Assembly: GCA_947446025.1 (NCBI GenBank)
Contig: CANFEY010000042.1
Location: forward strand, 1-43,668
Length of the DNA stretch: 43,668 nucleotides
Source of the DNA: Bryobacterales bacterium
GTDB lineage: Bacteria > Acidobacteriota > Terriglobia > Bryobacterales > Bryobacteraceae
Direction of reading: 5' to 3'
Shown: in pieces, positions 1 to 43,668 of the stretch
How the letters are laid out: every line of letters begins with the position of its first letter
Position numbering within the stretch: the stretch's first letter is position 1
Made by a program: the position numbers and the translations under genes
The notes under the pieces: generated by a model
Database searches by the model: none
What the model was told of the DNA's origin: nothing
Seen by the model: only the letters and a program-made list of their open reading frames with translations

Positions 1-131
1 CCTTGGCGGGTTGCTCTCCAGCAGAGCCCGCCTCCGCTTCGCCAGCCGAGGACCAGTGTGGCGGAGAAGAAGGGGTTTGAGTAGCAGAAATCATTAAACG
101 GCAAGTGTGACAATGCAGTTTGTCTCAATAG
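1..131. other. No gene recognised at left edge
   Basis: All three plus-strand frames stop within this stretch, and none resembles the N-terminus expected for the sterol-desaturase-like remnant that follows. The frame of that remnant is closed by a TAG at 129-131. I see no convincing promoter or RNA here. Confidence 0.5.
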
Positions 132-152
132 AGGGGGTCACCCCACCATCAC

Positions 153-632
153 GTGGCATTTCTGTGGCCCATTCATCGGGTGCATCACTCGGACCCGGAT
201 TTCGACGTGTCCACGGGCGCGCGCTTTCACCCCCTGGAACCGGTGCTGGTTCAAGCGGTCGATTTAGGCTTGATCCTGTTGCTGGCGCCACCGCCCGCGG
301 CAGTCCTATTCGCGAAACTCGCGGGCGTGGCGAGCAACTTCTTCGAACACGCCAATGCGTCGACGCCGGCATGGGCCGAGCGTATCCTGCGCGCGGGCAT
401 CGTCACGCCGGACCTTCATCGGATACATCATTCGCAAGGTATCGTGGAGCAGAACAGGAACTTCGGTGAGATTTTCACCTGCTGGGACCGGCTCTTCGGA
501 ACCTATAAGGGGCAGACTGCCGGAGGCGACAAAGCGCTCGTCATCGGTGTAAGCGGCTATCAGGACCCGCGCAGTCTGGAGATGGGAGAAATGCTGACCC
601 AGCCGTTCCACAAGGACCGAGGTAGCGAGTAA
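153..632 (+). pseudogene. 5'-truncated sterol desaturase / fatty acid hydroxylase
   Basis: This encodes the C-terminal part of a membrane di-iron hydroxylase of the sterol desaturase family. Two of the family's three histidine boxes are visible, HRVHHSD near the start and HRIHHS in the second half, with the RFHPLEP segment between them. Intact family members are about 250-300 residues; only 159 follow the first possible start, a GTG with no Shine-Dalgarno sequence. The residues just before it in the same frame (HHHVAFLW) resemble the end of the first histidine box, but the frame is cut by a TAG at 129-131, so the N-terminal membrane helices and most of the first box are missing. An inactive remnant is most likely; an assembly error is possible. 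It is convergent with the exosortase gene, whose stop lies directly next to its own. Confidence 0.7.
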
Positions 633-2228
633 CTACCAGTATTGCCACTGCCCCCGGCCGAGGACCCAGATCGCCAAGAGCGCGTTGGTCACCGCGTGGG
701 CAAGCACTGCCTCGCCGATGCTGTTGGTTTTCCTGGCCACCGCGGCGAACGCCAGACCGGCCAGAATGCCAGCCAGCCAGCGCTCACCATGCAGCAATCC
801 GAAAGCAACAGAGGAGCCCAGGATGCCAATCCAGGTTGCGGAGCGGAGCGGAACCGTATCGAAATCAACGTTGCCGATTCTGCGCATCAGGAAGCCCCGG
901 AAGGCAAGTTCCTCGGCCAGAGGCACCGTGGTGGTGGCCGCGAGTGCGCGCAACATGATCCAGGTAAGTTGCCACGCCGCGCTCCCTTGGGCTAGCGGTA
1001 TAGGCATCCCGGCGGAGGGCGTTCCCTGCCACTGGTCGAAGGCCAGCCACAACGCAAAGACGGCAAAGCCGGTGGCCGCGCCCATCCAGCCGATGCTCCA
1101 AGAAAGTGTCGGTAGCCGAGCGCGGAAAAACCAAAGTACGGCAGCAGCGGCCAGGAAGCGGAGTCCGTACAGCCACTCGAAGTCCGCCGACGCGGCTCGG
1201 GAGAGCATGCCGCTAGCAAGGATGGCGAGAAACGGGATGAGGTAGGCCGCCGTGGGGTTGTCGTCCAAAATTGGCTCACGCCGCGCGGGCGGAAATAGGC
1301 TGATCCAACGCAGGCGGGGTGCCAGAATCGTCATTCCAAAGGCGACGCCGTTGAAGGCGATCCAGCCGGCTTGCGAGTGGAATCCACCGGCGGCGATCCG
1401 TTCCGCCCCGGCATCCCCGATGAGCAACAGCGCCGCGATGCGAACCGCGTTCAGCAGAAATAGTGTGACTGCTCCAGCCGGGATCAACAGAAACGCACGC
1501 GGAAAACGGAAGTCACGGCGGTAGAGCCACAACCAGGCGGCGCTGAAGATGAGCATGAGTCCGACGCCCTCAAGGCCCGAGCACTCTTGCGAAATGATCA
1601 CGCCGAAGTGGTTCCCTCGGATGCGCAGCCGGCTCGGGTCAATGGTGAGGTTGGGGATGAGCGGGCGCAGAAGAATCTGCACCATTTCAAAGGTGAGGCG
1701 TGCGGTGGATTGCCACAGGGACTGGCTCCAAATCACCACGGCCAGGCCGAGTGCGGAGACCAGGCTGGCAGTGATCCAGGCAGAGGCCGGAACGCTGAGA
1801 AGGCTTCTCCAGAACCGCCATGGAAAAACACCCAGGCAGGCGGAGAGGACCGCCAGCACGCCCAATAGAAGCCAGGCCGTAACCAGCAGGTTCGGTAGGG
1901 TGACAGCGGGCCAATTTCCATACAGTGCGGCAGAGGCAGCGACGAACGCCGCGGCCAGCCCGGAGTGGGCTGCGAGCCAAACCCACCGTAGCTCACCCGC
2001 GACGGCTTGGGCCTGTTTCCAGGTCCCCTGGACTCCCGCGAAGGCGGCAAATGCAGCGCTGAAGCCGACCATAAACCGCAGCACCCACGCGCCCATGTAT
2101 CCGAGTTGTCCAGGCCAGCCGGAGCGGCCCGCCAGGTCAGCCCCGTCCAGCCAGTTCGTCACGGCTAGCAGTTCGACCAGCAGGAACGCGGCAAGGAAGG
2201 CGGCTCGGCGCAGGACCACGTTTCTCAT
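633..2228 (-). CDS. xrtE: Exosortase E fused to CPBP (CAAX-like) intramembrane protease
   Basis: A polytopic membrane protein of 531 residues from the ATG at 2228. The N-terminal half is an exosortase, a transpeptidase that cleaves C-terminal sorting signals: Cys216 in QECSG, Arg263 in LNAVRIA and His284 in GGFHSQAGW form the expected triad. The C-terminal half is a CPBP/Abi protease with Glu439-Glu440 and Arg444 (EELAFR), His480 (GLLHGE) and His511 (LAHAVTN). This two-domain architecture is that of 'exosortase E/protease, VPEID-CTERM system'. A start ten codons upstream (2258) is possible but lies inside a terminator hairpin, so 2228 is preferred; neither has a good Shine-Dalgarno. The likely substrate gene is directly upstream on the same strand. 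Family assignment is strong; the physiological role is unknown. Confidence 0.9.
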   Translation of the reverse strand: MRNVVLRRAAFLAAFLLVELLAVTNWLDGADLAGRSGWPGQLGYMGAWVLRFMVGFSAAFAAFAGVQGTWKQAQAVAGELRWVWLAAHSGLAAAFVAASAALYGNWPAVTLPNLLVTAWLLLGVLAVLSACLGVFPWRFWRSLLSVPASAWITASLVSALGLAVVIWSQSLWQSTARLTFEMVQILLRPLIPNLTIDPSRLRIRGNHFGVIISQECSGLEGVGLMLIFSAAWLWLYRRDFRFPRAFLLIPAGAVTLFLLNAVRIAALLLIGDAGAERIAAGGFHSQAGWIAFNGVAFGMTILAPRLRWISLFPPARREPILDDNPTAAYLIPFLAILASGMLSRAASADFEWLYGLRFLAAAAVLWFFRARLPTLSWSIGWMGAATGFAVFALWLAFDQWQGTPSAGMPIPLAQGSAAWQLTWIMLRALAATTTVPLAEELAFRGFLMRRIGNVDFDTVPLRSATWIGILGSSVAFGLLHGERWLAGILAGLAFAAVARKTNSIGEAVLAHAVTNALLAIWVLGRGQWQYW

Positions 2229-2245
2229 TATGCAACTTATGCAAC
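2228..2245 (-). repeat. 9-bp tandem repeat at the xrtE start
   Basis: On the plus strand TTATGCAAC occurs twice in direct succession, without mismatch. The repeat fills the gap between the U-tract of the upstream terminator and the xrtE start codon, which it touches, and occupies the place where a ribosome binding site would be expected. Confidence 0.8.
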
Positions 2246-2279
2246 AAAAAACCGGCACCGCCCGAGGGCAGCACCGGTT
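2246..2279 (-). terminator. Rho-independent terminator between sorting substrate and xrtE
   Basis: Read on the minus strand, arms AACCGGTGCTGCC and GGCGGTGCCGGTT pair over 13 positions (ten Watson-Crick, three G-U) around a CTCG tetraloop and are followed by a run of T. It lies 20 bases after the stop of the small CTERM gene and ends 17 bases before the xrtE start. It should end most transcripts of the small gene, with xrtE transcribed by read-through or separately. Confidence 0.8.
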
Positions 2280-2298
2280 CTAAGTGTTTGTTTCCAGA

Positions 2299-2454
2299 CT
2301 ACTTCTTGCGGCGTCCACGCAGGACCAGCAAGCCGCCCGAAACCAGCGCGACGGCTGCACCGGCGGTGTTTCCGTCGATTTCCGGTGCGGTAAATCCCGC
2401 CATCGCAAAAGTAGCGGTGCCCAATAGAATGACCAAGGTTCCTAGAATTTTCAT
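2299..2454 (-). CDS. 51-residue APEID/VPEID-CTERM sorting-signal protein
   Basis: This small gene has an excellent ribosome binding site, AGGAGG six bases before its ATG. Residues 1-19 form a signal peptide (MKILGTLV..., probable cleavage after AMA). Only three residues later comes a PEP-CTERM-type sorting signal: Ala-Pro-Glu-Ile-Asp at 23-27, a small-residue and hydrophobic stretch to about residue 45, then the basic tail RGRRKK at 46-51. This matches the VPEID-CTERM class handled by exosortase E, whose gene lies directly downstream on the same strand. There is practically no mature domain between the export and sorting signals. It may be a membrane peptide, a peptide precursor or a carrier for something added after translation; those roles are inference. 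A longer overlapping frame on the same strand is not coding. Confidence 0.88.
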   Translation of the reverse strand: MKILGTLVILLGTATFAMAGFTAPEIDGNTAGAAVALVSGGLLVLRGRRKK

Positions 2455-2508
2455 TTACATCCTCCTGAGAAGGACGATAGCACATCTAGTACTTATGAGT
2501 CACTAGGT

Positions 2509-2514
2509 ACTATA
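2509..2514 (-). promoter_or_regulatory. Candidate -10 element for the small CTERM gene
   Basis: TATAGT on the minus strand lies 55 bases before the start codon, in the short gap after the oxidoreductase gene, within the inverted repeat AGGTA-CTA-TACCT. No convincing -35 hexamer is present at 17 bases, so this is tentative; transcription from the upstream oxidoreductase gene is the alternative. Confidence 0.3.
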
Positions 2515-2516
2515 CC

Positions 2517-3458
2517 TTAGAGGAAACTTTTCTCCAGCCGGTCCAGCGTGGCCATGGCCGGGTAGCACTGCTGGATGCTGGCGTTCGGCTCGCGGCCGGC
2601 GTGGATGGCGGCGAAAAACTCGCGGTCTTGGAGTTCGATGCCGTTCATCGAGACATCTACATTCGAGACGTCGATTTTCTGTTCCTTGCCGTCGAACAGA
2701 TCGTCATAGCGGGCGAGGTAGGTGCCGTTGTCGCAGATGTAGCGGAAGAACGTTCCCAACGGCCCGTCATTGTTGAAGGACAGCGACAAGGTGCAAAGCG
2801 CGCCCGAAGCCACCTTCATTTGGATGCTCATGTCCATGGCGATCTTGAGGTCGGGGTGGTGCGGACCTTCCAACGCGCGGGCGACAGTGATGGGCTGTTG
2901 CGTCTGGTAGGAGAACAGATCGACGGTGTGGCACGCGTGGTGCCACAGCAAATGGTCGGTCCAGGAGCGGGGCTTGCCGGCGGCGTTCATGTTGGTGCGG
3001 CGGAAGAAGAACGTCTGCACGTCCATCTGCAGGACCTTCAATTCACCTTCCAGGATCTTCTTGTGAATCCACTGATGGCTGGGATTGAAGCGGCGGGTGT
3101 GGCCGCCCATGGCGATGACGCCGGTTTCCTTCTGGGTCTTCAAGAGCAGGTCGGCATCCGCCAGATTGTCGCAGATCGGGATCTCAATCTGCACATGCTT
3201 GCCGGCCTTCATGCACTGCACGCCTTGTTCCGCATGCATCTGCGTGGGCGTGGCCAGGATCATGGCTTCGAGGCCCGGCTGTTTGAGGCTTTCGCCCAGG
3301 TCGCCGGTGAAATGCGGGATCTTGAACCGCTTGGCGACTTCCTCAGTGGCCGTCTGGTTCCCGCCGGTGATGGTGACAACTTCGATGCCTGGAATATTCT
3401 GAATGGCTTCCAGATGCTTTACGCCGAACGCGCCTTGTCCGGCCAACCCAACTTTCAT
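2517..3458 (-). CDS. Gfo/Idh/MocA-family oxidoreductase
   Basis: A cytoplasmic NAD(P)-dependent oxidoreductase of 313 residues, at the lower end of the usual family size. The N-terminal Rossmann motif is GLAGQGAFG (4-12), followed by the LATPTQMHAE segment typical of the family. The family's EKP motif, whose lysine usually takes part in catalysis, reads Glu92-Ile93-Pro94 here. The C-terminal half contains HHACHTVDLF, in the position of the family's second conserved region. The start is supported by GAGGA seven bases upstream. Substrates cannot be predicted; members act on sugars, inositols and related compounds. The lysine loss suggests altered chemistry or a non-catalytic role. Confidence 0.8.
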   Translation of the reverse strand: MKVGLAGQGAFGVKHLEAIQNIPGIEVVTITGGNQTATEEVAKRFKIPHFTGDLGESLKQPGLEAMILATPTQMHAEQGVQCMKAGKHVQIEIPICDNLADADLLLKTQKETGVIAMGGHTRRFNPSHQWIHKKILEGELKVLQMDVQTFFFRRTNMNAAGKPRSWTDHLLWHHACHTVDLFSYQTQQPITVARALEGPHHPDLKIAMDMSIQMKVASGALCTLSLSFNNDGPLGTFFRYICDNGTYLARYDDLFDGKEQKIDVSNVDVSMNGIELQDREFFAAIHAGREPNASIQQCYPAMATLDRLEKSFL

Positions 3459-3571
3459 TTTCGTTTCCTCGCTTGAATGGGCGTCCCCCGCGGATGCGGC
3501 GGACGCAAACTCTTAGTGTACCTCCGGTAGGGGCTGCGCGAAGAGACTGGTTCGTGGTATTTCTACATGCG

Positions 3572-4996
3572 ATGACTAAGAGCACGCTTCTCTGGCTGAC
3601 GGCTTGCGCCACACCCGGCTTTGCATCCATGCCATGCGGGGATCTGGCGCGGGTCCCGATTGCGAATACCAAGGTGACGCTGGCTGAGAACGTATCAGCA
3701 GCCGGGGACCTTCCGGCTTTCTGCCGCGTGCGCGCGACACTCGCGCCGTCGCCCGATTCTGACATCAAGATCGAGGTGTGGTTGCCGGAGCCCACACGCT
3801 GGAACCGCAAGTTCCGGGGCACGGGCAACGGCGGGCTGGGCGGAGGGGCCACCGTCAACACTGCGCCGTTGACCACCGCTATCCGGGCCGGCTACGCCAC
3901 TGCGGGCAACAATACTGGGCACGAAGGCGGTTCGGACTACGCCATCGGGCACCCGGAAAAGGTCAAGGATTTCGGCTATCGCGCATCGCACGAAATGGTG
4001 GTGGTGACGAAGATCCTGATCGGCGGCTACTACGACGCGTCCCTGCAATACTCGCTGATGGCGGAATCGGGAGGCGGCACCATCGCGGCTCTCAGTGCGG
4101 CGCAGCGCTACCCGGAAGACTACGACCTGCTGGCGGTGGTCTCGATGTCGTCCTACTTGACGAGGCATACCTTCGGCCAGATGTGGACCTGGTACGCAAC
4201 CCATGAATCCGAGGCTAGCTTCATCCCGACCGCGAAATATCCGGCGATGCACGCCGCGGCGGTGCAGGCCTGCGATGCCAAGGATGGCCGCAAGGACGGC
4301 TTGATCGGCATGGCCGAGAAATGTAAGTTCGACCCCGTGGTGATGGAGTGCAAAGGTGCGGACGCGCCCACTTGCCTGACCGCGCCTCAGATAGCGGCAG
4401 CGCGCAAGATCTACGCCGGCCCTAAGAACCCGCGCACGGGCGAGCAGGTCTATTCCCCGCTCTTTCCCGGCAGCGAACTCGGCTGGGGCCAACTTTCCGG
4501 CGCGGAGCCGCTGGGAATCCCGGTCGATTTCTTCCGCTACTACGTCTTTGAAGATCCCAAATGGGACTACAAGGCTCGCCCGCTCAATTTCGACGCCGAT
4601 GTAGCCAAGGCCGACCGGCCTGAAATCGCGGCGGTGAACGCCGTGAATCCCGACCTCAGCCGCTACTTCGCGCGGGGCGGCAAGCTGCTGCTGATTGGCG
4701 GATGGGCGGATGCTGCCGTGCCTCCGGCGGTCGCGGTGGACTATTACAAGCAGGTCGTCTCCACGGTAGGCGCAAAGGCAGCCCAGACCTCGATGCGCTT
4801 TTTCATGGTCCCCGGCATGGGCCACGGCTTCGGCAGTACGGGCGTGGAGAACTTCACCTTCGACACACTGGCCGCGATCGAGCAATGGAGGCTCACCAAC
4901 AAGGCTCCCGACCGTCTGGTGCTGAATCATTTCAAGGATGGCAAGCCGGTCGCGCCCTATCCGGTGTGTGCCTACCCTCGCGATACGTGCCAGTAG
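3572..4996 (+). CDS. Secreted tannase/feruloyl-esterase family hydrolase
   Basis: An alpha/beta hydrolase of the tannase and feruloyl esterase family, predicted to be exported (signal peptide in residues 1-18) and to cleave phenolic or other esters. Residues 85-120 (TGNGGLGGG, GHEGGSDYA) and the CDAKDGRKDGLI segment are family hallmarks. The nucleophile is Ser166 in AESGGG, the acid is probably the Asp of GGWADAAVPP, and the base is His418 in GMGHG. In characterised members the nucleophile follows a Cys and the His precedes a Cys, and these two form a disulfide (CS-D-HC motif). Here they are Glu165 and Gly419, so both partners are absent together. The open frame begins further upstream, but the ATG at 3572 gives a normal signal peptide. 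Substrate unknown. Confidence 0.85.
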   Translation: MTKSTLLWLTACATPGFASMPCGDLARVPIANTKVTLAENVSAAGDLPAFCRVRATLAPSPDSDIKIEVWLPEPTRWNRKFRGTGNGGLGGGATVNTAPLTTAIRAGYATAGNNTGHEGGSDYAIGHPEKVKDFGYRASHEMVVVTKILIGGYYDASLQYSLMAESGGGTIAALSAAQRYPEDYDLLAVVSMSSYLTRHTFGQMWTWYATHESEASFIPTAKYPAMHAAAVQACDAKDGRKDGLIGMAEKCKFDPVVMECKGADAPTCLTAPQIAAARKIYAGPKNPRTGEQVYSPLFPGSELGWGQLSGAEPLGIPVDFFRYYVFEDPKWDYKARPLNFDADVAKADRPEIAAVNAVNPDLSRYFARGGKLLLIGGWADAAVPPAVAVDYYKQVVSTVGAKAAQTSMRFFMVPGMGHGFGSTGVENFTFDTLAAIEQWRLTNKAPDRLVLNHFKDGKPVAPYPVCAYPRDTCQ

Positions 4997-5043
4997 CGCC
5001 GCGCGGGTTTTCTCCCGCAAGCGGATTTGCTAGGGTAGTGCCT

Positions 5044-6042
5044 ATGAAACGGCTGCTTCTAATCGTGGTGTTTTTCTCCTCTACCCTTTCCGCTGCAACT
5101 CCGGTGGTCTTTCGCGGAAAAGTGGTGATGGAGGACGGCTCAGAGCCCGGAAAATCGGTTGGCACGCAGCGGATCTGTTCCGACAACGGGACAGGTCCTG
5201 GGCCGATCACCGACAAGGCCGGAGTTTACACGTGGCGTATGGATGTGGACTACATGCGCACGCGCCGTTGTTTCATTGAGGCGACGCTGGTGGGGTATGA
5301 GTCGACGCAGGTCGACATTTCGGACGTAAACCCGGCGGTGACCGTCAATGTGGCACTTGCGCCCATCAAGCTGTCGCTCAAAGGCAGCAATCCGTATCAG
5401 CTTGGCGGTCCGGACAAAGACGTTCCGGCGAAAGGCCGCGCGGAATGGACGGCAGCGATGAAAGCGATCAACGCGAACGACATGCCGGGCGCAACCGCGC
5501 AGCTGAAGGCGGCGGTGGAGGCAAATCCGAAGTTCGCGTTGGCGTGGCACGATTTGGGAGTCCTATACGACCTTCAGCGAGATGTTCCGGCAGCGCGCGA
5601 CGCCTACACCAAGGCCATGGAAACCAACCCAAAGGCGCTGGCTCCATACGCCGCGCTGATCCGGCTGATGCTGCGGGAGAAGGATTGGGCGGGTGTGCTG
5701 AAGCAATCCTCCGCGCTGATTCCTCTGGATAAGGACCGCATCTTCGCCGAAGCCTACGCGTTCCAAGCCGCGGCGCACTTGAATCTCAAGGATCTAGCCG
5801 CCGCCGAGGCTGCCGCCAATGAAGCACTGAATCCCAAAGCTAAGCACACCTACGTCCGCGCAGAGTATGTCCTGAGCCGGATCCTCGAAGCCAAGGGCGA
5901 TGCCGCCGGAGCCAAGCAACACATGACGCGATACCTGGAATTGGTCCCCGCCGCGGAGGATGCTGCGCAGATCAAAGCGCACATCGATGGGTTCGGCAAG
6001 CCCGGCGCGCCCGAGCCGGAACTGGTGCTGCTGACCCGGTAG
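5044..6042 (+). CDS. Exported TPR protein with carboxypeptidase-regulatory-like domain
   Basis: A 332-residue protein with an N-terminal signal peptide (MKRLLLIVVFFSSTLSA). Residues about 20-115 look like a beta-sandwich of the carboxypeptidase-regulatory-like type (VVFRGKVVMEDGSEPG, then GVYTWRMDVDY and VTVNVALAPI). Residues about 130-310 are tetratricopeptide repeats, for example ALAWHDLGVLYDLQRD and the repeats after it. The open frame extends into the tannase gene upstream, but the ATG at 5044, 47 bases after the tannase stop, gives the only sensible signal peptide. Such combinations are common in Acidobacteriota and probably serve as periplasmic interaction modules; no enzymatic activity is indicated. 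Confidence 0.82.
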   Translation: MKRLLLIVVFFSSTLSAATPVVFRGKVVMEDGSEPGKSVGTQRICSDNGTGPGPITDKAGVYTWRMDVDYMRTRRCFIEATLVGYESTQVDISDVNPAVTVNVALAPIKLSLKGSNPYQLGGPDKDVPAKGRAEWTAAMKAINANDMPGATAQLKAAVEANPKFALAWHDLGVLYDLQRDVPAARDAYTKAMETNPKALAPYAALIRLMLREKDWAGVLKQSSALIPLDKDRIFAEAYAFQAAAHLNLKDLAAAEAAANEALNPKAKHTYVRAEYVLSRILEAKGDAAGAKQHMTRYLELVPAAEDAAQIKAHIDGFGKPGAPEPELVLLTR

Positions 6043-6100
6043 CTGCACTTTTTCTGAAAATTTCCTGAGCATTCTTCCCCGCTCAGCCCACTATACCTGT

Positions 6101-7483
6101 GTGCAAACGTTTGACATGGTGGTGGTAGGCTCAGGTCCTGCGGGGCAGCGGGCGGCGATTCAGGGCGCCAAATCCGGCAAGCGGGTCGCGGTGGTGGAGC
6201 GGCGGGAGGTCGTGGGGGGCGCGTGCGTCAACACGGGTACGATCCCCTCCAAAACCATGCGCGAAGCCGTGATGCACTTTTCGGGCTACAAGTACCAGAA
6301 CATCTACGGCGCGAATTACCGGGTGAAAGAGAAGATCACCATGGCGGACCTGATCTTCCGGGTGCAGCATGTGATCAAGACCGAAGTGGATGTTTCGCAC
6401 TCTCAGCTCACGCGCAACGGCGTAGAAACGCTGTGGGGGCAGGCGGCGTTCGTAGACCCCAACACGATTCGTGTGGAAAACTCGCGCCAGACCTCTGAGT
6501 ACCGCGCGGAGATCTTCATCATCGCCACAGGGACCAAGCCGGCTTGTTCGTCAAAGGTCCCCTTCAACAATCGGAACATTCTCAACAGTGACCAGGTGCT
6601 AGACCTGAAAGAAATCCCCAAGACGTTCATCGTGGTGGGCGGCGGGGTGATCGGCGTGGAATACGCGTGCATGTTCGCGGCGCTGGGCGTGCGGGTGATC
6701 CTGATTGAGCGGCGTCCGCGATTGCTGGAGTTTGCCGATGGCGAGATCGTGGAGGCGCTCTGCTACCACCTGCGCGACCGGCGTGTGACGCTGCGGCTGA
6801 ATGAGGAGGTCTCTTCGGTGGAAGACTGCGGCGACGGCCGCGTGGTAGCGAACCTGGCGAGCAACAAGAAGATCAACGGCGATGCGCTACTGTATGCGGT
6901 GGGGCGTCAGGGAAATGTCGACAACCTGAATCTGGAGGCCGCTGGATTGACCTCCGACGACCGGGGCCGCATCGCGGTGGATCAAGACTACCGGACCAAA
7001 GTCCCGCATATTTTCGCGGCGGGCGATGTCATTGGGTTCCCCAGTCTGGCTTCGGTGTCCCGCGAACAGGGCCGCATCGCGGCGGCCAAGGCGTACAACC
7101 TGCCGGTGCACTCGAACCCGGAGACGTATCCTTACGGCATCTACACCATCCCGGAAATCTCTTTCATCGGCAAGACCGAGGAAGCGCTGACGGATGCGGA
7201 CGTACCGTATGAGGTCGGCGTGGCTTACTATCGCGAGATCGCGCGAGGCCAGATCCGCGGCGACACCACGGGCCGCCTGAAGCTGATCTTCCATCGCGAC
7301 ACGCGAGAGATCCTGGGTATCCACATCATCGGCGAGGGCGCCAGTGAGTTGCTGCACATCGGGCAGGCGGTCATGGTGCTGAAGGGCACCGTGGACTACT
7401 TCGTCGACACAGTCTTCAACTATCCCACTCTGGCCGAGTGCTACAAGGCCGCTGCATTCAACGGCCTCAACCGCCTGGGATAG
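6101..7483 (+). CDS. sthA: Soluble pyridine nucleotide transhydrogenase
   Basis: A FAD-dependent cytoplasmic enzyme of 460 residues that exchanges reducing equivalents between NADPH and NAD. The FAD-binding motif GSGPAGQRAA is at 10-19 and a second dinucleotide motif GGGVIGVEY lies mid-protein. The redox-disulfide site of lipoamide dehydrogenases (CxxxxC) reads Cys42-V-N-T-G-Thr47, so the second cysteine is missing; this is the feature that separates SthA from dithiol-active relatives. C-terminal dimerisation residues are present (AECYKAAAFNGL). The start is a GTG; the first ATG five codons later would cut into the flavin motif strand. No Shine-Dalgarno is visible. Confidence in the family is high. 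Confidence 0.88.
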   Translation: MQTFDMVVVGSGPAGQRAAIQGAKSGKRVAVVERREVVGGACVNTGTIPSKTMREAVMHFSGYKYQNIYGANYRVKEKITMADLIFRVQHVIKTEVDVSHSQLTRNGVETLWGQAAFVDPNTIRVENSRQTSEYRAEIFIIATGTKPACSSKVPFNNRNILNSDQVLDLKEIPKTFIVVGGGVIGVEYACMFAALGVRVILIERRPRLLEFADGEIVEALCYHLRDRRVTLRLNEEVSSVEDCGDGRVVANLASNKKINGDALLYAVGRQGNVDNLNLEAAGLTSDDRGRIAVDQDYRTKVPHIFAAGDVIGFPSLASVSREQGRIAAAKAYNLPVHSNPETYPYGIYTIPEISFIGKTEEALTDADVPYEVGVAYYREIARGQIRGDTTGRLKLIFHRDTREILGIHIIGEGASELLHIGQAVMVLKGTVDYFVDTVFNYPTLAECYKAAAFNGLNRLG

Positions 7484-7490
7484 CCGGTCC

Positions 7491-7511
7491 AAATGGTGTC
7501 TGACACTATTT
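7491..7511. repeat. 21-bp imperfect palindrome (REP-like)
   Basis: The arms AAATGGTGTC and GACACTATTT face each other around a single T, with one G-T mismatch. The first eleven bases recur exactly at 17045-17055, and ATGGTGTCA occurs on the minus strand at 43637-43645. It sits between the sthA stop and the next gene and could be an extragenic repeat, a weak terminator or an operator. Confidence 0.5.
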
Positions 7512-7529
7512 GATTACACTAAGATCTGA

Positions 7530-8334
7530 ATGATCGTAGACATTGACGGCGTTTCCCTGCACCTGGCCCATCCCGATGAGCTGCCCGTAACCTGGGTGGG
7601 ACAAGAAGAAGTGATGCGGCAATTGCTGGCCGCCTGGCTGGTAGTTGACCCGCTGGACCTGCCGATGAATCCGCGTCTGCTGGGCAAGCCCGGCGTGGGC
7701 AAGACGACGCTCGCCTACGCCGCGGCCAAGCGCCTGGGCCGCGAGGTCTACATCCTGCAGGCAACCGTCGACACCCGCCCCGAGGACCTGCTGATCACGC
7801 CCGTCATCGAAGGGATGTCGCAGCTGCGCTACGTGGCCAGTCCTTTGGTAACCGCGATGCTGCGCGGCGGCGTCCTGATCCTGGATGAAGGCAACCGCAT
7901 GAGCGAAAAAAGCTGGGCGAGCCTGGCTCCGCTGCTGGATAACCGCCGCTACGTGGAATCCATCGTGGCGGGCATCAAGATTAAGGCCCACCCGTTGTTC
8001 CGCATCGTCGCCACCATGAACGACGACGCCAGCACCTTTGACCTGCCCGAGTACATCCACTCGCGCCTGCAACCGCAAATCCTGATCGACTTCCCGGAGC
8101 GCTTCGAAGAACTCGCCATCCTCAAAGAAAACCTGCCCTTCGGCGACGACCAAATCCTCAACTACGTCACCGATTTCCTGCAGCACGCCCACGCGGCCGA
8201 GGAACGCTATTCCGCGCGCGACGGCATCAACATCGCCCGCTTCGCCATGAAGCTGGCCTTTGATGGAGCGCGGTCCGGCCCCGAACTGCTGCGCACCGCG
8301 ATCATCCAAACGCTCGGCGAAGAGGCCCTGCGCT

Positions 8335-8351
<17 letters not shown>
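7530..8351 (+). CDS. MoxR-like AAA ATPase
   Basis: A 273-residue cytoplasmic AAA+ ATPase of the MoxR/AAA_5 group, which usually remodels or activates a partner protein. Walker A is GKPGVGKTT at 52-60, Walker B is VLILDE ending at Asp119-Glu120, and the sensor region is RIVATMND. The region after it (EYIHSRLQPQILIDFPE) contains the arginine and segment typical of the arginine finger. The start codon is at the only sensible position, but no Shine-Dalgarno is present. Its stop overlaps the next gene by 17 bases, so the two are almost surely translated together. The von Willebrand A protein that MoxR proteins usually accompany is absent from the neighbourhood. Confidence 0.85.
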
Positions 8352-11763
<3,412 letters not shown>

Positions 11764-11791
<28 letters not shown>

Positions 11792-12774
11792 AGCCCAGCC
11801 GGCGTAGGCACGGCACGCTGAAATTCAAATCCGCCATCGCAGAACAACACCCGCCATTCCCCTTCGGTCCGCTCCTTGCCGCCGATCATCAGCATTTCCA
11901 GGTCCATCAGCTTCGACGGATCGGGCGCGTTCGGCGGGCCCACCACGAAGTCCACTACCAGCAACTTGCCGTTGGCCGCAATCGCGCGACGGATGTTCTT
12001 GAGGATGGTGACGCAGTTCGTATCATCCCAATCGTGCAGGATGTGCTTCATGATGTAGGCGTCGCCGCCGGGTGCAACGGAATCGAAGAAGCTCCCCGCC
12101 ACGAAGGCGCAGCGCTCCCCGAACGGCGCGAGGATGGGTCCGGACTTGGCCAGCTCCACCACATACGGCAATTCACACAGCGTCGCCTTGAGTGCTGGAT
12201 GCAGCTTCAGAATCGCGGCCAACAGCATTCCCAGGCCCCCGCCAACGTCCACCAAGTGCTTGAATCCGGAGAAGTCATAGGACCCCGCCACCGCTGGAGC
12301 GTGGACCGCGGATAGGTCCGTCATCGCGTTGTTGAAGTTGACGGCCTTCTCCGGGTTCTTCGTCAACCAATCGAAGCCGGACATGCCGAAAACTTTCTCG
12401 GGAGCAGGCTTGCCCGTCTCCACGCTCGTCGGCATCGCCGCCCACACCTGCATGTGCCACTCATCCAGCATCATCATTGCCAGGTTACGAATCCCGGCGG
12501 GCGAGTCCGAACGCAGGCAGTCAGACAACGGCGTCTTCGCAAAGCTCCCGTCGGGCTGTTCGCTGAACACGCCGATGCTCGCCGTGGCGCGCAACAACCG
12601 GTAGAGCGACGGAGCGTGCGTCTTGCTCGCGACCGCCAATTCGGCCACGGACTTGGGGCCAGCGGCCAAATGGTCGGCGATGGCGAAGCGGGCCACCATC
12701 CCCATTGCGGCGGAAACCCACTTGCCGGTAATCATCTGGAACATCACTGCGATCGGAGGAGGACCTTGAGCCAT
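11764..12774 (-). CDS. SAM-dependent O-methyltransferase (acetylserotonin/hydroxyneurosporene type)
   Basis: A 336-residue methyltransferase with an N-terminal winged-helix dimerisation domain (about 15-100, SVAELAVASKTHAPSLYRLL) and a C-terminal catalytic domain. The SAM-binding loop is VDVGGGLG at 175-182, and the putative catalytic His lies in ILHDWDD at 245-251. This is the small-molecule class seen in natural product and carotenoid pathways. No biosynthetic cluster surrounds it here: downstream is tadA, upstream a CBS protein. The substrate is unknown. Confidence 0.85.
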
Positions 12775-12798
12775 CCTCCGATTATAGTCAGCCCCCGC

Positions 12799-13281
12799 CT
12801 ATCCTGGGTACGATCCGTTGATGTAGCCGCGCAGTTGTTCGATGGTCTGCTGCTGGGCGTCGATCAACCAGCTGACCAGGTCACCTATGGAGAGCACCCC
12901 CACCACATCGTCGTCGTGCAACACGGGCAGATGCCGCAGTCGGCGTGTGGTCATCAGGCGCATCGCGCTATCCAGCGTGTCGTCTTGGCGCACGAACAGG
13001 ACCGGCTTGGTCATGATTTCCCGCACGCGGGTCTGCTGCGACGCACGGCCCATGAGAACCACCTTGCGCGCATAGTCACGCTCAGTGACGATGCGCGTGA
13101 GGTGACCTCCTGAGAGCACCAGCAGGCAGCCGATGTGTTTCTCCGACATCAATTGGATCGCTTCGTAAACAGAGCCTTCCGGCGAAATTGACCACACCGC
13201 CGGACTCTTCTTACGAAGCAGGGAGCGGACCGGCTCATCGAACCGGACCGAGGGTTCACTCAACGTCATGGCAGCTTGCAT
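12799..13281 (-). CDS. CBS-domain protein
   Basis: A 160-residue protein composed of two CBS domains, which usually bind adenine nucleotides and act as regulatory sensors. The first runs about 25-85 (SVYEAIQLMSEKHIGCLLVL), the second about 90-150 (DTLDSAMRLMTTRRLRHLPVL, VVGVLSIGDLVSWL). The ATG at 13281 is preferred over a longer open frame because GGAGG lies seven bases upstream. It stands alone, divergent from a TonB-dependent receptor gene. What it regulates is unknown. Confidence 0.85.
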   Translation of the reverse strand: MQAAMTLSEPSVRFDEPVRSLLRKKSPAVWSISPEGSVYEAIQLMSEKHIGCLLVLSGGHLTRIVTERDYARKVVLMGRASQQTRVREIMTKPVLFVRQDDTLDSAMRLMTTRRLRHLPVLHDDDVVGVLSIGDLVSWLIDAQQQTIEQLRGYINGSYPG

Positions 13282-13337
13282 AGCGGAACCTCCACACGAA
13301 GCATGGGCCTGAGGACCCTGTATGTCAAGGCCCCCGG

Positions 13338-13367
13338 TTGCTGTGGGTGTGCGACTCGCCCTATACT
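13338..13367 (+). promoter_or_regulatory. Candidate sigma-70 promoter for receptor gene 1
   Basis: TTGCTG (13338-13343) and TATACT (13362-13367) are separated by 18 bases. They lie 41 bases upstream of the preferred start of the receptor gene, in the divergent gap with the CBS gene. Confidence 0.45.
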
Positions 13368-13407
13368 CTACCAGATGCCGCGCAGGCATATCTCAAGGGG
13401 GCACTAC

Positions 13408-16400
13408 ATGCAAAGATTTTTGGTGGGTCTGGTTCTTTGGACTTTGACGGCGCTAGGGCAAGGCGACCGAGGCACGCTTACGGGCACGGTTTCCGATCCG
13501 GCGGGCGCAGTGGTAGCGAATGCCGCGTTTGCTGTCCGCAACGTGGAAAACGGGTCTGCCTACCAAACAGCGAGCACGGACACAGGCAACTACACGCTGC
13601 CGCAGCTGCCTGCGGGAACCTATGAGATGACGGTGACCGCCGCCGGGTTCAAGAACTTCGTGCGCCAGAATATCGCGCTGCAAGTTGCGCAGACGCTACG
13701 CCTCGACGTGGCGCTGGAGATCGGCGCGGCCAGTGAATCGGTAACGGTGACCGCCGAAGTCTCGCTGCTCAAGACGGAAAGCGGCGACCTTAGCCACAAC
13801 GTCACGGCGGCCCGCATCAATGCCCTTCCGGTGCTCTCCATTGGAGCCGCTGCCGGCAGTTCCGGCATTCGTAACCCGCAAGCAATTGCCAGTCTTCTGC
13901 CCGGAACCTACGTAGCCCCGAATGCCACTATGCGTGTGAATGGAGCCCCCAGCAACACCGCGAGCTACCGCATTGACGGCATGGACGCCAGCAATGGCCA
14001 GGTCCCGGCAACGCAGGCGCAGGTGCAACCTTCCATCGACGCGATCGAAGAGGTTACCGTCCAGACCAGCAACTTTTCCGCTGAATACGGCCAAGTGGGC
14101 GGCGGCTTCTTCAACTATTCGATGAAGTCCGGCACCAACAGCTATCACGGCACGGCCTACGATTACTTGGTGAATGAAGCTCTCAACGCGAACACTCCGT
14201 GGGTCGGCGGCACGCGTCCTGTGTCGCGCCGCCATGATTGGGGCTTCACCTTCGGCGGACCCGTGATTGTCCCCGACGCCTACAACGGACGCAACAAGAC
14301 GTTCTTCTTCTTCAACTACGAGCAGTACCGCGAAGACCAGAAGGTCTCCAACCAAGCCATCACGCTGCCCACGGCGGCGTATCGCGCGGGAGATTTCGCC
14401 ACCGCGCGCACCGGACGCACGCTTTGCCCGGTAGCTCCCGCGACCACTTGCGCCACCACCACCGATCCGCTGGGCCGCAATGTGCTCGAAGGCACTATCT
14501 ACGATCCGGCCAGCGATTCCACCGCCCCCAACGGCGCACGCCTACGCAATCCCTTCCCCAATAACGTCATTCCGCTGGCGCGCATGGACGCCGTGTCAGT
14601 CAAGGTGCAGGCCCTGATCCCGGCGGGCCTCAACCGCCCCGGCTTCACCAACAGCCTGATCAACAACAGCATCTTCCCCTACCTGAGCCAGCGCCGCACC
14701 CCGATTCCATCCATCAAGATCGACCAGAACGTCGGCTCCAACCTGAAGGTCTCCTTCTTCTTCGATCAAACGAAGACGGAGAGCCAGTTCTCCCCGACCC
14801 TCGGCGGGTCTGACGGATTGCCCGCGCCGATCACCGCGGCCATCGGTACCTTCATCACCGCGCGCAAGTATCGCCTCAATACCGACTACACGCTGCGCCC
14901 CACCATGCTCTTCCACGTCGGTATCGGCTACCAAAGCGACTACTTCACTGACGACGCTCCCACGCTCGACTACAATCCCCAAGCCAGCCTCGGCCTGCGC
15001 GGCGCGACTGTGAACCGCTTGTTCCCGAACTTCACTGGCATCAGCAACAACCAGGGCGGCATGAAGAACATGGGACCTGGCTCCAATCGCCACCCGCTGC
15101 TCTACGGCAAGCCGGGAGCGAACATGAGCTTGAGCTGGGTGAAGAGCAACCACACGTTCAAGTTCGGCGGCGAGATGCGCCTCGATAGCAACTTGAGCAC
15201 GTTGTATTCATCCACCAACGGCATCTACGCGTTCAGCGGCAACCAGACTGCGATGCCGAACCTGGCGTCCGCGACCATCGGCGGCGGCACCATCGGATTC
15301 CCCTACGCCAGCTTCTTGCTGGGCACAGTGGATTCGGTCCGCATCGCGCCAGTACACAACATCCGTCTGGGCAAGCACCAAATCGGACTCTTCGCGCAGG
15401 ATACATGGAAGGTTACGCGCAAGTTAACCGTGGACTACGGTCTGCGTTGGGATTACCAGTCGTATCTGAAAGAGCAGTACGGCAGGCTGGCGCAGTTCGC
15501 TCCGCTGGTTCCGAACGCGGCAGCGGGCGGCATGCTGGGAGCCGTGCAATTTGAAGGCGACGGTCCAGGGCGCTGCAACTGCAACTTCGGCAAGGTGTAT
15601 CCGCTGGCCTTCGGTCCCCGCCTGGGCGTCGCGTACCAGATTGACAGCAAGACCGTGCTGCGCGCTGGCTGGGGCATCGTCTACAACACCACGGGCGATT
15701 CTAACGGAGCCACGCAAGGCGGCCTCACCGCTCCGCAGGCCGTCAACAGCCCGGCGTTCGGCGATTCCGTCATGACTCTGGCCAACGGCATTCCATTTAC
15801 GCCGCTGCCTTTCCCGAATTTCGATCCCAGCCAATACCCGCAAGCCGGCTACGCCACCACGCAGGCTCCGCCGACTTGGTATGACCAAAACGCGGGCCGC
15901 CCCGCGCGCCAGATGCAATGGTCAGTTGGCTTGCAGCGCGAGTTCCTGCGCGACTTCGTGGTGGAGGCTTCCTACGTGGCCAACCGCGGCGTGTGGTGGA
16001 ATTCGCCGGGTCTGATCGACGTCAACGCCGTGACGCCGCAACGGCTCGCGGCTGCGGGACTCGATATTACCAACCCCGCGCACCGGGCGAACCTCGCCGC
16101 TCGCGTGAATACCGCCGCTGCGGGCGCGTTCCTGAATAAGCTACCCTACGGCGGATTCCCCGGCACCGCCACCGTGGCGCAGTCCTTGCGCCCCTATCCG
16201 CAGTTCAGCGCCATCAACGCGTTGTGGGCCCCGCTCGGCAACACCTGGTATGACTCGCTACAGGTGAAGGCCACCAAGCGCTTCTCGCATGGCGTCGACT
16301 TTACGGCGACCTACACGAAGCAGAAGAACCTGGCCACAGGTGCGCCCGCAAACGTCGTCGTTCCCGGCAACGGCGGAGGAGCTTATAACGACGTCTTCAA

Positions 16401-17046
16401 CCGCCGCAACCAAAAGTACCTCTCTTCCTTCGATCAGCCGCAGGTTTTCAACATCGCGCTGAACTATACTGCGCCTACGCTGCGCATCGCCGACGGAACG
16501 GCGGGCAAGGCAGCCTCATGGGTGGCTCGGGACTGGACCATCGGTCTGTTTGTGATGTACGCGAGCGGCCTGCCCATCTCTGCTCCGGCCGCCACGCAGA
16601 CCACGCCGCTCACCAACTTGCTGTTCCGCGGAACGTTCCAGAACCGTGTCGCCGGTCAGCCGCTCTACTTGCAGGATCTGAACTGCCATTGCTTCGATCC
16701 CAACAAGGAGTTCGTCCTCAATCCTGCCGCTTGGTCCACGCCCGCGGAAGGCACCTTCGGCACCGGTGCGGCCTTCTACACGGATTACCGCTTCCAACGC
16801 CGCCCGGTGGAAAACCTCGCCATCGGCCGCACGTTCCGCTTCAGCGAACGCGCGAACCTCAACGTCCGCGCTGAATTCAGCAACATCATGAATCGCGCGC
16901 AGGCTCCGAACCCGGCTACTGCGATTACTACGCAAACCCGCAACGCCGCGGGAGCGCCCAGCGCAGGCTTCGGCTTCGTCAACACCAGCACCGTAGGCGC
17001 TACCACGCCGCGGCAAGGCACCGTTGTCGCCCGCATCACGTTCTAA
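13408..17046 (+). CDS. Oar-like TonB-dependent receptor 1
   Basis: A 1212-residue outer-membrane protein. Residues 1-18 form a signal peptide. Residues about 20-105 are a carboxypeptidase-regulatory-like domain (RGTLTGTVSDPAGAVV, GNYTLPQLPAGTYEM), residues about 120-250 the plug (NALPVLS, NTASYRIDGMDA, IEEVTVQTSNFSAEYGQVGGG), and the rest a large beta-barrel ending in ARITF with the terminal Phe recognised by BAM. This Oar/CarboxypepD_reg form is highly expanded in Acidobacteriota. The cargo is unknown; polysaccharide breakdown products or peptides are typical guesses. The ATG at 13408 is chosen for its signal peptide and an AAGGGGG upstream. The open frame extends further 5' but that part is not a leader. 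Confidence 0.88.
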   Translation: MQRFLVGLVLWTLTALGQGDRGTLTGTVSDPAGAVVANAAFAVRNVENGSAYQTASTDTGNYTLPQLPAGTYEMTVTAAGFKNFVRQNIALQVAQTLRLDVALEIGAASESVTVTAEVSLLKTESGDLSHNVTAARINALPVLSIGAAAGSSGIRNPQAIASLLPGTYVAPNATMRVNGAPSNTASYRIDGMDASNGQVPATQAQVQPSIDAIEEVTVQTSNFSAEYGQVGGGFFNYSMKSGTNSYHGTAYDYLVNEALNANTPWVGGTRPVSRRHDWGFTFGGPVIVPDAYNGRNKTFFFFNYEQYREDQKVSNQAITLPTAAYRAGDFATARTGRTLCPVAPATTCATTTDPLGRNVLEGTIYDPASDSTAPNGARLRNPFPNNVIPLARMDAVSVKVQALIPAGLNRPGFTNSLINNSIFPYLSQRRTPIPSIKIDQNVGSNLKVSFFFDQTKTESQFSPTLGGSDGLPAPITAAIGTFITARKYRLNTDYTLRPTMLFHVGIGYQSDYFTDDAPTLDYNPQASLGLRGATVNRLFPNFTGISNNQGGMKNMGPGSNRHPLLYGKPGANMSLSWVKSNHTFKFGGEMRLDSNLSTLYSSTNGIYAFSGNQTAMPNLASATIGGGTIGFPYASFLLGTVDSVRIAPVHNIRLGKHQIGLFAQDTWKVTRKLTVDYGLRWDYQSYLKEQYGRLAQFAPLVPNAAAGGMLGAVQFEGDGPGRCNCNFGKVYPLAFGPRLGVAYQIDSKTVLRAGWGIVYNTTGDSNGATQGGLTAPQAVNSPAFGDSVMTLANGIPFTPLPFPNFDPSQYPQAGYATTQAPPTWYDQNAGRPARQMQWSVGLQREFLRDFVVEASYVANRGVWWNSPGLIDVNAVTPQRLAAAGLDITNPAHRANLAARVNTAAAGAFLNKLPYGGFPGTATVAQSLRPYPQFSAINALWAPLGNTWYDSLQVKATKRFSHGVDFTATYTKQKNLATGAPANVVVPGNGGGAYNDVFNRRNQKYLSSFDQPQVFNIALNYTAPTLRIADGTAGKAASWVARDWTIGLFVMYASGLPISAPAATQTTPLTNLLFRGTFQNRVAGQPLYLQDLNCHCFDPNKEFVLNPAAWSTPAEGTFGTGAAFYTDYRFQRRPVENLAIGRTFRFSERANLNVRAEFSNIMNRAQAPNPATAITTQTRNAAGAPSAGFGFVNTSTVGATTPRQGTVVARITF

Positions 17047-17053
17047 ATGGTGT

Positions 17054-17662
17054 CTAAACCGGGATGCCGATCCGCCACAGTCCATACGCAATGGCTTGGC
17101 GGATGTAGACCCAGTAGCCCGTCCAACCTCGTTCCTCCGGTCTGACCACCTCAGGCCGGGGGGACCCGTACACCATAATCCCGCGATTCTCCAGCAGCTT
17201 CTTCACGCGGAAGATGTGGTATCCGTCGCTGACCACGATGCAGGAGCGCATCTGGAACCGCCGCATGATCTCGGCCGCGGCCACCATGCTCTCCACGGTG
17301 CTTTCGCCTTGGGACTCCACCAGAATCGCCTCGGCGGGGACCCCGTGACGGCTCAGGTAATTGTGCGCGACGCCACCCTCGGTATACGTGGGATCGCCCC
17401 CCGCCCCTCCCGTGGTCAGGATGCGCGGAGCCAGTCCCTTCCTATACAGAAGCAGCGCGTGATTCAGGCGCGCTTCCAGCACCGGCGAAGGACGTCCGCT
17501 ATATTCCGCAGCACCCAGAACGATGATCACATCCGCTAGAGCGGCTTCGTCCACGCGCGCCTGCTGCGTGACCTCGCGCGTCACCGCCTCGATCTTCGTC
17601 ACAGCCCATGCCGCCGTGAGGATCGAGAGGAACAACACCGCAATAGGGATCGGGAGCTTCAT
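17054..17662 (-). CDS. YdcF-like DUF218 family protein
   Basis: A 202-residue protein of the YdcF/DUF218 family, which is linked to envelope biogenesis (ElyC/SanA group) though the reaction is not established. An N-terminal hydrophobic segment (IPIAVLFLSILTAAWAV) should anchor it in the inner membrane. Family motifs are VIIVLGAAEYSGRPS, RILTTGGAGG, ESTVESM and VVSDGYHIFRV. Its stop lies seven bases from that of receptor 1, to which it is convergent. Confidence 0.85.
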   Translation of the reverse strand: MKLPIPIAVLFLSILTAAWAVTKIEAVTREVTQQARVDEAALADVIIVLGAAEYSGRPSPVLEARLNHALLLYRKGLAPRILTTGGAGGDPTYTEGGVAHNYLSRHGVPAEAILVESQGESTVESMVAAAEIMRRFQMRSCIVVSDGYHIFRVKKLLENRGIMVYGSPRPEVVRPEERGWTGYWVYIRQAIAYGLWRIGIPV

Positions 17663-17699
17663 GCGCTAAGCTGGACGTTCAGAAACATTGTACCCGCTT

Positions 17700-18446
17700 G
17701 TGACCGAAACTCTACTCAGTGACAAAAATCCGCTGCTCAAGGACGTCCGCAAGGCCGCCCCCCTGACCAGCGAAGGCTTCGCTCTGGCCGAAGGGCCGCA
17801 TCTGCTTGAAGAGGCTCTACGCAGCGGTGCCGACATCGGGCCGATCCTTGCCACCGTGGCCGCCGTGCTGCCCCCAGGTGCCAAGCGCGTGATCCGCGTC
17901 GCCGATGCCACCTTCGCCTCGCTCGCGACCACTGATTCCCCGCAAGGCGTGCTCTCCCTGGTCCGGCCCCGCGCCTGGACTTTCGATCAACTGCTGCACG
18001 GGCGCGCGCTGGTCGTGATCCTGGACGGCATCCAGGACCCCGGCAACGCGGGAGCGATCCTGCGCGCCGCCGAAGCCTTCGGGGCCACCGGAGCCGTTTT
18101 CCTCAAAGGTTGCGTCAGTCCGCACAACCCGAAGTGCATGCGCGCCTCCGCCGGGTCGATCTTCCGGATTCCCTACGTCGCCGGACTCACCGCCGAAGAA
18201 CTCCTCGATGTCTGCCGCCTGCCGCTTCACGCGGCCGATGCCAAGGCCACCATCGTCCTAGCCGAGGCGCGGCTGGCCAAGCCCTGCGCGATCATCATCG
18301 GTTCAGAAGGACGCGGCGTCTCCCCCGCCCTCGCCGAACGCGCCACAGGCCTCCGCATCCCGACCGTAAAAGTCGAATCCCTCAACGCCGCCGTCGCCGC
18401 CGGAATCTTGCTGTACGAAGCGCGCCGCCAGAGGAGCGCACCGTGA
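17700..18446 (+). CDS. TrmH/SpoU-family RNA 2'-O-methyltransferase
   Basis: A 248-residue SPOUT methyltransferase that uses SAM to modify ribose in rRNA or tRNA. The N-terminal part looks like the SpoU substrate-binding domain (EGFALAEGPHLLEEAL). The three family motifs follow: LDGIQDPGNAGAILRAAEAFG, CAIIIGSEGRGVSP, and IPTVKVESLNAAVAAGILLYE. The GTG at 17700 and a TTG at 17688 are both possible starts. It overlaps rarA by four bases (GTGA), so the two form an operon. The specific RNA target cannot be told. Confidence 0.87.
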   Translation: MTETLLSDKNPLLKDVRKAAPLTSEGFALAEGPHLLEEALRSGADIGPILATVAAVLPPGAKRVIRVADATFASLATTDSPQGVLSLVRPRAWTFDQLLHGRALVVILDGIQDPGNAGAILRAAEAFGATGAVFLKGCVSPHNPKCMRASAGSIFRIPYVAGLTAEELLDVCRLPLHAADAKATIVLAEARLAKPCAIIIGSEGRGVSPALAERATGLRIPTVKVESLNAAVAAGILLYEARRQRSAP

Positions 18447-19738
18447 GCCTGTTCGACAGCGCCCCGCTGGCTTCACTCGATGACACCAAGCGCCCGCTGG
18501 CCGAACGGATGCGCCCCCAGCGCCTCGAAGACTACGCTGGGCAGACGCATATCCTGGGACCCGGCAAACCTCTGCGCGTCCAAATTGAACGCGACGAACT
18601 GCAATCGCTGATCCTCTGGGGACCGCCCGGCGTCGGCAAGACTTCCATTGCCAAGCTGATCGCCGGGATGACCCGCTGCGAGTTCGTGCCGTTCAGCGCC
18701 GTCTTAAGCGGCATCAAGGAAATCAAGGCGGTGATGCTGGACGCCGAACGCATCCGCCGCACCGGCAAACGCACGGTGCTATTCGTGGACGAAATTCACC
18801 GCTTCAACAAAGCCCAGCAGGACGCCTTTCTGCCGTATGTGGAGCGCGGAGACGTGATTCTGATCGGGGCGACAACGGAGAACCCATCGTTTGAGGTCGT
18901 CTCCGCGCTGCTCTCCCGAGCCAAAGTCTACGCCCTCAAAGCGCTCACCCAGGAAGAGATTATCGGTCTGCTGGAGCGCGCACTGCCTGTCCTGAACGTG
19001 CAAGCGTCGCACGACATCCTCTCCCAGATCGCCGTCCACTCCAATGGCGACGCTCGGTCCGCCTACAACATTCTGGAACTCGCCTCCGGTGTGGCCAAGG
19101 ATGGGGCACTCGACATCGAGTCCGTGGAATCCGTCCTCGGCCGCAAGATGCTGCTCTACGACAAGTCCGGCGAGGAGCATTTCAACCTCATCTCCGCCCT
19201 GCACAAGAGCATCCGCTCATCGGATGTGGACGCCGCGCTCTACTGGCTGGCGCGGATGCTGGCCGCCGGCGAGGACCGTATGTATGTCGCCCGCCGCTTG
19301 GTCCGCATGGCGATCGAAGACATCGGCATGGCTGATCCGCGCGCGATGGAGCAGGCCATGGCCGCGCAACAGGTGGTCCATTTTCTGGGCACGCCAGAGG
19401 GCGATCAAGCGCTGGGCCAAGTCGCCATCTACCTGGCCATCGCGCCCAAGTCCGATGCGGCGTACAAGGCGCTGAACCAGGCCGTCGCGGTGGCCGAGAC
19501 CGAGGTCGCCGAGCCGGTCCCCATGCAACTCCGCAACGCCTCCACCAAAGCCATGAAGCAGTGGGGCTACGGCGAAGGCTATCAGCACGCCCACGAATTC
19601 GAGGGCGGGGTGAACCAGATGGAATGCCTCCCGGAACACCTGCGCGGGAGGACCTTCTACCAGCCCACGGACCGCGGTGTAGAACAGCGTATTTCCCAAC
19701 GCTTAGAAGAACTTAGGGCGCGGCACAAAACCCGTTAG
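18443..19738 (+). CDS. rarA: Replication-associated recombination protein A
   Basis: A 431-residue AAA+ ATPase of the RarA/MgsA/WRNIP1 family, acting at stalled replication forks. Walker A is GPPGVGKTS at 60-68 and Walker [11 protein letters not shown] with Asp116-Glu117; sensor 1 is [10 protein letters not shown]. The C-terminal tetramerisation region has the typical [33 protein letters not shown] and [15 protein letters not shown] segments. The start is GTG overlapping the trmH-like stop, with GAGGAG eight bases upstream. Length and motifs are normal. Confidence 0.93.
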
Positions 19739-19753
19739 GCTTTTCCACAAGCT

Positions 19754-19767
19754 AGGTCCTAGGACCT
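19754..19767. promoter_or_regulatory. 14-bp perfect palindrome upstream of PilZ gene
   Basis: AGGTCCTAGGACCT reads the same on both strands. It lies 16 bases after the rarA stop and about 100 before the PilZ gene. With no loop it would make a poor RNA hairpin, so an operator for a dimeric regulator is more likely. The remainder of the 128-base gap holds no gene. Confidence 0.45.
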
Positions 19768-19866
19768 TTGGTCACAAGGAAGGTACCTACGTATACCCCT
19801 GTAATGGCCCCTCTACTCTATTGCCGGTACACGGTCTGAACAGCACAATGGCTTCAGAGCAAACAG

Positions 19867-20232
19867 ATGCCATTGAACATTGAACAAGCCGGGAACAACG
19901 ATCGCCGCCACTCAGACCGCTTCCCGATCGAGCGTGAAGTCCACTACCGCGTTCTCAACAAGCGCGCTGGCGACGAACAGGGCGATGGCAAGACCGTGAA
20001 CATGTCCAGCGCGGGCATTCTGTTTACCACCGAAGAGATGGTGCTTCCCGGCCGCCGGCTGGAGGTCTCCGTCAACTGGCCCGCTCAACTGAATAATAAG
20101 TGCGCTTTGAAGTTGGTGGCCCGCGGACGCGTGGTCCGCTTTGAAGACGGCCGCGCCGCGATGGAAATTCAGCAGTACGAATTCCGCACCGCCGCCACAG
20201 GCGAGCCCATAAACGTCGCCGCCAACCAGTAA
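19867..20232 (+). CDS. PilZ-domain c-di-GMP receptor-like protein
   Basis: A 121-residue single-domain PilZ protein. The c-di-GMP signature is visible: arginines in NDRRHSDRFPIER at the N-terminus and NMSSAGILF in place of the usual D/NxSxxG. The rest matches the PilZ beta-barrel (VNWPAQL, LVARGRVVRFEDGRAAMEI). It is probably an adaptor that responds to c-di-GMP and affects motility, secretion or polysaccharide production. No partner is adjacent. The ATG was chosen for position; there is no strong Shine-Dalgarno. Confidence 0.85.
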   Translation: MPLNIEQAGNNDRRHSDRFPIEREVHYRVLNKRAGDEQGDGKTVNMSSAGILFTTEEMVLPGRRLEVSVNWPAQLNNKCALKLVARGRVVRFEDGRAAMEIQQYEFRTAATGEPINVAANQ

Positions 20233-20276
20233 CCGATTTTTGCAGTTGTTTTCTCTACCTCTCCTTTACCCTAAAT

Positions 20277-20313
20277 ACGCGCCAGGGCTTGTCCCCGGCG
20301 CGTTTCCTTTTTT
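20277..20313 (+). terminator. Rho-independent terminator after PilZ gene
   Basis: ACGCGCC and GGCGCGT pair perfectly, extended inward by GGG/CCC after one mismatch, around a CTTGT loop. A T-rich tract (TTTCCTTTTTTT) follows. It lies 44 bases after the PilZ stop and before the promoter of receptor 2. Confidence 0.85.
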
Positions 20314-20346
20314 GTACCCCCGGCGACGCGCGGCGGGTCCAATGTG

Positions 20347-20352
20347 TATAAT
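20347..20352 (+). promoter_or_regulatory. -10 element for receptor gene 2
   Basis: A perfect TATAAT hexamer 36 bases before the preferred ATG. No matching -35 is visible 17 bases upstream, so an activator or another sigma factor may be involved. The open frame that begins at 20344 overlaps this element, which supports the later start. Confidence 0.5.
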
Positions 20353-20388
20353 AGGGATAGTTCCCAATTCGCTTTGCAAGAAATTCCT

Positions 20389-23300
20389 ATGCGCGTTCTT
20401 TGCTGCCTTGTTTTGACTAGTCTCCTTCCTGCCCTTCACGCCCAAGCGGGCCTCGGAAGCATTTCCGGCGAGGTCACCGATCCTAGCGGAGCCGTGGTGG
20501 CCAACGCCAAGGTCTCCGTGGCCAACGAAACCAACGGCGTGCGCCGCACCCTGGAGACGAACAACTCGGGACTCTTCAGCGCACCCGCCCTGCCCCCGGC
20601 CTCCGGTTACGAGGTCACCATTGAAGCTCCCGGCTTCGCCAAGTGGCCGGGCAAGGACATTACCGTCCGCGTCGGCGTCAACGTGGACTTGAAAGTCGCC
20701 TTGCAGGTAGCCTCCACCGCGACAGAGATCCTGGTCACGGCAGACCAGCAGTTCACCGTCGATAGCACGAAGAGCGACGTATCAGAGGTCATCGGCACGC
20801 GCGAGATTATGGAGCTGCCCATCAACGGCCGGCGCTTCGACTCACTGGCGCTGCTGAGCCCCGGTATCACCACCGACGGCATCTTCGGCTTGGTCACCTT
20901 CCGCGGCATGGCCTTAGGCAACTCCTTCCTCACCGACGGCAATGACACCACCAACCAGTATTACCAGGAAGCCCCAGGCCGCACGCGCATCAGTTCGCAG
21001 ATTTCGCAGGACGCCGTGCAGGAATTCCAGGTGATCAACGCGGGCTACCTTCCCGAATTCGGACGCAGCTCCGGCGGCCTGGTGAACACGGTGACGCGCT
21101 CCGGCTCCAATGCCACCCACGGGACATTCTTCTGGTTCTTCCGCAATCGCTCGCTGAACGCGCGCGACCGTTACGCCGCTTTCAACCCGCCGGAAGTGCG
21201 CCACCAGACCGGCGGCTCGGTCGGCGGGGCCATCAAAAAGGACAAGCTGTTCTACTTCCTGAACACGGAAATCACGCGCCGCCACAATCCCGTCGCATCG
21301 TCCATCACCGGGGCCGCAATTAACCCCGGAACCCGCGGCTTCAACGGCTGCGCCGCGCCTGCAACCACTGCCCAATGCGCCGCCGCTGATGCCATCGTCG
21401 CCCGCCACTTTGGCCTGATTGACCGCCGGGCCGATCAGGAACTGTTCTTCGCCAAGCTCGACTACCGCCCCAACGAAACGCACACGCTCAGCATGAGTGC
21501 AAACTATCTGCGCTTCATTTCCCCCAACGGCATTCAGACGGCTGCGGCGCTGACCAATGGCGGCGCGCTCGGCAATAACGCGGATTCCACTGTGCGCGTG
21601 CGCTATGCCAAGCTCGGCTTGACATCCACGCTCTCCCCCACCGCCGTCAACGAATTCCGCTTCGGCTGGTTCAAAGACCGCCAGTATGACAGCCCCAACG
21701 CAGAGCTGACTCCTCCCTTCGGGCAGGTCACGCTGACCGTCAGCGGAATTACCAACCTCGGCGTCGGTTCCGCGTATCCGCGTCTTCTGCCCAGTGAGCA
21801 GCGCTTCCAGTACGCCGATTCGCTCAGCCTGACTCACGGCGGCCACCAATTCAAGTTTGGCGTGGACATCGCCAACACCCAGGACGTCACCAACCAAGTC
21901 TTCAATGGATTCGGCACTTACACCTACGGCACGGTGACGAATTTCGCGCTGGACCTCAGCGGTAACGCCTCGGGCGCCAAGCGCTGGCAGACCTTCACCC
22001 AAGCATTTGGCACCCCCCGCACCGACATCACCATCCGCGACTACGCGTTCTTCGCCCAGGATCAGTACCGCGTCACCAAGAACCTCACCATGAACTATGG
22101 CCTCCGTTACGACTACAGCCAGTTGCCGCAGCCCGTGGTGAGCAACCCCGACTATGCCCAGACGGCCCGCATCCCCACGTTTAAGGGCCAAATTGGACCG
22201 CGCATCGGCTTCGCCTACGCCATGAACAACAATAAGACTGTGTGGCGCATCGGTTATGGCATCTTCAACCAGCGCTACGGCGGCGGCATCATCAACAGCC
22301 TGTTCACCCAGAACGGCGTGTACCAACGCAGCGTGACCTATACCGGTTCTGTAGCGGCCGACAATGCCGCCGGTCCCGTGTTCCCCTTCCGCCTTCCCGC
22401 CTCCGACAAGCCCCCCTCCGGCACCTTGAACGTGCTCTTCGCCGGCAATGATTTCCGTCCCAACTACACCCAGAACGGCGACGTTTCAGTGGAGCATCAA
22501 CTCAACAGCAACATGTCGCTGACCGTCTCGTACCTTTACAACCGGGGCTTCCACATCGTGACCACGCGCGACCTCAACATCGGCCCCCTCGGACCTACCG
22601 TCACCTATCGCATCAACGACGCCGCCGGCGCGCAGGTGGGCAGTTACTCCAATCAGGTGTACCTGACCGCGAATCGCGTCGACCGCCGCTACTCCCGCGT
22701 GTTGCAGTTGGAGCACGGCGGCAAGAGCTGGTATGACGGTATGGCTGTGTCCTTCAAAGGCCGCGCTGGAAAAAACATCACCTACAATGCGTCTTACACT
22801 TGGGCCCACACCATCGACCTTGGCCAGGGACAGGGCGATGACGCGGTCAACCGTTTCGGCAGCTCCATCAGCCTCAACAACCTCTACAACGGCAACTATC
22901 GTTTGGATAAGGGCAGCGGCCAGCTCGATCAACGGCACCGCCTGGTGTTGTACTGGGTCGCCGCGCACGACTTCAGTTCGCGGGGTGATCTGCTTTCCAA
23001 GTACCTGCTCAACGGATGGCAGCTGTCCGGCACGCTTACCTTCTCCAGCCAACGCCCCACGTTCGCGACGATCAACATCGTAAGCAACGTCACGCGCGAC
23101 GACCAGGGCAACACCATAGCCCTGCCGTTCTTCAGCGTGAACGGCTTCGGCGGCGATACCCGCGTGCCCTTCTGGGAGAACAACGCTGGGCGCCTGGGCG
23201 GTATCAACAAACTCGACGCCCGCCTCACCAAGCGCCTGCCCATCAATGACCGCTTCAACCTCGCGCTCAACTTTGAAGCCTTCAACGTCACCAACAGCCC

Positions 23301-23463
23301 CTGGGATACCAACATCGGCTCCGGGGCATCGCACAACGCCTACAACGCGACCAACGGCGTTCTCAGTCCGCTGGCCCAATACGGCGTCGGCACGGCTTCC
23401 GCCGCGTCTCCCGACGGTACCAACGTCCGCCGGGCCCAAGTCAGTCTTCGGCTGACGTTCTGA
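20389..23463 (+). CDS. Oar-like TonB-dependent receptor 2
   Basis: A 1024-residue outer-membrane receptor with the same layout as receptor 1: signal peptide (MRVLCCLVLTSLLPALHA), carboxypeptidase-regulatory-like domain (GSISGEVTDPSGAVVANAKV, about 20-105), plug (ILVTADQQ, ELPINGRRFDSLALLSPGI, AVQEFQVINAGYLPEFGRSSGG) and barrel, ending in the BAM signal VSLRLTF. Repeated NYGLRYDY-type strands and FFAQDQYRVTKNL are typical of the family. It is clearly a distant paralogue of receptor 1, not a recent copy. The ligand is unknown. Directly after its stop lies a second, partly diverged copy of its last codons. Confidence 0.88.
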   Translation: MRVLCCLVLTSLLPALHAQAGLGSISGEVTDPSGAVVANAKVSVANETNGVRRTLETNNSGLFSAPALPPASGYEVTIEAPGFAKWPGKDITVRVGVNVDLKVALQVASTATEILVTADQQFTVDSTKSDVSEVIGTREIMELPINGRRFDSLALLSPGITTDGIFGLVTFRGMALGNSFLTDGNDTTNQYYQEAPGRTRISSQISQDAVQEFQVINAGYLPEFGRSSGGLVNTVTRSGSNATHGTFFWFFRNRSLNARDRYAAFNPPEVRHQTGGSVGGAIKKDKLFYFLNTEITRRHNPVASSITGAAINPGTRGFNGCAAPATTAQCAAADAIVARHFGLIDRRADQELFFAKLDYRPNETHTLSMSANYLRFISPNGIQTAAALTNGGALGNNADSTVRVRYAKLGLTSTLSPTAVNEFRFGWFKDRQYDSPNAELTPPFGQVTLTVSGITNLGVGSAYPRLLPSEQRFQYADSLSLTHGGHQFKFGVDIANTQDVTNQVFNGFGTYTYGTVTNFALDLSGNASGAKRWQTFTQAFGTPRTDITIRDYAFFAQDQYRVTKNLTMNYGLRYDYSQLPQPVVSNPDYAQTARIPTFKGQIGPRIGFAYAMNNNKTVWRIGYGIFNQRYGGGIINSLFTQNGVYQRSVTYTGSVAADNAAGPVFPFRLPASDKPPSGTLNVLFAGNDFRPNYTQNGDVSVEHQLNSNMSLTVSYLYNRGFHIVTTRDLNIGPLGPTVTYRINDAAGAQVGSYSNQVYLTANRVDRRYSRVLQLEHGGKSWYDGMAVSFKGRAGKNITYNASYTWAHTIDLGQGQGDDAVNRFGSSISLNNLYNGNYRLDKGSGQLDQRHRLVLYWVAAHDFSSRGDLLSKYLLNGWQLSGTLTFSSQRPTFATINIVSNVTRDDQGNTIALPFFSVNGFGGDTRVPFWENNAGRLGGINKLDARLTKRLPINDRFNLALNFEAFNVTNSPWDTNIGSGASHNAYNATNGVLSPLAQYGVGTASAASPDGTNVRRAQVSLRLTF

Positions 23464-23493
23464 GAAAGAGTCAGTCTTCGCTTAACGTTCTGA
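23441..23493 (+). repeat. 30-bp-spaced repeat of receptor 2's C-terminal codons
   Basis: TCAGTCTTCG...ACGTTCTGA occurs at 23441-23463 and again at 23471-23493. The copies are exactly ten codons apart, in the same frame. Both encode VSLRLTF followed by TGA; the three base differences (CGG/CGC and CTG/TTA) are all synonymous. The second copy also encodes the last residues and stop of the PA14 gene on the other strand. Confidence 0.8.
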
Positions 23494-24051
23494 CGGGGGC
23501 TTAAAGTCTTCGGTATTGAAAGGGCGCTGCACGCCGTCCGGACCAACCACGTCCAGCTGCAGCGCCACATGAAAGCGCGGTCCCTGGAAATACGACACGC
23601 GTATTTCATGCAGTCCGGCCGCCAGCTTCACTTTCCCGGAAACAGTCTCCGGCGCATGCACCCCGTCGTTGTCGACGATTCTCTTGCTATCGATATACAG
23701 CCGCGAACCGTCGTCCGATGTGAGGATGAATTGGTACGCCCCCGGCACCTCGATCCACAACCGGCCGGTGTAGTCGATGGCGAACCACTCCACACGGTCC
23801 GGCAAGCCGGGGAAACCCTCCATGAAGTCGCGCGGCGGAATCGCCAGGGAGAACGTGTAGACCGTGCCGATGGGCTTCAGTTTCTTGAAGTCCGGCAGCT
23901 TCTTGCTGTTCTCCTTGACGGCGTAGATCTGGCCAGTGAGGCCGGTGAGGTAGACGGAAATCCCGAACGTCGGCACCTCATCCTGGGCGTGGAGTGACGC
24001 GCTGAGAAGGGCAAGCAGCAAGACGGCGCGCATCACCCTCGAGCGTAGCAT
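23482..24051 (-). CDS. Exported PA14-domain protein
   Basis: A 189-residue protein with a signal peptide and a PA14-like beta-barrel. The core features are visible: [42 protein letters not shown], then [21 protein letters not shown]14 domains bind carbohydrates or act as interaction modules in secreted proteins. Two starts are possible, 24051 and 24033 ([10 protein letters not shown]...); both leave a working signal peptide and neither has well-spaced Shine-Dalgarno bases. Its last three codons and stop lie in the duplicated segment behind receptor 2. It is divergent from purE. Confidence 0.82.
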
Positions 24052-24068
24052 GGACGCGTTACCCTGTA

Positions 24069-24533
24069 ATGATGAAGGATCGTACACCCCTTGTCGGGGT
24101 GATCATGGGGAGCAAGTCTGACTGGGATACCATGCAGTGCGCCGTTGCAGTGCTACAGCGCTTCGGCATCCCGCACGAAGCGCGCGTAGTTTCGGCCCAT
24201 CGCACGCCGGACCTGCTGGCCGAATACGCCAAGACCGCGGAATCGCGTGGCCTGCAGGTCATCATCGCGGGAGCAGGCGGGGCAGCGCATTTGCCCGGAA
24301 TGGTGGCCGCGCAGACCATCCTGCCCGTGCTCGGCGTGCCTGTGGAAAGCCATGCCCTCAAGGGCCTCGATTCCCTGCTCTCCATCGCCCAGATGCCTGC
24401 CGGGATTCCCGTGGGCACGGTTGCCATCGGCAAGACCGGTGCAGCCAACGCCGGCCTCCTGGCCGTCTCCATCCTCAGCATCGACTGCCCCGAGCTACAG
24501 ACCGCGCTCCAGAATGAGCGGGCGAAGGCATGA
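24069..24533 (+). CDS. purE: N5-carboxyaminoimidazole ribonucleotide mutase
   Basis: A class I PurE of 154 residues, which moves the carboxylate of N5-CAIR to form CAIR in purine synthesis. Hallmarks are [19 protein letters not shown] and [14 protein letters not shown]. The pairing with purK, which overlaps by four bases (ATGA), confirms the two-step route. Two adjacent ATG codons begin the frame; the first is annotated. Confidence 0.95.
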
Positions 24534-25666
24534 GCAACCCGATTCTTCCAGGGGCAACCATCGGAGTCCTCGGCAGCGGGCAACTCGGTCGCATGTTCGC
24601 CCTGGAAGCCCGCCGAATGGGATACCGCGTCCACACGCTCTCGCCGGATTCGGACACGCCCACGGGCCAGGTAGCGGATGTGGAAATCCAAGCTGCCTAC
24701 GAGGACCTGGACGCCGTCCGCAGCTTCGCCAGGAACGTGGACGTGGTGACGTTCGAATTTGAGAACGTACCCTCGGCAACCGCCGACGCGGTGGAGACCC
24801 TGGTTCCCGTGCGGCCCAGCGGGGCCCTTTTGCACACCACGCAGCATCGAATCCGAGAGAAAACGTTTCTGGCGGGCGCGGGCATCCCCACAGTTCCATT
24901 CCGCGTGATTTCAAGCTTCACGGATCTGGAGCGCGCGATTGCTGAAATCGGCTGCCCCGCGGTCCTCAAAACCGCCGGCTTCGGGTACGACGGCAAAGGC
25001 CAAGTCAAGATCACGGCACCGAAGGCTGCCGCCGAGGCCTGGACCTCCATCGGCGCGGCGGAGGCTGTGCTCGAAGCCTTCGCGGACCTGGAATGCGAGC
25101 TCTCCGTGGTCGCCGCCCGCAGCCTGGATGGCAAGTTCGCGAACTTCGGCGTGGCCGAGAACGCGCACGCGAACCACATTCTGGACGTTTCGGTGTGCCC
25201 CGCAAACATCTCCCCCGCCATCGCCGCGCAAGCGGTCGCGATGACGCGCGCCATCCTGGACGCCCTCAAGGCAGTCGGCGTGGTCTGCGTGGAATTTTTT
25301 CTCACCCGCTCCGGCCAACTCTTGGTCAATGAGATCGCGCCCAGGCCGCACAACTCCGGCCACCTGACACTGGACGCCTGCGTGACCAGCCAGTTCGAGC
25401 AGCAACTGCGCGCGGTGTGCGGCCTGCCCCTCGGGTCCACCGAACAATTCCGACCCGCCGCCATGGCGAACCTTCTAGGCGATGTGTGGAACAACGGTGA
25501 GCCGGATTGGTCCGCCGCGGTAGCCGAGCCATCCGTGAAGCTGCATCTCTACGGCAAACTCTCGCCCCGGCCGGGCCGCAAGATGGGGCACATCACGGCG
25601 CTGGGGAGTTCGGCGGAAGAGGCAAAACAGTCCGCCGTACGTGCGCGGAATCTATTGTCCCGCTAG
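24530..25666 (+). CDS. purK: N5-carboxyaminoimidazole ribonucleotide synthase
   Basis: A 378-residue ATP-grasp ligase that carboxylates AIR using bicarbonate and ATP. Visible are the N-terminal [26 protein letters not shown] in the ATP-grasp fold, [10 protein letters not shown], and [13 protein letters not shown] near the active site. Length is normal. It is coupled to purE by an ATGA overlap and ends four bases into a convergent regulator gene. Confidence 0.95.
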
Positions 25667-25986
25667 ACGCTCACGCGTGTCCGCCCGGCCTTCGCGCGGA
25701 CCGCCGCGGGCCGTTTCCACCCGATCAGGCCAAACAACGAACCCACCTGATTGGCACGTTCGATTGGATGGCGAAGAGGCAAATCGGGTTGGACGCGGTA
25801 AAGATTCCGGCGTCCGACTTTGGCGTGCTCCAGGTAGCCCCCCGCGGTCAATTCCGCCACAATCCTTTGTGCCGAACGCTCAGTGATGCCGACTCTTTCG
25901 GCGATGTCGCGCAGCCTGATTTCAGGGTCGGCGGCGACGCACAGCAGAACGTGCGCGTGGTTGGTTAGGAAAGTCCAGTTCTCCAT
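25663..25986 (-). CDS. Small winged-helix transcriptional regulator
   Basis: A 107-residue protein consisting mostly of a winged helix-turn-helix (about 6-70): HAHVLLCVAADPEIRLRDIAERVGITERSAQRIVAELTAGGYLE, then a wing with VGRRNLYRV. The tail is basic. It resembles MarR/ArsR-type or 'helix-turn-helix domain' proteins found widely in soil bacteria. The gene is divergent from the isocitrate dehydrogenase gene across a 91-base gap, so it may control that gene or itself; this is inference. Confidence 0.8.
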   Translation of the reverse strand: MENWTFLTNHAHVLLCVAADPEIRLRDIAERVGITERSAQRIVAELTAGGYLEHAKVGRRNLYRVQPDLPLRHPIERANQVGSLFGLIGWKRPAAVRAKAGRTRVSV

Positions 25987-26077
25987 GATTCCCTGTCAAT
26001 CATACGCCCTACATTCCCGGTCTTGCATTACACGTTATATGTATCGTCTATTAGCCGGTAGAAAAGGAGATCACCTC

Positions 26078-27658
26078 TTGACACGAACACCGGTCATCAC
26101 GGTCGCCCACGGCGACGGCATCGGCCCTGAAATTATGGCCGCAACGCTTCGCATTCTTAGGGCAGCGGGCGCGCAGTTCGAAACCGAGACGATTGAGATT
26201 GGGGAAGGCATCTACAACAAGGGCTTCACTTCCGGCATCGAACCCGCCTCCTGGGATTCTCTGCGCCGCACGAAGGTATTCCTTAAGTCCCCCATCTCCA
26301 CCCCGCAAGGGGGAGGATTCAAGAGCCTGAACGTCACCATCCGGAAAACGCTCGGCATGTACGCCAATGTCCGCCCGTGCGTCTCCTACCATCCATTCGT
26401 CGCCACCAAACATCCCCGGATGGACGTGGTCATCGTCCGGGAAAACGAAGAAGATCTCTATGCGGGGATCGAGCACCGGGAAACCGACCAAGTGATCCAA
26501 TGCCTGAAGCTGATCACCCGGCCAGGGTGCGAACGCATCGTCCGCTACGCCTTCGAGTATGCCCGCGCGAACAGCCGCCGCAAGGTGACCTGCTTCACCA
26601 AGGACAACATCATGAAGCTCACGGACGGCTTGTTTCACAAGGTGTTCGACGAGATCGGCGCGGAGTACCCGGACCTGGAGAGAGAGCACTGGATCGTCGA
26701 CATCGGCGCTGCCATGTTAGCCGACACGCCGGAGATTTTCGACGTGATCGTGATGCCGAATCTCTACGGCGACATCCTTTCGGACATCGCAGCTCAGATA
26801 ACGGGATCGGTGGGGCTTGCTGGATCGGCAAACATTGGCGAACACGTGGCGATGTTTGAGGCGATCCATGGCTCCGCACCGCGCATCGCGGGTCAGGACG
26901 CCGCCAACCCGTCGGGGTTGCTGTTGGCCTCCGTCATGATGCTGGTACACCTGGGCCAATCTGACGTGGCTGAGCGGGTACACAATGCCCTGCTGCGGAC
27001 AATCGAGGATGGCGTCCATACCCCGGATATCTACAAAGAGGCTGTCAGCCGCCGGAAGGTCGGCACTGTCGAGTTTACCGAAGCGGTGATGCAGCGACTG
27101 GGGCAACAACCCGAACAGCTGCCCGTGGCGCGCTACAGCGCGGACGCGAAGCCCTTCAAAACGGTCCCCTATTCCCGCCCTCCGGCGGAGAAGAAAATGG
27201 TGGGAGTCGACGTCTTCCTGGATTGGCGCAAGGGAACCCCCGATCAGTTGGCGGCGGTGCTCAAAACGGTGGACGCCCCGAATCTCACTCTATCGATGGT
27301 GACCAACCGCGGCGTCAAGGTCTGGCCGGGCGGGGTGCCGGAGACCTTCTGCACAGACCACTGGCGCTGCCGCTTTATGGCCGCAAACGGCTCCACCACG
27401 GATGGCCAAGGAGTGATTCGTCTGCTGAGTGAGGTACACGCTTCCGGACTCGACTGCATCAAGACTGAGAATCTCTATACGTTCAACGGGGAGCCGGGCT
27501 TTTCGCTCGGGCAAGGGCAATCAGAAGTACGGCTCCGCAGTTCACACATTTGCAGATGCTGGAGGCGGAAGCGATCCATGCGATCCGCGAAGCCGCTGCC
27601 GAGGCCGAGGCCGAGCGCCCGGTACTCTTGTTTTCCGGGGGGAAGGATTCCATCGTGA
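26078..27658 (+). CDS. NADP-type isocitrate dehydrogenase (Thermus-like), with out-of-frame tail
   Basis: A TCA-cycle enzyme that oxidises isocitrate to 2-oxoglutarate. HGDGIGPEI (N-terminus), NVTIRKTLGMYANVRPC, VIVRENEEDLYAGIEH, and VMPNLYGDILSDIAAQITGSVGLAGSANIG are clear dehydrogenase motifs. A C-terminal extension (VGVDVFLDWRKGTPDQLA onward) matches the longer Thermus/Rickettsia-type IDH of about 480-500 residues. It begins at TTG 26078 after AAGGAGA. Similarity to a natural terminus ends at GFSLGQGQ, near residue 481. The frame then runs on for 45 arginine-, serine- and proline-rich residues that overlap cysD in another frame. No stop follows promptly in any frame, so the native stop seems lost. 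NADP versus NAD use is inferred from the family. Confidence 0.85.
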   Translation: MTRTPVITVAHGDGIGPEIMAATLRILRAAGAQFETETIEIGEGIYNKGFTSGIEPASWDSLRRTKVFLKSPISTPQGGGFKSLNVTIRKTLGMYANVRPCVSYHPFVATKHPRMDVVIVRENEEDLYAGIEHRETDQVIQCLKLITRPGCERIVRYAFEYARANSRRKVTCFTKDNIMKLTDGLFHKVFDEIGAEYPDLEREHWIVDIGAAMLADTPEIFDVIVMPNLYGDILSDIAAQITGSVGLAGSANIGEHVAMFEAIHGSAPRIAGQDAANPSGLLLASVMMLVHLGQSDVAERVHNALLRTIEDGVHTPDIYKEAVSRRKVGTVEFTEAVMQRLGQQPEQLPVARYSADAKPFKTVPYSRPPAEKKMVGVDVFLDWRKGTPDQLAAVLKTVDAPNLTLSMVTNRGVKVWPGGVPETFCTDHWRCRFMAANGSTTDGQGVIRLLSEVHASGLDCIKTENLYTFNGEPGFSLGQGQSEVRLRSSHICRCWRRKRSMRSAKPLPRPRPSARYSCFPGGRIPS

Positions 27659-28437
27659 CCAGTCATCTGGCGCGCAAGGCGTTCTACCCCGGACGCATTC
27701 CTTTCCCCTTGCTGCACATCGATACGGGCCACAATTTCCCGGAGACGCTTGAATACAGAGACGCATGGATCCAGAGTATCGGTGCCGATTTGATCGTCCG
27801 CAGCGTGGAAGACTCCATCCGCCAGGGCAGGGCGTTTGAGAAGGCGAGCGACGGGGGAAGCCGCAACCATCTGCAGTCGATCACGCTGCTGGATGCCCTC
27901 CGCGAGTTCCAGTTTGACGCCGCCATCGGCGGAGCGCGGCGGGATGAGGAGAAAGCCCGCGCCAAGGAACGGTTCTTCTCCTTCCGGGACGAGCTAGGGC
28001 AGTGGGACCCGAAGAACCAGCGGCCCGAGCTGTGGGGTCAATACAATGCCCGCAAGCATCCGGGCGAACACTTTCGTGTGTTTCCCATCAGCAACTGGAC
28101 TGAGCTTGACGTCTGGCTCTATCTCCGCCAGGAGAAGATCGCGCTTCCCAATCTGTACTTCACACATGAGCGCTCCTGCCTGGAGCGCGACGGTGTCTTG
28201 CTAGCGGAATGCGCGTTCACCGTGCCCAAGCCGGGCGAGGAGTTTACGGTCCGGCGGGTGCGCTTCCGTACCATTGGCGACATGACTTGCACGGGAGCTT
28301 CCGTATCCGAAGCCGCGGACATCGAGGAAATCATCCAGGACATCGCCGTCACTCGAACCAGCGAACGTGGTGGCCGTGCGGATGACCGCAGGTCCGCGGC
28401 CGCTATGGAAGATCGAAAGAAGGAGGGCTACTTCTGA
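27550..28437 (+). CDS. cysD: Sulfate adenylyltransferase subunit 2
   Basis: The PP-loop subunit that forms adenylyl sulfate from ATP and sulfate in assimilation. Hallmarks are the PP-loop LFSGGKDSIVTSHLARKAFYPG, HIDTGHNFPETLEYRD, GGARRDEEKARAKER, WDPKNQRPELW and the terminal EGYF. Similarity to other CysD proteins (the THLxxLEAExIHxIRE segment) begins a few residues before the first conventional start: the leucine of FTHLQ is the TTG at 27550, and ATG 27556 would remove still more. An ACG at 27529 sits near where the start is expected. No Shine-Dalgarno is present. The obligate GTPase partner cysN is not next to it. Confidence 0.87.
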   Translation: MQMLEAEAIHAIREAAAEAEAERPVLLFSGGKDSIVTSHLARKAFYPGRIPFPLLHIDTGHNFPETLEYRDAWIQSIGADLIVRSVEDSIRQGRAFEKASDGGSRNHLQSITLLDALREFQFDAAIGGARRDEEKARAKERFFSFRDELGQWDPKNQRPELWGQYNARKHPGEHFRVFPISNWTELDVWLYLRQEKIALPNLYFTHERSCLERDGVLLAECAFTVPKPGEEFTVRRVRFRTIGDMTCTGASVSEAADIEEIIQDIAVTRTSERGGRADDRRSAAAMEDRKKEGYF

Positions 28438-28456
28438 AAGCCTTCCGTGTTTTCCA

Positions 28457-29452
28457 CTAAGGTGTCTTGAGCGCCTTGGCCAGTAGCTTATCTTCAAAGC
28501 TGTAATCCGGCGCTGGGAAATCCTGATGCCGCAGATACCACTTGTAGGTCTCTTTGAGTCCCGTGGCGTAATCAGTCATCTTGACCTTCAAAATCCGCTG
28601 CGCCTTCACCGTGACTTGCGTAATCGGAGGCATGTCGAAATGCGTGCCGAAGTACAACTTTGGACCCAGCGGATGCCCGCCCACGCGATGGATGAATTCG
28701 CGCGGAATCCGCACCATCTGCACCTTCTTGCGGCACACGGCGGCGAACGCCTCCACGGCTTCGGTCTGCGTAATCGGCCGGGCATTGGCGATGTTGAAAG
28801 CATGACCCACAGCGGTGGGCGTTTCCATCGCCTTCAGCGCCGCTCGAACCAAATCCTTCACATGCACGAACTGCATCAGGCGGCGGCCATCGCCCGGAAC
28901 AATGATCTGGCGGCCCGCGCGCAGCCGGTCCCAGAAAAACGCCTCGCGGTAGAACGTGTTGCCGTGCCCCGGACCGTAGACGAACGGCGGACGCAACGTC
29001 ACCACCGGCAATCCGATGCGCTGGTGCAGGCGGAACAGCGCCCGTTCACTCATTGCTTTATTGCGCACGTAAAGATCCGGTGCGTCATCTGGTGCCAACG
29101 CGTCGCTCTCCGGATGATTCAAACCATCCCCATACGCGGCAACGCTGGACATGAAAATGTAGCGCTTCAGATGATCGCCGGCCACCGCCCGAGCCGTCGA
29201 TTCCACGTGGCCCGCGGTGGTGCCGCGCTCCCAATCGTAGACGTTGTCGAAGACGACATCGAACTTCTTGCCGGAAAGTGCCGCGCGCGTGGACCCGCCA
29301 TCGTTGCGGTCCGCTTGAATGTTCTTTACCTTGCGCCCCAAATCGTGCGTGGGATGCCGATGCATCAGCGTCACGCTATGACCGGCGCGCACAAGTTCAG
29401 CAACAAGGGTCCGGCCAATAAATCCGGTCCCGCCTATGACAAGACACTCCAC
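28457..29452 (-). CDS. NAD-dependent epimerase/dehydratase (extended SDR)
   Basis: A 331-residue extended short-chain dehydrogenase. The Rossmann motif IGGTGFIGRTL is at 6-16, the catalytic Tyr-x-x-x-Lys is YVRNK, preceded by MSSVAAYG, and RPPFVYGPG matches the family. The substrate is a nucleotide sugar or similar polyol, not identifiable. It starts with GTG only two bases after the stop of the inositol-phosphate synthase gene, so the two are translationally coupled and probably act in the same pathway. It is convergent with cysD. Confidence 0.85.
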   Translation of the reverse strand: MECLVIGGTGFIGRTLVAELVRAGHSVTLMHRHPTHDLGRKVKNIQADRNDGGSTRAALSGKKFDVVFDNVYDWERGTTAGHVESTARAVAGDHLKRYIFMSSVAAYGDGLNHPESDALAPDDAPDLYVRNKAMSERALFRLHQRIGLPVVTLRPPFVYGPGHGNTFYREAFFWDRLRAGRQIIVPGDGRRLMQFVHVKDLVRAALKAMETPTAVGHAFNIANARPITQTEAVEAFAAVCRKKVQMVRIPREFIHRVGGHPLGPKLYFGTHFDMPPITQVTVKAQRILKVKMTDYATGLKETYKWYLRHQDFPAPDYSFEDKLLAKALKTP

Positions 29453-29454
29453 TG

Positions 29455-30786
29455 TTAGTCGTAGTACTCCAAACCAAGGTGCGTGATCAGATCTTCGCCA
29501 CGCATCCAGCGCAGGGTGTTCTTCAGCTTCATCAGCTGAATGAAGATGTCGTGCTCAGGATAGAGACCCGGGGCGTGCATGGGAGCCTTGAAGTAGAATG
29601 ACAGCCATTCCTGGATGCCCCGCATACCGGTGCGCTGCGCCAAATCCATCAACAGGGCTAAGTCCAGCACAATGGGCGCGGCCAGGATGGAATCGCGGCA
29701 CAGGAAGTTCACCTTAATCTGCATCGGATAGCCGAGCCAACCGAAGATGTCGATGTTGTCCCAGCCTTCCTTCTGATCGCCGCGCGGCTTGTAGTAATTG
29801 ATGCGGACCACGTGGTGCAGGTCCTTGTAGAGATCGGGATAAAGCGTTGGCTGCAGGATCTGATCCAGCACGCTGAGCTTGGTCTCTTCCTTGGATTTGA
29901 ACGAACCCGGATCTTCCAGCACTTCGCCGTCGCGATTGCCCAGGATGTTGGTCGAATACCAACCGGCAATACCCAACATGCGAGCCTTGAGACCAGGAGC
30001 GATCAGCGTCTTCATGAACGTCTGGCCGGTCTTGAAGTCTTTGCCGCAGACAGGCATGTGGCGGTCGCGCGCCAGGTCGAGCAGCGCCGGGGTGTCGGTG
30101 GTGAGGTTCGGCGCGCCGTTGGCGTAAGGAACACCGCACATCAGCGCAGCGTAGGCGTAGATCTGGCTGGGAGCGATCTCAGGGTCGTTGTTCAGCAAGC
30201 CTGCTTCAAACGCCGCCAGATTCTGGTGGCACGGGGCGGGTCGATGGAACACTTCGGTGGAACCGCACCACACCATCACCAGGCGGGCACAGTTGTTTTC
30301 CTTGCGGAAGCGCTCGATGTCTTCGATCAACATCTGCGCCTTCTCCATGTTGTTCGCGGCCTTCTTGACGTTCGGGCCGTTGATGCGCTTGACGTATTCC
30401 TGGTCGAACACCGCCTTCATCGGCCGGATGGCCGTGAGCGGTTCCTTTAGCTCCGCCAGCTGCGTCTTTTCGAGTACACCGGCGTTCAAAGCCGACTCAT
30501 ACGCGGTGTCTTCGAAAATGTCCCAACCGCCGAACACCAAGTCTTCAAGCTTCGCCAGCGGCACGAAGTCCTTGATCATCGGCGAACGGTTGTCCGTGCG
30601 CTTCCCAAGCCGGATGGTGGAAAGCTGCGTGAGCGAGCCAACCGGCAGCGCCAATCCGCGCTTCACGGCTTCCACTCCCGCGATGAACGTGGTGCTTACC
30701 GCACCAAGTCCGGGAATCAACACGCCTAGCTTACCTGAAGCGGGCGCAATCTGGACGTTATCTTTCTGAACAGAATTCTGGGCCAA
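29455..30786 (-). CDS. ino1: myo-Inositol-1-phosphate (3-phosphate) synthase
   Basis: A 443-residue NAD-dependent isomerase that turns glucose 6-phosphate into inositol phosphate. Characteristic are GLGAVSTTFIAGVEA near the N-terminus, MVWCGSTEV, VCGKDFKTGQTFMKTLIAPGL and GWYSTNILGNRDG, and the NYYKPRGDQKEGWDNIDIFGW region. The family is widespread in actinobacteria, archaea and some Acidobacteriota and Bacteroidota, where it feeds inositol lipids or osmolytes. The SDR gene downstream is coupled. A short divergent gap separates it from the LytTR regulator. Confidence 0.92.
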   Translation of the reverse strand: MAQNSVQKDNVQIAPASGKLGVLIPGLGAVSTTFIAGVEAVKRGLALPVGSLTQLSTIRLGKRTDNRSPMIKDFVPLAKLEDLVFGGWDIFEDTAYESALNAGVLEKTQLAELKEPLTAIRPMKAVFDQEYVKRINGPNVKKAANNMEKAQMLIEDIERFRKENNCARLVMVWCGSTEVFHRPAPCHQNLAAFEAGLLNNDPEIAPSQIYAYAALMCGVPYANGAPNLTTDTPALLDLARDRHMPVCGKDFKTGQTFMKTLIAPGLKARMLGIAGWYSTNILGNRDGEVLEDPGSFKSKEETKLSVLDQILQPTLYPDLYKDLHHVVRINYYKPRGDQKEGWDNIDIFGWLGYPMQIKVNFLCRDSILAAPIVLDLALLMDLAQRTGMRGIQEWLSFYFKAPMHAPGLYPEHDIFIQLMKLKNTLRWMRGEDLITHLGLEYYD

Positions 30787-30849
30787 ACGGAACTCCTGTT
30801 ACCGGGGACTTCGCGCGGTCGGCGCGATGGGTTTCAAACGGTATTACGT

Positions 30850-30855
30850 TATACT
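30850..30855 (+). promoter_or_regulatory. -10-like element directly before LytTR gene
   Basis: TATACT lies only eight bases upstream of the ATG at 30864. If it is the -10 element, transcription starts at or next to the start codon, giving a leaderless mRNA; there is also no Shine-Dalgarno sequence. A -35 element is not evident. Confidence 0.4.
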
Positions 30856-30863
30856 AACATTTC

Positions 30864-31643
30864 ATGCAGAATCGCGCGACTGCTCCCGCGGCGGCGGCCA
30901 CGATTTCGGCGATATTGGTGGACGACGAAAAGCTCGCCTGCGACGAACTCGCCTTCCAGTTGCAGCGTTTTCCCGACGTGGAAGTGGTCGCAATAGCCTC
31001 AAATGGCCTCGAAGCGGTCAAACTCATCGAAGACCTGGAACCGGATTTGGTGTTCCTGGACGTCCAAATGCCCGGTCTGGACGGCATGGGCGTCATTCGT
31101 ACCCTGCGCGAAAAGGACATCCCCCTGCCCCACATCGTGATGGCGACGGCTTTCGATCAATACGCCGTGGAGGCGTTCCGCCTGGAGGCCCTCGACTACC
31201 TGCTCAAACCCATCGAAGCCGAGCGCCTGGAAGCCACCATCGAACGGGCCCGCCGCATCCTCGCCGACCGCGTGGAATCCGTTCCCGTAGTCAAGACCGC
31301 CTTGCAGCGGACCAAACTCCTGGTGCGCAGCGCACAGCGGAACTTCGTCGTGGACGCGCAGGACATCGTCTACGCCACCATCGATGACGGCTTGATCACC
31401 GTGGTCGCCTCTCAGCTCGAAGGCCACTCCAATTACCGCACCATCGAAGAGCTGCAATCGAACCTGGACCCGGAAGTTTTCTGGCGCGTACACCGCTCCT
31501 ATCTGGTGAACCTGAACCGCATCAAAGAAGTCATCCCGTGGTTCAAGTCCAGCTTCCAACTTCGTATGGACGACAAGAAGCAAACCGAGATCCCCGTAAG
31601 CCGCGCCCAGGCCAAGCGCCTGCGAGCCCTGCTCAAACTCTAA
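30864..31643 (+). CDS. LytTR-family response regulator
   Basis: A 259-residue regulator with an N-terminal receiver (about 15-130) and a C-terminal LytTR DNA-binding domain (about 150-259). The acidic pocket is VDDE, the phosphoacceptor is Asp66 in VFLDVQMPG, and the conserved Lys is in DYLLKPIEAERL. The LytTR part shows EELQSNLDPEVFWRVHRSYLVNL and NRIKEVIPW. No sensor kinase gene is adjacent, so the partner is encoded elsewhere. Many such regulators control extracellular products. The MaoC gene starts three bases after its stop. Confidence 0.88.
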   Translation: MQNRATAPAAAATISAILVDDEKLACDELAFQLQRFPDVEVVAIASNGLEAVKLIEDLEPDLVFLDVQMPGLDGMGVIRTLREKDIPLPHIVMATAFDQYAVEAFRLEALDYLLKPIEAERLEATIERARRILADRVESVPVVKTALQRTKLLVRSAQRNFVVDAQDIVYATIDDGLITVVASQLEGHSNYRTIEELQSNLDPEVFWRVHRSYLVNLNRIKEVIPWFKSSFQLRMDDKKQTEIPVSRAQAKRLRALLKL

Positions 31644-31645
31644 CT

Positions 31646-32101
31646 ATGGACCGCTTCCTGGAAGACCTGTCCGTCGGCGATAAGTTCGAGACGCCGGCCG
31701 TCGACGTAACCGAAGAAGAAGTTCTGGAATTCGCGCGCCGCTACGACCCCCAGCCGATGCACGTTGACGCCGAAGCCGCGGCCCGTGGAGCCTTCAAGGG
31801 CCTCATCGCCAGTGGCTGGCACACCGCCGCGCTGGTCATGAAGCTGAACGCCGAAGCGCGCATGCTGGGGAACACTCCGATGCTCGGCATGGGAGTCGAT
31901 GGCCTACAGTGGCCCCTGCCGGTCCGCCCCGGCGACACCTTGCGCGTCATCACCGAAGTCACCAAAATCACGCCCTCAGAATCCAAGCCGCAGTTCGGCA
32001 TCGTAAGCCTCACCTGCACCGCCTACAACCAGCAGGGCCAAGCGGTGTTCATCTGTAAACCGAATTGTTGGGTGCCGCGCAGACCTGCCGCGCCAAAGTG
32101 A
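31646..32101 (+). CDS. MaoC-like hot-dog dehydratase
   Basis: A 151-residue hot-dog-fold protein of the MaoC/R-hydratase family, which hydrates enoyl-CoA compounds. The N-terminal FARRYDPQPMHVDAEAA carries the catalytic Asp and His of the hydratase motif (YDPQPMHVD), followed by GLIASGWHTAALVMKL. The C-terminal part holds the expected strands. It probably acts in fatty acid or acyl-CoA metabolism. The ATG follows the LytTR stop by two bases, so both belong to one transcript. Confidence 0.85.
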   Translation: MDRFLEDLSVGDKFETPAVDVTEEEVLEFARRYDPQPMHVDAEAAARGAFKGLIASGWHTAALVMKLNAEARMLGNTPMLGMGVDGLQWPLPVRPGDTLRVITEVTKITPSESKPQFGIVSLTCTAYNQQGQAVFICKPNCWVPRRPAAPK

Positions 32102-32130
32102 GTTATTCTGAGGGAGCGAAGGGAGTCACC

Positions 32131-32457
32131 ATGGCAAGACGTTACGCGCGCGAAGGCGACCTGATAGTGGAAGATGACAACAAGCTGGGGTACTTTTTCC
32201 TGGGACTTGGGCTAGGCGCGGCCTTGGGGGTTTTGTTCGCTCCGCAATCCGGCGAAGAGACCCGCCGCCTATTGAAGGACAAAGCCGAAGAAGGCGTGGA
32301 CATCCTGAAGCGCCGCACCGCGGACCTGCAAGAGACCGCCGCCGAAGCGCTGGAGCGCGGCAAGCAGACCCTGCAACGCCGCAAGGAAACGCTCGCCGCT
32401 GCCGTGCAAGCCGGACGCGAAGCCTACCGCGAAGCCGCCGCCTCGGAGAACGACTAG
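32131..32457 (+). CDS. YtxH-domain protein
   Basis: A 108-residue protein with one transmembrane helix near residues 19-38 (LGYFFLGLGLGAALGVLFAP) followed by the QSGEETRRLLKDKAEEG motif typical of YtxH, and then a long charged coiled coil. The family is linked to general stress in Gram-positive bacteria; its function is not established. GGGAG lies before the ATG. A DUF948-like gene begins five bases after its stop. Confidence 0.83.
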   Translation: MARRYAREGDLIVEDDNKLGYFFLGLGLGAALGVLFAPQSGEETRRLLKDKAEEGVDILKRRTADLQETAAEALERGKQTLQRRKETLAAAVQAGREAYREAAASEND

Positions 32458-32461
32458 TTTC

Positions 32462-32965
32462 ATGGATCAAACGACTCTGCTGTACATCATGGCCGGGTTC
32501 ACCTGCGTCGCGGCCATCGCGCTGGTGATCCAGGCGTGTCTCATGTTCGGCCTGTATAAAGCCACCGTGGCGTTGACCGAACGCGTCACGCTGATGCTTC
32601 CCAAGGTGGAAGCGCTGATGGACACCTCGCGCGTAGCCATTGAAGAGAGCCGCGCCACCATCGCGGAAATCCGGCAGAAGTCGAACCTCATTCTGGACTC
32701 CGGTCACAAGCAGATCAAGCAGCTGGAATTCATCCTGAATGACGCCGCGGAACGCACCGCCAAACAGCTCGCCTACGCCGAAGCCGTCGTGCAGGATGCT
32801 CTCGGTCGCGTGGAAGATACTGTGGCGCTGGTCCACAAGGGCGTGCTGAAGCCCATCCGCAGCATCACCGGCATCGCCGCCGGTGTGGGTGCGGCCGTTC
32901 AGTATTTGATGCGCCGCCGCCCGAATCCGGAGCGCGCCACGCTCGACGAAGAAATGTTTATCTGA
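32462..32965 (+). CDS. DUF948-like membrane-anchored coiled-coil protein
   Basis: A 167-residue protein with one N-terminal membrane helix (LYIMAGFTCVAAIALVIQACLMFGLY), then a long amphipathic helical region with regular heptads (ERVTLMLPKVEALMD to LGRVEDTVALVHKGVLKP), and a second weakly hydrophobic stretch near 137-150 (GIAAGVGAAVQYL). The layout resembles DUF948 (YoxC-like) proteins. It is next to the YtxH gene, as in Gram-positive stress loci. Function unknown. Confidence 0.7.
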   Translation: MDQTTLLYIMAGFTCVAAIALVIQACLMFGLYKATVALTERVTLMLPKVEALMDTSRVAIEESRATIAEIRQKSNLILDSGHKQIKQLEFILNDAAERTAKQLAYAEAVVQDALGRVEDTVALVHKGVLKPIRSITGIAAGVGAAVQYLMRRRPNPERATLDEEMFI

Positions 32966-32968
32966 CCT

Positions 32969-33000
32969 TGTTCCGCTAAACTATGTTCCGCTAAACCATG
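32969..33000 (+). repeat. 15-bp tandem repeat at the M1 peptidase start
   Basis: TGTTCCGCTAAAC(T/C)A occurs twice in succession with one difference, each copy ending at an ATG. The upstream ATG (32983) opens the four-codon frame ATG-TTC-CGC-TAA, which stops three bases before the real start at 32998. Confidence 0.75.
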
Positions 33001-35418
33001 AGGCTGCCCGTGAAGCTCTGCGTCCTACTTCTCGCACCGCTTCTGAGCTGGGGCCAATCCGCCACGGCGGGTGCCGATTTGGCCCGCGCCATCCGCGAAA
33101 CCGGCCTCGATCCTGACCAAGCCTACGCCGTCCGCGACCTCGCTTTTTCCCGCGACGCCATCAAGCTGTTCTTCAATGACGGCTACCTGATCTTCTCCAA
33201 ACCCGTCGCTGGCGAACGCATCTCCGCGGTCTTCGCGACCGGCAATGAGGATACCGCCGACGGTGAGCTGCTGCTGCTCCCCCCGCGCCCCGATGAACGC
33301 CGGTCGCTCTCTAAATTCACCCGCACTCCCAATTTGGACGAGCACTTTGAAACCGCGCTCTTGACCTTTACAGACAGCACTGCGAAGCTGCTGCTGGCCG
33401 AGCTTGCCGCCGGCCGGGGCCGCCCCACTCCCGAAGCAGGCCGAGCCTTGGCCGCCCGCTGGGACCCCGTCATCGCCGCCTTGAACGAAAGCTTAGCGCA
33501 GCGCATTACCGGCGACCTGCTCTCCCCCGTTCGCCCGGGCGGCGGATTCCTGTTCGTCGCGCTCCAGGGCAAGACCCTGGGAAAGTTCGACGTCATCTTC
33601 GATCCGCTAGCTGACGATCAGATCCTGACTGGTCAACTCTCCGAACGCACCGCGGCCTACTCCTACGACGTGTGGACCAGCTTCCCCGCCCGCAACGCGG
33701 GCAAGCGCGAGGAGCCCGGCTACAAAGTCTCCGCCTACCAGATCCAGGCAGCGCTCGACGAATCCCTCAGCCTCACCGCAACCACCCGCATGACCCTCAC
33801 CGTCGGCGAACACCCGGGCCGCGTCTTCGCCTTCGGCATCTCGCGTGCCGAGCATGTCACCACCGCGCGGCTCGACGGCGTCCCCGTCGAGGTCGTATTT
33901 CAAGAGTCCAACCGCACCCGCGCCTTGCGGGCCGATGAGAACGATCTATTCCTTGTGGTCGCCCCAGCCACCCTGGAACCTGGCAGCACGCATGAGTTAG
34001 TGCTGGAACACTCCGGCGACGTGATCGTGGATCAGGGCAGCGGCGTTTACTCCGTCGGCGCGCGCTCCAATTGGTATCCCCGGCTCGCTTTGGAATTCGC
34101 CCAGTATGACTTGGCATTCCGCTATCCCAAAGGCCTCACCCTGGTCACCGCGGGCGAAATCGTGGAAGACCGCATCGAAGGCGACGTCCACATTATCCGC
34201 CGCCGCACCCCAACTCCGGTGCGCGTGGCAGGATTCAACTTGGGCAACTACGCGCGCATTTCACATGAGGCGGGCGGCATCACTGTAGATGTGTACGGCA
34301 ACCGTGGACTCGACCCCGCGCTGGCACCCAAGCCAAAGACCACCATCGTTACGCAGAACATCCGCCCTTTGTTTCGCGGCGGCCCAACCCAACAAACGCA
34401 GACCACCACGATCACGCAGACTCCCCCGGCTCCCGATCCGCTGGGCCGCCTGGAAGCTGTCGCCGCCGACGTCTCCGGCTCGCTGCAATTCTTCTCCAGC
34501 GCCTTTGGACCACCACCCTTGAAGACGCTCACTGTGTCTCCCGTCCCCGGCACGCAGGGCCAAGGTTTCCCAGGCCTGATCTACCTTTCCACCCTCTCTT
34601 ACCTAGAAGAAACCCAGCGCCCGCAAAACGTGCAGGAAAACCGCCAACGGTTATTCTTCACGGACCTGATGGCCGCCCACGAAGTCGCTCATCAATGGTG
34701 GGGCAACATCGTCGGGCCTGAGGGCTACCAGGACGAATGGATCATGGAGGGCCTGGCGCATTACTCCGCGCTGATGTGGCTGGAGAAGAAACGCGGGTCC
34801 GCGGCAATGCTGGCGGAACTGAATAGCTTCCGCCTGAATCTGCTCGCCTCCAGCCCCGACGGCGTCACCGTCGATTCCTACGGACCGCTCACCTGGGGTT
34901 ACCGGCTGGAGTCGGCGCGCAATTCCGAAACATGGCGGACTATCACCTACGAAAAAGGCGCATGGATCTTCCACATGCTGCGGCAACGCCTGGGAGAGCA
35001 ACGCTTCGTCGCCATGCTGGGCCAGCTCCGGGCGCGCTTTGAGTACAAGTCCATCACCACACAGGCACTCCAGAGCCTGGTGAAGGAGTACGGAGTTGCG
35101 GCGGAGGCCGTGGACACGTTCTTTGATAGCTGGGTCCGCTCCTCCGGCATCCCCGCAGCTCGCGTGCGCTTTACCACCACCGGCAGAGCGCCGTCAGTCC
35201 GAGTGTCCGGAACGGTGACCTATGAGCAGTCCGCCCAGCGCGGCGTCTCCGGAGACTTCGGCACCGAGCTTCCGCTCGAAATCACCTTGCCCAACGGCAC
35301 CCGCCGCATCGAGTGGGTGCGCACCGCCGACCGCGCGGAACCTTTTTCATTCACCCTGCCGCAAGCGCCTGCCAAGATCGGCCTCGCTTCAACCGCCACC
35401 CTCGCCACGGAGCGTTAG
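32998..35418 (+). CDS. Exported M1-family metallopeptidase
   Basis: A large zinc aminopeptidase-type protein of 806 residues with an N-terminal signal peptide (VKLCVLLLAPLLSWG). The zinc site is HEVAH with His561, Glu562 and His565, and the third ligand Glu584 lies 19 residues later, exactly the M1 spacing. YEKGAWIFHMLRQRLG resembles the substrate-binding tyrosine region. The classic GAMEN motif is absent; the corresponding segment reads GFPGLIYLS, as in several distant exported M1 members. A large N-terminal half of beta-rich domains precedes the catalytic part. Peptide cleavage in the periplasm is likely; the natural substrates are unknown. Confidence 0.85.
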   Translation: MRLPVKLCVLLLAPLLSWGQSATAGADLARAIRETGLDPDQAYAVRDLAFSRDAIKLFFNDGYLIFSKPVAGERISAVFATGNEDTADGELLLLPPRPDERRSLSKFTRTPNLDEHFETALLTFTDSTAKLLLAELAAGRGRPTPEAGRALAARWDPVIAALNESLAQRITGDLLSPVRPGGGFLFVALQGKTLGKFDVIFDPLADDQILTGQLSERTAAYSYDVWTSFPARNAGKREEPGYKVSAYQIQAALDESLSLTATTRMTLTVGEHPGRVFAFGISRAEHVTTARLDGVPVEVVFQESNRTRALRADENDLFLVVAPATLEPGSTHELVLEHSGDVIVDQGSGVYSVGARSNWYPRLALEFAQYDLAFRYPKGLTLVTAGEIVEDRIEGDVHIIRRRTPTPVRVAGFNLGNYARISHEAGGITVDVYGNRGLDPALAPKPKTTIVTQNIRPLFRGGPTQQTQTTTITQTPPAPDPLGRLEAVAADVSGSLQFFSSAFGPPPLKTLTVSPVPGTQGQGFPGLIYLSTLSYLEETQRPQNVQENRQRLFFTDLMAAHEVAHQWWGNIVGPEGYQDEWIMEGLAHYSALMWLEKKRGSAAMLAELNSFRLNLLASSPDGVTVDSYGPLTWGYRLESARNSETWRTITYEKGAWIFHMLRQRLGEQRFVAMLGQLRARFEYKSITTQALQSLVKEYGVAAEAVDTFFDSWVRSSGIPAARVRFTTTGRAPSVRVSGTVTYEQSAQRGVSGDFGTELPLEITLPNGTRRIEWVRTADRAEPFSFTLPQAPAKIGLASTATLATER

Positions 35419-36899
35419 TTCTCGTGGTCGTGCCGCAGGCTGCGAGCGCGAACCTTCTTGCCGTGCGGGTCCAGAATGTCGCGATAGTCGGCCCAGTTGA
35501 CAGCAACCACGTACACGGCGAACAGAAGCACGCCCAGCCCCAACAGAATCACCGACGTTACGGCCGATAGGTGGATCAGCGGCCAATCGCCCATGGGCTC
35601 AAAGAGTGTCTCCGCGAACGCGCGCCCGAAGTTCATCCCGAAGAATCCAGTGACCATGGCACCGATGCCCAGAATCAAGCTCAACATGGCCACCCGGTTA
35701 ATGGCTTCCGTGTTGCGGAACTGGGAATGCTCTTGAATCGACGCCCCCAGAGACTCCACCTCTTCCTGGATCTCCGCCTTCATCGCGGAGATGCGGTAAA
35801 AGCGGCATTGCAACTCGAAGTGCTCCAGCTCTTCCTCTTTATTCGCGAGTTCGTCGAAGTGCCAGTAGTTGGAGAAATGCAAGAACTCTGAACGCAGATG
35901 GTTCGCCGCCAGGATGCTGTCCGGCGCCAAGTGCCGGTCGGACTCGTACAGCCGCCGCGACACCAGCGCGGTGCGTTCGCCGAAGTCGAGCAACGTCGCA
36001 CTATAGAACAACCCCACTAGCGCCATCAGGTAGTAACGCGTGTCGAACATGCGGTGGATCAGGAACCCCTCCGACAACTGATGCCCGCCGCAATCGAACT
36101 GGCCGATCGCCGCCGTGACATTGCTGTAGCTAGTGAACCCGTAATAGGTCCCCTGGTGCGCCCAACGGCGATACAGGTGCTCCTGCATGCGGTCGCGCAG
36201 GAAGTTCACTTCGTAGCGGTACGAATCGCCCGCGTTCTCCACGTACAACAAGCGGCTCAGCAGGACCTGATATTCCTCGGAATCCTTGTAGCCCGCCGGA
36301 ACGCTGGCAGGATCGATTTCCAGATACGTGTAGACGATCATCCGCTCATCCAGCACCGGTTCGAATTCCTGCTTGCTGTACTCAGCGAAGTAAATAAGTG
36401 ACTTGATGGTGCGTGCCAGCGGAGGTTGAAAGCCCTTCATCACGCCGGTCTCCGCGGTTTCCTCCGCCAGCCGCGTGCGCGTACCCTTCATGTCCAACAC
36501 CAGCGCGGACCGGCTGGGCGATCTCCCCTCTCGAATCTGCCGAGCGCTGGAAGGATACACCTTGCGCATGGACTCATTAATCCACAGCGCCTGCTTCATC
36601 GGCAGGTTCCACGCCTCCACGCCCAGCGAAAGAACGCCGATGCCGTTGGCGAACAGAAAGAGCCGAAGATCCGTGATTTCCACCGACGCCTTGCCGCCCT
36701 TGTTGTCCTCGATTTCGTAGTACAATTTGCCGCCAATGGGAGGAGACATCGTGTAACAGCGCAGCAGCGCCTCCCGGCTCCCCTCCTGCCCCGTGGTATC
36801 GAAAAACACCCGCCGCACAATGGGGTGGAAGAAAATCATGTCTTGATAGGCGCGAGAGTTGAGATCGAACTGCGTGTACGGAGTGCGCTTCCACACCAT
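35415..36899 (-). CDS. CorA-like divalent cation transporter, start uncertain
   Basis: From ATG 36899 the protein has 494 residues with a long cytoplasmic N-terminal domain and two C-terminal membrane helices (about 415-435 and 450-475). The first ends in GFFGMNFG, the GMN motif of CorA/Mrs2 magnesium channels. The N-terminal domain is larger than usual. The same frame is open for 55 further codons upstream, to a TGA at 37065-37067, and this part looks like real protein (HLHTYFLFPFSIDKEGV, WIDGLDEWIESHKPP), but it contains no ATG, GTG or TTG. A perfect TATAAT (37072-37077, minus) lies just before. The true start is thus non-canonical, lost, or shifted by an indel. Family call is good; ion specificity is not known. 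Confidence 0.75.
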   Translation of the reverse strand: MVWKRTPYTQFDLNSRAYQDMIFFHPIVRRVFFDTTGQEGSREALLRCYTMSPPIGGKLYYEIEDNKGGKASVEITDLRLFLFANGIGVLSLGVEAWNLPMKQALWINESMRKVYPSSARQIREGRSPSRSALVLDMKGTRTRLAEETAETGVMKGFQPPLARTIKSLIYFAEYSKQEFEPVLDERMIVYTYLEIDPASVPAGYKDSEEYQVLLSRLLYVENAGDSYRYEVNFLRDRMQEHLYRRWAHQGTYYGFTSYSNVTAAIGQFDCGGHQLSEGFLIHRMFDTRYYLMALVGLFYSATLLDFGERTALVSRRLYESDRHLAPDSILAANHLRSEFLHFSNYWHFDELANKEEELEHFELQCRFYRISAMKAEIQEEVESLGASIQEHSQFRNTEAINRVAMLSLILGIGAMVTGFFGMNFGRAFAETLFEPMGDWPLIHLSAVTSVILLGLGVLLFAVYVVAVNWADYRDILDPHGKKVRARSLRHDHEN

Positions 36900-37071
36900 G
36901 TCCAGGTAGGGAGGCTTGTGCGATTCGATCCACTCGTCCAGCCCGTCGATCCACCGGCTGTCATCCTTCCAGATGTGCCCGTGAGTCTCACGGACGCCTT
37001 CCTTGTCGATGGAAAACGGGAAGAGGAAGTAAGTATGCAGGTGTTGCGCGTTCGCTGATATGATTCAAACG

Positions 37072-37077
37072 ATTATA
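37072..37077 (-). promoter_or_regulatory. -10 element upstream of CorA-like gene
   Basis: TATAAT on the minus strand. Transcription would start about 7 bases downstream, near 37065, almost exactly where the extended CorA-like frame opens. No well-placed -35 is visible. Confidence 0.45.
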
Positions 37078-37141
37078 AGCCCCCGCGCGCGGCGAATGCC
37101 GGATTCAACAAAGCTCACGCCGAATGCGACAATAGGGAGGA

Positions 37142-37762
37142 ATGGTGTCTTACGGCTACTCCTACGCCACCGGTCTATTGATCGGCGGGGCTGCGGTGAC
37201 TTACTTGGTGGGATGGCCCTGGGCCGTGCCGTTCTACATCCTGGCAGTCTTCTGCCTGAACTTCTTCCGCGATCCGGAACGGACCATGCCATCCGGCCCC
37301 GTTGCAGTTTCCCCCGCCGACGGCAAAGTGATGGGCGTACGCCAGGACGACGCGGGCGGACACACCATCAGCATCTTTCTGAACGTGTTTGACGTGCATG
37401 TGAACCGCACCCCCATCCCCGGCACCATCACCGCGATTTCCTACAAGACCGGCGAATTCCTGAACGCCGCCAATCCGAAAGCCAGCGCCGCCAATGAGCA
37501 GAACGTCTTTACCGTGGAAGGCCCGGTTGGCGGGCGCAACACCAAAGTCGTCTTCAGCCAAATCGCCGGACTGATCGCGCGCCGCATCATTTGCTACAAG
37601 AAAGTCGGCGACGTGCTGCAACCCGGCGAACGCGTGGGCTTGATGAAATTCGGCTCGCGCATGGACGTGGTTCTGGGACCCGAATGGCAAGTCACCACCA
37701 CCGCAGGCAGCCGCGTCCGCGCAGTGGAGTCCGTGATCGCACGGATGAAGGAGACCGCGTGA
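37142..37762 (+). CDS. psd: Phosphatidylserine decarboxylase (short, PSD-A type)
   Basis: A 206-residue pyruvoyl-dependent decarboxylase that makes phosphatidylethanolamine from phosphatidylserine at the inner membrane. The self-cleavage site is Gly171-Ser172 in KFGSRMD; cleavage yields the pyruvoyl group. Other landmarks are NFFRDPERTMP, SPADGKVMGV, and FLNVFDVHVNRTPIPG. Two hydrophobic segments near the N-terminus anchor it. GGGAGG lies unusually close to the ATG; a GTG at 37145 is better spaced. It overlaps pssA by four bases. Confidence 0.93.
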   Translation: MVSYGYSYATGLLIGGAAVTYLVGWPWAVPFYILAVFCLNFFRDPERTMPSGPVAVSPADGKVMGVRQDDAGGHTISIFLNVFDVHVNRTPIPGTITAISYKTGEFLNAANPKASAANEQNVFTVEGPVGGRNTKVVFSQIAGLIARRIICYKKVGDVLQPGERVGLMKFGSRMDVVLGPEWQVTTTAGSRVRAVESVIARMKETA

Positions 37763-38661
37763 AGAATCTTCGTGAGCACTTGATCGACCCCCAATCACCG
37801 GACCGCAAGCCCCGGCGAGCGGCCTACGCGTTGCCAACGTTCTTCACTGCTGGAAACGTATTCCTGGGCTTCTTCGCCATCATGGAATCATTCCGAGGCG
37901 CGATGGATCATGCTGCAGGGGGAGCCTCGGCGAGTGAGCATTTCGCCGCAGCCGCGCAGGCCGTGGGTTGGGCCGTCGGCCTGGACGGACTCGATGGCCG
38001 CATCGCGCGCATGACCAACACCGTCAGCGACTTCGGCCGCGAGATGGATTCCATGGCCGACGTTGTGACCTTCGGCATCGCTCCAGCGGTCATGGCCTTT
38101 GCCTGGGGGATGCAGTTCACCAGCGCCCCGCCCGCTCCGTTCACCATCGAGCAGTTAAAAGGGGCAGGCTACTTGCTGTCTTTCCTCTACCTCCTGTGCG
38201 GCGCAATGCGTCTGGCGCGCTTCAACATCTCCATCAACCCCGTGCCGAAGAACCCCGGCCGCCCAGGGCGAAAATATTTCATCGGGCTCGCCATCCCCGC
38301 CGCGGCCGCCGTCGTTGCTTCCATCATCTTCGCCGCCGGCAGCACGCCGCTGACATCCTGGCAGTTTTCCGTGGCTTGGCTGGCACTGCTGGCACTTCTC
38401 TCATTCCTCATGGTGAGCACTTGGCGCTACCCCAGTTTTAAGGACATCAGCCTGCTGCGCCCCCAATCCCGATTCACACTGGTGATCGCCGCCGTGCTGA
38501 TCTACCTAATCTGGGCAATGCCCCGCCCCGTTCTGCTCGCAATCGCGCTTGCCTATGTTTTGAGCGGCATCCTCATCCGCGTAGGCGGACTCCTAAAACG
38601 GCGCTGGCGCGGCCAGAGCACACCCACCGATCAACCCCGCCCGGAGGCGCAACTTGGCTAA
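37759..38661 (+). CDS. pssA: CDP-diacylglycerol-serine O-phosphatidyltransferase
   Basis: A 300-residue polytopic membrane enzyme that transfers phosphatidyl from CDP-diacylglycerol to serine, making the substrate of Psd. The CDP-alcohol phosphatidyltransferase signature DGxxARx8Gx3Dx3D is complete: Asp79, Gly80, Ala83, Arg84, Gly93, Asp97, Asp101. About eight membrane helices are predicted by eye. The start is GTG overlapping the psd stop (GTGA). The C-terminal tail is basic and soluble. Confidence 0.92.
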   Translation: MKNLREHLIDPQSPDRKPRRAAYALPTFFTAGNVFLGFFAIMESFRGAMDHAAGGASASEHFAAAAQAVGWAVGLDGLDGRIARMTNTVSDFGREMDSMADVVTFGIAPAVMAFAWGMQFTSAPPAPFTIEQLKGAGYLLSFLYLLCGAMRLARFNISINPVPKNPGRPGRKYFIGLAIPAAAAVVASIIFAAGSTPLTSWQFSVAWLALLALLSFLMVSTWRYPSFKDISLLRPQSRFTLVIAAVLIYLIWAMPRPVLLAIALAYVLSGILIRVGGLLKRRWRGQSTPTDQPRPEAQLG

Positions 38662-39664
38662 GGCTCCCCTGCCGTTCCCGAAAAAACAAACCGTCGCCAT
38701 CATCGGAGGCGATTCCCTACTGGCCCGCGAACTGCGCGAGTTGCTGGAAGCTGAAAAACACACCCGCGTGCAACTGATCTCCGCCGCCGCTGAAGACGCC
38801 ACCGTGCTCACGGCGGACGACGAAGAAGCCGTCGTCATGTTGCCCCTTTCGGGCGAGAGCCTCGAAGGCACCACCATCGCCTATCTCGCCGGCACCCCAG
38901 CCTCCAGCCGCCGCACCCTGAAGCTGGGAGCCAAAGGCAAACGGTTCCTGATCGACCTCACCGGCGCGCTCGCCGAACAGCCGGGCGCGCAGCTCAGAGC
39001 CCCTTCCGCCGAGCCGCAAGCCAAGGCCAAAGCGACATCCGGCGTCCACGTCATCGCGCACCCGGCCGCCATCGCGCTCACCATGATCCTCACCCGTCTG
39101 GCCGCGGTGGCGAAAATTCGCTCCTCGCTGGTCCACGTGTTCGAACCCGCCAGCGAACGCGGCCGCCGTGGCATTGAGGAATTGCGCAAGCAGACCGTGG
39201 GCGTGCTGGGCTTCAAGAAACTCGACATCACGGTGTTCGATACGCAGCTCGCCTTCAACTTGCTCGCCCGCTATGGCGAAGAGGCGCCGGAACCGCTCGA
39301 AGGCATCGAAGAGCGCATCGAACGCGACACCGCAGCCCTGCTCGCCGCCTGGACCGCGATGCCCATGCCGTCCATCCGCCTGGTGCAAGCGCCCGTATTC
39401 CACGGCCACAGCATGTCCGTATGGGTGGAGTTCGACACCAACGTGGACACCAAACAACTCAGCCGCGTTCTAACCGCCGCCGGCATCGACGTGCGCCCGG
39501 ATGAGCCACCATCGAACGCCAACATCGCCGGCCAGAGCGGCCTCAGTGTGGGAGCCGTCAACGCCGACCGTAACAATCCCCGCGCCTGCTGGATCTGGAT
39601 GGTCGCCGACAACCTGCGTCTCTCCGCAGAAAACGCCGTGGCCGTAGGGAAGGAGCAGCTATGA
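38654..39664 (+). CDS. Aspartate-semialdehyde dehydrogenase paralogue lacking the catalytic cysteine
   Basis: A 336-residue protein of the Asd/ArgC dehydrogenase fold. The N-terminal nucleotide-binding strand (TVAIIGGDSLLAREL), EPASERGRRGIEEL, PSIRLVQAPVFHGHS and the C-terminal WMVADNLRLSAENAVA are Asd-like. The NPxC active site reads His136-Pro137-Ala138-Ala139, so the nucleophilic cysteine is absent, and no other Cys takes its place. It is therefore not expected to be a dehydrogenase, similar to the Usg-1 paralogue of enterobacteria. It starts with TTG after GGAGG, overlaps pssA by eight bases and lptE by four. Its role in this lipid/envelope operon is unknown. Confidence 0.78.
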   Translation: MAKAPLPFPKKQTVAIIGGDSLLARELRELLEAEKHTRVQLISAAAEDATVLTADDEEAVVMLPLSGESLEGTTIAYLAGTPASSRRTLKLGAKGKRFLIDLTGALAEQPGAQLRAPSAEPQAKAKATSGVHVIAHPAAIALTMILTRLAAVAKIRSSLVHVFEPASERGRRGIEELRKQTVGVLGFKKLDITVFDTQLAFNLLARYGEEAPEPLEGIEERIERDTAALLAAWTAMPMPSIRLVQAPVFHGHSMSVWVEFDTNVDTKQLSRVLTAAGIDVRPDEPPSNANIAGQSGLSVGAVNADRNNPRACWIWMVADNLRLSAENAVAVGKEQL

Positions 39665-40170
39665 AGACAGCACTCGTAATCCTACTGGCCGCCCTCTCCT
39701 CCTGCGGCTACCGCGTCGCAGGCAAGGCCGACCTGCTGCCGCCGTCGCTCAAGACCGTCGCCATCCCTGCCTTCACCAACGCCACCATCCGCTACAAGCT
39801 GACCGACGTTCTACCCCAAGCCTTCGCCCGCGAATTCATCGCCCACACCCGCTACAAAGTAGTCACCGACCCCGCGCGCGCCGACATGGTGCTCTCCGGC
39901 GCCGTGATCACCTACACCAACAACCCCACCATCTTCGACCCCAACGTCCAACGGAACAACGTCGCGGACCTGCACGTCACCATGGAAGTCACGCTGACCG
40001 AGCGCACCACCGGCCGAATCCTCTATAAGAAGCCGGCGTTTGAGATCAAGGAAAGCTTCCAAATCAGCTCTGACCCCAGCGAGTTCTTTGAGGAAAGCGA
40101 ACCGGCCATCCGCCGGGCCAGCGAACTCGTCGCGCAGACCGTCGTCACCTCCATCCTGGAGAATTTCTAG
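39661..40170 (+). CDS. lptE: LPS-assembly lipoprotein LptE
   Basis: A 169-residue outer-membrane lipoprotein. The lipobox is LSSC with Cys15 after a short signal peptide, and GYRVAG follows, as in LptE. The protein works with LptD as the plug of the LPS export pore. Visible landmarks are LKTVAIPAFTNATIRYKLTDVL and the ADMVLSGAV strand. It overlaps the upstream gene by ATGA, and holA overlaps its stop by one base, as is common in Acidobacteriota and Bacteroidota. Confidence 0.88.
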   Translation: MKTALVILLAALSSCGYRVAGKADLLPPSLKTVAIPAFTNATIRYKLTDVLPQAFAREFIAHTRYKVVTDPARADMVLSGAVITYTNNPTIFDPNVQRNNVADLHVTMEVTLTERTTGRILYKKPAFEIKESFQISSDPSEFFEESEPAIRRASELVAQTVVTSILENF

Positions 40171-41237
40171 TGACGCCGGAGCAATTCCTCGCCAAGCTCA
40201 AGAAGGACGGCCCGGAGCCTGTCTATCTGTTCCTGGGTCCCGAGGCCTTCGAGCGTGAGCGCTGCCGCAAGGCGATCTTCGCTGCCGCCCTGCCCGAAGA
40301 AGCCCGCGAGGACGGCTTCACCCGCCATGGCTTGGATCAATTGCCGCTGGCCGCCGCCATTGACGACGCGCGCTCCATGTCGCTCTTCGCCTCGCAACGC
40401 CTCATTTGGCTCAGCAGCGCCGAAGCCGCCGTGCCCCGCACACGCGCCGCGGCGAGTGACGATGAAGAATCAGCAGGTGCCGGTGATGCGGACGCGCTCA
40501 CCTCCTATGTCCGCCAACCCACACCCGGCACGGTCATGGTGATCGACTGCTCGCGTTACGACTTCGACGGCGAAGACAAAGCCAAGCTCGAACGCGTCCA
40601 GAAATTCTTCGCCGTAGTGCCCGCCGTCGTCGAGTTCCGCCCCTACTCCCCCGAAGCCGCCCGCGCCCTGGCGCAGCGCCGCGCCAAGGAACTGAAACTA
40701 CAGCTCGGCTTGGCGGAACTCGCCTTGCTGATCGACATCACCAGCGGCGACGCAGCCCGCCTGATGACCGAAATCGAAAAGCTGAGCCTGTACGCCGGCA
40801 CGGAGCGCAAGGTCACAGCGGAAGACATCGGAGCTTTGGTAGCGGAAGCGCACTCCTCAACCATCTTCGCGCTGGTCGCCGCGCTGGGCCGTAGTGATCG
40901 CACCAGGGCGCTCGAAATCCTGGACTCGCTTTCCCGTGAAGGCGAATACATGCCGCTGGCGCTGACGTTCCTATCCACGCAATTCCGCATGGCACTCGCC
41001 GCGCGTGCCGCCGGACTGCGCGGCTCCGGACAGATTCAAGCCCACTTCACCAAGCTCGGCGCGCGCATCTGGCCCGCCCGGGCCCAGGAAATCGAACGCA
41101 CCGTGGAAGCCTTCCCCAAAGCGCGCCTGGAAAAAGCAATCGGGCGGGTCTTCGCGGCAGATCGAGATCTGCGCGATGCCCGCCCGGATGACCGCATCGT
41201 GATGGAGGAGATGATCCTCGCGCTCACCGCTAAGTGA
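40170..41237 (+). CDS. holA: DNA polymerase III delta subunit
   Basis: A 355-residue clamp-loader subunit. Family landmarks are GPEPVYLFLGPEAFERERC at the N-terminus, the AAA-like middle (GTVMVIDCSRYD), and the C-terminal collar region (LTFLSTQFRMALAARA). It is the delta subunit that opens the beta clamp. It begins with GTG sharing one base with the lptE stop. The neighbouring rpsT is convergent, three bases away, a common arrangement in bacteria. Confidence 0.9.
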   Translation: MTPEQFLAKLKKDGPEPVYLFLGPEAFERERCRKAIFAAALPEEAREDGFTRHGLDQLPLAAAIDDARSMSLFASQRLIWLSSAEAAVPRTRAAASDDEESAGAGDADALTSYVRQPTPGTVMVIDCSRYDFDGEDKAKLERVQKFFAVVPAVVEFRPYSPEAARALAQRRAKELKLQLGLAELALLIDITSGDAARLMTEIEKLSLYAGTERKVTAEDIGALVAEAHSSTIFALVAALGRSDRTRALEILDSLSREGEYMPLALTFLSTQFRMALAARAAGLRGSGQIQAHFTKLGARIWPARAQEIERTVEAFPKARLEKAIGRVFAADRDLRDARPDDRIVMEEMILALTAK

Positions 41238-41240
41238 TCG

Positions 41241-41507
41241 TTACTTGGTGATTTTCTTGAGACGGATCGTCAACCGGCTCTTGTAGCGCGCAGCCGTGTT
41301 CTTCTTGATGATGCCCCACTTGGCGGCGCGATCAATCAAGGAGTACGTCTGCGGCACGGCGCTGGTGGCACCGGCAACATCGCTCGCGTCGAGAAGACGC
41401 CGCATCTTGCGGATCTGGTGGCGCAAACGCGTCTTACGGGTCTGGTTCACCGCATTGCGGCGTTCTGTGGTGCGGACGCGCTTCAGCGCGGAAATTGTGT
41501 TTGCCAT
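41241..41507 (-). CDS. rpsT: 30S ribosomal protein S20
   Basis: An 88-residue basic protein of normal length: [21 protein letters not shown] at the start, and the [20 protein letters not shown] segment near the end, both typical of S20. It binds 16S rRNA in the small subunit. No Shine-Dalgarno precedes the ATG; the promoter proposed here would leave a leader of only about six bases. Confidence 0.96.
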
Positions 41508-41519
41508 GGGAAAGACTTA

Positions 41520-41548
41520 GGATAACCCAACCGGTTCCGCCTTGACAA
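41520..41548 (-). promoter_or_regulatory. Candidate promoter of rpsT
   Basis: On the minus strand TTGTCA (41548-41543) and TTATCC (41525-41520) are 17 bases apart. The start codon is 13 bases beyond the -10 element. Its -35 overlaps the -35 of the divergent promoter. Confidence 0.5.
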
Positions 41549-41570
41549 CTGCGGTACGCGGCTCTTATCT
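41542..41570 (+). promoter_or_regulatory. Promoter of the B3 metallo-beta-lactamase-fold gene
   Basis: A consensus TTGACA (41542-41547) and TTATCT (41565-41570) with 17 bases between them, followed 35 bases later by the ATG at 41605. This is the best sigma-70-like promoter in the window. Confidence 0.6.
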
Positions 41571-41604
41571 AGTATCGCTCATTTCTGGTATTCTGGCTTG
41601 CAAC

Positions 41605-42474
41605 ATGAGGACGCTACTTTTCCTGACCACCTGCGCCGCGGCTGCCCTGCTGGCCCAGGCCACCAAACAATGGACGCTGCAGGAGCTGTTCCAGCGCAAC
41701 ATCGGCACCAAGCAGCAGCAGGATACCGCGTTCCCGCCGCACAAGATCATCGGCAACATGCATTACGTCGGCTCGCAGAGCTTCGGCACGTTTCTGGTCA
41801 CCACCCCAGCCGGACACATCCTCATCAACACCGACTACGAACGCACCGTCCCCGTCATCAAGGACTCCGTCGAAAAACTCGGCTTCAAGTTCAGCGACAT
41901 CAAGATCGTCCTCGGCAGCCACGCCCACGCCGACCACATGGAAGGCGACGCCATGGTGAAGGAACTCACCGGAGCACAAGTAATGGCCATGGAGCAGGAC
42001 GTCCCCGCCCTGAAAGCCATGAAGCCCGGCGGCAAGGAGCATCCGATTGACCGCGTGCTGCACGACGGCGACACCGTGACCCTGGGCGGCACCACGCTAA
42101 CCGCGCACCTCACCCCCGGCCACACCAAGGGCTGCACGACCTGGACCGCGAAGATCGCCGAGGACGGCAAGACCTACGACGTCGTCATCATCGGCAGCGT
42201 CGGCGTGAACCCCGGCTTCCAACTGGTGAACAACCGGCAGAACCCCGGCATCGCAGACGAGTATTTGCAGGCCTTCAAAGTCCTACGCGGCCTGCACGCC
42301 GACGTGCCGCTAGGCTCGCACCCGGCCATGTACCGGCTGGACGAAAAGTATCCGTTGATCGGCAAAGGGCCGAATCCCTTCATCGACCCCGCGGGTTACA
42401 AGGCAGAGCTGGACATCGTCGAGGAAGTCTTTATGCGAACGCTCAACGAGCAGCGGACTACTGCGCAAAAGTGA
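41605..42474 (+). CDS. Subclass B3 metallo-beta-lactamase-fold hydrolase
   Basis: A 289-residue exported protein (signal peptide 1-17). The zinc ligands of subclass B3 are all there: His106, His108, Asp110 and His111 in HAHADH, His173 in TPGHTKG and His239 in LGSHP. The N-terminal segment (WTLQELFQRNIGTKQQQD) and the GIADEYLQAFKVLRGLHADVPLGSHPAMY region are typical of B3 enzymes. It can be a beta-lactamase or a related hydrolase; environmental B3 relatives are common in Acidobacteriota and carry no mobile-element context here. The ATG at 41605 follows a good promoter. Confidence 0.87.
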   Translation: MRTLLFLTTCAAAALLAQATKQWTLQELFQRNIGTKQQQDTAFPPHKIIGNMHYVGSQSFGTFLVTTPAGHILINTDYERTVPVIKDSVEKLGFKFSDIKIVLGSHAHADHMEGDAMVKELTGAQVMAMEQDVPALKAMKPGGKEHPIDRVLHDGDTVTLGGTTLTAHLTPGHTKGCTTWTAKIAEDGKTYDVVIIGSVGVNPGFQLVNNRQNPGIADEYLQAFKVLRGLHADVPLGSHPAMYRLDEKYPLIGKGPNPFIDPAGYKAELDIVEEVFMRTLNEQRTTAQK

Positions 42475-43513
42475 GCCGGATGCCGGTGCTGTAGAGCATG
42501 TCATTGCTCTTACGCCCCGGAACCGGATTGCTCAAGTAGCGGTCACTGAACGTGAACTGTAGTGAGAACCATTTGGCCAGCGCGGTGACGAACGTCGTAT
42601 CAAAGTTCATACGATACTGGCCGCCGTTGCTCACGTTCGGAAAGTAGCGCAGCCGCTGCTGGATCGAAGTGACGTTGGAAAACTTGTGCTGGTAGTCTTC
42701 TCCGAACAGCACTTCCGCCGAGTTACGCCGGATGTCGCCGAAGAAGAATTCCCGGTTGCCCGCCGCGCCGATGCGCAGATTCAGTTTCGTGTTGTCAGTG
42801 TTGATTGTGTGGTGGCCCACGCCGCCCGCCGGAACAAAACGCAGATCCAGCCGCTGGAATTCGTCGGATTCTAGGTCAACCGCGCCCCAGACAAAGGTCC
42901 GTTTGCTCAAGTTCGCGTCGTAAACCACCCCGCCGCGCTTGGCGTTGGCAGTAGTCGCCGAAGCCCCACTGGTCTTGTTCGACGCAAAGATGGACGTGTA
43001 GTAGACGCCGATCTTGTCGCGATTCGTAGCCCGGTCGGCGCGCGTGGAAAGCGTGAACGTCTGCGTCTCGGCGTTGCCCTTGGTGGCCGCGAATCCCAGA
43101 TCCAGGAAGCCGGTCCACAGGTCGATCATGCGCGGATTGCGCAACCGTTCCACCTGCGTCTCAAACGCCGTCTGCTCCGCCTGATTGCGGAACGTAGTCA
43201 CCGCGGCCAGGGTCGTGTTCACCGTCCCCGCCGTCTGCGTGCGAACTTGCAACTGCGCCCCATTGGTCTGCAACGCCCCCGCAACCGTCTGCCCGTCGGA
43301 GAGGCCGACATACACCGGCCCATCCGCCGAAATCGCCGTGATCGAGGTCCGGGCGATGATGACGTTACCCGCCGATGGCGTCGCGACAACCAAATCCTTC
43401 GCGTCGCCCTTGACGATGGAACCAGTGATCCGGTCCCCGTTGCTGAGTGTAATCTGGTCGGCCCAAAGCGCCTGCGTGCTCACGAGAAAAAGTGCGAGGA
43501 AAAACATCTTCAT
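42458..43513 (-). CDS. DUF481-family outer membrane protein
   Basis: A 351-residue protein with a signal peptide (MKMFFLALFLVSTQALWA). Residues about 20-120 are a small beta-rich domain (ITLSNGDRITGSIVKGDAKDLVV). Residues about 125-351 are the DUF481 barrel: GFLDLGFAATKGNAETQTFTL, strands with alternating hydrophobic residues, ending in GIRLTFAQ. DUF481 proteins such as YdiY are outer-membrane proteins of unknown function. Its last 17 bases overlap the end of the beta-lactamase-fold gene on the other strand. Confidence 0.85.
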   Translation of the reverse strand: MKMFFLALFLVSTQALWADQITLSNGDRITGSIVKGDAKDLVVATPSAGNVIIARTSITAISADGPVYVGLSDGQTVAGALQTNGAQLQVRTQTAGTVNTTLAAVTTFRNQAEQTAFETQVERLRNPRMIDLWTGFLDLGFAATKGNAETQTFTLSTRADRATNRDKIGVYYTSIFASNKTSGASATTANAKRGGVVYDANLSKRTFVWGAVDLESDEFQRLDLRFVPAGGVGHHTINTDNTKLNLRIGAAGNREFFFGDIRRNSAEVLFGEDYQHKFSNVTSIQQRLRYFPNVSNGGQYRMNFDTTFVTALAKWFSLQFTFSDRYLSNPVPGRKSNDMLYSTGIRLTFAQ

Positions 43514-43562
43514 ACTCGCCAGTCAGTAGTGTCCGGCTAACGCGCGACACGCCGACGGCAAC

Positions 43563-43668
43563 TAACTGAAGAGTAGGCGGTTGAGGCCTCTTTTGAGTTG
43601 CCGCGATTTGAAATACCAGAAGACGAAACACGAGGCTGACACCATGAGGGATGAACCTTGGCCGCACC
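43563..43668 (-). CDS. Possible C-terminus of a gene running off the window
   Basis: One minus-strand frame reads through from the window end to a TAG at 43565-43563. Its 34 residues comprise a hydrophobic stretch (SLMVSASCFVFWYF) followed by a basic tail (KSRQLKRGLNRLLFS), which resembles the end of a membrane protein. It would lie upstream of the DUF481 gene in the same direction. The evidence is thin; it may be chance. The 49-base gap before DUF481 contains nothing I can name. Confidence 0.25.

Follow-up and report, generated by a model that had tools for sequence, protein, structure and literature searches.

Domain-less PEID-CTERM peptides beside exosortase E-CPBP fusions in the Bryobacteraceae, their linked hydroxylase clade and a possible route to membrane lipopeptides

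What does a sorting enzyme do with a substrate that has almost nothing to sort? The question arises near one end of contig CANFEY010000042.1 from a member of the Bryobacterales (assembly GCA_947446025.1), of which we analyzed a stretch of 43,668 nucleotides, here called the window. As the initial annotation had described, a 51-residue open reading frame (positions 2299–2454, minus strand) encodes a signal peptide, the motif APEID, a hydrophobic helix and the basic tail RGRRKK; the open-reading-frame analysis, a tag search and purifying selection among family members all supported it. The predicted precursor reads MKILGTLVILLGTATFAMA before the cut and GFTAPEIDGNTAGAAVALVSGGLLVLRGRRKK after it, with the cut site placed by eye. 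The signal peptide would span approximately residues 1–19 and be followed by the spacer GFTA (20–23), PEID (24–27), the helix and RGRRKK (46–51). Export and sorting signals nearly abut, as had been claimed, with about four residues between them in the window peptide, an arrangement typical of the window's family. The peptide scored 16.2 bits against the VPEID-CTERM model TIGR04161, missing its cut-off of 33, and has the traits of that family: motif, helix, basic tail, a signal peptide (by eye) and a neighboring xrtE. At a permissive E value of up to 10, 35 out of 39 family peptides matched TIGR04161, the best at 1.9e-8.

The neighboring gene, xrtE (positions 633–2258, minus strand), starts 40 bases downstream of the peptide frame on the same strand and encodes 541 amino acids from a GTG codon. 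Its product, an exosortase E fused to a CPBP/Rce1-like glutamic protease, exceeded the TIGR04162 cut-off of 150 with 178 bits and matched the Pfam families Rce1-like and Exosortase_EpsH. In an alignment of 28 XrtE sequences that includes the one from the window and draws on records labelled Acidobacteria, Planctomycetes, Gammaproteobacteria and Myxococcales, C226, R273 and H294 were invariant on the exosortase side, as were E449, E450, R454, H490, H521 and N525 on the CPBP side. We take C226, R273 and H294 to be the exosortase Cys-Arg-His triad, and the invariant CPBP-side residues are presumably catalytic as well. These results bear out the proposal of an adjoining exosortase-CPBP fusion with all its triad residues, and the invariance of catalytic-type residues across the 28 sequences makes both halves look active. 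The excerpted text of PMC11980579 names EExxxR, H and HxxxN as CPBP motifs, and all three are present in the fused CPBP half of the window XrtE. The AlphaFold2 model of XrtE had a mean pLDDT of 87.9; a fold search of the PDB with it returned no match with E < 0.001, which is uninformative either way, and a sequence search against solved structures returned a single match at chance level (E 0.16). At one family locus (L045, G023:C2), XrtE appeared as two frames, one for the exosortase and one for the CPBP part, with a peptide and the hydroxylase nearby; this is either a natural split or a frameshift.

To set the peptide frame against chance, we scanned for small PE[ILVMF][DNSGP]-CTERM frames and found one at 69 out of 80 named XrtE loci (the best 80 of 289 relatives), compared with none of five control pieces of the window and two out of 80 reversed loci; the named loci overlap the family loci, many being the same contigs. 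All three loci recorded as Myxococcales were among the 11 without such a frame. Selection was estimated from 16 close pairs, which include tandem copies and are not fully independent; a broader pair set, which held distant pairs picked for low synonymous change, was set aside. Overall dN/dS was 0.20 (0.15–0.27, bootstrap over pairs). For the xPEID motif and everything after it the value was 0.10 (0.06–0.14), compared with 0.39 (0.20–0.68) in the six residues preceding the motif and 0.38 (0.24–0.61) in the remaining signal-peptide portion. Taking the scan contrast together with this purifying selection, the peptide frame goes beyond chance. On these comparisons, the reading frame is real and its tag is preserved, with the would-be mature peptide preserved much less. 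A product whose identity depends on its processed C terminus would be expected to show such selection on the tag.

To place the pair in the window's family, we searched 200 genomes and found XrtE over the cut-off in 39 of them, at 42 places. The peptide profile was built from 39 hand-picked minimal peptides, leaving out longer, broken and PEP-type frames and some near copies; because some of these came from the same loci, it is favored toward XrtE genomes. At an E value of 0.01 it matched at least 46 out of 200 genomes, including all 39 with XrtE, and at least 7 of the 161 without XrtE over the cut-off; 34 first-look candidates were scored in nearly every genome, so these counts are lower bounds. 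The seven comprise G023, whose XrtE is broken across two frames, four genomes with strong matches (G024, G049, G058 and G097) and two with weak ones (G032 and G036). At 36 out of 42 places XrtE had a peptide within 1.5 kb, 35 times in the same orientation. As for the other six, three (G067, G113 and G186) are at or near a contig end and one (G112) is on a 4.9-kb contig; in G093 the peptide is about 4 kb off, and in G119 the genome's second XrtE has a peptide. Peptides also occurred away from the enzyme, with 48 out of 98 peptide places more than 2.5 kb from any detected XrtE, and genome G140 carried eight copies. At one locus (L013:239-1279), five tandem minimal peptides precede a single XrtE. 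Another bacterial order, covered by 293 genomes centered on that of L142 (labelled Cellvibrionales), yielded eight XrtE places in six genomes. One of these was the hydroxylase-bearing L142 contig itself, and five out of the seven newly fetched XrtE stretches contained a small but longer, low-complexity VPEID-type gene.

We then asked how far the lack of cargo extends. Out of 77 peptides extracted from family loci, 72 were at most 60 amino acids long; the 77 include one spurious frame (L051, 122 amino acids), and frames lacking a detected start and signal-like stretch had been dropped. The median number of residues ahead of PE was 24. Since the cleavage-site rule often cut too early (leaving 9 residues in the window peptide, compared with 4 by eye), we relied on whole length and on the latest possible site, which left five or fewer residues before PE in 61 of the 72 peptides with a recognizable cut site. 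The median length was 52 amino acids for 75 family peptides, and the longer real ones were found at L034 (69 amino acids), L037 (94, Pro-rich) and L038 (70). A profile of the tag alone, run over the 39 XrtE genomes, matched at least 90 places (a lower bound, as nine genomes had more than the 150 first-look candidates scored), and the longest open frame among the matches listed was 156 amino acids. By contrast, 16 of the 22 PEP-CTERM tags over the cut-off in the host genome, which encodes three further exosortases, lie in open frames of more than 200 amino acids. By comparison, the recognizable XrtE substrates of the window's family are nearly all predicted domain-less precursors. The initial annotation had made its minimal-peptide idea depend on relatives lacking a long conserved mature domain and on a conserved frame; within the family, the homologs proved small and their frame is under purifying selection. 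Two host PEP-CTERM tags over the cut-off, on contigs C73 and C25, lie in frames of 65–66 amino acids, so XrtE may not be alone in having short substrates. Cargo-free substrates would thus typify XrtE without necessarily being unique to it.

Outside the family, substrates were longer. Median lengths were 63 amino acids for 13 peptides from Planctomycetota, 64 for 16 from other acidobacteria and 84 for 21 from proteobacteria, and these non-family peptides have longer low-complexity spacers, many with His- or Gly-rich stretches. Two cultivated relatives that carry XrtE, Silvibacterium bohemicum and Terracidiphilus gabretensis, likewise have spacers somewhat longer than that of the window peptide. 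Minimal size is therefore not essential to the system. Among eight plasmid records, four had an annotated gene of 57–71 amino acids directly before xrtE, one of which (57 amino acids, Rhodobacterales) is annotated as VPEID-CTERM. The remaining records had an unannotated frame before xrtE (L057), an 88-amino-acid VPEID-CTERM gene a few genes downstream (L061), a tag in a 205-amino-acid frame (L064) or no tag gene that we could find (L063). A Rhodocyclaceae XrtE locus (L132:353-3809) has three tags (PEIDPASGTSALTL and others) in frames of 286, 309 and 391 amino acids, a counterexample to the small-substrate rule that lies outside the medians given here.

Near its start, the window also holds part of a third gene. 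Positions 153–632 (plus strand), convergent with xrtE, encode a truncated PF04116 fatty-acid hydroxylase that belongs to the peptide-associated clade and keeps the His boxes HRVHH and HRIHH (83.1 bits, cut-off 31); only its C-terminal portion is present, the N-terminal one being absent from the contig. Just before it, at the contig end, lies a copy of a repeated sequence (positions 1–147). The region 1–150 matched four other host contigs over 145–149 bases at 99–100% identity, three of them within the first five bases of the contig, and a fifth over 52 bases. A second peptide of the host sits next to another hydroxylase where contig C15 ends. That end also carries a piece matching residues 3–113 of a related hydroxylase, and the window piece begins at residue 113 of the same reference. 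On the simplest reading, XrtE, both peptides and two hydroxylases probably belong to a single locus that was split in assembly by a repeat inside one of the hydroxylases.

Further investigation revealed that the hydroxylase is a recurrent partner. The 44 genomes with strong peptide matches contained 57 PF04116 fatty-acid hydroxylase genes, in 33 of them, and 17 of the 57 lay within 2.5 kb of a peptide, compared with 0.09 expected from uniform placement; 14 of these 17 are convergent (tail-to-tail) with the nearest peptide. In a tree of 56 rows (59 extracted, with one spurious and two short sequences dropped) whose bootstrap had not fully settled, 16 of the 17 grouped in one clade (99/93) that contained adjacent rows only; the remaining one, G093:C81, fell elsewhere. 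Comparison therefore indicates that one specific hydroxylase clade adjoins peptide genes in a subset of genomes. The pairing occurred in 15 genomes, 13 of which have XrtE (13 out of 39 XrtE genomes, or 12 without the tree outlier in G093). As 11 of the 17 had no XrtE match on the same contig, the hydroxylase tracks the peptides more than it tracks XrtE. No hydroxylase was found at any of the seven newly fetched XrtE loci from the other order, and, together with the 13 out of 39, this makes the hydroxylase accessory at most.

Related hydroxylases directly follow xrtE in three gammaproteobacterial loci (labelled Porticoccaceae, Cellvibrionales and Gammaproteobacteria), and one follows XrtE and a peptide in acidobacterium L110; all of these fall just outside the clade, in a wider group (92/98) with two long-branch non-adjacent rows. 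In the gammaproteobacterial loci (L124, L130 and L142), peptide, xrtE and hydroxylase stand in a row on one strand, and in L142 the hydroxylase frame overlaps the end of xrtE. The His-box histidines were invariant in an alignment of nine hydroxylases. OlsE (NF052566) was the sole NCBIfam match of the seven relatives scanned, at 74–91 bits; these and the window fragment (58.9 bits) stayed below the 475-bit cut-off. A structure model of the hydroxylase (pLDDT 76.4) gave no PDB fold match with E < 0.001, which is uninformative either way, and a sequence search against solved structures gave no match.

Other genes recur near XrtE as well. The hydroxylase was found at 15 loci, epimerases, beta-barrel receptors and an unnamed 283-amino-acid family at nine each, Gfo/Idh oxidoreductases at seven, and MacB-FtsX proteins, Poly_export proteins, protein kinases and SdrD B-like proteins (in Planctomycetota) at six each. 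We claim no linkage for any but the hydroxylase, because several loci are one contig seen twice and the background was measured for the hydroxylase only. A single member of the large-protein family of the six Planctomycetota loci (L117:5773-9609, L121, L125, L126, L131 and L143) was scanned and had SdrD B-like and SpaA domains, and two Rhodobacterales plasmids (L058 and L062) carry an annotated SdrD B-like protein near xrtE. The SdrD B-like family is possibly a second XrtE partner.

How might these parts work together? The explanation that we consider best, while giving it somewhat less than an even chance, has XrtE attaching the short peptide to a membrane lipid that the hydroxylase tailors. 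Gene linkage, conservation, co-occurrence and conserved catalytic-type residues form the established part; the chemistry we infer by analogy. The precursor would be exported by Sec and lose its signal peptide. XrtE would then cleave at PEID and pass the new C terminus of the oligopeptide to an amine-bearing membrane lipid, as has been proposed for archaeosortase A. The hydroxylase would hydroxylate the lipid or the conjugate, its nearest curated relative acting on the amino-acid head of ornithine lipid, and the CPBP half may take part in the cut or else trim or degrade the helix that it releases. We would expect short peptides of several different sequences, each tethered to a lipid and acting at the surface or in the membrane, not as a freely diffusing signal. 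For this closest precedent, the excerpted text of PMC7157517 describes artA next to the lipid-synthesis gene pssA in Methanosarcina and reports lipid anchoring of ArtA substrates; transfer to archaetidylethanolamine is a proposal there. The passages of the literature that our search covered contained no demonstration of lipid transfer by a bacterial exosortase and no statement of the attachment target of bacterial exosortase substrates. That PF04116 enzymes act on many substrates counts against the lipid-tailoring reading, as does the recurrence of sugar and polysaccharide-export genes in the vicinity of XrtE. The broader idea, that XrtE, the domain-less peptides and the hydroxylase clade constitute a dedicated system making ribosomally encoded peptide-lipid conjugates (small membrane lipopeptides) and not one for protein sorting, is more doubtful, and we would sooner bet against it. 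If it is true, a product of a few residues beside a lipid-type hydroxylase would let the attachment question be answered by small-molecule mass spectrometry, not by the proteomics of large surface proteins, and it would suggest that a sorting enzyme can be used for making small molecules.

Lipid attachment has to be weighed against other roles for the peptide. The small protein might stay in the membrane, as a two-helix hairpin or a cut stub, and serve XrtE as cofactor, regulator or pseudo-substrate, with other proteins as the true cargo. In favor, constraint is strongest on its helix and tail, and at 35 out of 42 places xrtE has the peptide gene within 1.5 kb in its own orientation. Against it, among the matches listed no tag in the 39 genomes lies in a frame of more than 156 amino acids, 48 out of 98 peptide places are not within 2.5 kb of a detected XrtE, and G140 has eight copies; we regard this role as unlikely. 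We are slightly more skeptical of the peptide as acceptor, primer or anchor for an envelope polysaccharide or other polymer. PEP-CTERM systems are tied to exopolysaccharide in the excerpted text of PMC1569441, glycosyltransferase, flippase or sugar-transferase genes occur within several kilobases of xrtE in most Rhodobacterales plasmids examined, and neighbor clusters include a GDP-mannose-dehydratase-like epimerase (nine loci) and a Poly_export protein (six), some being the same contig twice. However, sugar genes are present at a minority of loci and have no measured background, peptide arrays away from XrtE are marked by the hydroxylase and not by sugar genes, and a Salipiger plasmid locus sits among molybdenum-cofactor and formate-dehydrogenase genes.

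The initial annotation had tentatively suggested the maturation of a peptide signal or a peptide anchor. The anchor fits better and gains the hydroxylase as a partner, whereas the signal is weakened, to the point that we consider a secreted pheromone matured by XrtE and its CPBP half improbable. The small precursors, their tandem copies (five in L013) and the CPBP protease family's maturation of peptides elsewhere would suit such a signal. Its would-be released residues, however, are weakly constrained (dN/dS 0.39, 0.20–0.68, compared with 0.10 in the tag) and differ within one genome, and among the ten neighbor clusters scanned we identified no receptor or regulator apart from a protein kinase at six loci. 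With constraint strongest in the tag and relaxed just before it, a conserved pheromone is disfavored. That the peptides are degenerate relics of once larger substrates is very improbable: a frame without start or signal peptide (L040) and a match split over two frames (G102) look like decay, but a dN/dS of 0.20 over 16 close pairs, a median of 52 amino acids in 75 family peptides and a peptide match in 39 out of 39 XrtE genomes do not.

Several known systems resemble parts of this one. OlsE, an enzyme that hydroxylates ornithine lipid at its ornithine head (PMC3972451, excerpted text), is the only NCBIfam match of the seven hydroxylases and shares conserved His boxes, but the peptide-linked hydroxylases score far below its 475-bit cut-off and adjoin peptide genes. 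Myxosortase MrtX is likewise a CPBP protease associated with a C-terminal tag, the MYXO-CTERM, which it cuts (PMC11980579, excerpted text); unlike XrtE, it is a stand-alone CPBP protein, its tag has an invariant Cys and its cargo is protein. Archaeosortase A, with PGF-CTERM, PssA and PssD, is likewise a sortase-like Cys enzyme with a lipid gene alongside in Methanosarcina, whereas its cargo is the S-layer, its neighbors make lipid heads in place of a hydroxylase and it is archaeal, as far as the excerpted text of PMC7157517 goes. The PEP-CTERM/EpsH system shares a signal peptide and a tripartite C-terminal tag, and as early as 2006 four fusions of EpsH to a CAAX protease had been pointed out (PMC1569441, excerpted text); its tags in the host lie mostly in frames of more than 200 amino acids (16 out of 22), whereas the XrtE peptides have no cargo. 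Exosortase E/VPEID-CTERM (TIGR04162 and TIGR04161) agrees in having XrtE over the cut-off, the residues of both halves conserved and an adjoining small xPEI(D/N/S) gene. It differs in that the window peptide falls short of the substrate model (16.2 against 33), domains are almost absent from the family substrates and there is a link to a hydroxylase clade. We found neither domain-less substrates nor a hydroxylase link in the literature searched, whose scope did not include a 2012 exosortase survey that may mention small substrates. The pairing of XrtE with VPEID-CTERM is already a named family; as far as that literature goes, what appears new is the domain-less repertoire and its link to the hydroxylase.
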